NCBI RefSeq assembly: GCF_000701685.1 | Contig: NZ_JNJO01000004.1 | Coordinates: 28,000-91,999 of the forward strand | Direction of reading: 5' to 3' | DNA length: 64,000 nt | DNA from: Gemella sanguinis ATCC 700632 | Lineage (GTDB): Bacteria > Bacillota > Bacilli > Staphylococcales > Gemellaceae | In this document: piece after piece, positions 1 through 64,000 of the stretch | How the letters are laid out: every line of letters begins with the position of its first letter | Numbering within the stretch: the first letter of the stretch is position 1 | Translations under genes and position numbers: made by a program | Notes under the pieces: model-generated | What the model was told of the DNA's origin: nothing | Seen by the model: the letters and a program-made list of their open reading frames with translations, nothing else | Database searches by the model: none

Positions 1-11
1 TTGAATAGAGT

Positions 12-45
12 AAAAAGTAGTGTACAAAAGTATACTACTTTTTTT
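12..45 (+). terminator. Rho-independent terminator
   Basis: A 10-bp perfect stem (AAAAAGTAGT at 12-21, ACTACTTTTT at 34-43), extended by three more pairs including one wobble, ends in a T-run. It probably ends a transcript that begins left of the window. Confidence 0.75.
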
Positions 46-117
46 GAGCAAATAAATAGATAATAAGTAAAATTGGTAGTAGAATTAAGTATTATAATTT
101 ACAGGAGTGTATCAAGC

Positions 118-465
118 ATGGAAAAAACATTTGAAGAATATTTAGAGAATTTTACACAAATTGACTCAAAAACAGCTTTTGAAAAAGTTGAATTAGAGGA
201 TAAGTTTATACTTTTTATTGGTAGAGCTACTTGTCCATTTTGCAGAAGATTTATGCCGAAATTATCTCAAGTTGTTGAAGTTAATAAATTAAGTGCATAT
301 TTTATTAACAGTGAAGATTTTAAAGATGCAGAAGGAATTGAAAAATTTAGAGAAAAATATAATGTAAAAACAGTTCCAGGACTAGTAGTCTCTGAGAAAA
401 ATAATGTCAAAGTTGTTTGTGATTCAAGTTTATCAGTTGAAGAAATTGAAGAATTTGTAAAATAG
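118..465 (+). CDS. Thioredoxin-like protein (CxxC oxidoreductase family)
   Basis: A 115-residue protein with a thioredoxin-type active site CPFC at residues 39-42, preceded by a hydrophobic strand (FILFIGRAT). The later TVPG supplies the expected cis-proline loop. The length fits a single thioredoxin domain, and no signal peptide or membrane segment is seen, so it is probably a cytosolic thiol-disulfide or redox protein. Similar small proteins are often annotated as bacteriocin transport accessory proteins, but nothing nearby supports that role. The ATG at 118 is chosen because AGGAG at 103-107 is well placed before it; an upstream in-frame start at 73 has no SD. A TATAAT at 93-98 may be its -10 box. 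Terminators on both sides make it monocistronic. The substrate is unknown. Confidence 0.8.
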
Positions 466-472
466 TATTAAG

Positions 473-512
473 AACTTATTACTTATTGTTTTAAAAGTAA
501 TAAGTTTTTTCT
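473..512 (+). terminator. Rho-independent terminator of the thioredoxin-like gene
   Basis: A 12-bp perfect stem (473-484 with 495-506) is followed by six T residues. Confidence 0.85.
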
Positions 513-610
513 ATTAATTACTGAAAAATATTATATAAAGTGATATAATAATAATTATGAAATTTTACTATTAAAATTATTATCAAGAGTAATTTGAATG
601 GGGTGATAAG

Positions 611-1348
611 GTGAATAATAAGGGATTAGAGATTAAAGATCTAACATTTAAATATGGAGATAAGACTATTTTAGACAATATTTCATTTAAGGTGGAAAAT
701 AATGATTTTATAGCTATTGTAGGGAAAAGTGGTGCTGGTAAGTCCACATTATTAAGATGTTTAAATATGCTTAATGTCCCTCAAAAAGGTGAAATAATAT
801 TTGATAATAAAAATATTTTATCAAGTAGTAAGAAACAACTTAAAGAAATTCGTCGAGACATATCTTTTATATTTCAAGATTATAATGTATTGGATAATTT
901 GTATACCATAGAAAATGTATTAACCCCATATTTAGCTAAGAAAAATTTTCTGAATTTATTTTTTGGATATACTAAAAAAGATTATAACGAAGGTTTAGAA
1001 TATTTAAAAAGGGTTGGTTTAGAAGAAGAGGCTTTTAGAAAATCAAAATACTTATCCGGTGGTCAGAAACAGAGGGTTGCTATAGCGAAGGCTTTAGCAC
1101 AGCAACCTAAGCTATTATTAGCTGACGAACCTGTAAGTAGCTTAGATGAAAAAAATACATCATTAATAATGGATACTTTTAAAAAATTAAATACTGAAAA
1201 TAATATAACGGTTCTAATAAACTTACATGATAAGGAATTAGCTAAAAAATATAGTACAAAAATATTAGGATTGAAAGACGGAAAAATTTTATTTTATAAA
1301 GATTCTGATAAGGTGAATGATTATGAATTTAAAGAACTTTATAATTAA
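611..1348 (+). CDS. phnC: ABC transporter ATP-binding protein, PhnC-like
   Basis: A 245-residue ATPase with Walker A GKSGAGKST (residues 38-46), the signature LSGGQKQR (from about 148), Walker B LLLADEP (about 169-175) and a D-loop. Length and sequence resemble PhnC, the cytoplasmic ATPase of phosphonate-type importers. It would power the fused permease encoded next, whose gene overlaps its 3' end. No PhnD-type binding protein lies on either side in this window, so the substrate is inferred by family only. The start is GTG at 611, a few bases after GGGGTG. The His switch region reads NLHDKE, where phosphonate ATPases usually have H-Q or H-D. Assignment to the PhnC family is good; phosphonate as the real substrate is uncertain. 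Confidence 0.85.
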   Translation: MNNKGLEIKDLTFKYGDKTILDNISFKVENNDFIAIVGKSGAGKSTLLRCLNMLNVPQKGEIIFDNKNILSSSKKQLKEIRRDISFIFQDYNVLDNLYTIENVLTPYLAKKNFLNLFFGYTKKDYNEGLEYLKRVGLEEEAFRKSKYLSGGQKQRVAIAKALAQQPKLLLADEPVSSLDEKNTSLIMDTFKKLNTENNITVLINLHDKELAKKYSTKILGLKDGKILFYKDSDKVNDYEFKELYN

Positions 1349-2882
1349 AAAAACATTAAATAAACTTTTATTAGTACTATCTATTATATTTTTAATTAGT
1401 ATATCTTTTGAATTTTATAGTTCTAATGATTTTTCAGTAGGATTTAGCAGGATTCAAAACTTATTAAAAAGGATGTTTCCTATTGACTTTAGTATATTAG
1501 ATGAATTAAAACAACCAATATTGGAAACAATAAATATTGCATTATTTTCAACAATTCTAGCATTATTTACAGCTTTACTGGTTTTACCTTTAACAACTAA
1601 TGTTCTTTTCAAATTGAAGTTTATTCCAAGAATAATAAGTGCTATCTTTTCAATTTTTAGAACAATTCCATTTTTAATTATTGCTGCTATTTTAGTTAGT
1701 TTATTTAGTACAGGAGTCTTTAGTGGTTTTATATGTATGTATATAATAAACCTCCTTACAGCCTCTAAATTATTAAAAGAATATGCAGAAGAAGTTGATG
1801 TTAAACATTTAGAAGCAATAGAATGTTTAGGTGTTTCAAAATTTGCAATATATAAAACAGCGATAATTTCAAATTTAAAACCAGTTATTATATCAGTTTA
1901 TTTTCTAATGTTAGAATCAAGTATAAGAGGAGCAAGTGTTCTTGGTTTAGTTGGAGCAGGTGGAATTGGTCAAAGATTATGGCAAGAACTTAATCATCTT
2001 AGATATGATAGGGTATCATTAATTATACTAATATTAATTCTATTAATTTTTATTATGGATATGATTAGCTATTATTTTAGAAGTAGAGAATATAATATAA
2101 ATGTTACATATAACGATTTTATTTTGAAAAAATATAGTGTTAAGGTGATTGTACCTGCAGTATTGTTGGGGAGTGTAATATATGTAAGTAAATTTGTTAA
2201 TATAACAAATGAGAGATTTTTACTAGGCTTAAAACAATTAAAAGTTTTAATAATAGGATTATTTCATCCAGATACCAACTATTTTGGGAAAATGTTAAGT
2301 GAATTATTAGTGAGTCTTGAAATTGCATTATTTGCAACAATTTTCGCAGCACTTACGGCAATCTTCACATCATATTTTTCTTCAGTAAACTTATTCGGAA
2401 AGTATAATGCAGTGGTATTTAAGGTAGTTATAAATATTTTAAGAACATTTCCACCAATCATTGTCGCTCTTATATTTTTTAGAGGATTTGGTCCAGGAAT
2501 GATAAGTAGCTTTTTTGCTCTATATATTTATACAGTTGGTGTAATAACAAAAATGTATTCAGAAGTACTCGAAAGTATACAGGAGAATATATTATTAACA
2601 ACGAAAAGTTTGGGATTAGGAAGTTTTGTGAGTTATATAAAAATAATATTTAATGGATATTTTCCAGAATTTATTTCAATAGTATTGTATAGATTTGAAT
2701 CCAATATTAAAAATTCAACAATCTTAGGTATGGTTGGAGCAGGAGGAATTGGTCATCTTCTTGTAAATAATATAGAATATAGAAACTGGAATAGAATCTC
2801 AACATTATTAATTGGATTATGTATAACAATAATAATAATAGAAAATATATCATATTTAATTAGAATAAAAGTAAAAAAATAA
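1323..2882 (+). CDS. phnE: Fused PhnE-PhnE ABC permease
   Basis: About 519 residues containing two complete permease domains in tandem. Each half has roughly six hydrophobic segments, an EAA-type coupling loop (EAIECLGVSKF in the first, ESIQENILLTTKSLGLGSF in the second) and a matching downstream G-(L/M)-VGAGGIG motif. PhnE normally works as a dimer of about 260-residue subunits, so this single chain would supply the whole membrane pore for the PhnC-like ATPase. ATG 1323 is preferred over ATG 1317 because AGGTG at 1311-1315 is 7 bases from 1323 but only 1 from 1317. It overlaps phnC by 26 bases, which suggests translational coupling. rimM starts 12 bases after its stop with no terminator between them, so the transporter and the rRNA/tRNA maturation genes probably share an mRNA. 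Confidence 0.87.
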   Translation: MNLKNFIIKKTLNKLLLVLSIIFLISISFEFYSSNDFSVGFSRIQNLLKRMFPIDFSILDELKQPILETINIALFSTILALFTALLVLPLTTNVLFKLKFIPRIISAIFSIFRTIPFLIIAAILVSLFSTGVFSGFICMYIINLLTASKLLKEYAEEVDVKHLEAIECLGVSKFAIYKTAIISNLKPVIISVYFLMLESSIRGASVLGLVGAGGIGQRLWQELNHLRYDRVSLIILILILLIFIMDMISYYFRSREYNINVTYNDFILKKYSVKVIVPAVLLGSVIYVSKFVNITNERFLLGLKQLKVLIIGLFHPDTNYFGKMLSELLVSLEIALFATIFAALTAIFTSYFSSVNLFGKYNAVVFKVVINILRTFPPIIVALIFFRGFGPGMISSFFALYIYTVGVITKMYSEVLESIQENILLTTKSLGLGSFVSYIKIIFNGYFPEFISIVLYRFESNIKNSTILGMVGAGGIGHLLVNNIEYRNWNRISTLLIGLCITIIIIENISYLIRIKVKK

Positions 2883-2894
2883 AAGGAGATTAGC

Positions 2895-3404
2895 ATGCGA
2901 TTAAAAGTGGGTAAAATTGTAAATACTCATTCATTAAGAGGAGAAGTAAAAGTTATTTCTTCTACAGATTTTGAAGAAGAAAGATTTAAAAAAGGTAGTA
3001 AATTATTAATAACAAGAGGGAATCAGGTTATAGAAGAAGTTGTAGTTGAGAGCTATCGTTCTCATAAAAACAGTTTATTAGTTAAGTTTGAAGGAATTGA
3101 TTCAATTAATGAAGCTGAAAAATTTAAAAATTTACAATTAAAAGTTGATTCCGAGAATATTTCTGAATTAGAAGAGAATGAATTTTATTTTCATGAAATA
3201 ATTGGTTGTAGAGTCTTTGATGAAAATAATATACTACTAGGTGAGGTTGTGGAAATATTAACTCCTGGAGCCAACGATGTTTGGGTAATAAAAGGGGAAA
3301 ATGGTAAGGAAATCTTAATACCTTATATTGCAGATGTAGTGAAAAATGTTGATGTACAAAATAAAAAGATTGATATTGAGATTATGGAAGGATTAATAGA
3401 TTAA
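2895..3404 (+). CDS. rimM: 16S rRNA processing protein RimM
   Basis: A 169-residue protein of normal RimM length. The N-terminal beta-barrel begins with the family-typical [16 protein letters not shown], and the C-terminal PRC-barrel contains the characteristic GANDVWVI and ILIPYI segments. RimM binds ribosomal protein S19 and assists maturation of the 30S head in the cytoplasm. A strong AAAGGAGA precedes the ATG. It follows the PhnE-like gene by 12 bases, and its stop codon overlaps the trmD start by one base (TAATG), so the two are translationally coupled. The usual partners rpsP and rplS are not in this window. Confidence 0.96.
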
Positions 3405-4135
3405 TGAAAATAGATATTTTAACATTATTTCCAGATATGTTTACATCACTTAATCATTCGATATTAGGAAAAGCTAGAGATAAGAATATACTTGATATAA
3501 ATATTGTTGACTATAGAAAATTTTCAGGTAATAAGCATAATCAAGTTGATGATTATCCATTTGGTGGCGGACAAGGGATGGTTTTAAAACCTGAACCAAT
3601 ATTTAATGCTGTAGAAAGTTTAAATAAAACAGATAAAACTCGTATAATTTTACTCTGTCCTCAAGGTGAAAGATTTAATCAGAAGAAAGCTGAAGAACTA
3701 TCAAAAGAAGATCATTTAATTTTTATTTGTGGGCATTACGAAGGGTATGATGAGAGAATTAGAGAGTACTTGGTTACTGATGAATTATCTATTGGTGACT
3801 TTATACTAACTGGTGGCGAGTTTGCTGCAATGACGATGGTCGATAGTATAGCTCGATTAATACCAGATGTTTTAGGGAAAGAAGAATCACATAAAGATGA
3901 TTCTTTCTCAACAGGATTATTGGAATATCCACAATATACAAGGCCAAAAGATTATAAGGGAATGCTAGTACCAGATGTTTTAACATCGGGTCATCATAAA
4001 AATATAGAAAAATATCGTATGAAAGAAAGTTTAAGAAGAACCTATATTAGAAGACCAGATATGTTAGAAAACTATGATTTAAGCAAAGAAGAAGCAAAAA
4101 TTTTAGATGAAATAAAAAAAGAGTTAAGAAATTAA
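3404..4135 (+). CDS. trmD: tRNA (guanine-37-N1)-methyltransferase
   Basis: A 243-residue SPOUT methyltransferase that makes m1G37 in tRNAs with G36, preventing +1 frameshifting. The N-terminal LTLFPDMF, the SAM-binding trefoil-knot segments [10 protein letters not shown] (about residue 110) and [11 protein letters not shown], and the C-terminal helical domain are all present and intact. It overlaps rimM by one base and lacks its own SD, which is consistent with translational coupling. Downstream there is no hairpin, but a separate promoter drives the next gene. Full length, no oddities. Confidence 0.97.
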
Positions 4136-4145
4136 CGTAAAATTA

Positions 4146-4174
4146 ATGACATAATATATATTTTATTGTATAAT
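4146..4174 (+). promoter_or_regulatory. Promoter of the S1-domain gene
   Basis: ATGACA (4146-4151), a 17-bp spacer and a perfect TATAAT (4169-4174) lie 43 bases before the start codon of the S1-domain gene. Confidence 0.65.
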
Positions 4175-4216
4175 ATTAGTATAGTATGTATTGTAAGCAC
4201 AGGAGGATTAGAAGTA

Positions 4217-5425
4217 ATGACAACTTCATTTGAGGAATTATTAAACAGCTCAGAAATGCTAAAAAAAGGAGATAAAGTAACAGGTACTGTATCAAAGATT
4301 GAAAATGATAAAGTCTACGTTGATGTTGCGGGTGCACAGTATGATTGTGTTATTTTACGTAATCAAATCACTAGAAAACCATTTGAAAATATTGAAGAAG
4401 TATTATCAGTTGGTGATGAGGTAGAAGCACAAGTAACAGGTATACGTACAGACCGTGAAAAAAGATCTGAAGACGTACCAGGAGTTATTTATTTATCACA
4501 CAAAATTTTAGAAAACGCAGAATATAGAAAATTAATGGAGTTATCATGGGCTCAATTAATCGAAAAATTCGAAAATGGTGAGTATATCACAGCTACAGTT
4601 TCTTCACAAACTAAAGGTGGCTTATTAGCTGATGTAGATGGTCTACGTGCATTTATACCAGGATCATATATTGATACTAAGTTCAGAAAAGATTTATCTA
4701 AGTTTGTAGGAAATGAATATACATTCAAAATCGAAGAAGTAGATAAAGCTAAAAATAAAATTATTTTAAATAGACGTGTGATCTTGGAAGAAGAAAAAGC
4801 TAAAAAATTAGCAGAAGTATATGGAAATATTAATGAGGGCGATGTAATTGAAGGTAAAGTTAGTCGCATTACAAACTTCGGTGCTTTTGTGAATATTGGA
4901 GAAGTTGATGGTTTACTACATATCTCAGAAATTTCTCATAGTCGTCTTGAAAAAGTAGAAGATGCACTTTCAGTAGGAGATACTGTAAAAGTTGCTGTTA
5001 TTGCAGTAGATAAAGAAAACGAAAAAATTTCATTATCAGCAAAAACTTTATTACCAACTCAATGGGAAGTAGCAAGAGCTACTATTAAAGCTGGAGATGT
5101 ATTAGAAGGAGTAGTAAGAAATACTACTGCATTTGGTGCATTTGTTGAAGTTATGGATGATGTAGAAGGTCTAGTACACATTTCTCAAATCTCTCATGAT
5201 AGAGTAAATAATGTAACAGATGTTCTTAACATTGGAGATAAAGTTAGTGTCAAAGTATTAGACGTTGATTTCGAAAATGAAAGACTTTCTTTATCAATTA
5301 AAGAGTTACAGGAAAAACCTGTTAAAGAAGAAGTTAAAGAAGAACCAGAATATGATACTTCATTTTTAAAAGAAGAAGATACTTCTTTTAGTGTAGGGGA
5401 TAAATTCAAAGATTTAGAACTTTAA
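4217..5425 (+). CDS. rpsA: S1 RNA-binding domain protein (RpsA/YpfD-like)
   Basis: About 402 residues arranged as four S1 (OB-fold) repeats followed by an acidic tail. The last two repeats are the best preserved, each with a G-AFV-(N/E) core followed by D-(V/D)-GL(L/V)HIS. The size matches the shorter four-domain S1 homologues of Bacilli rather than six-domain E. coli S1, so a role in mRNA binding is likely but the protein may not be a core ribosome component. The ATG at 4217 follows AGGAGG at 4201-4206. An upstream in-frame start at 4166 would lie inside the promoter and is rejected. It has its own promoter and a downstream hairpin. Confidence 0.9.
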   Translation: MTTSFEELLNSSEMLKKGDKVTGTVSKIENDKVYVDVAGAQYDCVILRNQITRKPFENIEEVLSVGDEVEAQVTGIRTDREKRSEDVPGVIYLSHKILENAEYRKLMELSWAQLIEKFENGEYITATVSSQTKGGLLADVDGLRAFIPGSYIDTKFRKDLSKFVGNEYTFKIEEVDKAKNKIILNRRVILEEEKAKKLAEVYGNINEGDVIEGKVSRITNFGAFVNIGEVDGLLHISEISHSRLEKVEDALSVGDTVKVAVIAVDKENEKISLSAKTLLPTQWEVARATIKAGDVLEGVVRNTTAFGAFVEVMDDVEGLVHISQISHDRVNNVTDVLNIGDKVSVKVLDVDFENERLSLSIKELQEKPVKEEVKEEPEYDTSFLKEEDTSFSVGDKFKDLEL

Positions 5426-5447
5426 TTTATAAAATAAAGAAATAATG

Positions 5448-5480
5448 GCAGTAGATTAACTTGTCTATTGCTTTTATTTT
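5448..5480 (+). terminator. Terminator after the S1-domain gene
   Basis: An 8-bp stem with one G-U pair (5448-5455 with 5464-5471) is followed by a T-rich tract. The surrounding sequence resembles the start of the rpsD leader (see findings). Confidence 0.6.
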
Positions 5481-5512
5481 TTACAAGAATATAAAATTAT
5501 GGAGGTAGAAAA

Positions 5513-6820
5513 ATGGCGAAACCAACAGTTGCTATTATTGGAAGACCAAATGTAGGTAAATCAACAATTTTTAATAAAATTATTGGAGATAGACTTTCTA
5601 TAGTAGAAGATGTAGCTGGGGTAACACGTGATAGAATTTACTCTAAAGCTGAATGGCTTAACTATTCATTCTTTATGATTGATACTGGAGGAATTGAATT
5701 AGAAGATACTCCGTTCCAAAAACAAATTAGAGCTCAAGCAGAGTTAGCTATAGATGAAGCGGATGTTATTATTTTTCTAACTAATGGACGTGATGGAGTA
5801 ACTAGTGATGATGAAGAAGTTGCAAAATTACTATATAAAACGGATAAACCAGTAGTTCTTGCAGTCAATAAAATTGATAATTTTGATATGAATCACATGA
5901 TTTATGATTTCTATTCATTAGGCTTTGGTGATCCATTCCCAATTTCGGGATCTCATGGACTAGGTATTGGAGACTTATTAGATGAAGTTTGTAAAAATTT
6001 TAAAGTTCTTGAGGAAGATGAAGAAGATGAGAAAATTAGATTTTCTCTTATTGGGCGTCCAAATGTAGGGAAATCGAGTTTAATTAATACAATATTAGGG
6101 AAAGAGCGTGTTATTGCATCAGAAATCGCAGGAACAACTCGGGATGCTATAGATACAGACTTTAAGTATAATGGTGATGAATATGTAGTAATTGACACAG
6201 CAGGTATTAGAAAACGTGGAAAAGTATACGAAAACTGTGAAAAATATTCAGTACTTAGATCGCTAAAGGCAATTGAACGTTCTGATGTTGTTTTAGTTGT
6301 TCTTAATGCTGAAGAGGGTATTATTGAACAAGATAAAAAAGTTGCAGGTTATGCTCATGAATCAGGTAAGGGTGTAATTATTGTTGTTAATAAATGGGAT
6401 GCAATAGCTAAAGATGATAAAACAATGAAAGAGTTTGATGAAAAAATTCGAGATAGTTTTGCGTATTTAGACTATGCTAAAATAGTTTATGTTTCGGCTA
6501 AAACAAAGCAACGAGTTTTCAGTATTTTTCCGTTAATTAAAGAATCTTATGAAAATAGACAACGTCGCATTCAAAGTTCAACTCTTAATGAGATTGTTGT
6601 AGATGCGGTTTCAATGAACCCAACACCAATGGATAAAGGTAAAAGACTTAATATTTTTTATGCTTCACAAGTTGCGATTAATCCTCCAACATTTGTGTTC
6701 TTCGTAAATTATCCGGAACTAATGCACTTCTCATATGAGAGATTTTTAGAAAATAGAATTAGAGATTCATTTAATTTTGAAGGAACTCCTATAAAATTAC
6801 TCACTAGACAAAGAAATTAA
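5513..6820 (+). CDS. der: Ribosome-assembly GTPase Der (EngA)
   Basis: A 435-residue protein with the diagnostic double GTPase layout: the first P-loop GRPNVGKS at about residues 10-17, the second at about 181-188, each followed by DTAG or DTGG switch II and NKxD guanine-specificity motifs (NKID, NKWD). The C-terminal KH-like domain runs from about residue 350. Der is an essential cytoplasmic GTPase for 50S subunit maturation. A GGAGG SD precedes the ATG. It is flanked by terminator-like hairpins on both sides and is probably transcribed alone. Normal length with all nucleotide-binding motifs intact. Confidence 0.97.
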
Positions 6821-6855
6821 TTTTATTATTAAAAAATTGTTGGATTTTAAAAATC

Positions 6856-6890
6856 AAACGGACATTCTTTATATATGTCCGTTTTTTCTT
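6856..6890 (+). terminator. Terminator after der
   Basis: A 10-bp perfect stem (AAACGGACAT at 6856-6865 with ATGTCCGTTT at 6875-6884) runs into a T-run. Confidence 0.9.
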
Positions 6891-7057
6891 TTTATGATAT
6901 TATAGCTATTATACGATATTTTTAATATATAATAATAGTTAATATAAAATAATGAGGATTTTAGTAGGTGATTTTATAGAAATATACTTTAAGAAATTTA
7001 TAAAAATTTCAATAGTAAAAGATAGTCAAAACACTAGCAATTAATTTTAGAACATGG

Positions 7058-7063
7058 TATAAT
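7058..7063 (+). promoter_or_regulatory. Extended -10 of the YugP-like gene
   Basis: TATAAT is preceded by TGG (extended -10) and lies 34 bases before the start codon. No good -35 box is visible. Confidence 0.5.
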
Positions 7064-7096
7064 TCTATTAATACTTTACTTTAGGAGGTAATATAT

Positions 7097-7819
7097 ATGC
7101 CTATAGGATATTATGGAATGTCAGGTAGTTATATAATTTACTTTTTACTAGTTATGTTGATCCCGTTATGGGCACAATTTAAAGTAAAAAGAACATATGA
7201 AAGATATAAAAAAGTAAGAACAAAATCAGGTTTAACTGGAAAAGAAGTTGCAGAGATTATTATGCAAGCAAATGGTATTACAGGTGTTCAAGTAGTAAGA
7301 GGTGAGGTAGAGTTATCAGATCATTACGATCCAACTCAAAATATAGTGGTATTATCACCAATAGTTTACTCACAACCTACTGTAGCATCAGTAGCCATAG
7401 CAGCTCATGAAGTTGGACACGTTATTCAAGATAAAGTAGCAGACTACAAACCGATGAGATGGAGACACTCGCTAGTTCCACTAGCAAATCTTGGTGGAAA
7501 CCTATCAATGATTTTAATAATGGTTGGTTTCTTATTAACAGGATTAATTGGTACGTTTGGTTATACTATTGCTTGGGTAGGAGTTGGATTTATGCTATTT
7601 GCAGTATTATTCCAAGTAGTAACACTGCCAGTAGAATTTGATGCTTCTAAGCGTGCTTTAGAACAAGTAGTCGATTTAAATATTGTAGATGAACAGGAAA
7701 ATAGACATTGCCGTAAAGTTTTAACAGCTGCAGCATTAACTTATGTAGCAGCAGCAGTAGTTGCTTTAATGGAATTACTAAGATTTGTATTTATCTTGTT
7801 AGGAAGCAATAGAGATTAA
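7097..7819 (+). CDS. Membrane zinc metallopeptidase, YugP family
   Basis: A 240-residue integral membrane protein with an N-terminal hydrophobic segment (about residues 10-28), a soluble stretch with the zinc-protease signature HEVGH at about 104-108, two long hydrophobic segments around 130-175 and a final one near 210-235. This order matches the YugP/neutral zinc metallopeptidase 2 family, whose substrates are unknown. The E and both H residues of the motif are intact, so it is probably catalytically active at the membrane. AGGAGG precedes the ATG. It has an extended -10 promoter and its own terminator, so it stands alone. Confidence 0.88.
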   Translation: MPIGYYGMSGSYIIYFLLVMLIPLWAQFKVKRTYERYKKVRTKSGLTGKEVAEIIMQANGITGVQVVRGEVELSDHYDPTQNIVVLSPIVYSQPTVASVAIAAHEVGHVIQDKVADYKPMRWRHSLVPLANLGGNLSMILIMVGFLLTGLIGTFGYTIAWVGVGFMLFAVLFQVVTLPVEFDASKRALEQVVDLNIVDEQENRHCRKVLTAAALTYVAAAVVALMELLRFVFILLGSNRD

Positions 7820-7824
7820 TAAAA

Positions 7825-7860
7825 AAGGATGATTATCGAAAGGTAATCATTCTTTTTTTT
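7825..7860 (+). terminator. Terminator after the YugP-like gene
   Basis: An 11-bp stem with one wobble (7825-7835 with 7844-7854) ends in a run of eight T residues. Confidence 0.88.
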
Positions 7861-8027
7861 AGAAATTTATATAAATTATATAATTACATTCTATAAATAT
7901 AAGTTAGTTTAATAATCTTAACTTACTAAATACTATAAATTTAATACTTGTATCAAATATTATAGTATTAAATTACTTAAAATGAAATAATATTAGTTAT
8001 ATAGTGAGTTTTAAACGTGTAATTAGC

Positions 8028-8056
8028 TTGAAAAACGTGAATAATAATGAGATAAT
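8028..8056 (+). promoter_or_regulatory. Promoter of the alcohol dehydrogenase gene with direct repeat
   Basis: TTGAAA (8028-8033), a 17-bp spacer and GATAAT (8051-8056). AAACGTG occurs twice, at 8013-8019 and 8033-8039, exactly 20 bp apart; the second copy lies at the -35/spacer boundary, a plausible regulator site. Confidence 0.45.
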
Positions 8057-8088
8057 TAAGACAACAAATTCTAAAGGAGGAGAACATT

Positions 8089-9153
8089 ATGAAAGGATTT
8101 GCAATGAAAAAAATAGGGGAAATCGGTTGGGTTGAAAAAGAAAAACCATATTGTGGCCCAAATGATGCCTTAGTAAAACCTTTAGCACTGTCACCTTGTA
8201 CATCTGATGTGCATACAGTTTGGGAAGGAGCTATCGGAGAAAGGGAAGACATGATATTAGGTCATGAAGGATGTGGTATTGTTGCTGAAGTCGGAGAATT
8301 AGTAAAAGACTTTAAAGTGGGAGATAGAGTCATGGTTGCAGCAATTACACCAGACTGGAATTCTCTTGAAGCTCAAGCTGGATTTGCTATGCACTCAGGG
8401 GGAATGCTAGCAGGTTGGAAATTCTCTAACTTTAAAGATGGAATGTTTGGAGAATATTTCCATGTAAATGATGCAGATGGTAACTTAGCTTTAATACCAG
8501 AAGGTGTAAGTATAGAAGAAGCATGTATGTTATCTGATATGGTTCCAACAGGATTCCACGGTGTAGAATTAGCTGATGTTCAATTTGGAGATACAGTTTT
8601 AGTAGTGGGAATTGGTCCAGTTGGTCTAATGGCTGTTGCAGGAGCTAATTTAAGAGGTGCTTCAAGAATTATCGCAGTAGGTACTCGTGAAATTTGTCGT
8701 GAAGTTGCAAGAAAATATGGAGCAACTGATTTTATCGGCTATAAAGATGGTTCAATTGATGAACAAGTCTTAAAATTAACTAATGGCCAAGGTGTTGATA
8801 AAGCAGTTATTGCTGGTGGTGGAGTTCAAACTATGGAACCAGTTATTAAATGTCTAAAACCTGGTGGTAAAGTAGGTAATGTTAACTACCTAGGAAAAGG
8901 TACTTACATCAACATCCCTCGTGTAGAATGGGGAGTAGGTATGGGACACAAACAAATTCTAGGTGGATTAATGCCAGGTGGTAGATTAAGAATAGAAAAA
9001 CTTGCTAGATTAATTCAATGTGGAAAATTAGATGTTACTCATTTATTAACACATAGATTCCATGGATTTGATAAAGTTGAAGATGCATTATTATTAATGA
9101 AAGATAAACCAGCTGATTTAATTAAACCAATTGTAATTTTGGAAGAAGAATAA
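8089..9153 (+). CDS. adh: NADP-dependent secondary alcohol dehydrogenase (zinc MDR)
   Basis: A 354-residue medium-chain dehydrogenase closely resembling the Thermoanaerobacter brockii/Clostridium beijerinckii secondary alcohol dehydrogenases from the first residues onward. The catalytic zinc ligands appear as Cys37 (PCTSD), His59-Glu60 (GHEGCG) and an Asp near 150 (LSDM). The Rossmann motif is GIGPVGL. The NADP-specificity region reads AVGTREI with a downstream tyrosine (GYKDG), so NADPH is the likely cofactor. The structural-zinc cysteine cluster is absent, as in that subfamily. It would interconvert ketones and secondary alcohols in the cytoplasm. A strong AGGAGG precedes the ATG. It has its own promoter and terminator, and a CobW-type GTPase gene follows. 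Confidence 0.9.
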   Translation: MKGFAMKKIGEIGWVEKEKPYCGPNDALVKPLALSPCTSDVHTVWEGAIGEREDMILGHEGCGIVAEVGELVKDFKVGDRVMVAAITPDWNSLEAQAGFAMHSGGMLAGWKFSNFKDGMFGEYFHVNDADGNLALIPEGVSIEEACMLSDMVPTGFHGVELADVQFGDTVLVVGIGPVGLMAVAGANLRGASRIIAVGTREICREVARKYGATDFIGYKDGSIDEQVLKLTNGQGVDKAVIAGGGVQTMEPVIKCLKPGGKVGNVNYLGKGTYINIPRVEWGVGMGHKQILGGLMPGGRLRIEKLARLIQCGKLDVTHLLTHRFHGFDKVEDALLLMKDKPADLIKPIVILEEE

Positions 9154-9159
9154 AAATAG

Positions 9160-9195
9160 TAGCGGAAAAGTTGGTTAACTTTTCCGCTATTTTTA
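9160..9195 (+). terminator. Terminator after the alcohol dehydrogenase gene
   Basis: A perfect stem of at least 12 bp (AGCGGAAAAGTT and AACTTTTCCGCT) with a tiny loop, followed by ATTTTTA. Confidence 0.85.
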
Positions 9196-9207
9196 GGTGG
9201 TGTTTTT

Positions 9208-10137
9208 ATGAAAATTATACTAGTATCAGGGTTTTTAGGCTCTGGGAAAACAAGATTTATTAAGTCACTTGTTGAAAAGACTGATAAAAGTATAGTAATT
9301 TTGGAAAATGAGTTTGGTGATTTAAATTTAGATAGCGATTATTTAAAAAGTGATATAGATGATAATGAAGATGATGTAAAAGTATGGGAATTAACAAATG
9401 GCTGTATTTGTTGTTCTACAAATCTTGATTTTACACATTCAATTTTGACAATTGCGAATACTTTAAATCCCGACTATCTTATAGTAGAACCAAGTGGAGT
9501 TGCTAAAATTAATAATATTATAGAAAAAATAAAAAAAATAAGTTATGAAAGAATAGAGTTGGGACTACCAATATTAATAATAGATGCTAAAAATTATGAA
9601 AATATCCTTGAAAACTACAGTGAATATGTAAAAGAAGAATTATTTTATAATGGAATAGTAGTAGTTAGTAAATCAGAAAATCTTGATGAAAGTCAGTTTA
9701 TTGAAATAAAAAATGCACTCAATATAAATAGAGATATAAAATTCCCCTTCAAACACTATTCTAAATGGGATAATGAGACATGGGAGTATATTTTTTCTAC
9801 AACGGGTATTTTCTTAGAAACTGATAATAAATTAACTTTGAAATTTAAAATTGACAAAAAGCAACCAGAAAAAAAATTAGAACAATATACTTTAAAAAAT
9901 ATAGGTGTAACTTCCTTAGATAAACTAAGTTATACTTTGCTTTACTTGATGTCTAATAAAGTAGGTAAAGTAGAAAGGGTAAAAGGAAACTTAACAATCC
10001 AAGATAATAATTATAAATTCGATCTTGTAGGAAATAATTATGAAATAACAGGTAATAATAACTCTTTAGGTAATAATGCTGTAGTGATAGGGACAAATCT
10101 TAATAGAGATATTATTGAAAAACTATTTGAAAATTAA
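9208..10137 (+). CDS. G3E-family GTPase, CobW/metal-chaperone type
   Basis: A 309-residue protein with P-loop GFLGSGKT (residues 8-15), the family Mg/switch motif ENEFGD, and the metal-binding GCICC (residues 65-69) that defines the CobW/COG0523 group. A VEPSG motif and a weaker C-terminal domain follow. COG0523 proteins load zinc or other metals into client enzymes using GTP; the client here is not known. The gene sits directly after the zinc-dependent alcohol dehydrogenase but is separated by a strong terminator, so co-regulation is not assured. The usual His-rich linker is absent. The start is ATG at 9208 with AGGTGG upstream. Confidence 0.88.
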   Translation: MKIILVSGFLGSGKTRFIKSLVEKTDKSIVILENEFGDLNLDSDYLKSDIDDNEDDVKVWELTNGCICCSTNLDFTHSILTIANTLNPDYLIVEPSGVAKINNIIEKIKKISYERIELGLPILIIDAKNYENILENYSEYVKEELFYNGIVVVSKSENLDESQFIEIKNALNINRDIKFPFKHYSKWDNETWEYIFSTTGIFLETDNKLTLKFKIDKKQPEKKLEQYTLKNIGVTSLDKLSYTLLYLMSNKVGKVERVKGNLTIQDNNYKFDLVGNNYEITGNNNSLGNNAVVIGTNLNRDIIEKLFEN

Positions 10138-10141
10138 ATTG

Positions 10142-10188
10142 AAAAAAATAATAAATTTCAGTGGAATACTGGGATTTATTATTTTTTT
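10142..10188 (+). terminator. Terminator after the CobW-type gene
   Basis: An AT-rich stem (AATAATAAATTTCAG paired imperfectly with CTGGGATTTATTATT) followed by a T-run. Confidence 0.75.
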
Positions 10189-10257
10189 ATGTAGGTGGCT
10201 TTCATAAAATCTGCATTAATGATATAATAGAAAAAAGGTTAAATAAAGAGGTAACAA

Positions 10258-10611
10258 ATGATTTATGGTATTGGTTGTGATATTGTTGATATTATTCGTT
10301 TTGAAAAGTATATTAATAATAAAACACGACTTAAAAAATTATACACAAATAATGAATTAAATGAATTCAATAAAATAACAAATCACCGCCGAAAACTAGA
10401 ATATCTAGCTAGTAGATTTGCAGTTAAAGAAGCGATGTCTAAGGCTCTTGGAGTAGGTATATCAAAAGAGTTTTCTTTTCATGATATTGAGGTTTTAAAA
10501 GACGAAAAAGGGAGGCCGTATATTGTTTATGGTAACTATATTACACATGTAACAATTAGTCATACGGATACAACTGCAGTAGCATTTGTTGTTTTAGAAA
10601 GAGAGGACTAA
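10258..10611 (+). CDS. acpS: Holo-[acyl-carrier-protein] synthase
   Basis: A 117-residue phosphopantetheinyl transferase of AcpS type. It transfers 4'-phosphopantetheine from CoA to apo-ACP for fatty-acid synthesis. The metal-binding Asp8 lies in GIGCDIVD, and the second signature is RFAVKEAMSKALG. The C-terminal VTISHT completes the fold. The length is typical. An AGAGG SD precedes the ATG, and alr starts 1 base after its stop. The acpS-alr order is common in Bacilli. First gene of a four-gene operon. Confidence 0.97.
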   Translation: MIYGIGCDIVDIIRFEKYINNKTRLKKLYTNNELNEFNKITNHRRKLEYLASRFAVKEAMSKALGVGISKEFSFHDIEVLKDEKGRPYIVYGNYITHVTISHTDTTAVAFVVLERED

Positions 10612-10612
10612 T

Positions 10613-11740
10613 ATGATAAATGATAGACCAACACGCTTAATTGTTAATTTAGATGCACTTTTACGTAATTATGAAAAGTTAAATAACCTAAGTGATAAAA
10701 AAGTAGGATTAGCTATAGTAAAAGCTAATTCTTATGGGTTAGGCTCTAAAGTAATTTCAAAGTTACTTTATGAAAATGGTGTAAGGCATTTTGCTGTTGC
10801 AACTTTTGAAGAGGCGCTTGAATTAAAAGAAGTTATAAAAGAAAGTTTAATTTTAGTGCTTGGTGTTACTAATCCGAAAAATGTAAAATATGCTGTGGAG
10901 AATAATATTTCCTTAACATGTCCTTCAAAAGAGTGGTTAGAAGAGGCAATTAAAGAACTTGATTCAATTACTGGAAAATTAAAAGTTCATGTAAAAATTG
11001 AAACAGGTATGAATAGAATAGGTACTTTTGAAGAAAAAGAAATTTTAGAAATTGATGAATTACTTGATTATCCAAAAGTAGAGTTTGAAGGTGTGTTCTC
11101 GCATTACTCAAATGCTGATGGTGAGAATAATGACTATGATGATTACCAAACTGCTAATTTCAATAGACTAGTTGCTCTATTTAAACATAAACCAAGATAT
11201 GTTCATATTGAAAATTCTGCAGGTACAGTAAAATACAATGATAGAGATGATAATTATAATTTATCTAGAATAGGAATATCGTTATATGGATGTTATCCAA
11301 GTAAAAATATTGAAAAATTAAATAAATTAGAATTAGAGCCAGTAGCATCTTTAGTTAGTAAGGTTACACATGTAAAAAGAATACCTAAAGGAACAAAAGT
11401 TGGTTATGGTATATCTTATGAAACTTCAGAAGATGAGTACATTGCAACTGTTCCGATTGGATATGCAGATGGATTATTAAGAAGAGCACAAGGTTTTAAA
11501 TTGAATGTAGCGGGAGAAGAATGTGAAATTGTAGGAAGAGTATGTATGGACCAACTTATGGTAAGATGCTCAGAAAAAATCAAAGTGGGGGATGATGTTC
11601 TTGTCTTTGGTGAATACAATAACCAAAAAATTTCAGTAGATGAGTTTGCTGACTATCAAAAAACTATAAGTTATGAAATATTTTGTTGTATAAATCAAAG
11701 GGTACCAAGAAAATATTACTTAAACAATACGGAGTTATAG
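10613..11740 (+). CDS. alr: Alanine racemase
   Basis: A 375-residue fold-type III PLP enzyme that makes D-alanine for peptidoglycan and teichoic acids. The PLP lysine is Lys37 in VKANSYGLG. The catalytic tyrosine lies near residue 265 in the conserved GYGISYE segment, followed by TVPIGYADG and CMDQLMV. One small oddity is that the usual YGHG after the PLP lysine reads YGLG. The gene begins 2 bases after the acpS stop with an SD inside the acpS end. Cytoplasmic homodimer by family knowledge. Confidence 0.96.
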   Translation: MINDRPTRLIVNLDALLRNYEKLNNLSDKKVGLAIVKANSYGLGSKVISKLLYENGVRHFAVATFEEALELKEVIKESLILVLGVTNPKNVKYAVENNISLTCPSKEWLEEAIKELDSITGKLKVHVKIETGMNRIGTFEEKEILEIDELLDYPKVEFEGVFSHYSNADGENNDYDDYQTANFNRLVALFKHKPRYVHIENSAGTVKYNDRDDNYNLSRIGISLYGCYPSKNIEKLNKLELEPVASLVSKVTHVKRIPKGTKVGYGISYETSEDEYIATVPIGYADGLLRRAQGFKLNVAGEECEIVGRVCMDQLMVRCSEKIKVGDDVLVFGEYNNQKISVDEFADYQKTISYEIFCCINQRVPRKYYLNNTEL

Positions 11741-11741
11741 A

Positions 11742-13910
11742 ATGTACGAAATTATTACAAAGAATCTAGCTGCCAAGCTAAAGATAAAAGAAAAGTATGT
11801 TACTAATGTACTTAATTTACTTGAAGAGGGCAATACAATAGCTTTTATCGCAAGATATAGAAAAGAACTAACGAATTCTTTAGATGAAGTTGCTATAAAA
11901 TTAATACAAGATGAATTTAATTATTTGAAATCACTTGAAGAAAGAAAAGAAGAGGTTATTAGATTAATATCAGAAAAAGGATTATTAACTGATGACTTAA
12001 AAGCGGATATTTTAAAACAAGATAAATTACAAAGAGTAGAAGATTTATACCGTCCGTTCAAAGAGAAAAAAAGAACTAAAGCAACAATAGCTAAAGAAAA
12101 AGGATTAGAAAACTTAGCTAAATATATATTGAAATTACCTAAATCACTAAGCGAGTTAAACAAAGAAGCTCGTAAGTATATTAATAATGAAAAAGAAGTT
12201 AATAATGAAGAAGAAGCCATTAGATTTGCCTTAGACATAATAGCTGAAAATATTTCAGACAATGCTAAATATAGAGAGTATGTGTTAGAAAATACTAAGA
12301 AGTTTGGTCAAATAACATCTTCATTAAAAAAAGGTGGAGAAGAAAAAGATGAAAATTCTACTTATAAAAATTACTATGAGTATGGAGAAAGAGTATCTAA
12401 GATTGCTTCACATAGAATATTAGCATTAAATAGAGCAGAAAAAGAAGGTATTATAAGAGTTAGTATAGATAATGACAAAGATCGTTTATGTCAATATATA
12501 TTACGAGGAATAACTCGTAATAGAGATACTGAAATTGCCAAAATTCTATTTGAGTGTATAGAAGATAGTATGAAGAGATTAATCTATCCATCTATTGAAA
12601 GAGAAATACGTAGTGATTTAACAAAAAAAGCTGAAGAAGATTCTGTTGTAATTTTTTCGGAGAATTTGAAACAACTATTAATGCAAAGCCCATTAAAAAA
12701 TAAAAAAGTACTGGGGATAGACCCTGCTTTTAGAACGGGTTGTAAGATGGCTGTTGTTGATGAGTATGGTAACTTTATAGATAAAATGGTAATTTATCCA
12801 CATAAGCCAGCTTCTATAGAAAAACAAGAAAAATCGAAAAAAGATTTAATAAAATTTATTACTAAACATAATATTAACTTAATAGCGATAGGAAATGGTA
12901 CAGCTTCTAGAGAAACCGAAAAGTTTGTAGTTGAGAATTTAAGAGAAGCAGGACTTAAAATAGATTATATTATTGTTAATGAAGCGGGAGCTAGTGTGTA
13001 TTCTGCTAGTGAAGTTGCTCGTGAAGAGTTTCCAGATTTCAATGTTGAGGAAAGAAGCGCTGTTTCAATAGCGCGTCGTATTCAGGATCCGTTAAGTGAG
13101 TTAGTAAAAATTGATCCTAAATCAATTGGCGTAGGACAATACCAACATGATATAACACCAAAATATTTAGAAAAAGAGTTAACTTTTGTCGTGGAAACTG
13201 CGGTTAATAAGGTAGGTGTAAATATAAATACTGCCTCTATTTCTCTATTATCTTATGTATCGGGTGTTAATAAGCAAATAGCTAAGAATATTGTGGCTTA
13301 CCGCCAAGAAAATGGGAAAATTGAGACAATTAAAGAAATATCAAAGGTCCCTAGACTTGGGAAAAAAACATATGAACAATGCGTAGGTTTTTTAAGAATA
13401 CCAGATAGTAAAAATATTTTTGATGCAACAGGAATTCACCCCGAAAGTTATAAGGCTGCTGAAAATTTACTAAAAGAACTCAACCTAACTACAAAAGAAG
13501 TCGGAACAGAAGAATTCTCTACTAAAATTGAAGAAATTGATAAAAAGAATATTGCAGAAAAAATTGGTGTTGGAATGGAGACTCTTGAAGATATTATTAA
13601 AGATTTGAAGCAACCGTTAAGAGATGAAAGAGAAAACTTTTCTAAACCATTGTTAAAATCTGATATTCTTACACTTGACGATTTGTCAATAGGTATGAAG
13701 TTATCAGGAACTGTAAGAAATATTACTCAATTTGGGGCATTTGTAGATATAGGTCTAAAACAAGATGCAATGATTCATATTTCTAAAATCAGTAAGAATT
13801 ATATTAAAAATCCATTAGACGTACTTAGTGTAGGTCAGATTGTTGATGTTTATGTTATTGATGTAGATAAAGACCGATCAAGAGTCGGGTTAGCTATGTT
13901 TAAGGATTAG
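11742..13910 (+). CDS. tex: Tex-type RNA-binding transcription accessory protein
   Basis: 722 residues, the usual Tex length. The order of parts is an N-terminal helical Tex domain, a YqgF/RNase H-like domain (GIDPAFRTGCK at about 328), helix-hairpin-helix segments near 500-560, and a C-terminal S1 domain (GTVRNITQFGAFVDIG) from about 650. Tex proteins bind nucleic acids and influence transcription and stress or virulence traits; the exact mechanism is not settled. The gene starts 1 base after the alr stop and is followed by the acyltransferase after 12 bases, so it is inside the acpS operon. Confidence 0.95.
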   Translation: MYEIITKNLAAKLKIKEKYVTNVLNLLEEGNTIAFIARYRKELTNSLDEVAIKLIQDEFNYLKSLEERKEEVIRLISEKGLLTDDLKADILKQDKLQRVEDLYRPFKEKKRTKATIAKEKGLENLAKYILKLPKSLSELNKEARKYINNEKEVNNEEEAIRFALDIIAENISDNAKYREYVLENTKKFGQITSSLKKGGEEKDENSTYKNYYEYGERVSKIASHRILALNRAEKEGIIRVSIDNDKDRLCQYILRGITRNRDTEIAKILFECIEDSMKRLIYPSIEREIRSDLTKKAEEDSVVIFSENLKQLLMQSPLKNKKVLGIDPAFRTGCKMAVVDEYGNFIDKMVIYPHKPASIEKQEKSKKDLIKFITKHNINLIAIGNGTASRETEKFVVENLREAGLKIDYIIVNEAGASVYSASEVAREEFPDFNVEERSAVSIARRIQDPLSELVKIDPKSIGVGQYQHDITPKYLEKELTFVVETAVNKVGVNINTASISLLSYVSGVNKQIAKNIVAYRQENGKIETIKEISKVPRLGKKTYEQCVGFLRIPDSKNIFDATGIHPESYKAAENLLKELNLTTKEVGTEEFSTKIEEIDKKNIAEKIGVGMETLEDIIKDLKQPLRDERENFSKPLLKSDILTLDDLSIGMKLSGTVRNITQFGAFVDIGLKQDAMIHISKISKNYIKNPLDVLSVGQIVDVYVIDVDKDRSRVGLAMFKD

Positions 13911-13922
13911 GGGGAATGATAG

Positions 13923-15764
13923 ATGAGTAAAAAAACAAAATATTTACCGAGTATAGATAGTTTAAGGGCTATAGCCGTTATAGCTGTAATAATCTATCAT
14001 ATCGATGCGAATTATCTCCCTGGAGGATTCTTAGGTGTAGATTTATTCTTCGTATTATCGGGATACTTAATTAGTTCATTAATAATAAAAGAATATAAGA
14101 GTACTGGAACGGTTAATTTATACAATTTCTATGTAAGAAGAGCAAGGAGATTATTACCAGCAGTTTATTTTATGATAACTGTAGTCTTAATAATAATTAC
14201 ACTTTTTAATGGTGTTCTACTTAAAAAAAGTTATTTGGACGCTTTATTTGGTTACATTTATAGTAGTAACTGGTGGTATATATTCCATAAGTTAGACTAT
14301 TTTGATAGTTTTGGATCACAAAGTCCTTTTAAACATTTATGGTCTTTAGCAATTGAAGAACAATTTTATATGTTTTTCCCATTAATCTTTCTAATATTTA
14401 ATAGAAAAAGTAAATCTAATAATGGTAACAGTAAATTAAATAAAAATTTTATTTATGTAGTTTTATCATTAATTTTAGTATCATTAATTGCTCATATTCT
14501 ATTATTTGATATTAATAATATTAATAGAATATATTTTGGTACTGATACAAGAGCATTTTCTTTACTTGTTGGAGTAGTTGGAGCTATATTGTATCCAATG
14601 GATAGATTATCAGAAAGAACTACAAAGAAAGATAATATGATATACAGTATTGTTTCACTTGTATCTATTCTAGTTTTAATAGGTATAATGATAAACACTT
14701 CTGAGTATAATACATGGTTGTATAGAGGTGGTTTCTTATTAGTAGCAATAATAGGACTTATTATTATAATAAGTAGTGGAAGACAGTATACTTTCATGTC
14801 AAAACTATTGTCATTTAAACCATTTGTTTTTATTGGGAAAATATCGTATAGTTTATACCTATGGCATTTCCCAATATTGGTTGTAACTACACCAGTTTCA
14901 GAAATAGGTAATCCAAACTTATTTTATGTTACATTAAGAATAGTTTTAATTTTCCTAGTAGCAACTGGAAGTTATATGTTTGTAGAAACTCCAATAAGAA
15001 AGTTAGGATTTGTAAATTATATTAATTTACTATTTAAGAGAATAATGAAATTTAAAAATAATACAAAAAAAATAATTTTTGCTTCAATAGCTTTAGTTGC
15101 TGTTGTGTTTACAATGGGAGTATTTGGTAAATCTGTACCATATCTTTCTACAGCATTTGTAACTGAGATGAGCAATAATAAAGAGAGTCAATTCATTTCA
15201 AATAATAATGAAAATAACACTAATAATAGTAGTGAGCATAAAAGTGACAATAATAATCAAGAAGGTAATAAATCTGAAGACAAAAAGTATAGTTCTCTTT
15301 TAGTTATCGGTGATTCACTTACTGTAGATATTGGTGAAAAAATAAAAGAAAAATACCCTGGTGCAATAATTGATGGAAAAATTAGTAGACAACTAACTGC
15401 TGCTACTGCGTTAGCAGATCAATATGCTAATTACAATAACGAGAATACAGCAGTAATATTCCAGCTGGGTACTAATGGATTTTTCACTGAGTCTCAAGTA
15501 GAAGAACTAGTGAAAAAATTTGATAAAGCAGATATTTACTTTGTTAATGTTAAGGTTCCAAGAACTTGGGAAAAAACAGTTAATAAAGAGTTAGACGCCC
15601 TTAAAGAACGCCACTCTGATATTACAATAATTGATTGGTATAGTGTAGCAAATAATAATCAAAACTATTTTGAGCCAGATAAAGTTCACTTGAACTCAGA
15701 GGGTGTGGAAACTATGGTATCATTAATTGAGAAGAGTTTGAAACATCCAGTAGAAATAAAATAA
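13923..15764 (+). CDS. oatA: Membrane acyltransferase with SGNH domain, OatA-like
   Basis: 613 residues. Residues 1 to about 400 form an acyltransferase-3 domain with about ten to eleven membrane segments, including the family motifs SLRAIAVIAVIIYH, GVDLFFVLSGYL and SLAIEEQFY. A low-complexity Asn/Ser-rich linker (about 415-455) leads to an extracellular SGNH esterase-like domain with GDSL near 463, GTNG and a C-terminal DKVHLN. The architecture and size match OatA, which O-acetylates peptidoglycan MurNAc and gives lysozyme resistance. Acetylation of another wall polymer cannot be excluded. Last gene of the acpS-alr-tex operon, whose genes share a cell-envelope theme with alr. Confidence 0.88.
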   Translation: MSKKTKYLPSIDSLRAIAVIAVIIYHIDANYLPGGFLGVDLFFVLSGYLISSLIIKEYKSTGTVNLYNFYVRRARRLLPAVYFMITVVLIIITLFNGVLLKKSYLDALFGYIYSSNWWYIFHKLDYFDSFGSQSPFKHLWSLAIEEQFYMFFPLIFLIFNRKSKSNNGNSKLNKNFIYVVLSLILVSLIAHILLFDINNINRIYFGTDTRAFSLLVGVVGAILYPMDRLSERTTKKDNMIYSIVSLVSILVLIGIMINTSEYNTWLYRGGFLLVAIIGLIIIISSGRQYTFMSKLLSFKPFVFIGKISYSLYLWHFPILVVTTPVSEIGNPNLFYVTLRIVLIFLVATGSYMFVETPIRKLGFVNYINLLFKRIMKFKNNTKKIIFASIALVAVVFTMGVFGKSVPYLSTAFVTEMSNNKESQFISNNNENNTNNSSEHKSDNNNQEGNKSEDKKYSSLLVIGDSLTVDIGEKIKEKYPGAIIDGKISRQLTAATALADQYANYNNENTAVIFQLGTNGFFTESQVEELVKKFDKADIYFVNVKVPRTWEKTVNKELDALKERHSDITIIDWYSVANNNQNYFEPDKVHLNSEGVETMVSLIEKSLKHPVEIK

Positions 15765-15767
15765 TAA

Positions 15768-15810
15768 ATAATAAGTGCTAAGTTTAGAGATCAAACTTAG
15801 CACTTATTAT
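15768..15810 (+). terminator. Strong hairpin after the OatA-like gene
   Basis: An 18-bp perfect stem (15768-15785 with 15793-15810). The following sequence is AT-rich but not a clean T-run, so termination is likely though atypical. Confidence 0.7.
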
Positions 15811-15833
15811 ATTTATAAATATTTAAACATTCA

Positions 15834-15863
15834 TTGAAAAATAATTGCAATTTATGTTATAAT
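15834..15863 (+). promoter_or_regulatory. gltX promoter
   Basis: TTGAAA (15834-15839), an 18-bp spacer and TATAAT (15858-15863). Confidence 0.6.
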
Positions 15864-15904
15864 TATTTAGTATATAAATTTTAAGAAACTAGAAGGTGAT
15901 AACT

Positions 15905-17368
15905 ATGACAAAAGTGAGAGTAAGATATGCACCATCTCCAACAGGGAATTTGCATATCGGAAATGCAAGAACAGCATTATTTAATTACTTATTTGCTAAA
16001 CATTATGGTGGGGATTTCGTACTAAGAATAGAGGATACAGACTTTAAACGTAATAAAGAAGAAGGTGAACGAAGTCAACTTAAATATATGGATTGGCTTG
16101 GTCTTGATTATGATGAGGGAATCGAAAAAGAAAAAGAATTTGGTCCTTATCGCCAATCAGAAAGATTAGATATTTACAGAAAATATGCTGAGCAACTTTT
16201 AGCAGAAGACAAAGCATATAAATGTTATATGACTGCAGAAGAATTAGAAGCTGAAAGAGAAGAACAAATTGCTAATGGACTTCCTCCACGTTATAGTGGG
16301 AAACATGCACATTTAACAAAAGAAGAACAAGAAGCGTTTGAGAAAGAAGGAAGAAAACCATCAATTCGTATTCGTGTTCCTCAAGACAGAACATACAGTT
16401 TTGATGATATGGTAAAAGGAGAACTTTCATTTGAAGGTCATGATTTTGGTGATTTTGTAATTGTTAAAAATGATGGAGTTGCAACATATAATTTTGCTGT
16501 GGCAATTGATGATCATTTAATGGAAATCTCTCACGTATTACGTGGTGATGATCATGTTTCGAATACACCAAAGCAATTAGTTGTATATGAAGCACTTGGA
16601 TTTGAACCACCAAGATTTGGACATATGACATTAATAGTTAATGAAAATAAGAAAAAATTATCAAAACGTGACGAGACTATTATTCAATTTATAGAACAAT
16701 ATGATGATCTTGGATATTTACCAGAGGCACTATTTAACTTTATTACATTATTAGGATGGTCACCAGAAGGAGAGCAAGAAATCTTTACTAAAGAAGAATT
16801 TATTAAGATTTTTGATGAAAAACGTTTAAGTAAATCTCCAGCATTCTTTGATAATAATAAACTTACTTGGATTAATAACCAGTATATTAAAGCACAACCA
16901 TTAGAAAGAATAGTGGAATTATCATTACCATTCTTTGTAAAAGAAGGTGTAGCGACAAAAGAAGAAGTTGAAAATAATAGAGCTTGGTTTGAAAAATTAA
17001 TCTCATTATATCAACCACAAATGAGTTATGGTGCAGAGATTGTCGAATTAACAAAACAATTCTTTAATGAAAATATTGAATTTGATGAAGAAGAATTAGA
17101 AATATTAAAACAAGATTCTACAAAAGTTGTATTTGAAGACTTTTTAGGAAAGTTAGATAGTATACAAGAATTCACTGCTGATAATATTAAAGCCCTAATA
17201 AAATCGATTCAAAAAGATACAGGAGTGAAGGGTAAAAATCTATTTATGCCTATACGTATTGCATCAACAGGTTCAATGCACGGACCAGAATTAAACACTA
17301 GTTTAGAATTATTAGGAAAAGAACGTGTATCAACACGCGTAAAAGTTGCATTGGATCTTATAAAATAA
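15905..17368 (+). CDS. gltX: Glutamyl-tRNA synthetase
   Basis: A 487-residue class I synthetase that charges tRNA-Glu. The HIGH-type motif HIGN is at residues 17-20 after APSPTG, and the KMSKS-type motif KLSKR is near 251-255. Length and C-terminal helical cage fit bacterial GluRS. In Bacilli lacking GlnRS this enzyme is usually non-discriminating and also charges tRNA-Gln for GatCAB; that is inference here. ATG 15905 is chosen because GAAGGTG ends 6 bases before it. A GTG at 15896 lies inside the SD and is rejected. Own promoter and terminator. Confidence 0.97.
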
Positions 17369-17391
17369 TATAATAGAAAAGTCGAAAAAAG

Positions 17392-17449
17392 AATTAAATC
17401 TATTTAGATTATAAACCTAATTTAAATAGATTTAATTTCTGATTTTTTT
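17392..17449 (+). terminator. Terminator after gltX
   Basis: A 15-bp perfect stem (17392-17406 with 17423-17437) followed by a T-run at 17443-17449. Confidence 0.85.
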
Positions 17450-17495
17450 GTGGCAAAAATTTATGAATATATATAAACAAAGTAAAGAAAAAAAC

Positions 17496-17524
17496 TTGAC
17501 ATTTACCGTTAAATAAGGTAATAT
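17496..17524 (+). promoter_or_regulatory. rplM-rpsI promoter
   Basis: Perfect TTGACA (17496-17501), a 17-bp spacer and TAATAT (17519-17524). Confidence 0.8.
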
Positions 17525-17530
17525 ATCTAG

Positions 17531-17618
17531 TGATATTGTTTATATATCTTCACGAGTAAGCCCCGGAAAACTTAGTCGTTATGACAGATTAAAACAACAT
17601 CTAGGAGGAAATAAAGAC
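17531..17618 (+). promoter_or_regulatory. L13-type ribosomal protein leader
   Basis: The about 88-nt 5' leader of rplM contains CACGAGTAAG followed by CCGGAAAAC, which resembles the L13 leader RNA known from Firmicutes, proposed to bind L13 for autoregulation. I recognise the core by eye only; the fold was not computed. Confidence 0.6.
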
Positions 17619-18056
17619 ATGCGTCAAACATATATGGCAAAGCCATCAACTGTAGAAAAAAAATGGTATGTAATCGATGCTGAAGGACAAACTTTAGGTC
17701 GCTTATCATCAGAAGTAGCTTCAATTTTAAGAGGGAAACACAAACCTACTTATACACCACATATCGATACTGGGGATAATGTTATCATTATCAATGCTGA
17801 GAAAATTGTGTTAACTGGTAAAAAATTAACTGATAAAATTTACCGTCGTCACACAATGCACCCAGGTGGGTTAAAAGAAAGAACTGCTGGATTAATGGTA
17901 GAAAAATATCCAGAAGAACTTTTAGAACTATCTATCAAAGGTATGTTACCAAAAAATACTTTAGGTAGAGCTCAAGGAATGAAACTTCACGTATATCGTG
18001 GAGCAGAACACCCACATGCAGCACAAAAACCAGAAAAATACGAATTACGTGGATAA
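17619..18056 (+). CDS. rplM: 50S ribosomal protein L13
   Basis: 145 residues, normal length for bacterial L13, an early-assembling 50S protein. Typical segments include [20 protein letters not shown], the [12 protein letters not shown] strand and the C-terminal [20 protein letters not shown] precedes the ATG. It is the first gene of the conserved rplM-rpsI operon, with rpsI 19 bases downstream, and lies behind a strong promoter and a probable autoregulatory leader. Codon use is rich in CGT and AAC forms typical of highly expressed genes. Confidence 0.98.
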
Positions 18057-18075
18057 TATAGGAGGAAATAATTAA

Positions 18076-18468
18076 ATGGCACAAGTAGAATATCGCGGTA
18101 CAGGACGCCGTAAAAGCTCAGTAGCACGTGTAAGATTAGTACCTGGAACAGGGAAAGTTGTAATTAACAACAGAGAAATGCGTGAATACTTACCATTAGA
18201 ATCATTAGTATTAGATTTAATGCAACCTTTAGAAGTTACATCTACTACAGGTAACTATGACGTTTTAGTTAACGTTATCGGTGGAGGATACACTGGACAA
18301 GCTCAAGCAATCCGTCACGGAATTGCACGTGCTTTACTAGAAGTAAACCCAGAATACCGTAAAGATTTAAAACCTGCAGGATTACTAACTCGTGACCCTC
18401 GTATGAAAGAACGTAAAAAATACGGTCTTCGTGGTGCGAGACGTGCTCCTCAGTTCTCAAAACGTTAA
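18076..18468 (+). CDS. rpsI: 30S ribosomal protein S9
   Basis: 130 residues. The S9 signature [19 protein letters not shown] is present, and the C-terminal tail ends in SKR, which reaches the decoding region of the 30S P site. AGGAGG precedes the ATG. Second gene of rplM-rpsI and followed by a strong terminator. Full length with a highly expressed codon pattern. Confidence 0.98.
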
Positions 18469-18492
18469 TATTGGTCTTATACCAATTGCGTC

Positions 18493-18528
18493 AAGACATC
18501 AAAGAATCTCTTTGGTGTCTTTTTTTTA
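18493..18528 (+). terminator. Terminator of rplM-rpsI
   Basis: A 13-bp stem (AAGACATCAAAGA with TCTTTGGTGTCTT, one wobble) with a 3-base loop and a long T-run. Confidence 0.93.
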
Positions 18529-18565
18529 ACTTTATATGATTAATATATTTAAGTTGAAAGTTAAC

Positions 18566-18594
18566 TTGACAATATTAATTAAAATTTATATAAT
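18566..18594 (+). promoter_or_regulatory. Consensus promoter of the C26 hydrolase gene
   Basis: Perfect TTGACA (18566-18571), a 17-bp spacer and perfect TATAAT (18589-18594). Confidence 0.8.
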
Positions 18595-18650
18595 ATATAA
18601 CTATAAACTTTTTAAAGTTATATTATAAATAAGATAAGGAGGACTAACAC

Positions 18651-19316
18651 ATGAAAATAATTGCAATTTCGGGAAGAAGTGTCGATTATAAGTCTGCTAC
18701 AGGTTTGGAAAAAAGAAGATTATATGTGAATGGATATTTTTCTGACGTAGCAGAAGGAGCAGGATTCATTTTATTTCCTGTATGCTCACAAAATGGAATA
18801 GAGGAAATTGCTGCCATGTGTAGCGGCCTTATTATTGCTGGAAGAGACAGGGACATTCACCCTAAATACTATGGCGAAGAACCTGATGAAAATATAGAGT
18901 ATCCAGAAGATGATTATGAAGATGAATTAGACTTTAAATTAATAGAAACATTTAATAAGTCAAATAAACCAATTCTTGGTGTTTGTAGTGGGTTACAGAG
19001 TTTAAATGTATATTTTGGAGGAACACTAAAGCAACATATAGATAATCACACAAGTGAAAATGGCTTAATAAAACATAATATAACAGTTGAGAAAGATTCA
19101 TTTTTATATTCTATTTATGGAGAAAAATCTCTTGTAAATACTATTCATCATCAAGCTATTAACAAAGTAGCAGATGGATTTAAAGTTACAGCTATTGCTG
19201 AAGATGGAATAATAGAAGCTATTGAAAATGGCAAACTAATTGGAATTCAATGGCATCCAGAAGTTGATTTAGAATTTGATACATTTAGAAAATTTTTAGG
19301 ATTATGTGATAAATAA
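18651..19316 (+). CDS. Class I glutamine amidotransferase-like hydrolase (peptidase C26)
   Basis: A 221-residue stand-alone amidotransferase-fold protein. The nucleophile elbow is GVCSGLQ (Cys near 111), and the His-Glu pair of the triad is in WHPEVD (near 202). The IIAGRDRDIHPKYYGEE segment matches the GG-D-(I/V)-P-YG-E signature of the PuuD/gamma-glutamyl-GABA hydrolase group, although the usual PGG is AGR here. No amidotransferase partner domain is present, so it is probably a gamma-glutamyl hydrolase; the substrate is unknown. AGGAGG precedes the ATG. It has a consensus promoter of its own between two ribosomal-protein units. Confidence 0.82.
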   Translation: MKIIAISGRSVDYKSATGLEKRRLYVNGYFSDVAEGAGFILFPVCSQNGIEEIAAMCSGLIIAGRDRDIHPKYYGEEPDENIEYPEDDYEDELDFKLIETFNKSNKPILGVCSGLQSLNVYFGGTLKQHIDNHTSENGLIKHNITVEKDSFLYSIYGEKSLVNTIHHQAINKVADGFKVTAIAEDGIIEAIENGKLIGIQWHPEVDLEFDTFRKFLGLCDK

Positions 19317-19333
19317 AATTTTAATTAAAATAG

Positions 19334-19362
19334 TTGACTATTATTTAAAATAATGATAAACT
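19334..19362 (+). promoter_or_regulatory. rpsD promoter
   Basis: TTGACT (19334-19339), a 17-bp spacer and TAAACT (19357-19362), preceded by TGA as an extended -10. Confidence 0.7.
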
Positions 19363-19368
19363 ATTCTT

Positions 19369-19549
19369 TGTGTAAAATAATAGCAGTAGATTAATTGTTA
19401 TTGCCTCTATGTTATACATTTTTTAATGTGGCAACTCGTAGCCTATGCTGCTAGGCGAAGTTCCAGTTTTATAACATATACAACAACGATAATCGTGCTT
19501 TTTGTTTTACTAAATACATAAAAACAAAAAGAAAAAGGAGGAGCACAAA
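19369..19549 (+). promoter_or_regulatory. Structured rpsD leader, probable S4 autoregulatory RNA
   Basis: An about 180-nt leader. ATGTTATA near 19410 can pair with TATAACAT near 19472, enclosing a smaller GCCT/AGGC hairpin at 19441-19456. S4 represses its own leader in Bacilli, which fits. A second AT stem (CTTTTTGTTTT with AAAACAAAAAG) sits just before the SD. The fold is judged by eye. Confidence 0.6.
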
Positions 19550-20152
19550 ATGGCTCGTTTTACAGGTTCAACTTGGAAAAAATCTCGTCGTTTAGGTATT
19601 TCACTAAGCGGTACTGGTAAGGAGTTAGCAAAACGCCCTTACGCACCAGGACAACATGGTCCTAACTTAAGAAAAAAACTATCTGAGTATGGTTTACAAT
19701 TACAAGAAAAACAAAAACTTCGTTACTTACACGGAATGAATGAAAAACAATTCCGTAAATTATTCGATAAAGCTGGTAAACTTCAAGGTTTACATGGTGC
19801 TAACTTTATGGCATTACTTGCTACTCGTTTAGATTCAGTAGTATACAGCTTAGGATTAGCTAGAACTAACCGTCAAGCTAGACAATTAGTTAATCACGGA
19901 CATATTCTTGTAGATGGTAAAAAAGTAGATATCGCTTCTTACGCAGTTAAACCAGGACAAGTAGTTTCAGTAAGAGAAAAATCTAGAAACCTAGACATCA
20001 TTAAAGAAGCTGTTGAAATTACAAACTTCGTTCCTGAATACTTAACTTTTGATGCCGATAAATTAGAAGGATCATTGGTAAGATTCCCTGAAAGAAGTGA
20101 ATTACACCCAGAAATCAACGAACAACTTATCGTTGAGTACTACAGCAGATAA
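19550..20152 (+). CDS. rpsD: 30S ribosomal protein S4
   Basis: 200 residues, the standard Bacilli length. The N-terminal domain ([15 protein letters not shown]) is followed by the S4 RNA-binding domain ([19 protein letters not shown]). The four-cysteine zinc site found in some S4 proteins is absent. S4 is a primary 16S rRNA binder and 30S assembly nucleator. AGGAGG precedes the ATG. It is a single-gene unit with its own promoter, structured leader and terminator, which is usual in Bacilli. Confidence 0.98.
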
Positions 20153-20160
20153 TAAATAAA

Positions 20161-20197
20161 AAACTTTGTTATGTTATTCACATAACAAAGTTTTTTA
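20161..20197 (+). terminator. Terminator after rpsD
   Basis: A 14-bp perfect stem (20161-20174 with 20180-20193) and T-run. Confidence 0.92.
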
Positions 20198-20652
20198 TTT
20201 TAAATAAGAACATACTATTAAAATGAAAAGTAATTATTTATTTTTAAACAATAATTTAATGCTTTTTTTTATTATTTGAAACTAAACAGTTATAAAACAT
20301 TTTAAAATTGTGTTTCATATTAATTTAATTAATTTGAAAATGAAAATATTATTTTCAGAAGAATTTGTTGTTTCAAATTTCTTTTCATTTTTTTGTTGTT
20401 ATCCCTATGAACTTATATTATTTATACAAATTAATAAAGAAAAAAATAAATAATGATTAATAATTTATTTACAATAATCCGATAAATAAACTGTATGAAT
20501 TGAAAAACAATTTCTGTTTTTCTATATTCTTTTCATTTATAAAAATAAATATATTTTGTATTCTTAAAGAGTAGTATCCCTATACTTATGGCTTTTTTCA
20601 ATACTTAAAAAATAAATATTTAAAGAAAATAGTTTCAAAGACATTTTCATCA
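20198..20652 (+). other. Long AT-rich non-coding region upstream of ald
   Basis: No ORF with a usable SD is visible. The stretch is dense in TGAAA/TTTCA words. It contains a near repeat: (A/T)TTCTTTTCATTT followed by ATCCCTAT(G)ACTTAT occurs around 20377-20420 and again around 20527-20590. TGAAAAT with ATTTTCA forms an inverted repeat near 20336-20358. It may hold several regulator sites; nothing is proven. Confidence 0.5.
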
Positions 20653-20690
20653 GAAAATCGCTTTCATTACAGAAAAATATGTGTTATTAT
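20653..20690 (+). promoter_or_regulatory. ald promoter with a cre-like site
   Basis: TTTCAT (20662-20667), a 17-bp spacer and TATTAT (20685-20690) with a TG extended -10. A 14-bp cre-like sequence (20653-20666) fits 8 of 10 defined positions of the CcpA consensus and overlaps the -35 box. Confidence 0.4.
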
Positions 20691-20722
20691 AGAAGTACAA
20701 AGAAATTAAGGAGGTAAGGGAA

Positions 20723-21838
20723 ATGATTATCGGAGTACCAACAGAAATTAAAAATAATGAAAGTAGGGTTTCAGCAATACCTGGTGTAGTAGGGGAATTA
20801 GTTCATGACGGACACACAGTATATGTTGAAAAAGGAGCAGGACTTGCTTCAGGGATTTCAGATGCAGAATACGAAAAAGTAGGGGCTGTTTTATTAGATA
20901 AAGCAGAAGATGTATGGAATAAATCTGATTTAATCTACAAAGTTAAAGAACCAATTCCTTCTGAATACAAATATTTCAGAAAAGGATTAATTATTTATAC
21001 ATACCTACACTTAGCAGCTGATCCAGAATTAACTAAAGCAATGGTTGATTCAGGAACAATTGGTATTGCTTTTGAAACAGTTAAAGTAGGTCGTGGTTTA
21101 CCATTATTAAGACCTATGAGTGAAATAGCTGGTAGAATGGCTATTCAAGAAGGAACTAGATTCTTATCTAAAGTTCAAGGTGGTAAAGGTAAATTATTAC
21201 AAGGTGTTCCAGGGGTTCAACCAGGACATGTTGTAGTTATTGGTGCAGGGGTAGCAGGTACTGCAGCAGCAACTGCAGCTTCTGGATTAGGAGCTCGCGT
21301 AACTATGTTAGACGTTAATCTTGATCGTTTAACTGAGTTATCACACATCTTTGGTGGTAAAGTTGAAACAGTTTACTCAAATAAATTAAATATTGCAAAT
21401 GCAATTAAAACAGCTGATTTAGTAGTAAGTACAGTTTTAATCCCAGGAGCTAAAGCACCTAAACTTGTTACTAAAGAAATGATTAAAGATATGCCAGATG
21501 GTGGTGTAATTGTTGACGTTGCTATCGACCAAGGTGGTACAACTGAATATACTGAAGGACGTCCAACAAGTCACGATAACCCAATCTTCGTTGAAGAAGG
21601 AGTATTACACTACTCAGTAGCTAACATTCCTGGTGCAGTAGCTGAAACAGCAACTTACGCTTTATGTAATGCAACAGCTAAATATGCTAAAGTTATTGCT
21701 AACTTAGGTCTTAAAGAAGCAGTAGCAAGATTCCCAGAATTAGTTCCTGGTATTAACGTAGCTAACGGTAAAGTTACATTCAAAGCTGTAGCAGACGATT
21801 TAGGATATGAATATACTCCTGTAGAAGCTGCTCTTTAA
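20723..21838 (+). CDS. ald: Alanine dehydrogenase
   Basis: A 371-residue NAD-dependent enzyme that converts L-alanine to pyruvate and ammonia. The N-terminal MIIGVPTEIKNNESRV, the YTYLHLAAD segment carrying the catalytic His, the Rossmann motif VIGAGVAGTAAA and the C-terminal VANIPGAVAETAT are diagnostic. Length is normal. AGGAGG precedes the ATG. It lies behind a 570-bp region with a possible catabolite-repression site. An APC transporter follows after a terminator, suggesting alanine uptake and use. Cytoplasmic hexamer by family knowledge. Confidence 0.97.
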   Translation: MIIGVPTEIKNNESRVSAIPGVVGELVHDGHTVYVEKGAGLASGISDAEYEKVGAVLLDKAEDVWNKSDLIYKVKEPIPSEYKYFRKGLIIYTYLHLAADPELTKAMVDSGTIGIAFETVKVGRGLPLLRPMSEIAGRMAIQEGTRFLSKVQGGKGKLLQGVPGVQPGHVVVIGAGVAGTAAATAASGLGARVTMLDVNLDRLTELSHIFGGKVETVYSNKLNIANAIKTADLVVSTVLIPGAKAPKLVTKEMIKDMPDGGVIVDVAIDQGGTTEYTEGRPTSHDNPIFVEEGVLHYSVANIPGAVAETATYALCNATAKYAKVIANLGLKEAVARFPELVPGINVANGKVTFKAVADDLGYEYTPVEAAL

Positions 21839-21867
21839 TAAATACTTTTTAAAATATAAAAATAAGT

Positions 21868-21900
21868 AGGAGCGGAGAAGTTGTTTTCCGCTCCTTTTTC
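21868..21900 (+). terminator. Terminator after ald
   Basis: A 9-bp GC-containing stem (AGGAGCGGA with TCCGCTCCT) and T-run. Confidence 0.9.
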
Positions 21901-21964
21901 TAAATAATAGTAATATATATTTATAAAAGGTATAAATATTGTTTATTTCTTATAGAAAAAGTTT

Positions 21965-21981
21965 TGAAAACGTGTTATAAT
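21965..21981 (+). promoter_or_regulatory. APC transporter promoter with possible cre half-site
   Basis: TATAAT (21976-21981) with a TGT extended -10. TGAAAACGTGTTAT (21965-21978) overlaps it and fits 7 of 10 defined cre positions. It also shares AAACGTG with the repeats before the alcohol dehydrogenase gene. Confidence 0.4.
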
Positions 21982-22035
21982 GTACTTACTTATAACATAT
22001 TATTTCAAAAATAATTAAATAATTAGGAGGTTATT

Positions 22036-23412
22036 ATGAGTGTTTTAAGAAAAAGATCAGTTGAATCTATTTTAGAAGAAGCTAGAAAAAAAACATTTAA
22101 TCCTACTATGAAAACACTTGATTTAGTACTATTCGGTATTGGAGCTATTATTGGTTCTGGGATACTAGTACTAACTGGTAAAGCTTCAGCAGAAGCAGGA
22201 CCAGCTGTTGTGTTCTCATTCTTAATTGCCGGATTAGCATGTTGTTTAGCTGCTTTATGTTATGCGGAATTAGCATCGACTATTCCTTCAAGTGGTAGTA
22301 CATATACTTATTTATATGTTTCAGTAGGGGAAATCGTTGCTTATGTTGTTGGTTGGGTACTAATCGGTGGTTACGTACTTACATCTGCAACAGTTGCAAA
22401 TGGATGGTCAAGTTATTTTGCAAGATTATTGGCAGGGTTAGGACTTGATTTACCTAAAGAATTTATTACTTTACCATCTCAAGGTGGTTATGGTAATATA
22501 CCAGCTGTAATAATTGTATTAGTTATTACATTTATCTTATCAAAAGGTACATCAAGCAGTAAAACTGTTAATAACTTAATGGTAGCAGCCAAAGTTGGTA
22601 TTGTAGTTCTTTTCCTAGTTGTTGGATCATTTTATGTAGAACCAACTCACTGGACAAATGATTTTGCACCTACAGGATTCCAAGGTGTAATGTTAGCTGC
22701 AACAACAGTATTCTTTGCATATTTAGGATTTGATGCTATTTCTACATCTGCTGAAGAAACTATCAATCCTGAAAAAGCAGTTCCTCGTGCGATTATTATC
22801 ACTATGATAATTTGTACAGCTTTTTATATCTTAGTATGTTTAGTTTTAACTGGTATTGTAAACTACACAGAACTAGGACAAGGGGATGCACTAGCTTACG
22901 TATTAGAAGTTGTTGGACAACATAAAGTAGCTGGTATTGTTTCTCTTGGAGCAGTTATAGGTCTAATGGCTGGTATTTTATCATTCATGTTTGCAGGTAT
23001 TCGTATTACTTATACTATTGCACGTGATGGATTATTACCAGAAAACTTAACTAAACTTAATAAAAACAAAGTTCCTAGTATAGTTACATGGGGACTAGGG
23101 ATTACTATTTCTTTATTAGCTGGATTCTTACCACTAGGACAATTAGCAGACTTAGCTAACCTTGCATCAATTATTGCATTTGCCTTAGTAAGTTATACAA
23201 CTATTGTATTCTCTAAAAAATATCCAGATTTAAAACGTGGATTTAGAGTTCCATTAATGCCATTCTTACCAATTGTTTCAATAGTTTTATTTGTTGGATT
23301 ATTAACAAGTATAACAGTAACTACTTGGACTATTTTTGCGGTATGGGTAGCATTTGGTATAGTAGTTTACTTTGCATATTCTTATAAAAATAGTAAACTT
23401 AAAGACAAATAG
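22036..23412 (+). CDS. APC-family amino acid transporter (CAT/YfnA-like)
   Basis: 458 residues with about twelve membrane segments. The APC substrate motif GIGAIIGSGIL is in TM1 and an FFAYLGFDAISTSAEE segment in TM6, the hallmark of the CAT branch. Bacterial members of this branch, such as GkApcT, move alanine and related amino acids with protons. The position directly after ald suggests alanine import, which is inference. AGGAGG precedes the ATG. It has its own extended -10 promoter and a terminator. Confidence 0.88.
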   Translation: MSVLRKRSVESILEEARKKTFNPTMKTLDLVLFGIGAIIGSGILVLTGKASAEAGPAVVFSFLIAGLACCLAALCYAELASTIPSSGSTYTYLYVSVGEIVAYVVGWVLIGGYVLTSATVANGWSSYFARLLAGLGLDLPKEFITLPSQGGYGNIPAVIIVLVITFILSKGTSSSKTVNNLMVAAKVGIVVLFLVVGSFYVEPTHWTNDFAPTGFQGVMLAATTVFFAYLGFDAISTSAEETINPEKAVPRAIIITMIICTAFYILVCLVLTGIVNYTELGQGDALAYVLEVVGQHKVAGIVSLGAVIGLMAGILSFMFAGIRITYTIARDGLLPENLTKLNKNKVPSIVTWGLGITISLLAGFLPLGQLADLANLASIIAFALVSYTTIVFSKKYPDLKRGFRVPLMPFLPIVSIVLFVGLLTSITVTTWTIFAVWVAFGIVVYFAYSYKNSKLKDK

Positions 23413-23417
23413 TAAAG

Positions 23418-23454
23418 AAAGAGTAGAGATAATTAAAATCTCTACTCTTTTTTC
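23418..23454 (+). terminator. Terminator between convergent genes
   Basis: A 13-bp perfect stem (23418-23430 with 23438-23450) with T-run on the + strand. It also lies downstream of the convergent nuclease gene. Confidence 0.9.
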
Positions 23455-23457
23455 TTC

Positions 23458-23997
23458 TTAACTCCATAAATTTTTTTTATTTGCTTTCGCTGAGTTTTGC
23501 GCTCTTTGATATTCAGCTAAATATCTTGTATCAGGTTCTTTTACATATTTAATTTCAGCTAAGCCTTGTTCTAAAAGTTGTTTTTGAACCGATTTACCAT
23601 CCGCATAAACATAACAGAGAGCACGATGGTATTTATCCTCTTTTTCATATATATCAAATTCAATTTCAACATTCTTAGCTTTTGAAAGTATTTCGCCATT
23701 TAAATTACTAGCTTCTGGACCATATTTTTGTACTTCTACACCTTTTTTAACTGTTTCAGGAGTATCTATAAGTAAATATCTTACTTTTAAATCCTTTTTA
23801 TTAAAACGAACAACTATTGTATCTCCATCAACTTTTTCAACAAAATTCACTTTATATCTTGTAGTATCACCTTTAATGGAAACATTATTAATTGTTACAG
23901 TTTTATATTTAGTATTAATATTATTAGAAATAATAAATAATAGAATAAAGATACTAGTAAAAAACCCTAAAAATATATAAAATATCTTTTTATTCAT
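23458..23997 (-). CDS. nuc: Membrane-anchored staphylococcal-type nuclease
   Basis: A 179-residue thermonuclease homologue. The N-terminus has one hydrophobic segment (about residues 5-24) that may be a signal anchor. The catalytic set of SNase is intact with a constant offset of 38: Asp59 (DGDT), Arg73 and Asp78 (RYLLIDTPE), Glu81 and Arg125 (DKYHRALC). The C-terminal NLWS matches the family end. It is predicted to be a Ca-dependent extracellular or surface-held nuclease degrading DNA and RNA. Convergent with the APC transporter gene. AAGGGGG precedes the ATG on the - strand. Confidence 0.93.
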   Translation of the reverse strand: MNKKIFYIFLGFFTSIFILLFIISNNINTKYKTVTINNVSIKGDTTRYKVNFVEKVDGDTIVVRFNKKDLKVRYLLIDTPETVKKGVEVQKYGPEASNLNGEILSKAKNVEIEFDIYEKEDKYHRALCYVYADGKSVQKQLLEQGLAEIKYVKEPDTRYLAEYQRAQNSAKANKKNLWS

Positions 23998-24081
23998 AAT
24001 TATTCCCCCTTAACTTATATTTTATCATTTTAAGAGTAAAAAATCATTTTAATTAAGTAGATTTAACAACTTTATTTGATG

Positions 24082-24110
24082 TTGGAATAAATCCATAAAT
24101 ATGTTATTAT
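24082..24110 (+). promoter_or_regulatory. Promoter of the tsaE operon
   Basis: TTGGAA (24082-24087), a 17-bp spacer and TATTAT (24105-24110) with TGT extended -10. Confidence 0.55.
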
Positions 24111-24149
24111 AGATTATGGTAATAAATTATAGATTTAGAAGGATGTAAA

Positions 24150-24608
24150 ATGTTAAATATTGTAATTAGAAATTTAGAAGATACAAAACGTTTAGCAGAG
24201 ATTGTTGCTAATAGTATAGATGATAAACTTATTTTAATGTTGAATGGTGATTTAGCCGCTGGGAAGACGACATTTACTAAATATTTAGCAGAATATCTAG
24301 GTGTAAAAGCAGTTGTTAATTCACCGACTTTTAATATTATGAAAGAATATAAATTTCCAAAAGGCAGATTGTACCATATTGATGCATATAGATTAGAAAA
24401 TAGTGATGAAGACTTAGGCTTTGAAGATATTTTCTATGAAAATAATATATGTGTAGTGGAATGGGGAGAATTTATTGAAGAATACTTACCAGCGGAGCGT
24501 TTAGTTTTTAATATACGAATTAAAAATGATGTTCGAGAAGTGGAAATAATCTCAAGTGGTATTTACAGTAAAATAGAAGAAAGGATAAAAGCAGAGTGGT
24601 CAGTTTAG
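24150..24608 (+). CDS. tsaE: t6A synthesis ATPase TsaE
   Basis: A 152-residue P-loop ATPase with Walker A GDLAAGKTT (residues 33-41), followed by the family segments SPTFNIMKEY and HIDAYRL. TsaE works with TsaB and TsaD to place threonylcarbamoyl on A37 of ANN-decoding tRNAs. TsaC/YwlC is not in the window. AGAAGGA precedes the ATG. First gene of the operon; it overlaps tsaB by 13 bases. Confidence 0.96.
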   Translation: MLNIVIRNLEDTKRLAEIVANSIDDKLILMLNGDLAAGKTTFTKYLAEYLGVKAVVNSPTFNIMKEYKFPKGRLYHIDAYRLENSDEDLGFEDIFYENNICVVEWGEFIEEYLPAERLVFNIRIKNDVREVEIISSGIYSKIEERIKAEWSV

Positions 24609-25264
24609 TGGTGGAAGCGTCGAATGGATTTTGTTCGATAGCATGTATAGAAAACAAAAACATATTAGCGGAAAAAAACTTGGAATGTAATAATAATCTA
24701 TCAGCAGTAATATTATCTGAGATCGATAATTGCTTAAAAGCAGCAAATAAAACTAAGTCTGACTTAACAGAAATTATTTCAAGTGAAGGCCCAGGATCAT
24801 ACACTGCAATTAGGGTAGTAGCCGCAGTATGTAAAACAATGGCATTTACTTTAAAGTTACCACTTAAAGTAGTTTCAAGTTTAAAACTATTAGCACTATT
24901 GGAATTTAACAGTAATAAATTAATAGTACCTCTTATAGATGCACGTCGTGGTAATGTTTTTTCAGCTGTTTATGAAAAAACAAATAATGAGCTGAGTGTT
25001 GTTAAAGAGGAAGGTTATTATTCACTTGATGAATTAAATGATTTTTTAGAGTCTGAAGGTAAAGATTTTATATATGTTGGGCAAGATATAAAAAAATTGA
25101 AGGAAAAATTGTTAGATGCTGAGTATAATGAAAGTCCAGTACGCTCTGGGAATATAATAGAAATTTATGATGCATTAGAAATAAAAGACTTCTATAACAT
25201 GAAACCAAAATATTTGAGAAAAACAGAAGCAGAAAGGGAATTAGAAAATGATAAAAATAAATAG
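24596..25264 (+). CDS. tsaB: t6A complex scaffold protein TsaB
   Basis: A 222-residue ASKHA-fold protein of TsaB type. The N-terminal LVVEASNG is followed by the diagnostic SEGPGSYTAIRV segment and the VPLIDARRGNVF strand. It dimerises with TsaD and supports t6A transfer; it is not itself catalytic. The start is GTG at 24596 inside the tsaE end, with AAAGGA about 10 bases upstream. It overlaps rimI by 17 bases. The overlaps along this operon imply coupled translation. Confidence 0.93.
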   Translation: MVSLVVEASNGFCSIACIENKNILAEKNLECNNNLSAVILSEIDNCLKAANKTKSDLTEIISSEGPGSYTAIRVVAAVCKTMAFTLKLPLKVVSSLKLLALLEFNSNKLIVPLIDARRGNVFSAVYEKTNNELSVVKEEGYYSLDELNDFLESEGKDFIYVGQDIKKLKEKLLDAEYNESPVRSGNIIEIYDALEIKDFYNMKPKYLRKTEAERELENDKNK

Positions 25265-25700
25265 AGTTGATGTAAATGATTTAGATGCATTATCAAAAAT
25301 TGATGTAGAAAACTTTGAAGATGCTTGGACATACGATATGTTCAAATCAGAATTAGAACATGAGAATTCAGAATATTATGGATTGTTTAATGATGGAGAG
25401 ATTATTGGTTTTTGTGGAGGTTGGTTAGTAGCAGATGAGTATCAAATTAATAAAATTGTCATTGATAAACCTCATCAAAACAAAAAACTTGGACAAATAT
25501 TTTTTACATATGTTATGCAAATGTTAAAATTAAAAGGTGTAAAAAAAGCATTAGTAGAAGTGAGAGTTAGTAATATGCCTGCAATAACTGTTTATGAGAA
25601 AGCAGGATTTTCAACTATTGATATGAGAAAAAACTATTATAAAAATAATGGTGAAAATGCTTATGTAATGGTAAGGGACTTTAGCAATGAAAGAGATTAA
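25248..25700 (+). CDS. rimI: GNAT N-acetyltransferase RimI-like
   Basis: A 150-residue GNAT acetyltransferase. The acetyl-CoA loop region reads NKIVIDKPHQNKKLGQIFF, a variant of the usual R-x2-G-x-G/A pattern in which the first Gly is replaced. ALVEVRVSNMPAITVYEKAGF is the standard closing motif. The position between tsaB and tsaD is the classic RimI locus, where the enzyme acetylates the N-terminus of S18 and possibly other proteins. It overlaps both neighbours (17 and 14 bases). Confidence 0.9.
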   Translation: MIKINRVDVNDLDALSKIDVENFEDAWTYDMFKSELEHENSEYYGLFNDGEIIGFCGGWLVADEYQINKIVIDKPHQNKKLGQIFFTYVMQMLKLKGVKKALVEVRVSNMPAITVYEKAGFSTIDMRKNYYKNNGENAYVMVRDFSNERD

Positions 25701-26727
25701 TAAAATAGATAATATAAGTATCTTAGCTATTGAAACAAGTTGTGATGAAACGAGTGTCGCGGTAGTTTGTAATGGGAAAAAAGTACTTTCTAATATAGTA
25801 AGTAGTCAGATAGAAACACATAAACAATTTGGAGGAGTTGTTCCAGAAATTGCGAGCCGACAACATATTGAAGTTGTTATTCAAATTGTAGAAGAAGCAC
25901 TTGAAGAAGCGAAAATGACTTTAGATGAGATTGATGCGATATGTGTAACCCAAGGACCAGGACTAATAGGGTCTCTTTTAGTAGGTGTGAATGTTGCAAA
26001 AACATTAAGCTATACTCTGGATAAGCCATTAATTGCTGCTCATCATATAGCAGGACATATTTATGCAAGTAATATAGATAATAATATAACTTATCCATCA
26101 CTAGCTTTAGTAGTAAGTGGAGGACATACAGAGCTAGTTTATATAAAAAGTGAACTTGATTTTGAAATTATAGGATCAACTCACGATGATGCAGTAGGAG
26201 AGGCATACGACAAAGTTGCCCGTCAATTAAAGCTAGATTATCCGGGTGGCCCTAAGGTTGATAAACTTGCAAAACTGGGAGAGGATAAATATAAATTCCC
26301 TCGTGCAATGATTGATAGTGATGATTATAATTTTAGTTTTTCTGGGATGAAATCAGCAGTAATAAATTTTGTTCATAATGCTAATCAACGTGGAGAAGCA
26401 ATTGTTCCAGAAGATCTAGCATGTAGTTTTCAAACTGCAGTAGTTGAAGTTTTGATTACAAAAACAAAAAAAGCTATAAAAAACTTAGGTATTAAGCAAC
26501 TAATCCTTGCTGGTGGAGTTGCAGGAAATAGTGAATTACGCCAACAAATTCTAAATTTAGAGCAGGAACTAAATATAGAGGTACTAATTCCACAGATGGC
26601 ATATTGCAGTGATAATGCGGCTATGATGGGTGCTGTAGGATACTTTTACTATAAGAATAAGTTATTTACTAATCCATTAACACTAAATGCTAAATCTACA
26701 CTAGATTTAGAAGAAATACTTAAGTAG
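25687..26727 (+). CDS. tsaD: tRNA N6-threonylcarbamoyladenosine transferase TsaD
   Basis: 346 residues, the catalytic subunit of t6A synthesis. The N-terminal AIETSCDETSVAVV, the metal-binding HHIAGH near 118-123, SGGHTELVY, and the C-terminal CSDNAAMMGAVGY are all present. The length is normal. It overlaps rimI by 14 bases. It is followed after 21 bases by a phosphotransferase-fold gene with no terminator between them, so the transcript extends beyond the t6A genes. Confidence 0.97.
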   Translation: MKEINKIDNISILAIETSCDETSVAVVCNGKKVLSNIVSSQIETHKQFGGVVPEIASRQHIEVVIQIVEEALEEAKMTLDEIDAICVTQGPGLIGSLLVGVNVAKTLSYTLDKPLIAAHHIAGHIYASNIDNNITYPSLALVVSGGHTELVYIKSELDFEIIGSTHDDAVGEAYDKVARQLKLDYPGGPKVDKLAKLGEDKYKFPRAMIDSDDYNFSFSGMKSAVINFVHNANQRGEAIVPEDLACSFQTAVVEVLITKTKKAIKNLGIKQLILAGGVAGNSELRQQILNLEQELNIEVLIPQMAYCSDNAAMMGAVGYFYYKNKLFTNPLTLNAKSTLDLEEILK

Positions 26728-26748
26728 CTTGTTTTTAGGGAGTTTATT

Positions 26749-27564
26749 ATGAAAGAGAAATTAGAAAGAAGATTTTTAGCAAAATTAGAAAAAGTAAACC
26801 ATATTTCTGAAAATAAACATTATGTTGGGTATTCCAAACTATATGAAAAAAATATATTTATAAAAATATTTAAAGATGAAAATAAATTTATTCTTGAAAA
26901 TGAAATTTTAAAGAATGAAAGTTCACTTTATATAACTAGTGATTATTTGAATAACATATTAGTACTTACTTATAGAGAGTATAGTGATTTAGTTACTTGT
27001 GATATGGGGAATGATGTACTAAAAAATATAGCTAAGCTAATTTCTAATTTCCATAAAAAAAAGTATATAGATGAAGGGAAATATAAAGAGACATCTTTAA
27101 AAAAGATTTTAGAATATAATCTTACTCGCTTAGTAAAAAGAGAAGAATATGATTTGCTTAGTAGAATTTATTATGAATTTTTCAAATTATTATGTGATTT
27201 AGAAGGAGAATATAAGAATTCGTTAGTGACTATTCATGGGGATTTTTGCTTAAGAAATATAAAAGTATATAACAAAAATATAATACTTATCGATTTTGAA
27301 AGAGCAAAGTATGCTAGTTATTATTTAGATTTTATAAAATTTTTCTATAATGATTTAGATAATAATAAGGAGAAAAAAGACATATTTTTAAAAGAATACT
27401 ATCGAGAGTCAAACAAAAAGAAAATTTCTAGAAATTTGGAGTATTGTTTAATTTTTATTAGTTCAATGGGGATTTTAAACTATACTATGAGAATTGAAGA
27501 TAGAGAATTTGAAAAATTAGGTTTAATTATGTTAACTGATGTGAAGAACTTTTTACAAATATAA
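26749..27564 (+). CDS. Phosphotransferase-fold (APH/choline kinase-like) protein
   Basis: A 271-residue protein with a protein-kinase-like fold. The catalytic loop HGDFCLRN (near residue 163) and the metal-binding IDFE (near 181) match the aminoglycoside phosphotransferase/choline kinase family (H-x-D-x4-N and D-x-D/E). The N-terminal nucleotide-binding part is divergent, with no obvious glycine loop. The substrate cannot be told from sequence: small molecule, lipid precursor or tRNA-linked are all open. It sits in the t6A operon, 21 bases after tsaD and 23 bases before a membrane-protein gene. GGGAG precedes the ATG. Confidence 0.7.
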   Translation: MKEKLERRFLAKLEKVNHISENKHYVGYSKLYEKNIFIKIFKDENKFILENEILKNESSLYITSDYLNNILVLTYREYSDLVTCDMGNDVLKNIAKLISNFHKKKYIDEGKYKETSLKKILEYNLTRLVKREEYDLLSRIYYEFFKLLCDLEGEYKNSLVTIHGDFCLRNIKVYNKNIILIDFERAKYASYYLDFIKFFYNDLDNNKEKKDIFLKEYYRESNKKKISRNLEYCLIFISSMGILNYTMRIEDREFEKLGLIMLTDVKNFLQI

Positions 27565-27587
27565 AATAAAAAACAGAGAGGTAGTAA

Positions 27588-28685
27588 GTGAATAATAATA
27601 TTGATGAAAAAGAAGCGGAACTAAGACATAACTATAGAATTGCAAGAGCATTACTAAATAAATTATATTTTAATATTAATGATTTAAAAACATGGCAAGA
27701 GCTTTTTGATTTGGTAAAAAAGAATCCTGAGATTGATGATGATTTTTGGTGGGAACTTTGTAAATTAGATTTTACTAAAATTAAATATTTTCCAATAAAG
27801 TCTTTATTAGCAGGAATGTTAAACTTAAAAAAAGATGATCCTAATATATCTAAAATATTTGATTATATATATTTTGAGAATACAGTATATTTGGAAAAAT
27901 ACGAGGAAAGAGTAAAGAATAATAGAATACCTACTTTTATTATTTATATGGCAGGTATGTTTGGAGTTGCTTTTTTTAATGCAGTTAATTTTTTATTATT
28001 GTTTTACGCGCCTTTAAATTTTAAAGAAATACTTTTTAATTTAATTGTGGGATGTTATCTAAGTGGTCTTGTTTATGAAATAATAGAGAGACAAGATCTG
28101 TTTAAATGGGAGATACCATATTTTGAAAATAGTAAGTTCTTAATGTATAAGTGGGCATATATACCAATTATTATATTTTATTTATATATGAATATTTTAT
28201 CACTGTATACACAAGGAGCGTATTATAATATTGAATACAAATATAAAATATTTTTAACTGTATATGTTGTAGCTTTATTTGTATGTAATTCATTATTTAA
28301 ATTAGTAAATTATAGTGGTTTTGTTTATAAATTTTATGTAGGTTTATTTAAAATAATACTAACTTTAATTTGGCTTTCACTTATATCTGCTTATTTATTT
28401 GTAAATATAAATTATATTTCTTTATTACTTATTATAGTAACAATAATTATTTTTATTTGTTTTAGATCATTAAAAAAAGTTACTATTGGTAGGAATTTAA
28501 AATTATTATTATATCCAATGACATTTTTTTATTTAACTTACATGATAGTCTTATTTGCTATTTCTTTAGATTTTATTACTACTAACTATAATATAATGGG
28601 ATCATTTAGTATATTGTTATACATTTCCGGTGCTTTAGCAGTAGTAATAAGAATTTTCTCAAGTAAAAGTTCAGTGGAATTCTAA
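27588..28685 (+). CDS. Unknown protein with about eight membrane segments
   Basis: A 365-residue protein that I do not recognise. Residues 1 to about 112 are soluble and charged, rich in Trp and Asp (DDDFWWELCKLDF), with a helical repeat look. From about 115 to 358 there are roughly eight hydrophobic segments, and the C-terminus is short. No enzyme or transporter motif is seen. The GTG start at 27588 follows AGAGAGG. It is the last gene of the tsaE operon, directly behind the phosphotransferase-like gene, and a terminator follows, so these two may act together. Confidence 0.75.
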   Translation: MNNNIDEKEAELRHNYRIARALLNKLYFNINDLKTWQELFDLVKKNPEIDDDFWWELCKLDFTKIKYFPIKSLLAGMLNLKKDDPNISKIFDYIYFENTVYLEKYEERVKNNRIPTFIIYMAGMFGVAFFNAVNFLLLFYAPLNFKEILFNLIVGCYLSGLVYEIIERQDLFKWEIPYFENSKFLMYKWAYIPIIIFYLYMNILSLYTQGAYYNIEYKYKIFLTVYVVALFVCNSLFKLVNYSGFVYKFYVGLFKIILTLIWLSLISAYLFVNINYISLLLIIVTIIIFICFRSLKKVTIGRNLKLLLYPMTFFYLTYMIVLFAISLDFITTNYNIMGSFSILLYISGALAVVIRIFSSKSSVEF

Positions 28686-28695
28686 ATTATAAATT

Positions 28696-28733
28696 AATCC
28701 TTCTCTTAAATAATAAGGGAGGGATTATTTTTT
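28696..28733 (+). terminator. Terminator of the tsaE operon
   Basis: A 13-bp stem with two G-U pairs (28696-28708 with 28714-28726) followed by a T-run. Confidence 0.88.
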
Positions 28734-28822
28734 AGTTTAAGTAAAAATATTTAGTATTTATAGCTGAAAATTAGAGTGAATTGAAATATTTAATTGCTCT
28801 TCTAAAGTGTAATTGATTTAAT

Positions 28823-28850
28823 TTGACCTTTATTTATGATAAAATATAGT
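28823..28850 (+). promoter_or_regulatory. Promoter of the desulfurase-mnmA operon
   Basis: TTGACC (28823-28828), a 16-bp spacer and TATAGT (28845-28850). Confidence 0.55.
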
Positions 28851-28874
28851 AGATTAAAAATAGGAGGCGATGTT

Positions 28875-31110
<2,236 letters not shown>

Positions 31111-31120
31111 GTAAAAAATA

Positions 31121-31162
31121 AAGGTTACACATCAAAGTATAAGTTATGTGTAGCCTTTTTAT
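31121..31162 (+). terminator. Terminator after mnmA
   Basis: A 12-bp stem with one wobble (31121-31132 with 31146-31157) and T-run. Confidence 0.88.
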
Positions 31163-31164
31163 TA

Positions 31165-31190
31165 TTCCTTAGTATACATAAACTAAGGAA
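31165..31190 (+). repeat. Perfect inverted repeat upstream of comEA
   Basis: TTCCTTAGT (31165-31173) and ACTAAGGAA (31182-31190) form a 9-bp perfect palindrome with an 8-base spacer and no T-run on either side. It lies just after the mnmA terminator and about 45 bases before a TGATATAAT extended -10 (TATAAT at 31237-31242). It could be an operator for the competence operon. Confidence 0.55.
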
Positions 31191-31265
31191 AATTAATAAT
31201 AATAAATTTCTAGTATAAATCTTATTTATTTAATGATATAATATAGTTATTAAGGGGGAATAAAT

Positions 31266-31910
31266 ATGAAAATAACTAAAGAGGATTTTGTTATTTTTAT
31301 TAAACAAAATATTAAAACTATATTTTTAGCATTAATTTGTAGTTTATTTATTGTTGGAGGAGTATATTACTTTTTCTTTTCTGGATCTAAAACAGAAGAT
31401 TATAGTGACGCTAATTTTTCTGCACAAAATTATCAAATCAATTCTGATAAAGATAAAAATGATAAGAAAGAATCTGGTGAAAAAGTTATTGTTGATGTAA
31501 AAGGAGCAGTTAAAAATCCTGGAGTTTACGAATCCACAAAAGATAAGAGAGTAAAAGATATAATTGAAGAAGCAGGCGGATTATTAGAGGATGCAGATAC
31601 TTCCAATATAAATTTAAGTGAAAAGCTTAAAGACCAAATGGTAGTTTATGTATTAAAAAATGGGGAGAAGCCTAAACAGATTATGAATTCATCAAGTTCT
31701 TCAAATGGATCTAATAGTGAGGTAATAAATATAAATACAGCTACTAAAGAACAACTTATGAAAATATCTGGTATTGGAAAAACAAAAGCTGAAGCAATTA
31801 TAGAATATAGAGAAAAAAATGGGGATTTTAAAAGTAAAGAAGATATAACAAAAGTTAAAGGAATAGGAAAGTCAACTTTTGAAAAAATAAAGGATAAGAT
31901 AGAGGTTTAA
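31266..31910 (+). CDS. comEA: Competence DNA receptor ComEA
   Basis: A 214-residue protein with one N-terminal membrane anchor (about residues 17-37), a charged linker, an SLBB-type domain beginning VDVKGAVKNPGVY (about 78), a Ser/Asn-rich spacer and a C-terminal helix-hairpin-helix domain (INTATKEQLMKISGIGKTKA). ComEA binds incoming DNA outside the membrane and passes it to ComEC. AAGGGGG precedes the ATG. First gene of comEA-comEB-comEC-holA, which suggests the organism has at least part of a natural-transformation system. Confidence 0.95.
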   Translation: MKITKEDFVIFIKQNIKTIFLALICSLFIVGGVYYFFFSGSKTEDYSDANFSAQNYQINSDKDKNDKKESGEKVIVDVKGAVKNPGVYESTKDKRVKDIIEEAGGLLEDADTSNINLSEKLKDQMVVYVLKNGEKPKQIMNSSSSSNGSNSEVININTATKEQLMKISGIGKTKAEAIIEYREKNGDFKSKEDITKVKGIGKSTFEKIKDKIEV

Positions 31911-31914
31911 TTGT

Positions 31915-32379
31915 ATGCAAAGAATTAGTTGGGATGAATACTTTATGGCACAAAGTCATTTACTATCGCTTAGATCAACGTGTAGTAGATTGTCTGTAGG
32001 TGCAACTATAGTTAAAGATAAGAGAATAATAGCGGGAGGCTATAATGGTTCAATTAAAGGCGATGAACATTGTATAGATGTTGGTTGCAAAGTTATAGAG
32101 GGACATTGTGTAAGAACGATTCATGCAGAAATTAATGCAATACTTCAATGTTCAAAATTTGGTGTTTGCACAGAAGGTGCAACTATTTATGTTACACATT
32201 TTCCATGTTTAAATTGTACCAAATCAATAATACAAGCTGGCATAAAGGAAATATGCTATGCTAATGATTACAGAAATAATGAATATGCTCAGGAGTTATT
32301 AGAAAAATCTGGTGTTGTAGTAAGAAAAGTAGACTACGATGTTAAAGCAGTAGTAGAAAGGTTATTAGATAATAATTAA
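31915..32379 (+). CDS. comEB: ComEB, dCMP deaminase family protein
   Basis: A 154-residue cytidine/deoxycytidylate deaminase. The zinc-binding residues are in HAEINAILQ and PCLNCTKSI. The early CSRLSVGATIVKDKRIIAGGYNG segment matches dCMP deaminases. It probably makes dUMP from dCMP; its competence role is unclear in other Bacilli. It starts 4 bases after comEA and ends 1 base before comEC. Confidence 0.95.
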   Translation: MQRISWDEYFMAQSHLLSLRSTCSRLSVGATIVKDKRIIAGGYNGSIKGDEHCIDVGCKVIEGHCVRTIHAEINAILQCSKFGVCTEGATIYVTHFPCLNCTKSIIQAGIKEICYANDYRNNEYAQELLEKSGVVVRKVDYDVKAVVERLLDNN

Positions 32380-32380
32380 A

Positions 32381-34291
32381 ATGTATTATTTACAATATTC
32401 ATTACTAGCATTGGGAGCGATATTATTAAATTTTAATTTGATAGTGTCGATGCTATGTATAATTATTTTTCTACTAATAACTTGGAAAAATAAAAATTTA
32501 AATGCTAGGAAAACTATTATTTGTATAATAGTATTCTTAGTATTTTTTATTAGGGGAGCATATATACAAAAAAATAATACTACTAAACTTATGAATGTGG
32601 AGAATAAGGATGTAGTATTGAGGATTAACGACAGGGTAGATATAAATGGTAATTATTTGAGGGGAGTAGGCTATATTAATAATGAAAAAGTATTAATTAG
32701 CTATACTTTACAAAATGAAGATGAAAAAGTCTTTTTTAAAAAGAAATTTTATGGCGGGAAAGTCTTTGCTAATGTTAACATAGAAGAATTAAAAGAAAAG
32801 ACTAATTTTTATTCTTTTGATTATAAGAAATATAACGAAAACAGGGGAGTTTTTAAACAGGTTAAGTTGAATCAGATAAAAAATATAAAAAGTGAAGATT
32901 CTATAGTTGGTAAAATTAAAAGTATACGTGCAAAAATGAGCTTAAAAATTAGTAATGAGATTACTTTCGATAAAAGTGGTTATTTTGAAGCATTAATATT
33001 GGGAGATAAAAACTATTTGCAAAGAGAAGACATTAATTCATTTAAAAACTTAGGAATAAGTCATCTTTTAGCGATATCAGGCCTGCATCTAGGACTGTTA
33101 ATATCAATAATTTATTATATATTACAGAAATTAAACTTTAGCAGTAATTTAATAGAAAATATTATTATAATAATACTACCTTGTTATATGGTGATAAGTG
33201 GGTTTAGTCCATCGGTTGTTAGGGCAGGATTAATGATAATAGTATATCTAATTTTAAGAAGGAAAAATATAGCGAATATAGATAGTTTACTCATCACATT
33301 TTTAATAATGACAATCATTAATCCACTGTATATTTTTGATATAGGATTTGAATTATCTTTCTTTATTACTTTTAGTTTATTGATGTCGGCAGAATATATA
33401 AAAAAATCTAAAAATAAATTACAAAGTAGTTTAATGATAAGTGTAATTTCTTTTTTAGCAAGTATGCCGATTTTAATAAGTAATTTTTATACTGTGCCTT
33501 ATATCTCAGTACTAAGTAATATAATATTAGTTCCTATATTTAGTATTATAATATTTCCATTGGTTGTTTGTAGCTATATAGTATTTTTATTAAGTACAAC
33601 TATATTTAGTATTCTTTGCAAACCATTATTAAATATAGTATTCTATATTTTCGATGAGATACAAAGTATATTACTTAGAGTACAGCCTATAAGAATAGGG
33701 AAGCAAAATATTTACGTAATTATTGCTATTTACTTAATTATACTTTTTATTTTAATATGTCTTAATAAGAATAAATATAAAGTTTCATTATGTTGCCTTG
33801 CTACTATAGTTAGTTTCTTAGCTGTAAATAATACATTTAATTCTTCAAAAGATCTTTTCGAAAAGTTGGAGGTAGGGAAATCTCAAGTTTACTATTTGAA
33901 AGAAAATGGTGTGACTACATTAATTAATACTTCAAATAATTTAGAGAATTTTTATTCTGATTTTAGAAAAAAAGATAGAGTATATGATATAATAAACGAA
34001 TATGATTCATTATTAAATTATGAAGGAAGAAACAAAATAGATTATTTGATCTTAACATCTACAAAAAAGGGTGAAATTGGATTTGCCGAAACACTAATTG
34101 GTAAAGGAATAATTAAAAAGGTAGTTATTTTAGATATACATAAAGAAAAATTCAATGATTTAATTAATTTAGCAAAATTTAAGAATATAGATGTATTAGT
34201 ATTAAAAGAAAATAATGAGTTGATAAAGTCTATTTATTATTATAATAAAATAATAAAAATAAAAGATATTGAGATAGAGGTAGTTGATTGA
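32381..34291 (+). CDS. comEC: Competence membrane channel ComEC, C-terminus degenerate
   Basis: A 636-residue polytopic protein. An N-terminal hydrophobic and OB-like region is followed by the ComEC/Rec2 core with HLLAISGLHLGLL (about 228) and many membrane segments to about 470. It forms the DNA uptake channel. The C-terminal part (about 495-636) aligns in position with the metallo-beta-lactamase-like domain of longer ComEC proteins, but the usual HxHxDH motif is missing and the entry motif VGQGD is VGKSQ. It is much shorter than B. subtilis ComEC (about 776). No clear SD; translation is likely coupled to comEB. Confidence 0.93.
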   Translation: MYYLQYSLLALGAILLNFNLIVSMLCIIIFLLITWKNKNLNARKTIICIIVFLVFFIRGAYIQKNNTTKLMNVENKDVVLRINDRVDINGNYLRGVGYINNEKVLISYTLQNEDEKVFFKKKFYGGKVFANVNIEELKEKTNFYSFDYKKYNENRGVFKQVKLNQIKNIKSEDSIVGKIKSIRAKMSLKISNEITFDKSGYFEALILGDKNYLQREDINSFKNLGISHLLAISGLHLGLLISIIYYILQKLNFSSNLIENIIIIILPCYMVISGFSPSVVRAGLMIIVYLILRRKNIANIDSLLITFLIMTIINPLYIFDIGFELSFFITFSLLMSAEYIKKSKNKLQSSLMISVISFLASMPILISNFYTVPYISVLSNIILVPIFSIIIFPLVVCSYIVFLLSTTIFSILCKPLLNIVFYIFDEIQSILLRVQPIRIGKQNIYVIIAIYLIILFILICLNKNKYKVSLCCLATIVSFLAVNNTFNSSKDLFEKLEVGKSQVYYLKENGVTTLINTSNNLENFYSDFRKKDRVYDIINEYDSLLNYEGRNKIDYLILTSTKKGEIGFAETLIGKGIIKKVVILDIHKEKFNDLINLAKFKNIDVLVLKENNELIKSIYYYNKIIKIKDIEIEVVD

Positions 34292-35271
34292 TGAAAAATA
34301 TCTATATAGTTTATGGAGAAAATTTTGAAGCTATAAATGATTTTGAAAAAAAAGTTGCTCAAAACTATTTAAAAACATTAGATGAATTTAATTATATAAA
34401 GCTTAATATGAATGATACTACAATAGAAAATTTGGTCTATGAATGTCGTAGCAGTGGCCTTTTTGGAAATGAAAAAGTAGTAGTAGCTGAGAATTGTAAT
34501 TTCTTATTAGCGAAACCTAAAAAATTAAAAGTAGATCATAATATTGAAGTATTAAGTAATTACTTAGAAAATATAAGTGGTGAAGTGATACTGATATTAA
34601 AATCTAACGAAAAAATTGATAGTAGAAAGAAAATAGTAAAAAAAATAAAAGAAATAGGGGAAATAAAGGAATTTTCAAATTTTAATGAAACTCAAATAGC
34701 GGATTATATTGTTGAAGCGGTAAAAGAAAAGAATTTGAAAATATCTAAAGAAAATGCACAATTTTTAGTTAATTATACTCGACTAGATTTTGCTAATATT
34801 AAACGAGAAATAGAAAAACTAGTACTATATTGTCAGGGAAAAAGTGTTATAGAAAGAAATGATATAGAGTTATTAGCAGTTAGAAGTTTAGAATATGATG
34901 TTTTTAGTCTAACAAATGAACTATTCTCTAGAAATTATATTAAGTTAAGAGAAGTGTATAATTCACTGGTACTAAAAAAAGAAGAGCCAATTTTTCTTTT
35001 ATCATTAATAAGTGGTCAACTTAGACTTTACTACAAGGTGAAAGTACTTTTAGATGAGCATTATTCTCAAAAACAAATAGCAAAAGAGCTAGGAATACAT
35101 CCATATAGAGTTCAATTGGCTGCACAAGGAATTAGGAATTATAGTATAGAGAAAATTATGAGGTGTCTTATATTGGCAGCAGACTATGATAAATTATTAA
35201 AGTCATCATATATGAATAAATATATTATTTTAGATTTATTTATAAATAAATTAATAGATGAACTGAAATAA
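34291..35271 (+). CDS. holA: DNA polymerase III delta subunit
   Basis: A 326-residue clamp-loader subunit. The N-terminal IYIVYGENFEAI is the degenerate P-loop region of HolA, and the C-terminal RLYYKVKVL and KQIAKELGIHPYRVQ segments are typical. It opens the beta clamp within the clamp loader. ATG 34291 is used (a TTG at 34288 is possible); it overlaps the comEC stop as TGATG, with AGAGG upstream. Last gene of the comE operon, a common arrangement in Bacilli. Confidence 0.94.
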   Translation: MKNIYIVYGENFEAINDFEKKVAQNYLKTLDEFNYIKLNMNDTTIENLVYECRSSGLFGNEKVVVAENCNFLLAKPKKLKVDHNIEVLSNYLENISGEVILILKSNEKIDSRKKIVKKIKEIGEIKEFSNFNETQIADYIVEAVKEKNLKISKENAQFLVNYTRLDFANIKREIEKLVLYCQGKSVIERNDIELLAVRSLEYDVFSLTNELFSRNYIKLREVYNSLVLKKEEPIFLLSLISGQLRLYYKVKVLLDEHYSQKQIAKELGIHPYRVQLAAQGIRNYSIEKIMRCLILAADYDKLLKSSYMNKYIILDLFINKLIDELK

Positions 35272-35308
35272 AGTATTTTGTTGAAACAATAGAATAAATA
35301 GTGTATTT

Positions 35309-35348
35309 AATACCTTTAGCATATTAATATTATGTTAAAGGTATTTTT
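35309..35348 (+). terminator. Terminator of the comE-holA operon
   Basis: A 10-bp perfect stem (35309-35318 with 35336-35345) with T-rich tail and a long loop. Confidence 0.75.
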
Positions 35349-35426
35349 ATATGTAAATATTTCTTGTGAATTTTTTAAATATATTTTAGAAATAGTAGAA
35401 AATATATTTATTATAAATCAATAAAA

Positions 35427-35435
35427 TGTTATAAT
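35427..35435 (+). promoter_or_regulatory. Extended -10 of the metI-like operon
   Basis: TGT followed by TATAAT (35430-35435), about 60 bases before the start. No S-box or T-box core was seen in 35272-35496. Confidence 0.5.
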
Positions 35436-35496
35436 GTATAGTAAATATAATGCACTATTATAATAATATTTATAACAGAAAAGAGGATTGGTATTA

Positions 35497-36582
35497 GTGA
35501 AACAAATTGAAACAAAATTAGCTCAGTTAGGTAATAGAAAAGATAAGGTTACAGGTGCCGTAGTTACCCCTATTTATTTATCAGCTGCTTATGCGCATCC
35601 TGGTTTAGGAGAAAGTACAGGTTTTGATTATACAAGAACAAAAAATCCTACGCGTACAATTTTAGAAGAAGGGTTATGTGAATTAGAAGAAGGATGCTGT
35701 GCTATTGCAACTAGTTCAGGTATGAGTGCTATTCAGTTAGTATTTGAGCTTTTTGATCTTAACAGTGAATTTTTAGTGTCACGAGATTTATATGGTGGAA
35801 GTTTTAGATATTTTGATGAGTTGGAAAGAAAAGGCCAACAAAATTTTGTTTACTTTACAGATGAAAATGATTTAGAGAATAAAGTTACTGAAAAAACTAC
35901 GGCGATATATATTGAAACGCCTACTAATCCGCTTATGCAAGAGGTAAGTATTGAGAGGATTTCTAAAATTGCAAAATCTAAAGGTGCATTATTAATAGTA
36001 GATAATACATTATTAACACCATTAAGACAAAAGCCTTTGACTTTAGGTGCAGATATTATTATTCATTCAGGTACGAAATATTTAACAGGACATAATGATA
36101 TATTAGCAGGTGTAGTCGTAACTAATGATGAAAAAATAGGAGAAAGACTTGCTTGGTTATCAAATACAACAGGCGCTGTATTGTCAGCATTCGATAGTTG
36201 GTTATTTATTAGAAGTTTAAAAACTTTACCTTTACGTTTTAATCAACAAGAAAAGAATGCTAAACGATTAGCTGAAACTCTGAAATCACATCCAAATGTA
36301 AAAGAAGTCCTTTACCCTAATAAAGGAGCAATGTTAAGCTTTAAATTAGTTGATGCTAGTAAAGTAGATAAATTTTTACGTTCTTTAAAAGTTGCTACTT
36401 TTGCTGAAAGTCTTGGAGGTGTTGAAACGTTAGTAACGTATCCAACAACGCAAACACATTTTGATATTCCAGAAGATTTAAGATTATCATATGGATTAAC
36501 TCCAGATTTATTAAGGATATCTGTAGGTATAGAAAGTGTTGATGACTTAATTGAAGATTTTAAAAATGCACTTGATTCATAA
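35497..36582 (+). CDS. metI: Cystathionine gamma-synthase/O-acetylhomoserine thiolyase, MetI-like
   Basis: A 361-residue gamma-family PLP enzyme. QIETKLAQLGNRKDKVTG and the GESTGFDYTRTKNPTR segment closely resemble B. subtilis MetI. The PLP lysine is in HSGTKYLTGH (near 194). It joins an activated homoserine to cysteine or sulfide in methionine synthesis. GTG 35497 is chosen because AGAGGA ends 9 bases before it; the TTG at 35488 is too close. It is followed after 21 bases by a PatB/MalY-type lyase gene, so the pair can run transsulfuration from cysteine to homocysteine. Confidence 0.9.
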   Translation: MKQIETKLAQLGNRKDKVTGAVVTPIYLSAAYAHPGLGESTGFDYTRTKNPTRTILEEGLCELEEGCCAIATSSGMSAIQLVFELFDLNSEFLVSRDLYGGSFRYFDELERKGQQNFVYFTDENDLENKVTEKTTAIYIETPTNPLMQEVSIERISKIAKSKGALLIVDNTLLTPLRQKPLTLGADIIIHSGTKYLTGHNDILAGVVVTNDEKIGERLAWLSNTTGAVLSAFDSWLFIRSLKTLPLRFNQQEKNAKRLAETLKSHPNVKEVLYPNKGAMLSFKLVDASKVDKFLRSLKVATFAESLGGVETLVTYPTTQTHFDIPEDLRLSYGLTPDLLRISVGIESVDDLIEDFKNALDS

Positions 36583-36603
36583 ATGATAAAAGGAGATAAT
36601 AAG

Positions 36604-37779
36604 ATGAGTATAGTAGAACAATTTGTTGATAAATATTATGTTGAAAGAAGAAACACTAATTGTTTAAAATGGGACGCTTTGGAAGAACGTTTTGGGGATA
36701 AAGATTTATTAGCATTATGGGTTGCTGATATGGAATTTAAAACCCCTGATAGTATAAGAGAAGCATTGAAAGAAAGGGTTGAGCATGGAGTATTTGGTTA
36801 TACTAAACTCCCTGAAAGTTATTATAATGAATATAAAAAGTGGCATAAAGAAAACTTTAATACTTCGGTAGAAAAAGAATGGATAAGATTTGCTCCTGGA
36901 ATTGTTCAAGCTATATTGTGGGTTATCCATGCATATACAGACGCTAATGATTCTATTGTTATTATGCCACCTGTGTACTATCCATTTGCAAATTCTATAA
37001 GAAATAGTGGAAGAAAGTTAGTAGAGTCTCCATTAATAGAGAAAGATAAAAAATTTGAAATAGATTTTGATACTTTTGAGAAAGTAATAAAAGAGAATAA
37101 TGTAAAATTATATATTCATTGTTCACCACATAATCCTGTAGGAAGAGTATGGACAAGAGAAGAACAGGAAAAAGTTTTAGAAATTTGTAGAGAAAATAAT
37201 GTATTAGTACTTTCAGATGAAATACACCAAGATTTTGTTTATAATAATAATCAAATATCTGCACTATGCGTAAAAGAAGGAAAATATCATGATATGTTAA
37301 TAGTTGCTAATTCAGGATCAAAAACTTTTAATTTGGCTACTCTAACACATTCGACATTATTAATACCTAATGATAAAGTAAGAGCAAAATTTGATGAATT
37401 TAGTAAAAAGAATCTGGGAGCAGAACCCAGCTTATTTGGTCAATTAGCATTAGAAGCAGGTTATAAAGGTGGAAAAGAGTGGCTAACAGGATTAAAAGAA
37501 GTTGTAAAATATAATTATAATATTTTAAATGAAACTTTAGCTACTGAATTACCGGAAGTGAAAGTTTATCCACTTGAGGGAACTTATTTAGTATTTATTA
37601 ATATTGAAGCAATACTAAAAGGTAGAACAACTAAGCAATTTATTCAAGATGAATGTGGTTTAGCTATTGATTTTGGACACTGGTTTGGAAAAGGTTATGA
37701 GAATTATATTCGTATTAATCTAGCTACAAGCCCTGAAAATATTAAAGAAGCAGTAAAAAGAATAGTAGAGAATGCTTAA
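36604..37779 (+). CDS. PatB/MalY-type cystathionine beta-lyase (aminotransferase fold)
   Basis: A 391-residue fold-type I PLP enzyme of the class I/II aminotransferase family. LLALWVADMEFKTP is the opening signature of the MalY/PatB group, the PLP lysine is in NSGSKTFNLA (near 240), and SDEIHQDFVY is conserved. These enzymes cleave C-S bonds, giving homocysteine from cystathionine or H2S from cysteine. The context after a MetI-like gene favours methionine synthesis. ATG 36604 follows AAAGGAG; the ATG at 36583 is upstream of that SD. Confidence 0.9.
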   Translation: MSIVEQFVDKYYVERRNTNCLKWDALEERFGDKDLLALWVADMEFKTPDSIREALKERVEHGVFGYTKLPESYYNEYKKWHKENFNTSVEKEWIRFAPGIVQAILWVIHAYTDANDSIVIMPPVYYPFANSIRNSGRKLVESPLIEKDKKFEIDFDTFEKVIKENNVKLYIHCSPHNPVGRVWTREEQEKVLEICRENNVLVLSDEIHQDFVYNNNQISALCVKEGKYHDMLIVANSGSKTFNLATLTHSTLLIPNDKVRAKFDEFSKKNLGAEPSLFGQLALEAGYKGGKEWLTGLKEVVKYNYNILNETLATELPEVKVYPLEGTYLVFINIEAILKGRTTKQFIQDECGLAIDFGHWFGKGYENYIRINLATSPENIKEAVKRIVENA

Positions 37780-37798
37780 TATAATTAAGGTAAATTTG

Positions 37799-37827
37799 AA
37801 GATCAATCGTAATGATTGATCTTTCTT
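37799..37827 (+). terminator. Terminator after the transsulfuration operon
   Basis: A 10-bp perfect stem (AAGATCAATC with GATTGATCTT) with a short T-rich tail. Confidence 0.75.
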
Positions 37828-37842
37828 TATATATATTTCTTC

Positions 37843-37873
37843 AAAAAAAAACTACTCAAATTAGAGTAGTTTT
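37843..37873 (-). terminator. Terminator of rpsT
   Basis: On the - strand, a 9-bp perfect stem (AAACTACTC with GAGTAGTTT) followed by an eight-T run (the A-run at 37843-37850 of the + strand). Confidence 0.9.
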
Positions 37874-37877
37874 AAAA

Positions 37878-38120
37878 TTATTTAGCTAGGTTTGATTTGT
37901 ATCTAGCAGCTGCATTTTTGTGGATTAAGTTTGTTTTAGCAGCTTTATCGATTTTTTTGTAAGCAAGGTTTACTAACTCTGCAGCGTTAGCAGCACCTTC
38001 AGTTTTAGCTAATTTAGCTTTTTTAATAGCTGTACGCATTTCAGATTTTTTAGCTGTGTTAGCAGCATTTGTTTTAGCATCTTTTCTTACGCTTAATACT
38101 GATGATTTAATGTTTGGCAT
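37878..38120 (-). CDS. rpsT: 30S ribosomal protein S20
   Basis: An 80-residue basic, Ala/Lys-rich helical protein beginning MPNIKSSVLSV, typical of S20, a 16S rRNA 5'-domain binder. ATG at 38120 is chosen because AGGAGGTG sits upstream on the - strand; a GTG at 38129 lies inside that SD. It has its own promoter and terminator and faces queT divergently. S20 often stands alone in Bacilli. Confidence 0.97.
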   Translation of the reverse strand: MPNIKSSVLSVRKDAKTNAANTAKKSEMRTAIKKAKLAKTEGAANAAELVNLAYKKIDKAAKTNLIHKNAAARYKSNLAK

Positions 38121-38217
38121 TCGATTCACCTCCTGATATATTATTTTTATTACTAAGAAATATTAATTAATATTCTTAATTACTATGAATTAAGTGTTGT
38201 TAAAATACAACTACCTC

Positions 38218-38246
38218 ATTTTAACACAATAAAAAGCTAATTGCAA
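38218..38246 (-). promoter_or_regulatory. rpsT promoter
   Basis: On the - strand, TTGCAA (38241-38246), a 17-bp spacer and TAAAAT (38218-38223) with a TGT extended -10. The leader would be about 90 nt. Confidence 0.65.
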
Positions 38247-38298
38247 GGTGTTTTTAAAAAAACATTTAAATAACTCTTTATAATTTGTTATTTTTGTG

Positions 38299-38328
38299 TT
38301 GACTATTAAGTGGCAAGTATGATAGTAT
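38299..38328 (+). promoter_or_regulatory. Possible upstream queT promoter
   Basis: TTGACT (38299-38304), 18-bp spacer, TAGTAT (38323-38328) with TGA extended -10. A second TATAAT at 38385-38390 would start RNA almost exactly at the riboswitch, so either may be the true promoter. Confidence 0.45.
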
Positions 38329-38397
38329 ATAGAACGTTGATATTTAATTTCATAACATTGAGATTATTTGTCTTCTGACTTTATTATAATAAAAAAA

Positions 38398-38431
38398 AGA
38401 TGTTTGAGAGATCCATCTATAAAAAAAACTG
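38398..38431 (+). promoter_or_regulatory. preQ1-I riboswitch aptamer
   Basis: P1 is AGATG (38398-38402) with CATCT (38414-38418). An 11-base loop ends in C413, the expected ligand-pairing cytosine, and the A-rich tail ATAAAAAAAACTG follows. This closely parallels the B. subtilis queC aptamer with its ATAAAAAACTAA tail. It precedes queT, whose family is often preQ1-controlled. Confidence 0.75.
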
Positions 38432-38434
38432 CTT

Positions 38435-38466
38435 AAGCATTGATTTCTCATATCGATGCTTTTTGT
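38435..38466 (+). terminator. Riboswitch expression-platform terminator
   Basis: A 10-bp stem with one wobble (38435-38444 with 38452-38461) and a T-run immediately follows the aptamer tail, so ligand binding probably promotes termination before queT. Confidence 0.75.
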
Positions 38467-38493
38467 TCTCTTAAACAAGATAAGGAGATTTAA

Positions 38494-39024
38494 ATGAGAA
38501 ATAATACAGTTAAAACTTTAACTATCCAAGCATTAATTGCTGCAATATATGTTGTGCTTACTGTTGTCGTAGCTCCATTTGCTTACGGAACAATTCAATT
38601 TCGTATAAGCGAATCGCTTGCACAATTAGTTGTGTTTAGTAAAAAATATTGGTTCCCAATTACTTTAGGTGTGGCAATTGCTAATATTTTTAGTCCGTTA
38701 GGAATTGTTGATGTCTTCTTTGGGACATTAGGAACAGGTTTAGCACTAGCGATAAGTATTTTTGTTTTTAAATTTATTAAAAATAGACTAGTAAGACATA
38801 TAGTTAATATTATTCTTTATTTAATAATTTGTATGCCAATAATCGCTTATGAACTTACAATTTTTGGTGGTGTAAATTTATCGCGTGTTCCATTTGAGTT
38901 TAAAGTGTATATGGCTAATTACATATCATTAGTTCCATCTCAAACAATTGTTATGGTATTAGGTATTTTAATAACTGAAGCGTTAAATAAAGTAGTTAAC
39001 CTAAAAAAAGTATTTAATGCATAA
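38494..39024 (+). CDS. queT: QueT-type queuosine-precursor transporter
   Basis: A 176-residue membrane protein with about five to six hydrophobic segments. TIQALIAAIYVVLTVVVAPFAYG and QFRISESLAQLVVF are characteristic of the QueT/DUF988 family, an S-component of ECF transporters. It would import queuosine precursors with shared ECF energizing subunits, which are not in this window. The AAGGAG before the ATG and the preQ1-I-like riboswitch plus terminator upstream support the assignment. Single gene, followed by a terminator. Confidence 0.93.
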   Translation: MRNNTVKTLTIQALIAAIYVVLTVVVAPFAYGTIQFRISESLAQLVVFSKKYWFPITLGVAIANIFSPLGIVDVFFGTLGTGLALAISIFVFKFIKNRLVRHIVNIILYLIICMPIIAYELTIFGGVNLSRVPFEFKVYMANYISLVPSQTIVMVLGILITEALNKVVNLKKVFNA

Positions 39025-39031
39025 TATAAAA

Positions 39032-39066
39032 AACTAATCTTAATTATTTTAAGATTGGTTTTTTTC
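39032..39066 (+). terminator. Terminator after queT
   Basis: An 11-bp stem with one T-G pair (39032-39042 with 39050-39060) and a long T-run. Confidence 0.85.
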
Positions 39067-39086
39067 TATATAATAAAATATATATG

Positions 39087-39117
39087 TTGACTCTAACGTA
39101 ACGTAATAGTTTATAAT
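39087..39117 (+). promoter_or_regulatory. MerR-type promoter and operator
   Basis: TTGACT (39087-39092) and perfect TATAAT (39112-39117) are separated by a 19-bp spacer, too long for normal sigma-A use but classic for MerR-activated promoters. The spacer carries an imperfect dyad with ACGT repeats (39091-39109, 14 of 19 positions symmetric). Confidence 0.75.
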
Positions 39118-39157
39118 AAAAGTATCGCTAGTGGTAAAGGAAAAATGAGGAGGAAAA

Positions 39158-39889
39158 ATGAAAATTAATGAAGTATCAAAAATAACAGGGGTAAGTTTAA
39201 GAACATTGCATTATTATGATAAAATTGGTTTATTAGTACCTGCTAAACTTGAAAATGGCTATAGAGTATATAGTAATGATGATTTAAATAAATTGCAGAA
39301 GATTTTATTTTACAAGTATTTGAATTTTAAGTTGAGTGATATTGCTAATATCATAGAAAATAATAATGATAGTTTAATAATATTAGAGGAACAACATAAA
39401 CTGCTTTTAAAAGAAAAGCAAAAAATAGAAAATGTAATAAAAACAATTGAGAAAACAATAAAAGATTATAAAGGAGAAATTCATATGACTATAGAAGAAA
39501 AGTTTGAAGGTTTTAAGAAAGAGGATATGAAAAAGTATGAGATAGAAGCAAAAGATAAATACGGAGAAGAGGTTATAGAAGAATCAAAACGACGTCAGAA
39601 AGGTCAAGAAAGTAAAGCGGAAGATGAGTTTAATAATACATTCAAAGCATTCGCTAATTACAAGAAAGAAGAAATAGATATAACAAGTGATAGAGTTCAA
39701 AAAGAAGTTGAAAATTTATATAATCACATAAATAAATATGGTTTTGATTGTAGTTTAGAAGTATTTTCATATATTGGAAAAGGATATTATGAGAATCCAG
39801 AATTTAGAAATAATATAAATAAGTTCGGAGAAGATGTTGCAGAATATATTAGTTCTTCAATAAAGTATTACTGTAATAAAAATAGATAA
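39158..39889 (+). CDS. MerR-family regulator with TipAS-type sensor domain
   Basis: A 243-residue regulator. The winged-helix DNA-binding domain (residues 1-75, KINEVSKITGVSLRTLHYYD) is followed by a long dimerisation coil (about 76-110) and a TipAS antibiotic-recognition domain (about 115-243). B. subtilis Mta and Streptomyces TipA share this plan; they bind cytotoxic compounds and activate their own and efflux genes. The 19-bp-spacer promoter in front of it implies autoregulation. No efflux pump is adjacent, so target genes are elsewhere or absent. AGGAGG precedes the ATG. Confidence 0.92.
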   Translation: MKINEVSKITGVSLRTLHYYDKIGLLVPAKLENGYRVYSNDDLNKLQKILFYKYLNFKLSDIANIIENNNDSLIILEEQHKLLLKEKQKIENVIKTIEKTIKDYKGEIHMTIEEKFEGFKKEDMKKYEIEAKDKYGEEVIEESKRRQKGQESKAEDEFNNTFKAFANYKKEEIDITSDRVQKEVENLYNHINKYGFDCSLEVFSYIGKGYYENPEFRNNINKFGEDVAEYISSSIKYYCNKNR

Positions 39890-39930
39890 GAATATCTTAG
39901 AAAAAAAATTATAATTTTTTTAAAAAAGAC

Positions 39931-39959
39931 TTGACAAATAAAGACATATATATTATCAT
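39931..39959 (+). promoter_or_regulatory. rplJ-rplL promoter
   Basis: Perfect TTGACA (39931-39936), 17-bp spacer and TATCAT (39954-39959). Confidence 0.8.
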
Positions 39960-39965
39960 AAAAAA

Positions 39966-40088
39966 GTCAGTTGAAAATGTACCGTAGACAGTAGGGGGAG
40001 AAATCCTTAATTAACCTACCGAGGACAAAATTCGAAAAGAAACTTATGTGCCTTTTTGTATGTTCTCGCATGCAAAAAGGTTTTTTTA
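39966..40088 (+). promoter_or_regulatory. L10-type ribosomal protein leader with attenuator
   Basis: The leader contains CCGTAGACAG and CTACCGAGG arms typical of the Firmicute L10 leader RNA, then a 12-bp stem (40051-40062 with 40069-40080 region) and a run of seven T residues. This is an attenuator-like terminator about 40 bases before rplJ. By family knowledge L10(L12)4 binds the leader to control termination. Confidence 0.7.
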
Positions 40089-40128
40089 TTGGTACTGAGA
40101 TTGATAAATCTACTTAGGAGGAAGTTCA

Positions 40129-40629
40129 ATGTCAAAAGCTATTGAGAAAAAACAAGAGTTAGTAAACCAAATCGCTGAAGAAATTAAAGCTAGTACATCA
40201 GTTGTTATTGCTGACTACCGTGGATTAAACGTTGCGGAAGTAACAGAATTACGTAACAACATGCGTAACGAAGGTTTAACTTTTAAAGTTTATAAAAACT
40301 CACTAGTTCGTCGTGCGATGGAGCAAGCAGGAATTGAAGGTTTAGACGAAGTTCTAACTGGACCAAATGCTTTCGCTTTTTCAACAGACGATGCTGTAGC
40401 TCCTGCTAGAGTTTTAAACGATTTCGCTAAACAACACGAAAACTTAGAACTAAAAGCTGGTGTTATAGAAGGAAAAGTTACAGATCAAGCTGAAATTAAA
40501 GCAATCGCGTCATTACCAAGCCGCGAAGGATTACTTTCAATGTTACTATCTGTATTAACAGCGCCAATGCGCAATACTGCTTTAGCTGTTAAAGCTGTTG
40601 CAGACCAAAAAGCTGAACAAGAAGCTTAA
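40129..40629 (+). CDS. rplJ: 50S ribosomal protein L10
   Basis: A 166-residue protein with the L10 landmarks [18 protein letters not shown] and NSLVRRAM. It anchors L7/L12 dimers to the ribosomal stalk base via its C-terminal helix. AGGAGG precedes the ATG. First gene of rplJ-rplL, behind a leader that probably autoregulates it. The sequence uses optimal codons. A 51-base gap leads to rplL. Confidence 0.98.
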
Positions 40630-40680
40630 TAAATACAAAAAATATATAAAACATAATTAAAAAATCGGAGGAAAATTATA

Positions 40681-41043
40681 ATGACTAAAGAACAAATTTT
40701 AGACGCTATCAAAGAAATGTCAGTTTTAGAATTAAACGACTTAGTAAAAGCAATTGAAGAAGAATTCGGAGTAACTGCTGCTGCACCTGTAGCTGTAGTT
40801 GGTGGAGCTGCTGGCGGAGCTGCTGAAGAAAAAACTGAATTCGACGTAGTATTAACTTCAGCTGGAGATTCAAAAATTAAAGTAATCAAAGTTGTTCGTG
40901 AAATCACTGGAGACGGACTAAAAGAAGCTAAAGAAAAAGTTGACGGTGCACCATCAACTCTTAAAGAAGGAGTTTCTAAAGAAGAAGCTGAAGAAATTAA
41001 AGCTAAATTAGAAGAAGTTGGAGCTTCTGCAGAAGTTAAATAA
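40681..41043 (+). CDS. rplL: 50S ribosomal protein L7/L12
   Basis: A 120-residue acidic stalk protein. The N-terminal dimerisation helix ([20 protein letters not shown]), the Ala/Gly-rich hinge around 40-50 and the C-terminal domain with [18 protein letters not shown] are intact. It recruits translation GTPases. AGGAGG precedes the ATG and a terminator follows, so rpoB is transcribed separately. Confidence 0.98.
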
Positions 41044-41130
41044 TTTCTAATCTAAGTAGATAAAATTAAGATAGATGTAAATAAACAAAAATATTCTATT
41101 ATAGAATATTGATACGATGATAATAACAAA

Positions 41131-41175
41131 AATAGTATATCTCATGTCTCTAACTATGAGGTATACTATTTTCTT
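41131..41175 (+). terminator. Terminator of rplJ-rplL
   Basis: A long, slightly bulged stem (41131-41145 with 41156-41170), then T-rich sequence. A smaller palindrome (41090-41110) precedes it. Confidence 0.75.
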
Positions 41176-41200
41176 CTATTTTATACGAGGTGTCTTTATT

Positions 41201-41797
41201 ATGGAACATTATTATACAAATAATCCAACAACTAAAAGTTGTGAAAAAATTATTAGCTCAAAAATAAAAGACATAGATTTTAGATTTTATACAGACAATG
41301 GTGTCTTTTCTAAAGAAAATGTCGATTTTGGAACAAAGGTACTATTAGAAAATTTCCATAGTGAAAAGCAAAGTGCTGATGTTGCAGATATAGGTTGTGG
41401 GTATGGAGTTATTTCTATTTTCTTAGCAAAGAATAATCCGAACTATAATTTTACAATGGTTGATGTAAATAATAGAAGTCTTGAACTGTCTAAAAAGAAT
41501 ATTGAGCTAAATAAAATTAATAATAAAATAGAAATTATCGAAAGTAGTTCCTTTGATAATGTTAAAGGAACTTTTGATATAGTATTAACTAATCCACCTA
41601 TCAGAGCTGGTAAACAGATTGTTCATAAAATTATGATTGATAGTTTTGAACATTTGAAAAGTGATGGGGAATTATGGGTTGTAATACAAAAAAAACAAGG
41701 GATGGCAAGTTGTAAAAAGCTTTTAGAGAATTTATTTAATTCTGTTGAAGTAATAGCAAAAAATAAGGGTTATTATATCCTGAAAGCTGCTAAGTAA
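41201..41797 (+). CDS. RsmC/YbxB-like class I methyltransferase
   Basis: A 198-residue SAM-dependent methyltransferase with motif I DIGCGYG, an acidic ribose-binding VDVN, and the target-amino motif NPPIRAG typical of N-methyltransferases acting on rRNA guanine (RsmC family). A gene of this family commonly lies between rplL and rpoB in Bacilli. ATG 41201 is used because GAGGTG lies just upstream; an earlier in-frame start at 41117 falls in the terminator region. Its stop codon directly abuts the -35 box of the rpoB promoter. The RNA target has not been shown for this protein. Confidence 0.88.
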   Translation: MEHYYTNNPTTKSCEKIISSKIKDIDFRFYTDNGVFSKENVDFGTKVLLENFHSEKQSADVADIGCGYGVISIFLAKNNPNYNFTMVDVNNRSLELSKKNIELNKINNKIEIIESSSFDNVKGTFDIVLTNPPIRAGKQIVHKIMIDSFEHLKSDGELWVVIQKKQGMASCKKLLENLFNSVEVIAKNKGYYILKAAK

Positions 41798-41826
41798 TTG
41801 ACATCTTGTCTTTACTATGATAAAAT
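41798..41826 (+). promoter_or_regulatory. rpoB-rpoC promoter
   Basis: Perfect TTGACA (41798-41803), a 17-bp spacer and TAAAAT (41821-41826) with a TGA extended -10. Confidence 0.78.
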
Positions 41827-41840
41827 GATATATTGCAAGT

Positions 41841-41911
41841 AATTCTATTTTTTGCTAATAGAATTGCGAAAATTATATAAGTAAGTAAGAGAAAATGTAA
41901 ATTTTCTTTTT
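41841..41911 (+). promoter_or_regulatory. rpoB leader with two hairpins
   Basis: AATTCTATT pairs with AATAGAATT (41841-41865), and AGAAAAT pairs with ATTTTCT followed by five T residues (41890-41911). The second looks like a weak attenuator between the promoter and rpoB. Function is not known. Confidence 0.45.
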
Positions 41912-41945
41912 AGTTTTATAAGAGAAAAGCTGAGAGGTGACACAG

Positions 41946-44900
41946 TTGCAAAAAGTTAAATTTGGTAAGCACAGAGAAAGACGTAGCTATGCTAGAATAT
42001 CAGAGGTAATTGATTTACCTGACTTAATTGAAATTCAGACATTATCTTATGAAAAATTTTTAGAAACTGGTCTTAAAGACGTTTTTAAAGATGTTTCACC
42101 AATAGAAGGTAATAATGATAAATTAAGTTTAGAATTCATAGACTATAAATTAGGGACTCCTAAATATAATGTAGATGAATCTAAAGAACGCGATGCTACA
42201 TATTCAGCACCTTTAAGAGTGCGTGTCCGTTTAATAAATAAAGAACGAGACGAGATTAAAGAACAAGAAGTATTTATGGGTGAATTACCATTAATGACAG
42301 AAACAGGAACGTTTATCATTAATGGAGCTGAACGTGTAATTGTATCTCAATTAGTACGTTCACCTTCTGTTTACTTTACAGAAGATGATAAGCTTAAAGT
42401 GAAGAATATCCCTAATGCGTATAAAACAACTGTTATTCCTAACAGAGGAGCTTGGTTGGAATTTGAAAAAGATATTAAGGGACTAGTTTATGCTCGTATA
42501 GATAGAACTAGAAAAATACCTTTAACAACGCTAATTAGAGCACTAGGTTTTGAATCTGATGAATCAATTATTAAATTGTTTGGAGAAGATACAGAACTAT
42601 TAAACACTTTAGAAAAAGATGAAAATCTTGATACAGGAACAGCGTTAAAAGTAATTTATGATAAATTACGTCCCGGAGAACCAGCTAACGTTGAAACTGC
42701 AAAAGCGACTTTATATGGAAGATTCTTCGATCCAAGAAGATATGATCTTGCTAAAGTGGGTAGATATAAACTTAATAATAAACTTCATGTTGGAGAACGT
42801 TTAGAAAACCAAATTTTAGTAGAACCAATTGTTGATACTGAAACTGGAGAAATTTTAGTAGAAAAAGGTACTAAATTAACTCGTGAAATTATAGATGAAA
42901 TTTATGAAGAACTAGGAACTTCAGCTAACGTAGTTGAGTTTGAAATGAACGAAAGTCTTGATGGAAGTGACAGCCTAAAATTACAATTGTTTAAAGTTGT
43001 AAATCAAGTAAAAGTTGGTAATGATTTTAATGTTGATGAATTATTAGAAGATCAAGTTTTACATATAATAGGAAATGGTGCTCCAAATAAAGATATCTTA
43101 ACATTAACTATTGCAGATATAGTCGCAAGTATTAACTACTATTTACTATTAATAAGAAATAGAAGAAATAGTGATGGATTTGAATATGAGTTAATAGGTC
43201 GTGTTGACGATATTGATCACCTTGGTAACCGTCGTTTACGTTGTATTGGAGAATTGCTTCAAAACCAAATTCGTGTAGGGATTTCACGTATGGAACGTGT
43301 TGTTCGTGAGCGTATGAGTATTCAAGATACTAATGAAATAACTCCACAACAACTTATTAATGTAAGACCTGTTACAGCTATTATTAAAGAATTCTTTGGA
43401 AGTTCTCAACTTTCTCAATTCATGGACCAAACAAACCCATTAAGTGAGCTTACTCATAAACGTCGTTTATCTGCACTTGGGCCTGGAGGTTTAACAAGGG
43501 AACGTGCTGGAATGGAAGTGCGTGACGTTCACTACTCTCACTATGGACGTATGTGTCCGATTGAAACTCCTGAAGGACCAAACATTGGTCTTATTAACTC
43601 ATTATCTTCATTTGCAAGAATAAATGAGTTTGGATTTATAATGACGCCTTATAGAAAAGTAGAAGTTGACTCTGAAGGTCGTCCATATGTAACAGAAAAT
43701 GTACAATATTTAACAGCTGATCAGGAAGATAAATATGTGGTAGCACAGTCTAACTCAAATGTTGATGAAAAAGGATATTTCTTAGATGATGAAGTTGTTT
43801 GTCGTTTTAGAGGAGATAACACTGTTAAACCTCGAGAAATGATGAATTATATGGATGTTTCTCCTAAACAAGTAGTTTCTGCTGCAACTGCATGTATTCC
43901 ATTCTTAGAAAATGATGACTCAAACCGTGCATTAATGGGTGCGAACATGCAACGTCAAGCAGTACCTCTAATGGTAACAGAAGCTCCATTTGTTGGAACA
44001 GGAATGGAACACTTAGCCGCTCGTGACTCAGGAGCTGCTGTAATTGCTAAATATCCTGGTATCGTTGAATATGTTGATGGTGCAAAAATCAAAGTTCGCC
44101 GTATAGAAATATTAGATGGTAAAGAAATTGAGGGAGATTTAGACACTTATGTAATACATAAGTTTGTTCGTTCAAACCACAGTACATCATATAACCAAAA
44201 ACCAATTGTTAAAGTTGGAGACAGAGTTGAGAAGAAAGACATTCTTGCAGACGGACCTTCAATGGACAAAGGGGAATTAGCATTAGGTAAAAACTTAGTT
44301 GTTGCATTCGTAAACTGGGATGGATATAACTATGAGGATGCTGTTATTATGAGTGAACGTCTTGTAAAAGATGATGTTTACACTTCTATTCATGTAGAAG
44401 AATATGAAACAGATGCTCGTGATACGAAGCTAGGACCTGAAGAAATTACACGCGAAATACCAAATGTTGGAGAAAATGCGTTAAGAAACTTAGATTCTCG
44501 TGGTATTATTCGTATAGGTGCTGAAGTAAAAGATGGTGATATCTTAGTAGGTAAAGTTACTCCTAAAGGATTAACTGAGCAAACACCAGAAGAGAAATTA
44601 TTATATGCAATTTTCGGAGCTAAATCTAAAGAAGTACGTGATACTTCATTACGAGTACCACATGGTGCTGATGGAGTAGTTGCGGATGTTAAAATCTTTA
44701 AACGTGAAGATGGAGCAGAACTTGCTAATGGTGTTAATGAACTTGTTCGAGTATTTATTATCCAAAAACGTAAAATACGTGTTGGGGATAAAATGGCAGG
44801 ACGTCACGGTAACAAAGGGGTTATCTCTAATATCTTACCTGAAGAAGATATGCCATATTTACCAGACGGTACACCTGTAGATGTTATGTTAAACCCACTT

Positions 44901-45755
44901 GGTGTTCCATCTCGTATGAATATAGGACAAGTATTAGAGCTTCATTTAGGTATGGCGGCTAAACAATTAGGAATTCACGTTGCAACACCAGTATTTGATG
45001 GTGCAAGTGATGATGATGTTTGGTCAACAGTAGCTGAGGCGGGGATGGCAAAAGACGCTAAAACAGTTCTTTATGACGGACGTACTGGTGAGCCATTTGA
45101 TAGCCGTGTTTCTGTTGGGGTAATGTACATGATTAAATTATCTCACATGGTTGATGATAAACTTCATGCACGTTCAATTGGTCCATATTCATTAGTTACT
45201 CAACAACCACTTGGTGGTAAAGCACAATTTGGTGGTCAAAGATTTGGTGAGATGGAGGTATGGGCACTTGAAGCATATGGTGCAGCCTATACACTTCAAG
45301 AAATCTTAACATACAAATCAGACGATACAAACGGTCGTGTTAAAACATATGAAGCAATTGTTAAAGGTGAAAATATTCCTCGACCTGGAGTACCTGAATC
45401 ATTCCGAGTTCTTATGAAAGAACTACAAGCTTTAGGTATGGACTTTAGAGTTATGGATAAAGATGATAACGAAGTAGATATGGGTGATATTGATTTAGGT
45501 GATACTATTGAATTCCATGGTCATCATGAATCAGAAGGACATAAAGAAGAAGTAGAAGAAACACAAGATGTTACTTCAGAATCAGGAGATTACTCATCAC
45601 TTGCAAATATGATTACATCAACTGATTCAGAAGAAGTAGTAGAAGAAAGTGATGATAGTAACTCAGGATATGCATCACTTGCTAGCTTATTATTATCTGA
45701 TACTGATGATTATGCAGATGTAGAAGATATAGATGACGAATTTGATGAAGAATAA
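41946..45755 (+). CDS. rpoB: RNA polymerase beta subunit
   Basis: About 1269 residues, the large catalytic subunit of RNA polymerase. The start follows the B. subtilis pattern with TTG at 41946 (GAGAGGTG ends 6 bases before), giving [17 protein letters not shown]. The rifampicin pocket reads [20 protein letters not shown] with the E. coli-equivalent Asp516, His526 and Ser531 all wild type. Past the conserved DMGDIDLGD end is an unusually long acidic tail (about 80 residues), with a duplicated (D/G)Y(S/A)SLA motif. It forms an operon with rpoC. Confidence 0.98.
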
Positions 45756-45826
45756 TAAAAATTTTACAAACAATCACAATAAACTATTCAAGGCTTTTAT
45801 ACAAAAAAATAAAGGAGGTATGCTCC

Positions 45827-48800
45827 TTGATAGACGTAAATAATTTTGCATATATGAAAATTAGTTTAGCTTCTCCAGAAAAAATAAGAAGTTGGTCTTA
45901 TGGAGAGGTTAAAAAACCAGAAACTATTAACTATAGAACTCTTAAACCCGAAAATGATGGACTATTTTGTGAGAAAATCTTTGGTCCAACTAAGGATTGG
46001 GAATGTGCATGCGGAAAGTACAAAAGAGTAAGATATAAAAATATAAAATGTGATAAATGTGGAGTTGACGTAACTTTAGCGAAAGTACGTCGTGAAAGAA
46101 TGGGGCACTTAGATTTAGCTGCCCCTGTCAGCCACATTTGGTATTTTAAAGGTATTCCTAGTAGAATGGGATTACTACTTGATTTAAGCCCTAGACAATT
46201 AGAAGAAGTTATCTATTTTGCTTCTTATATAGTAATTGATCCAGGTGAAACGGACTTCATGAAAAAACAAATTGTTTCTGAACGTGAAGTACGTGAAGCT
46301 CGTAGTACATTCGGAGCTAACTCATTTGTTGCTAAAATGGGGGCTGAAGCTATTCAAGATTTACTAGCGGAATTAGATATTGAAAAAGAACTTAAAGATT
46401 TAAAAAATGAACTTAAAGAATTAAGTGAAAGTAACTATAAATCAGGTCAAAAAGTTGTTAAAATAATCAAACGTGTTGAAGTATTTGAAGCATTTAAAAA
46501 TTCAGGAAATAAACCAGAATGGATGATTATGAGTGTTCTACCTGTTATACCACCGGAATTAAGACCTATGGTACAGCTAGATGGTGGACGTTTTGCAACA
46601 AGTGACTTAAATGATTTATACAGACGTGTAATTAACCGTAATAATCGTCTGAAAAAACTTATCGAACTTAAAGCGCCAGGATTAATTGTACAAAATGAAA
46701 AACGTATGTTACAAGAGGCTGTTGATGCTTTAATCGATAATGGACGTCGTGGACGTCCAGTAACTGGACCAGGAAATAGAACATTAAAATCATTATCTAA
46801 TATGCTTAAAGGTAAGCACGGTCGTTTCCGTCAAAACTTATTAGGTAAACGTGTTGACTATTCTGGTCGTTCAGTAATTGTAGTTGGTCCAAACTTAAAA
46901 ATGTACCAATGTGGATTACCTAAAGAAATGGCACTTGAATTATTCAAACCATTTGTAATGCGTGAACTTGTTAAACGAGAATTAGCTAATAATATTAAAA
47001 ATGCTAAGAATCAAATTGAAAGAATGGAAGATCACGTTTGGGATATTCTAGAAGATATCATTCGTGAACATCCGGTACTACTTAACCGTGCCCCAACTCT
47101 TCACAGACTTGGAATTCAAGCATTTGAACCAATTTTAGTAGAAGGTAGAGCAATTAGATTACATCCACTTGTAACTACTGCGTTTAATGCCGACTTTGAT
47201 GGTGACCAAATGGCGGTACACGTACCTTTATCAAAAGAAGCGCAAGCAGAAGCTCGTATGCTAATGTTAGCAGCACAAAATATCCTTAACCCTAAAGATG
47301 GAAAACCAGTTGTTACTCCGTCTCAGGATATGGTACTAGGTAACTATTACCTAACATTAGAAAGACCAGGTGCTGTAGGTGAGGGTATGATATTCAAAGA
47401 TGCTGATGAAGCTAGAATAGCATATCAAAATGGATATATTCACCTTCACACACGTGTAGGAATTGCAGCAAAATCATTTAACAATCCTACATTTACTGAA
47501 GAACAAAATAAAAAGTTATTAATTACTACAATTGGTAAAGTTATTTTTAATGACATACTACCAGAAGGGTTCCCATTCTTAAATGAACCAACTAAAGAAA
47601 ACTTAGAAAAAGCAACACCGGATAAATACTTTGTATCTCCATCTGAACTTTCAGAAGGGGGACTAAAAGCGTTTATTTCTGAAAAAGAACCTACAACACC
47701 TTTCAAAAAAGGATTTTTATCTAAAATTATTTCTGAAATCTTCAATAGATTCCATATAACAGAAACATCAATGATGTTAGATAGAATGAAAGATTTAGGA
47801 TTCAAATATTCATCAAGAGCAGGTATAACTGTGGGTGTTAGTGATGTATTTGTCTTACCTAATAAATATGAAATTTTAGCTGAATCACAAGAAAATGTTG
47901 ATAAGATTACAAACTTATTTAGACGTGGATTATTAACTGAAGAAGAGAGATATCAAAATGTTATTGCACAATGGGCAAAAGCAAAAGATATAATTCAAGA
48001 TCAACTTATGGACTCACTTCCAGCGACTAACCCAATATATATGATGAGTGATTCAGGTGCTCGTGGTAACGCATCAAACTTTACTCAGCTAGCTGGTATG
48101 CGTGGTCTGATGGCATCTCCTTCAGGACGAATTATGGAAATGCCTGTTCGTTCATCATTTAAAGAAGGACTAACAGTATTAGAATACTTTATCTCTTCTC
48201 ACGGTGCTCGTAAAGGTCTTGCTGATACAGCCTTAAAAACTGCCGATTCAGGTTACTTAACACGTCGTCTTGTTGACGTAGCACAAGATGTAATAGTTCG
48301 TGAAAATGACTGTGGAACATCTCGAGGATTACGAGTTTCAGCATTGAAAAATGGAACAGATGAAATTGAAAGTCTACAAGAACGTTTAGAAGGTAGATAT
48401 AGTAAAGAAACAGTTGTACATCCTGAAACAGGAAAAGTAATTGTTGAAGATGGACAGTTAATCACATTAGATACTGCAAAAGAAATTGAAGCTGCAGGTA
48501 TTGAAAGTGTAGTTATTAGATCAGCCTTCACATGTAATAGTCGTCACGGTGTATGTGAGAAATGTTATGGTAAAAACTTAGCTACTGGTGAAAAAGTAGA
48601 AGTTGGTGAAGCAGTTGGTACAATTGCTGCCCAATCTATCGGTGAACCAGGAACTCAGCTTACAATGCGTACTTTCCATACTGGAGGGGTAGCAGGAGCC
48701 GATATTACACAAGGGTTACCTCGTATTCAAGAGTTATTTGAAGCACGTAATCCAAAAGGTAAAGCACTAATCTCAGAAGTTGACGGAACAGTTACTAAAG

Positions 48801-49507
48801 TAGAAGTTGATAATAACCATGTTCGTAGAATTTATGTATTAAGTGAGATTGGTGAAGAACGAGAGTATCAAGATTATGGTACAAGTCGTATGCTAGTTAA
48901 AGAAGATGACAAAGTTAAACGTGGTCAAGCCTTAACAGAAGGATCTATTGAACCTAAAGAACTTCTAGCTATTGCAGGTTTAGAAGCTGTACAAAGTTAC
49001 TTATTAACTGAAGTACAAAAAGTTTATCGTATGCAAGGGGTAGAAATTAGTGATAAACACGTTGAGGTTATGGTACGTCAAATGTTAAGAAAAGTACGTG
49101 TTATCAATGCAGGGGATACAGATTTATTACCAGGATCACTTGTAGACATTCATAAATTTACAGATGAAAACAAAAAAATACTTGAAAAACGTGGGAATAT
49201 GGCAACAGCTAAACCAGTTATTTTAGGTATTACTAAAGCATCTCTAGAAACTGAAAGTTTCTTATCTGCTGCTTCATTCCAAGAGACAACTCGTGTTCTT
49301 ACAGATGCAGCTGTTAAAGGAAAAGTAGATAAACTTATGGGACTTAAAGAAAATGTTATTATTGGTAAACTAATTCCAGCAGGAACAGGTATGACTAAAT
49401 ATAATGATATAGATATTAAGTTTGAAGACGATTTAGAAAAAGAAATGGAAAATGAATTAAATAAACCTATTGAAGAAGAATTACATGAAGAATTAGGTAC
49501 TATTTAA
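45827..49507 (+). CDS. rpoC: RNA polymerase beta' subunit
   Basis: 1226 residues. The N-terminal zinc-binding motif CACGKY...CDKCG, the active-site NADFDGD (Mg-binding aspartates) and the second cysteine cluster [13 protein letters not shown] are intact. The start is TTG at 45827, 9 bases after AAAGGAGG, matching the B. subtilis N-terminus. The beta' insertion found in Proteobacteria is absent, as in other Firmicutes. It ends the rpoBC operon before a large hairpin. Confidence 0.98.
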
Positions 49508-49514
49508 TATAAAC

Positions 49515-49553
49515 TGTCAATAGGAGTATAAAATTATTATATTCCTATTGACA
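49515..49553 (+). repeat. Hairpin at the end of rpoC overlapping the infC -35 box
   Basis: TGTCAATAGGA (49515-49525) pairs perfectly with TCCTATTGACA (49543-49553), an 11-bp stem. The 3' arm contains the whole TTGACA -35 box of the infC promoter. No T-run follows, so this is not a standard terminator. Confidence 0.6.
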
Positions 49554-49576
49554 AACATAAAAAAAAATTGTAAAAT
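49548..49576 (+). promoter_or_regulatory. infC-rpmI-rplT promoter
   Basis: Perfect TTGACA (49548-49553), 17-bp spacer and TAAAAT (49571-49576). Confidence 0.7.
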
Positions 49577-49582
49577 ATATAA

Positions 49583-49696
49583 TGTTGAATACAAAAGTAG
49601 AAGCACCCGTTTCTCACCTGCCAATGTTGATTGTTCAGGTTTATGTAGATGAAATGTAGAATTTTATGCTGGGTGTTTTGCACTCAGTTTTTTTTA
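49583..49696 (+). promoter_or_regulatory. L20-type leader with attenuator
   Basis: The infC leader contains GCACCC near 49602 and a terminator hairpin CTGGGTG (49669-49675) with CACTCAG (49681-49687) followed by eight T residues. GCACCC can pair with GGGTG of the terminator arm, the antiterminator logic known for the B. subtilis infC leader, which L20 controls. Recognised by eye. Confidence 0.75.
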
Positions 49697-49738
49697 ATGC
49701 TTTTAGTATTTAATAAAATTTAAAAATAGGAGGTGCTG

Positions 49739-50260
49739 ATCATTAGTAAAGATACTGCACAAGTAAATGAAGGTATTAAAGCGAAAGAGTTTCTTTTAAT
49801 TAGTCAAAATGGTGAACAATTAGGGGTGAAAACAAAAGCAGAGGCTATGCAAATTGCAGAGCGTATGAATTTAGATGTTGTTTTAGTTGCTCCAAATGCA
49901 AAAACACCAGTTGCTAAAATTATGAACTACGGTAAGTTCAAGTTTGAACAACAAAAGAAAGATAAAGAAGCTCGTAAGAAACAAAAAATCGTAACAACAA
50001 AAGAGATAAGATTATCTCCAACTATTGAGAAACACGATTTCGAAACTAAGTTGAAAAATGCACGTAAATTCTTAGCAAAAGAAGACAAAGTTAAAGTTTC
50101 TATTCGTTTTAAAGGGAGAGCAATCACCCATAAAGAAATTGGACAGAAAGTTTTAGAAAACTTTTCTAACGAAGCTAGCGATATAGCTACTGTCGAACAA
50201 AAACCTAAAATGGAAGGTCGCAGTATGTTCTTAGTTCTAGCACCAAAAAAAGAGAAATAA
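49739..50260 (+). CDS. infC: Translation initiation factor IF-3
   Basis: About 173 residues with the IF-3 two-domain layout: N-domain with LVLIS-type QNGEQLGV, a linker rich in Lys, and C-domain with [20 protein letters not shown]-3 checks start codons and subunit splitting. By alignment to B. subtilis IF-3 (MISKD), the start is ATC at 49739 or ATT at 49742, 5 or 8 bases after AGGAGG. The GTG at 49733 is inside the SD and is rejected. A rare AUC/AUU start is the usual feedback device of infC. First gene of infC-rpmI-rplT. Confidence 0.95.
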
Positions 50261-50286
50261 AGGTTTAATATAGGAGGAATTTGATA

Positions 50287-50481
50287 ATGCCAAAAATGAA
50301 ATCTCACCGTGGTTTAGCGAAACGTGTGAAAAAAACAGCAAGCGGTAAATTAAAACGTAGCCGTGCTTATACTTCTCACTGGTTTTCAAGAAAAACTACT
50401 AAACAAAAACGTCACTTACGTAAAGCTTCATTAGTATCTCGTGGTGATTACAAACGTATTAGAACTTTATTAGTTAAATAA
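50287..50481 (+). CDS. rpmI: 50S ribosomal protein L35
   Basis: A 64-residue very basic protein starting [17 protein letters not shown], standard for L35. AGGAGG lies 9 bases before the ATG at 50287. Second gene of infC-rpmI-rplT. Confidence 0.98.
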
Positions 50482-50544
50482 TATTATAGAAGATTAATTA
50501 TAGCGTAAATACTTATTTAAGTTATACATAAGGAGGAATTTGAT

Positions 50545-50904
50545 ATGCCACGTGTTAAAGGTGGAACTGTGACTCGTCGTCGCCGTAAAAAAGTTTTAAA
50601 ACTAGCTAAAGGATATTTTGGTTCAAAACATACATTATTCAAAGTTGCTAAGCAACAAGTTATGAAATCTGGAATGTACGCATTTAGAGACCGTCGTCAA
50701 ACTAAACGTAACTTCAGAAGATTATGGATCGTTCGTATTAATGCAGCAGCAAGATTAAACGGATTATCATACAGCCGTTTAATGAACGGACTTAAAGTTG
50801 CTGGAATCGATATTAACAGAAAAATGTTATCAGAAATCGCTATCCACGATGCAGCAGCATTCACAAGTATTTGTGAACAAGCTAAAGCAGCTTTAGCTAA
50901 ATAA
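50545..50904 (+). CDS. rplT: 50S ribosomal protein L20
   Basis: A 119-residue basic protein of typical L20 length, with [21 protein letters not shown] at the start and [16 protein letters not shown] in the C-terminal domain. L20 assembles early on 23S rRNA and is the likely repressor of this operon through the upstream leader. AGGAGG precedes the ATG and a strong terminator follows. Confidence 0.98.
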
Positions 50905-50915
50905 TTATAGAAAAT

Positions 50916-50957
50916 AAAAAAGAACAAACACTTTTTATTAGTGTTTGTTCTTTTTTT
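50916..50957 (+). terminator. Bidirectional terminator after rplT
   Basis: A 17-bp perfect stem (50916-50932 with 50940-50956) with T-run. The mirrored A-run allows use by the convergent kinase gene. Confidence 0.93.
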
Positions 50958-51774
50958 AATATACAATTGATCTTGGATTTTTCAAACTATTATATTTAGT
51001 CATAAGGATTTCATTGTATACTTCTTCGCCACGCTTTTCATATAATAATGAGGCCCATGTATACCATAATAAATCACAGAATCTAAGAAATACATCTAAC
51101 TTTTTAAAATCACATTCTTCATCTGTGAAGTAAGCTTTTAGAAATGTAACAGTTTCTTGATAATCAAGATTATTTTCCGATATAAAACTTGCAATATCAA
51201 AATAATAATCATTTAATCCAGCATATTCATAGTCTATTAAAAAAATGTTATTTTTTGTAAATAAAAAATTACCTTCTACTAAATCATTATGACACAATCT
51301 ATCAGGTTTATATACTTTTTTTAGTTCATCAATTATATATATGAAATGACTAATATCCATCTTGAAGTCTTCAATATCATTCAAATATTTTTCAAATACA
51401 TTTATTGGGTTAAAAGTATTTTTTGCTTTGAATTTTTTTGAATGAAATTTTTGTAGTAGTTTAGCTATATTAACAATACTAGAAAGATTTCTTTGAGAAA
51501 TAAAAGTTTTTGAATTCTTTTGGTATGGAGTTATTAAGTTATCATTTTTATAATAAATAGGTTTTAAAAAATAAGATTCGTCTTTAAGTAAATCCATAGC
51601 TTCTTTTTCATTATCTTTATCATTAATTTTCGTAGAATCTTTTGAAGTGCGATAAAAGTATTTATTATTTTCAGTAGTAATAATGTAATTCTTATTGCTA
51701 ATACCATAACTAGTCTCATCAATTGAAATAATTTTTTCATTTAGTATTTTTTCTAATTTTTCACAACTATACAT
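50956..51774 (-). CDS. LicA-like choline/ethanolamine kinase family protein
   Basis: A 272-residue kinase-fold protein. The catalytic HNDLVEGNFL and metal-binding IDYEYAGLNDYYFDIA match the choline kinase/LicA subfamily. It would phosphorylate choline or a related amino-alcohol. In bacteria that decorate teichoic acids with phosphocholine, licA sits with licB/licC; those genes are not here, so the role is inference. Isolated on the - strand between rplT and yaaA. GGAGG precedes the ATG. Confidence 0.8.
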   Translation of the reverse strand: MYSCEKLEKILNEKIISIDETSYGISNKNYIITTENNKYFYRTSKDSTKINDKDNEKEAMDLLKDESYFLKPIYYKNDNLITPYQKNSKTFISQRNLSSIVNIAKLLQKFHSKKFKAKNTFNPINVFEKYLNDIEDFKMDISHFIYIIDELKKVYKPDRLCHNDLVEGNFLFTKNNIFLIDYEYAGLNDYYFDIASFISENNLDYQETVTFLKAYFTDEECDFKKLDVFLRFCDLLWYTWASLLYEKRGEEVYNEILMTKYNSLKNPRSIVY

Positions 51775-52086
51775 AATTTACCTCCTTCATACTAAACTTT
51801 ATAAAAGCTCAGTTTAATTAATAAAAGTATAGATAATATTATACTTTTATTATACAATAGGTAAGTAAAACTGTAAAATAAAAAAGGCTTTCATAATTTA
51901 CCTTCCAATAATAAAATTTAACATTAAAATACTATTTTTTTAATTATTATATTTAAAAACTTAACTAACATTTATGTATTTTTTTATTTAATATTTTTTT
52001 GAAAAAATAGTATTATAAATCATATGAAAGTATCTATGAATCAGTAATTTTACAGTATAAAGTTCAACAGGAAAATGCTCATTTTC
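51775..52086. other. AT-rich divergent intergenic region
   Basis: No ORF with an SD is seen. It contains a perfect 13-bp inverted repeat and lies where dnaA-dnaN would normally be. No DnaA-box cluster (TTATCCACA-like) was recognised. Confidence 0.5.
51819..51852. repeat. 13-bp perfect inverted repeat
   Basis: TAATAAAAGTATA (51819-51831) and TATACTTTTATTA (51840-51852) flank an 8-base spacer, about 45 bases upstream of the kinase start on the - strand. The position between divergent genes suggests an operator rather than a terminator. Confidence 0.55.
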
Positions 52087-52115
52087 TTGATAAAATATAC
52101 CTTTTTTGGTATAAT
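52087..52115 (+). promoter_or_regulatory. yaaA-recF promoter
   Basis: TTGATA (52087-52092), 17-bp spacer, TATAAT (52110-52115). TATACC and GGTATA form a hairpin across the spacer. Confidence 0.6.
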
Positions 52116-52176
52116 TATAATGTATAAAATATATTTATATACATTATGTTTCATTTTAATTATTTGGAGGTGTAAA

Positions 52177-52392
52177 ATGAAAAAAATTTTTATTAATAGT
52201 GAGTATATTACATTATCTCAATTTTTAAAAATTGAAGGATTTATTGCTTCAGGAGGAGAAGCAAAATATTTTTTACAAGAAGTTGAGGTAGTTCTAAATG
52301 GTGACTTGGAAAATAGACGAGGGAAAAAACTATATTCTAATGATGTAATAGAAATTGAAAATCAAAAATATATAATTTCAAATGAAAATTAA
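52177..52392 (+). CDS. yaaA: S4-like RNA-binding protein YaaA
   Basis: A 71-residue S4-domain protein of the YaaA type, containing TLSQFLKIEGFIASGGEAKYFL and VVLNGDLENRRGKKLY. It binds RNA by family inference; B. subtilis YaaA is linked to 50S assembly. ATG 52177 follows GGAGGTG; upstream in-frame starts lack an SD and lie in the promoter. It overlaps recF by 11 bases. Confidence 0.92.
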   Translation: MKKIFINSEYITLSQFLKIEGFIASGGEAKYFLQEVEVVLNGDLENRRGKKLYSNDVIEIENQKYIISNEN

Positions 52393-53518
52393 AACTTTAA
52401 AATTATTGTATTTTCGTAATTATTTATCTTTGAATATAGAGGTACATCCCTCGCTTAATGTTTTAGTTGGTGATAATGCAAATGGAAAAACTAATATTAT
52501 TGAGTCAATATTTTGCTTAGCATTAGGTAAGAGTTATAGGACGAAAAGCGATAGTGAGTGTATTATGTTTGGAGAAGAAGCCGCTGCAATGTCGTGTGTA
52601 CTAGAAAAGAATGATAAAACACTAGATATAATGTTAGGTATAAATAATAGAGGGAAAAGTGCAAAAATTGCAGGGTTAAAAAAAACTAAGTTAACTGACT
52701 TTGTTGGAGAATTAAACGTTGTTTTATTTTCTCCAGAAGATTTGCAAATTATAAAAGGATCACCTTCTCTGAGAAGAGAGTTTATAAATAGAGAGTTTTA
52801 TCAATTTTCTCGTATTTATCATAAGTACTATTTACTTTATCAACACTTGTTAAAACAACGTAATTCATATTTAAAAGATATGAGAAAAAATCCAAAAGAT
52901 GAACTTTCTTTAGCGTATCTTGAGACTATTACTAGTCAATTAGTAAAAATAGCTATGTATATTACTAAAGAACGTGCCTTATTTATAAAGAATTTATCTA
53001 AACTAGCACAAAAAAATATGCTAAATATATCTAATCATAAAGAAGATTTAGAATTAAAATATAAAAGTTCTATATTAGATATGCTTAATATAAATAGTGT
53101 GGAAGATAAAGATTTTAATGAAGAAAATATTATTAAGAAAATAATGGATAAATCTTACGATGATATAATGAGAGGTAGTACAAGAATAGGACCTCATCAT
53201 GATGATTTAGAATTCTTTATAAATAAGTTAGACGCAAAAATGTATGCTTCTCAAGGACAACAAAGAAGTGTTGTTTTGTCACTTAAACTCTCTGAAATAG
53301 ATTATTTAAAATCTAAGACAGGTAGTTATCCCATTTTGCTCTTGGATGATGTATTGAGTGAGTTAGATAGAAATCGTCAACTAAAACTTTTAGATGCAAT
53401 TAATGAAAATGTTCAAACATTTATAACAACACCTTCGATATCAGATATAAAAGAAGATTTATTAAAAAAAGCTAAAGTTTTTAAAATTAATAATGGAACT
53501 ATTAGTGAAATTTTATAG
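52382..53518 (+). CDS. recF: DNA replication/repair protein RecF
   Basis: A 378-residue SMC-like ATPase with Walker A GDNANGKTN (from about 30), signature ASQGQQRSVVLSLKL and Walker B PILLLDDVLSELD. It loads RecA at gaps with RecO and RecR. Normal length. It overlaps yaaA and is followed by gyrB after 44 bases with no terminator. Standard order yaaA-recF-gyrB-gyrA, but dnaA and dnaN are absent upstream. Confidence 0.97.
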   Translation: MKIKTLKLLYFRNYLSLNIEVHPSLNVLVGDNANGKTNIIESIFCLALGKSYRTKSDSECIMFGEEAAAMSCVLEKNDKTLDIMLGINNRGKSAKIAGLKKTKLTDFVGELNVVLFSPEDLQIIKGSPSLRREFINREFYQFSRIYHKYYLLYQHLLKQRNSYLKDMRKNPKDELSLAYLETITSQLVKIAMYITKERALFIKNLSKLAQKNMLNISNHKEDLELKYKSSILDMLNINSVEDKDFNEENIIKKIMDKSYDDIMRGSTRIGPHHDDLEFFINKLDAKMYASQGQQRSVVLSLKLSEIDYLKSKTGSYPILLLDDVLSELDRNRQLKLLDAINENVQTFITTPSISDIKEDLLKKAKVFKINNGTISEIL

Positions 53519-53535
53519 GATATTTAATTAAATAA

Positions 53536-55479
<1,944 letters not shown>

Positions 55480-55495
55480 TAAGAAAGGATAGAAC

Positions 55496-57940
55496 ATGGA
55501 AGATAATAAAAATAATATTACCTTACGTAATATAACTACGGAAATTGAAAATTCATTTCTTGACTACTCTATGAGTGTTATTGTATCACGTGCTCTACCA
55601 GATGTTAGAGATGGATTAAAACCAGTACATAGAAGAATATTGTATGCATTTAATGATCTAGGGTTAACATATGATAAACCTTATAAAAAAAGTGCCTTCG
55701 TAGTCGGAGAGGTTATGGCAAAGTATCACCCTCATGGTGACTCTGCAACATATGGTACGATTGTACGTTTAGCTCAAGATTTTAACAGTAGATATCCAAT
55801 GGTAGATGGTCAAGGGAACTTTGGTTCAATTGATGGTGATGGTGCGGCAGCAATGCGTTATACAGAAGCAAGAATGAGTAAAATTGCTTCAGAGATGTTA
55901 CGAGATATCAATAAAGATACGGTTGACATGCAAGATAACTATGATGGTACAAAACAAGAACCAAAAGTTTTGCCATCTCGAATACCTAATTTACTAGTAA
56001 ATGGTAGTAGCGGTATTGCGGTTGGTATGGCTACAAATATTCCGCCTCATAACTTAGGTGAGGTTATTGATGGTGTTATTGCTTTAGCAGATAATTCTGA
56101 AATTACAATTGCTGAACTTATGACTAAGATAAAAGGTCCTGATTTTCCTACAGGTGCATATTTATTAGGTCGTAGTGGTATTGTAAAAGCATATACTACT
56201 GGACGTGGTTCAGTTATTATGCGTGGTAAGACAGAAATCGAACAAATGAAAAATGGTAAGGAAAGAATTATTATTACAGAAATTCCTTACCAAGTAAATA
56301 AAGCAAAATTAGTTGAAAAAATAGCTGAATTAGCTCGTGATAAAAAAATTGAAGGTATTACAGATTTACGTGATGAAAGTAACCTAAAAGGTATGCGTAT
56401 AGTTATTGAATTACGTCGTGATGTAAATAGTAATGTAATATTAAACAATCTTTATAAATTAACACCACTTCAAGGTTCATTCGGTGTTAACATGATTGCA
56501 CTTGTTAATGGAGTACCAAAGCTTCTTAACTTAAAAGAAGTACTTTATTATTACCTAGAGCATCAAAAAGAAGTAGTTGTTCGTAGAACAAGATTTGATC
56601 TAAATAAAGCAAAAGCACGTGCTCATATTTTAGAAGGATTAAGAATTGCTTTAGATAATATTGATAGAATAATAAGCTTAATTCGTGGTTCTCAAACTAC
56701 TGAAGAAGCTAAAAGTGGTTTAATAAGTGAATTTTCACTTTCTGAAATTCAGGCACAAGCTATTTTAGACATGCGTCTACAAAGACTTACAGGTTTAGAG
56801 CGCGATAAGATTGAAGAAGAGTATAAAAAACTTATGGAATTAATTGAAGATTTAGAAGATATCTTAGCTAAACCTGAGCGTGTTCTTGAGATTGTTAAAG
56901 AAGAATTACTAGAAGTAAAAGAGAAATTTGGAGACAAACGTCGTAGCGTAATTATTGAAGGTCAAGTAGATCAAATAGAGAATGAAGATTTAATTGAAAA
57001 AGAACAAATTATTATTACTTTATCTCATAATCAATACATTAAACGTTTAGCAGCTAGTACGTATAAATCACAAGGTCGTGGTGGCCGCGGAGTTAATGGA
57101 ATGACAACTAATGATGAGGATAATGTAGCTTATATGTTAAGTTGTTCTACTCATGATCATATTCTATTCTTTACTGATAAAGGTAAGGTTTATACATTAA
57201 AAGGATATGAGATTAATCAAATGAGTCGTCAATCTAAAGGAATTCCAATTATTAATTTACTTGAGATAGAAAAAGAAGAAAAAGTAAACTCAATTATTGC
57301 TATTTCTGACCTTCAAGAAGAAGGTACAAGTTTAATGTTCTCTACAAGATTTGGTATTGTTAAAAAATCTAAATTAGGAGACTATGCAAGTATCCTTAAA
57401 AAAGGTAAAATAGCACTTAAACTGGATGAAGGTGATTCATTAATAGATGTTCAAAGAATTACTGATGAACAAGATATTATGATTGTTACAGCAAACGGAC
57501 AAGCTATAAGAATTAATGCTGAAAAAGTACGTCAAATGGGACGTGTTAGCCGCGGAGTCAAAGGTATTACTCTATCTCCAGATGATTATGTAATTGGTAT
57601 GGAAGTTGTAGATGAATCTAAGAAAATTTTAACAGTTACTGAAAATGGTATAGGAAAAATATCTAAATCTACAGAATTTAATGTAATAAACCGTGGTGGT
57701 AAAGGTGTTAAAGTAGCTAAAGTAACTAAGAAAACAGGAAAAATAGTTGCAGTAAAATCAGTATCAGGAAATGAAGATTTAATGATAATGACTGATCAAG
57801 GAATAATAATAAGAATTGATGTATCTGCAATTAGTACATTAGGTAGAACAGCTACAGGAGTAAAAGTAATTAATTTAGTTGATGACCAAAAAGTAGCGAC
57901 AGTTACACTAGCAGCTAAAGAAGAAATATACGAAGAATAA
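55496..57940 (+). CDS. gyrA: DNA gyrase subunit A
   Basis: An 814-residue subunit that cuts and religates DNA, with catalytic Tyr122 (AMRYTEARM) in E. coli numbering. The C-terminal beta-pinwheel begins with the GyrA box QGRGGRG, which separates it from ParC. The quinolone region reads [13 protein letters not shown]: Ser83 is wild type, but the residue at position 87 is Gly (codon 55754-55756), where Asp or Glu is usual. A terminator follows. Last gene of the yaaA operon. Confidence 0.97.
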
Positions 57941-57945
57941 TTTAA

Positions 57946-57974
57946 AGACAGCCATTTTATATGGCTGTTTTTTT
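57946..57974 (+). terminator. Terminator after gyrA
   Basis: An 8-bp perfect GC-rich stem (ACAGCCAT with ATGGCTGT) and T-run. Confidence 0.92.
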
Positions 57975-58142
57975 GTGAATTAAAAGTGAAAAATTAATGT
58001 TTATTTGAAAATGAATTGTTTTATTGCAAAAAAAAATATATAATGGAATATGTAGTATTATTAATATTAAATTTTAGTTTATACTAATTAACTACATGTA
58101 TATTAAATTATATACAAAATAAAAATAAAGAGGTATATCTTA

Positions 58143-60833
58143 ATGCAAAGTATGAGATTAGAGAGTAACATAAATCAGAATATTGTAGAAGAAGAAATAC
58201 AATTATTAACAGATATGTTACTTGAAGCAACTAAGAAAATAACTTCAACAGTTACATTTAATAAAATAGTTGAGTTAAAAAAATTAGCTGATAGTAAAAA
58301 ATACGATGAGTTAAATGAAATTATAAAAACATTGAATCAAGAGGAAATGGAAATAATAGCAAATTTCTTCTCAACACTACCATTGCTTATTAATATTTCA
58401 GAAGATGTTGATTTAGCATTTGAAGTTAATTATAAAAATAATTCAGAAGAGTCATATGTTGGGAAACTATCTGATTCAATTAAGAATTTAAAGGATACTA
58501 ATATTCTAAATAATATTAATGTAGTTCCAGTACTAACAGCTCATCCAACACAAGTACAAAGAAAAACTACATTGGATTTAACTGAAAATATACATAATTT
58601 ATTAAGAAAACACAGAGATGTTAAAAATGGATTAATAAATAAGAGCAAATGGAAAGAAGATTTACAAAAACATATTGAAATATTGCTTCAAAGTGATATA
58701 ATTCGTGAGAAAAAATTAAAAGTTGCTAATGAAATTACAAATGTATTAGAGTATTATAATAGATCATTTATTAAAGCAATAACAAAATTAATGATAGAAT
58801 ACAAGAAATTATTAAGAGAAAACTCTATTGATTTAGTAAATGAAACACCCATTACGATGGGTATGTGGATTGGTGGAGATCGTGATGGGAATCCATTTGT
58901 TACAGCAGATACATTAAAATTATCTGCAATGAAACAATGTGAGTTAATAATTACTTACTATATGAATCAATTAAACATTTTATATAGAACTTTTTCTATG
59001 TCGTCTCAGTTAATTAAAGAAAGTGAAGACTTAAGACAATTGGCTGACAAATCTAATGATTCATCAGTTTATAGAGAAAAGGAATACTATAGAAAAGCAA
59101 TTTATTACATAAGAGAAAAATTATTAAACACTAAAAAATACTTACTTAATAATGAAGATAATGATGAAAAATATCTAACCGCAGAAGAGTTAGAACAAGA
59201 TTTACTAATTATTAAAAATTCATTATTAGAAAATAACGGTGAAACATTAATAAAAGGTGATTTTGAAGAATTATTAAGTGCTGTAAAAATATTTGGTTTT
59301 TATTTAGCTAGTATAGATATGAGACAAGATTCAAGTGTTTATGAGGCTTGTGTAGCAGAATTACTTAAAAGTGCTAACATAGAAAATAATTATAGTGAGC
59401 TATCAGAAAGTGAAAAATGTGATTTATTATTAAATATACTAAAAAAAGATCCAAGACCATTAAGCATAAATGATGAAAGTAAACAATCTGAAGAATTAAA
59501 AAAAGAATTGTTAATTTTTAAAACAGCAAGAGAACTTAAGGATAAACTAGGAAATAATATAATAAAACAAAATATTATTTCACATACGACTAGTATTTCT
59601 GATTTATTAGAATTGGCAATTATGTTAAAAGAAGTAGGTTTAGTTGGAAGTGATTTTGCGAGATTACAACTAGTTCCATTATTTGAGACAATTGAGGACT
59701 TAGAAAATTCATATGAAATAATGGATAATTACTTGGCTTTAGATATTGTTAAAAAATGGGTAAAAGATAATAAAGATTATCAAGAAATAATGCTTGGTTA
59801 TTCGGATAGTAACAAAGATGGTGGGTATTTATCATCAGGCTGGTCATTATATAAAGCTCAACAAGACCTTTCATCATTAGGAAATATACATGGTATAAAA
59901 ATAACATTTTTCCATGGTCGCGGAGGAACAGTAGGTCGTGGTGGTGGACCAAGTTATGATGCCATAATTTCTCAACCTTTAGGAAGTGTTCAAGACAGAA
60001 TTCGCTTAACTGAACAAGGAGAAATAATAGCTGCTAAATATGGTAATAAAGATGCCGCTTATTATAATTTAGAAACATTATTCTCAGCAGTAATCGAAAG
60101 AATGAATGCAGATATGGTTAATATAGATATTAGAGATATCCCAGAGATTAAGGAAATGATGGATGAAATTGTGGAAGATAGTTATAAAACATATAGAAAA
60201 CTAGTTTTTGAAAATCCTAATTTTTATAATTATTTCTTCGAAGCAACACCAATTAAAGAAGTATCAAGCTTAAATATTGGCTCACGTCCTGCATCACGTA
60301 AGAAAATTACAGATATTGGTGGCTTAAGAGCTATTCCTTGGGTATTTTCTTGGTCACAAAGTAGAATTATGCTTCCTGGATGGTATGGTGTAGGTACTGC
60401 ATTTTCTAATTTCATAAATAAAGAAAGTGGCAATATAGATAAATTACGTACTATGTATAAAGATTGGCCATTCTTTACTTCATTACTATCTAATGTTGAT
60501 ATGGTAATGTCTAAATCAGATATGGAAATAGCAAAAGAGTATGCTAATTTATGTAAAGATGATGAAACAAAAGAAGTTTATAATGAAATTTTAAGAGAAT
60601 GGAAATTAACTAAACAAGTTGTATTAGATATTTCTGAGCATAAAGAGTTTTTAGAAGATAATACATATTTAACTAAGAGTTTAGAGAATAGATTACAATA
60701 TTTCAATACGTTGAATCTATTACAAATAGAGCTTATAAGAAGAGCAAGAGAAGCAGAAACACTTGAATCTCAAATAAACACAATTCATATTACTATAAAT
60801 GGAGTAGCGACAGGACTTAGAAACTCTGGATAA
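58143..60833 (+). CDS. ppc: Phosphoenolpyruvate carboxylase
   Basis: An 896-residue enzyme that makes oxaloacetate from PEP and bicarbonate. The catalytic HPTQ near 138, [10 protein letters not shown] and [14 protein letters not shown] are all intact, as is the C-terminal end NSG. Anaplerotic, cytoplasmic tetramer by family knowledge. AGAGG precedes the ATG. It stands alone between two terminators. Full length. Confidence 0.97.
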
Positions 60834-60856
60834 GTATAAAATAAAATTCTTATTAA

Positions 60857-60896
60857 AAAAAAGTGGAAATTATTTTTATAATTTCCACTTTTTTTA
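60857..60896. terminator. Bidirectional terminator after ppc
   Basis: A 14-bp perfect stem (60857-60870 with 60881-60894) with T/A runs on both sides, serving ppc and the convergent glucosidase gene. Confidence 0.9.
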
Positions 60897-60900
60897 CAAT

Positions 60901-62751
60901 CTAAATAATTTTAATAGCTGAATATGAGTTTGGCGGCACTATCATTCCAAATGGTGTAGAGTAAATATCATTATTACCGAATAATTTTTCTCCATGATAA
61001 TTTTCAATAAAGTGAGCTTTAGTATCAAGATTAATTACACAAAGTATATTATTTCTTTTGTATGCAACACAATTATCTTTTGTATAAACCCATTCAAAGT
61101 TTGTGACAAATTCAGATTTATTTTTATTACGGAATGAAGATAATTCAATATAATGATTTAGTAAATCTTTATCAATATTATCGTGAGTAAAACCTAATCT
61201 ATTATAAGGATCTCTAAAACCGTACATACCAATTTCATCCCCATAATATATACAAGGAACACCAGGTAGTGTAAATTGAATAAAACTAGCAAATTTTAAA
61301 AGAGATTTAGCTCTTTGATATTGCTCTGTAGATAATTTATAAGTTGGACGTTGCTCCACTGGTACACTTTCTGGATTATTAAAAGCAAGTAATGTTAAAA
61401 CACGTTCAGTATCATGACTATCTAGTAGGTTCATTATACAGTCAAGAGCAGGACGAGGGTAATTTTCTACTAATTTTAAAATTTCTGTTGTAAAACTAAC
61501 TGCATCCTTATTTTTTACAAAGTTTATAATAGCATCCTTCCAAGGATAGTTCATAACACTATCGAGTTGTTTACCTAAAAAATATCTACGACGAGTATTG
61601 TAAGAAAATTTATTTGTTGCATCTTCCCATACTTCACCTATGATAAGTGCATCTTTATCATAATATTTGGCACTTTCCCTAATTCTATCTAGGAATTCAT
61701 CAGGGAATTCGTCTGCAACATCTAGACGCCATCCAGAAATCCCTAGTTTTTGCCAGTAATTAACAACTCCTGTATCTTTGTTGTTGATAAAATCACTGTA
61801 TTCTTTATTTTCTTTTTTTACTGTTGGTAAATTATCGAATCCCCACCATGAATGATATCCATGAGGAAAGTTATTAAAATCAAACCAAGGATAGTAAGGT
61901 GAATTTTGAGAGTTATAAGCTCCAACACTATTATAGTTATTGTATTTATTAAAGTAAATACTATCAGAACCGGTGTGACTAAAGACACCATCTAAAATTA
62001 TTCTAATGTTATCTTTTTTGAAATCTGAACAAAATTTTTCAAATTGCTCATTTGTACCGAAATACGGATCAACATTAAAATAATCTGCTGTAGAATATCT
62101 GTGATTTTCAGGGCTTTCCATAATAGGATTTAAGTATATACTTTCTATATTTAGTTTTTTAAAATAATCTTTTTCTTCTTCAATACCTAAAAGGTTACCC
62201 ATATAGAAATCTTTTGCACCATAATTTTCATGTGTAATAGAAGAGTGAGGAATGTCATTCCAATTATCATGGCGGATTCTTGTTTCTTCGTTTTTCGCAA
62301 TAGTTGCTTTGTATTTATCACTGCGCTTGAACCTATCTGGGAAAATTTGATACATTATAGTACCTTTATACCAATCTGGGGTAGTGAAGTTATAATCATA
62401 AACTGTAAGTTGCCAATCAGGAAGTTCGTCAGAATTTTGAACCAATTTAGAATTTAAATTATCATTTTTTAGATAAGCTGTGAAACTATCAAAATGAACT
62501 TCAAAATGATAGTAATATAAACCTATATCAAAAGGATCTAATTTTATAGAATATTTAAGATAATCATTCTCAGTTTTTTCGACGAATTTCAAACTTTCTG
62601 ATATATAGTTTCCAGTAAATTCATTTTTTAAAATAATACGTAAGTCATTAAAATAAAAATTCTCTTTAATAAAAATATCAAAATTTACAAAGTCTTTATT
62701 AGTGACTGCACCACTAGGTTTTTTGTTGTGAATAGGGTTATAGATTAACAT
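60901..62751 (-). CDS. GH13 alpha-glycosidase (neopullulanase/maltogenic amylase-like)
   Basis: A 616-residue protein. An N-terminal CBM34-like beta domain (1 to about 125) precedes the GH13 barrel. The catalytic residues are Asp in GWRLDVADE, Glu in IIGEVWED and Asp in LLDSHDTER; the calcium or first-region motif is ILDGVFSHTG. No signal peptide, so it acts in the cytoplasm on maltodextrins or glycogen fragments. GGAGA precedes the ATG. It is divergent from glgB, which suggests shared alpha-glucan metabolism. Confidence 0.9.
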   Translation of the reverse strand: MLIYNPIHNKKPSGAVTNKDFVNFDIFIKENFYFNDLRIILKNEFTGNYISESLKFVEKTENDYLKYSIKLDPFDIGLYYYHFEVHFDSFTAYLKNDNLNSKLVQNSDELPDWQLTVYDYNFTTPDWYKGTIMYQIFPDRFKRSDKYKATIAKNEETRIRHDNWNDIPHSSITHENYGAKDFYMGNLLGIEEEKDYFKKLNIESIYLNPIMESPENHRYSTADYFNVDPYFGTNEQFEKFCSDFKKDNIRIILDGVFSHTGSDSIYFNKYNNYNSVGAYNSQNSPYYPWFDFNNFPHGYHSWWGFDNLPTVKKENKEYSDFINNKDTGVVNYWQKLGISGWRLDVADEFPDEFLDRIRESAKYYDKDALIIGEVWEDATNKFSYNTRRRYFLGKQLDSVMNYPWKDAIINFVKNKDAVSFTTEILKLVENYPRPALDCIMNLLDSHDTERVLTLLAFNNPESVPVEQRPTYKLSTEQYQRAKSLLKFASFIQFTLPGVPCIYYGDEIGMYGFRDPYNRLGFTHDNIDKDLLNHYIELSSFRNKNKSEFVTNFEWVYTKDNCVAYKRNNILCVINLDTKAHFIENYHGEKLFGNNDIYSTPFGMIVPPNSYSAIKII

Positions 62752-62794
62752 AGCTATCTCCTAAATAATTATTATATAAATTAATTTCATATAC

Positions 62795-62823
62795 ATTGTA
62801 TAATAAAAAAAGACGAATGTAAA
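62795..62823 (-). promoter_or_regulatory. Promoter of the GH13 glycosidase gene
   Basis: On the - strand, TTTACA (62818-62823), 17-bp spacer, TACAAT (62795-62800). Confidence 0.6.
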
Positions 62824-62908
62824 ACTTTTGAAATGTTAATATTTAATTTTATTATTATAGTGTTAATGTAAAGAATATAAAAAATTTTAATGTAAGTTAA
62901 GAAATTAA

Positions 62909-62937
62909 TTTACTAAATATACTATGTATGTTATAAT
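62909..62937 (+). promoter_or_regulatory. glgB promoter
   Basis: TTTACT (62909-62914), 17-bp spacer, perfect TATAAT (62932-62937) with TGT extended -10. Confidence 0.6.
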
Positions 62938-63001
62938 GAAAATGTATAAAGATAAAAGAAATGTTTTTATTTTTTTATATTTGATTTTTTTTTGAACGAA
63001 A

Positions 63002-63015
63002 AGAAAGCGTTCACA
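63002..63015 (+). promoter_or_regulatory. cre (CcpA) site before glgB
   Basis: AGAAAGCGTTCACA matches 9 of the 10 defined positions of the cre consensus TGWNANCGNTNWCA. It lies about 65 bases downstream of the -10 box and 39 before the ATG, a roadblock position. Confidence 0.7.
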
Positions 63016-63053
63016 AAAAAAGAACTTTTATTTAATTTAGAGGGGGTTATACA

Positions 63054-64000
63054 ATGAATAGTATGGCAGAATATCTATTTCACGAAGGAACAAATTATCA
63101 TTCTTATGATTTTTTAGGTTCATTCTTGGTAGATGATAAATGTACATTTAGAGTTTGGGCACCAAATGCAAAAAAAGTATATGTGACAGGTGATTTTTGT
63201 GATTGGGATGCCAGAAAATATGAAATGTCACCAATAAATGATAAAGGTATTTATGAAGTTACTATTGAAAATATAAAGGAGTTTGACGCATACAAGTATG
63301 TAATAATATCTAGTTATGGACAGGAAATTTGGAAAGCTGATCCATATGCTGTACATGCTGAAACAAGACCGAAAACAGCTTCAAAAGTCTATTCTTTACC
63401 TGATTATACATGGAATGATGAGAAGTGGATGACTAAAAGAAGAGTTCCATATCATGAAGCTATGAATATATATGAAGTTCACATAGGCTCATGGCGTTAT
63501 GATGAAAATGGAAATCCTTTAAGCTACCGCCAATTAGCAGAGGAACTTATTCCATATGTAAAAGATATGAGTTATACTCATGTTGAATTATTACCAGTTA
63601 CAGAATATCCTTATGATAAATCGTGGGGTTACCAAGCTACAGGTTATTTTGCACCAACATCAAGATATGGTACACCAGAAGATTTTATGTACTTTGTAGA
63701 TAAGTGTCATCAAAACAATATAGGGGTTATTTTAGACTGGGTTCCAGGGCATTTTACAAAAGATGCACATGGTCTTTATGAATTTGATGGTACATGCTGT
63801 TATGAATATTCTGATACTAGAAAAATGGAGCATAAAGGTTGGGGTACAAGAGTATTCGATTATGGAAGAAATGAAGTTATGTCATTTTTAACTTCTAGTG
63901 CTGTATACTGGTTAGAAAAATATCATATAGATGGTTTAAGAGTTGATGCTGTTAGCTCAATGATATTCTTAAATTATTGCCGTGAGGAACATGAATCAGC
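63054..64000 (+). CDS. glgB: 1,4-alpha-glucan branching enzyme (5' part)
   Basis: The reading frame starts at ATG 63054 after GAGGGGG and runs off the right edge after 315 codons. The N-terminal CBM48-like domain has FRVWAPNAKKVYVTGDFCDW, then the GH13 barrel begins with YEVHIGSW, DWVPGHFTKDAHGL (region I) and GLRVDAVSSM (region II with the catalytic Asp). It makes alpha-1,6 branches in glycogen. A cre site precedes it, so glucose repression by CcpA is likely. glgC/D/A/P may follow outside the window. Confidence 0.93.
   Translation, partial: MNSMAEYLFHEGTNYHSYDFLGSFLVDDKCTFRVWAPNAKKVYVTGDFCDWDARKYEMSPINDKGIYEVTIENIKEFDAYKYVIISSYGQEIWKADPYAVHAETRPKTASKVYSLPDYTWNDEKWMTKRRVPYHEAMNIYEVHIGSWRYDENGNPLSYRQLAEELIPYVKDMSYTHVELLPVTEYPYDKSWGYQATGYFAPTSRYGTPEDFMYFVDKCHQNNIGVILDWVPGHFTKDAHGLYEFDGTCCYEYSDTRKMEHKGWGTRVFDYGRNEVMSFLTSSAVYWLEKYHIDGLRVDAVSSMIFLNYCREEHES

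Follow-up and report, generated by a model that had tools for sequence, protein, structure and literature searches.

The question raised by this locus is how the non-imported strand is dealt with during DNA uptake when ComEC, the channel protein, carries a C-terminal metallo-beta-lactamase (MBL) domain without the motifs of its nuclease site. The window, by which is meant the whole stretch of 64,000 nucleotides that was analysed, comes from Gemella, an oral commensal and opportunist, and has the gene order of a comE operon, with comEA, comEB and comEC at 31266-34291 followed by a gene that is presumably holA (Table 1). The Competence domain of its ComEC scores 183.5 bits against a Pfam cut-off of 23, and the match bears out the statement of the initial annotation that the membrane channel core is intact. 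Among named ComECs, the closest matches come from two G. haemolysans strains (59 and 58% identity) and from G. cuniculi (55%). For the TIGR00361 equivalog, which describes the full three-domain protein, ComEC reaches 162 bits and stays below the cut-off of 190.05; the match stops at aa 582, and both the shortfall and this end point are consistent with a missing half-domain. An overlap of 4 nt between comEC and the gene that follows it is present in 11 of the 13 Gemellaceae with a full ComEC (32381-35271 in the window; L001-L016), compared to extrapolated gaps of 260-398 nt in the three order relatives checked.

Table 1. Features of the comE region and the anchored SNase gene, in window coordinates
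Feature	Position	Strand	Description	Evidence
comEA	31266..31910	+		TIGR01259 8e-39 (below cut-off); TIGR00426 above cut-off
comEB	31915..32379	+		TIGR02571 3e-80, above cut-off
comEC	32381..34291	+	636 aa channel protein, C-terminus a degenerate half-MBL	Pfam Competence 6.8e-54
OB fold / DUF4131	32441..32884	+	aa 21-168, retained	PF13567 2.7e-10
Competence channel domain	32993..33766	+	aa 205-462, intact	PF03772 6.8e-54
N-terminal half-MBL remnant	33851..34288	+	aa 491-636, without metal ligands	hhalign, domain model
VGKSQ, at the VGQGD position	33872..33886	+	aa 498-502	alignment with relatives
Block INTSNN..FYxDFRKK..YDI..EY..L..DYL	33917..34054	+	aa 513-558, conserved; contains the positional equivalent of loop 1	
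STKKGE, at the HxDxDH metal motif position	34058..34075	+		alignment
holA-like gene	34288..35271	+	4 nt overlap with comEC stop	
SNase, membrane-anchored	23458..23997	-		PF00565 1.4e-24; NucI model 3e-32, below cut-off

Full ComECs were available from 13 Gemellaceae, namely nine Gemella and four of the six genomes of a sister genus; of the other two sister-genus genomes, one (72% complete) gave only an edge fragment of ComEC and one (66% complete) gave none. The labels Gemella, sister genus and Streptococcus-like are inferred from nearest matches and the kinship of the genomes, and the coordinates listed cover the best part of 395 matching genomes. NCBI taxonomy holds Gemelliphila as a further genus of the Gemellaceae, which is not equated here with the sister genus. 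Outside the family the order sample has 45 genomes, of which 17 were examined for motifs and the other 28 were judged by frame length, two of them (G016 and G053) being read in the class sample as well.

In alignment with relatives, Gemella ComEC has VGKSQ in place of VGQGD, NTSNN in place of DTGG and STKKGE in place of HPDADH. The initial annotation had pointed to the first of these changes and to a missing HxHxDH, both of which hold, and had concluded that the C-terminal domain is without MBL motifs. The true state is more extreme, because the second half of the domain is gone too. The ComEC open frames are 639-655 aa long in all 13 Gemellaceae, compared to 733-770 aa in the 17 aligned order relatives and 732-820 aa in the remaining 28 order genomes, except for the G055 copy that is cut at a contig edge. 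Gemella ComEC is thus about 100 residues shorter, so that the GD motif, HHGS and loop 2 are wholly missing, and they are absent in 13 of 13 full Gemellaceae ComECs.

Seven positions were scored, H598, D600, D602, H603, D700, H725 and S728 in the numbering of the M. glycerini (Moorella) protein, with their roles taken from the description in PMC12455585 and with either D or H at D600 counted as kept. Six of the seven are kept in none of the 13 Gemellaceae ComECs and D602 in one; the window ComEC keeps none of the seven, having S, K, G, E and a gap at H598, D600, D602, H603 and D700. In the 17 order relatives all six metal and active-site residues are kept, with S728 in 16, and the same six are kept in all of the remaining 42 full-length rows of the class sample, with S728 in 41. 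These 42 rows exclude families f24 (2 rows) and f28 (4 rows) and the Streptococcus-like rows (10 rows, losses in 4), which show losses of their own and were therefore counted separately. Since 13 genomes share this design, a sequencing or assembly slip can be ruled out. Judged by these residues, the C-terminal domain of Gemellaceae ComEC cannot be a ComEC-type metal nuclease.

What remains of the domain is recognizable, by profile comparison, as the first half of an MBL. The C-terminal 163 aa of Gemella ComEC gave no match in any Pfam or NCBIfam family. When 13 Gemellaceae C-termini were compared by hhalign to 12 intact ComEC MBL domains, a match was found (probability 95.6, E 1.2e-8) that spans template columns 19-134 of 272, which is the first MBL half only. 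A profile of the intact domains likewise finds ComEC in 6 of the 15 Gemellaceae genomes, weakly and only inside positions 4-149 of 269 (best in G009 at 1.5e-9; 3.2e-4 in the window's genome), compared to 2.4e-63 to 1.6e-98 in five control genomes, two of which had contributed rows to the profile. The initial annotation had proposed comparing a predicted structure of this region to ComEC MBL domains. A model of full-length ComEC from four sequences was too poor to use (pLDDT 48.8). The model of the C-terminal domain alone, also from four sequences, is better (pLDDT 65.7, pTM 0.68), and it partly answers that proposal: its top Foldseek matches are MBL-fold proteins, the best being a phosphorylcholine esterase (6.7e-4), with the ComEC MBL structure 9ic4 at 0.12. 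Aligned to residues 532-701 of 9ic4 it gives a Z of 7.6 and an rmsd of 4.4 over 130 residues. Since VIA Z values of at most 8 can reflect merely a common arrangement, and those found here were at most 8.0, the structural result is secondary to hhalign.

One explanation for such a domain is that competence is decaying in the Gemellaceae and ComEC is becoming a pseudogene. Gemellaceae ComEC has lost residues that all 17 order relatives conserve, as this explanation would predict, and a 2020 survey (PMC7136413) gives for Gemella only RecA, RadA, RnjA and Ssb homologues and infers that competence genes are absent from the genus. However, ComEC is an open frame in 13 of 13 full copies, and substitutions pooled over three close species pairs give a dN/dS of 0.29 for the remnant (48 nonsynonymous changes at 1131 sites, 34 synonymous at 246; p 2.6e-7 against a ratio of 1). 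By part of the protein, the pooled ratio rises from 0.09 in the channel through 0.18 in the block at aa 513-558 and 0.21 in the N-terminal part to 0.36 in the tail. The half-MBL remnant is under purifying selection and is kept rather than decaying. The rest of the machinery speaks against decay as well. A strong match to the ComGA-type ATPase (PF00437) was found in nine of nine Gemella and six of six sister-genus genomes, and CoiA in all nine Gemella. The window's genome has a complete-looking comG operon (L125:3756-7243, G000:C4), in which ComGA, ComGB and ComGC score above their NCBIfam cut-offs and three further pilin-like genes have ComGD, ComGE and ComGF as best matches below cut-off; DprA also passes its cut-off, and its gene immediately follows one of CoiA type. 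A decaying pathway is therefore improbable.

The presence of a comG operon, comEA, comEB, coiA and dprA contradicts the published absence of competence genes in Gemella, and these genes correct the view that the genus is without DNA-uptake machinery. No report of Gemella transformation was found in the literature searched, where Gemella and comEC are named together in a single paper, on Fusobacterium. An inverted repeat and a T-rich stretch, seen by eye, are conserved upstream of comGA in nine Gemella (L091-L101; L125 about 3640-3755); this is probably the terminator of the preceding gene and possibly regulatory.

The constraint on the remnant is not evenly spread. Mean pairwise identity among the 13 Gemellaceae is 0.62 in the block at aa 513-558 compared to 0.56 in the channel, and it is 0.42 in the former VGQGD strand and 0.35 in the former metal-motif region. 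In relatives with an active domain the VGQGD strand is instead the best conserved segment (0.64 in the order, 0.79 in the Streptococcus-like rows). By these values the loop-1 block retained its constraint while the catalytic segments lost theirs. The block is also more conserved than the channel in active-domain relatives (0.43 compared to 0.37 in 16 order relatives, 0.55 compared to 0.51 in six Streptococcus-like rows), so the conservation shows retention and not by itself a new role. Work on Legionella ComEC proposed that loops 1 and 2, both conserved, act as strand-separating pins, and reported that a loop 2 double mutant abolished transformation whereas a loop 1 double mutant caused no reduction (PMC12455585). 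Loop 2 is gone in the Gemellaceae, and the positional equivalent of loop 1 falls within the block, most of which has a pLDDT below 50 in the domain model, so no claim is made on its shape. That an inactive domain is perhaps kept as a guide has been suggested for pneumococcus (PMC8579336), and a guide role for the Gemellaceae remnant would be an extension of that suggestion. In its fullest form, the half-MBL would be no relic but a non-catalytic wedge or guide, a pseudoenzyme reduced to its loop-1 face, which would part or steer the duplex where it enters the channel and serve as a docking site for a separate nuclease. This is a tentative reading, marked down because the block is relatively conserved in active-domain relatives also. 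If it is true, import and strand degradation, which are combined in one polypeptide in most Bacilli sampled, would be two interchangeable parts.

If ComEC itself does not cut, the activity may have moved elsewhere. The most direct version is that the nuclease half split off and is now a separate MBL protein. Four Gemella genomes, G001-G004 (L278-L281), do encode a secreted MBL protein (frames of 478-506 aa), with matches of 9.5e-23 to 8.2e-25 to the ComEC MBL profile. However, this protein has choline-binding-like repeats, as judged by eye, and is phosphorylcholine-esterase-like; it was also not found in the window's genome or in the other ten Gemellaceae. The window's genome has four matches to the profile, ComEC itself and three short local ones, and no full-length match elsewhere. 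For this genome the split-off reading is largely refuted, and as an explanation for the family it is very improbable. Since the window's genome has a dead MBL domain and no full-length ComEC-type MBL elsewhere, another enzyme is required for any strand degradation, and it is probable that another surface nuclease does the cutting.

The initial annotation had put forward the anchored SNase encoded in the window as that other nuclease. The need for another enzyme stands, and the SNase does look like an anchored enzyme with its catalytic motifs, since an N-terminal hydrophobic stretch, DGDTI and DTPE are visible both in the window copy and in the four copies inspected from the sister genus. It could in principle degrade the non-imported strand in both genera, being found in eight of nine Gemella and six of six sister-genus genomes. 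Its gene lies upstream of the comE operon, divergent from a gene that we take to be tsaE, in the window (23458-24608) and in the sister-genus genome G010 (L126:15759-16922). However, the choice of this enzyme fares less well: of the 60 genomes searched, 58 have an SNase (PF00565), among them almost all order relatives whose ComEC nuclease is intact, and the enzyme is thus not specific to MBL loss. It is also absent from one Gemella that has the same dead ComEC, G002, whose genome is a single contig. The SNase is therefore an unlikely answer for both genera at once. NucA/NucB (PF14040) was also considered as the nuclease and was rejected, with matches in 0 of 60 genomes.

A better candidate in Gemella is an EndA-type protein encoded outside the window. 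The DNA/RNA non-specific endonuclease family PF13930 was found in nine of nine Gemella, none of six sister-genus genomes and one of the 45 other order genomes (1 of 51 non-Gemella genomes). The copy in the window's genome scores 93.1 bits for PF13930 (cut-off 27) and 25.5 bits for PF01223 (cut-off 23), and additional PF13930 matches, weaker or broken, occur in G005 and G008 apart from the EndA-type gene. The frames are 247-261 aa long, with one N-terminal hydrophobic segment in all nine (hydropathy 2.7-3.1), from which hydropathy the protein is predicted to be membrane-anchored. The D-R-x-H motif reads DRSH in eight copies and DRCH in one, and the copies are 69-80% identical to that of the window's genome, with a pooled dN/dS of 0.09. 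Two of its solved relatives are chains named DNA-entry nuclease (9.2e-12 and 4.3e-9), and the secreted streptodornase D (5fgw, 1.7e-11) matches about as well. The protein is 29-36% identical to seven streptococcal-type DRGH proteins and is nearer to proteins of four other families (52, 48 and 45%), which makes it at most a putative orthologue of pneumococcal EndA. Its gene adjoins what is presumably trpS, on a different contig from comEC. The stretch between these two genes is, by eye, longer and repeat-bearing in L069 and L071 compared to the other seven Gemella. Inspection by eye found no promoter feature common to the EndA-type gene, comGA and comEA. Pneumococcal EndA is constitutive, membrane-bound and recruited by ComEA, according to PMC3764208, so neither the distant location nor the lack of a visible shared promoter is decisive. 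The EndA-type protein is a better candidate than the SNase in Gemella, and by analogy with pneumococcal EndA its role in uptake would follow the pneumococcal pattern.

The sister genus complicates this picture. No EndA-type gene was found in its six genomes, four of which show the same dead ComEC, and MBL loss was thus not simply licensed by gain of EndA, unless the gene was later lost there. A link between EndA and MBL loss was also not found across 80 class genomes, in which any PF13930 match was counted: matches are present in 27 of the 50 genomes whose MBL is intact, compared to 5 of the 30 in which it is dead or absent. The 30 comprise 2 Gemellaceae, 4 Streptococcus-like, 2 f24, 4 f28 and 18 f10/f50 genomes; in the last group absence was judged by frame length because 14 of the 18 loci failed to match the ComEC profile, and one locus (G235) lies near a contig end.

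A further alternative is that no dedicated nuclease is needed, with the second strand displaced as the motor pulls one strand in and then cleared by stray surface nucleases. Almost half of sequenced ComECs are without this domain, and displacement was raised as a possibility in the same account (PMC8579336). The 18 genomes of the families f10 and f50 have ComEC frames of 494-618 aa, which leave little room for an MBL domain, and none has a PF13930 match. However, metal-site mutants of B. subtilis are reported to lose 10-100 fold (PMC8579336), and most catalytic-site mutants in Legionella to abolish transformation (PMC12455585). In addition, each of the 15 Gemellaceae genomes has an EndA-type gene, an SNase or both. 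Simple displacement throughout the family is considered rather unlikely.

The history of the domain was examined using a tree of 93 channel domains. The 13 Gemellaceae form one clade (100/99), which is separate from the Streptococcus-like clade and is placed next to the other members of the order at a weakly supported fork (89/47). This placement makes vertical descent, with loss in the family ancestor, the simplest account. The separation from the Streptococcus-like rows speaks against a dead ComEC having been acquired from streptococci, though the fork with the order is weak (89/47). Elsewhere in the class, MBL ligands are lost in both f24 genomes (L178, L188) and in four of f28 (L220, L221, L225, L226; one keeps H725), as judged from one MAFFT alignment; their ComEC frames are 714-1049 aa long and none has a PF13930 match. 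Four of the 10 Streptococcus-like genomes show partial ligand loss too, and each of these four has an EndA-type match. The initial annotation had noted that its proposal would suffer if the same degeneration occurred in species known to use a nuclease-active ComEC; no such case was seen among these groups. Alignments and frame lengths together indicate that loss of the ComEC MBL is recurrent, as published in PMC6299819.

The reading that best joins these data is that a halved and dead MBL is kept at the channel mouth and the strand is degraded in trans, by the EndA-type enzyme in Gemella and by other means in the sister genus; a probability of about 0.5 is assigned to it. Under this reading, the ComEC nuclease died and was cut to its first half, most simply once, in the common ancestor of Gemella and the sister genus. 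The remnant would be a structural part at the channel mouth that probably uses the loop-1 block to hold or steer the incoming duplex. The anchored EndA-type endonuclease would most likely cut the non-imported strand in Gemella, as in pneumococcus. In the sister genus, which lacks this enzyme, another surface nuclease, for which the SNase is the obvious candidate, or strand displacement would have to take its place.

The closest known parallel is Streptococcus pneumoniae, in which a ComEC MBL with substituted metal ligands works with membrane-bound EndA in trans and transformation works (PMC5031224, PMC8579336, PMC3764208). Gemella is alike in having an altered MBL plus a candidate anchored nuclease in trans, and two of the Streptococcus-like rows (L248, L253) show the pneumococcal substitutions described in PMC8579336. 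However, the four altered Streptococcus-like ComECs are full length (737-748 aa) and some of their changes are conservative, whereas in the Gemellaceae the ligands are gone along with the entire second half of the domain, and the Gemella nuclease is 29-36% identical to the streptococcal-type DRGH proteins. Compared to the active ComECs of Bacillus subtilis and Moorella (9ic4), Gemella has the same OB fold, channel and domain order, and its remnant model aligns to the MBL of 9ic4, but the metal ligands, HHGS and loop 2 are not present. The MBL-less ComECs described as profiles C and DC in PMC6299819 resemble that of Gemella in that Pfam recognizes no MBL, and in that scheme Gemella ComEC would be classed as DUF4131 plus Competence. 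However, Gemella keeps a half-domain that is still under selection, and it is thus not a case of clean MBL loss. Pneumococcus already offers the combination of a dead ComEC nuclease and an enzyme in trans; what is new here is a selected half-domain common to a whole family. PMC8579336 regards it as an open question what happens to the second strand when ComEC has no working nuclease domain. The Gemellaceae offer a natural experiment on it, with a dead, halved and selected domain throughout and an EndA-type gene in one genus and not the other, and they make it possible to test both the non-cutting role of the MBL domain and whether any anchored nuclease will serve.
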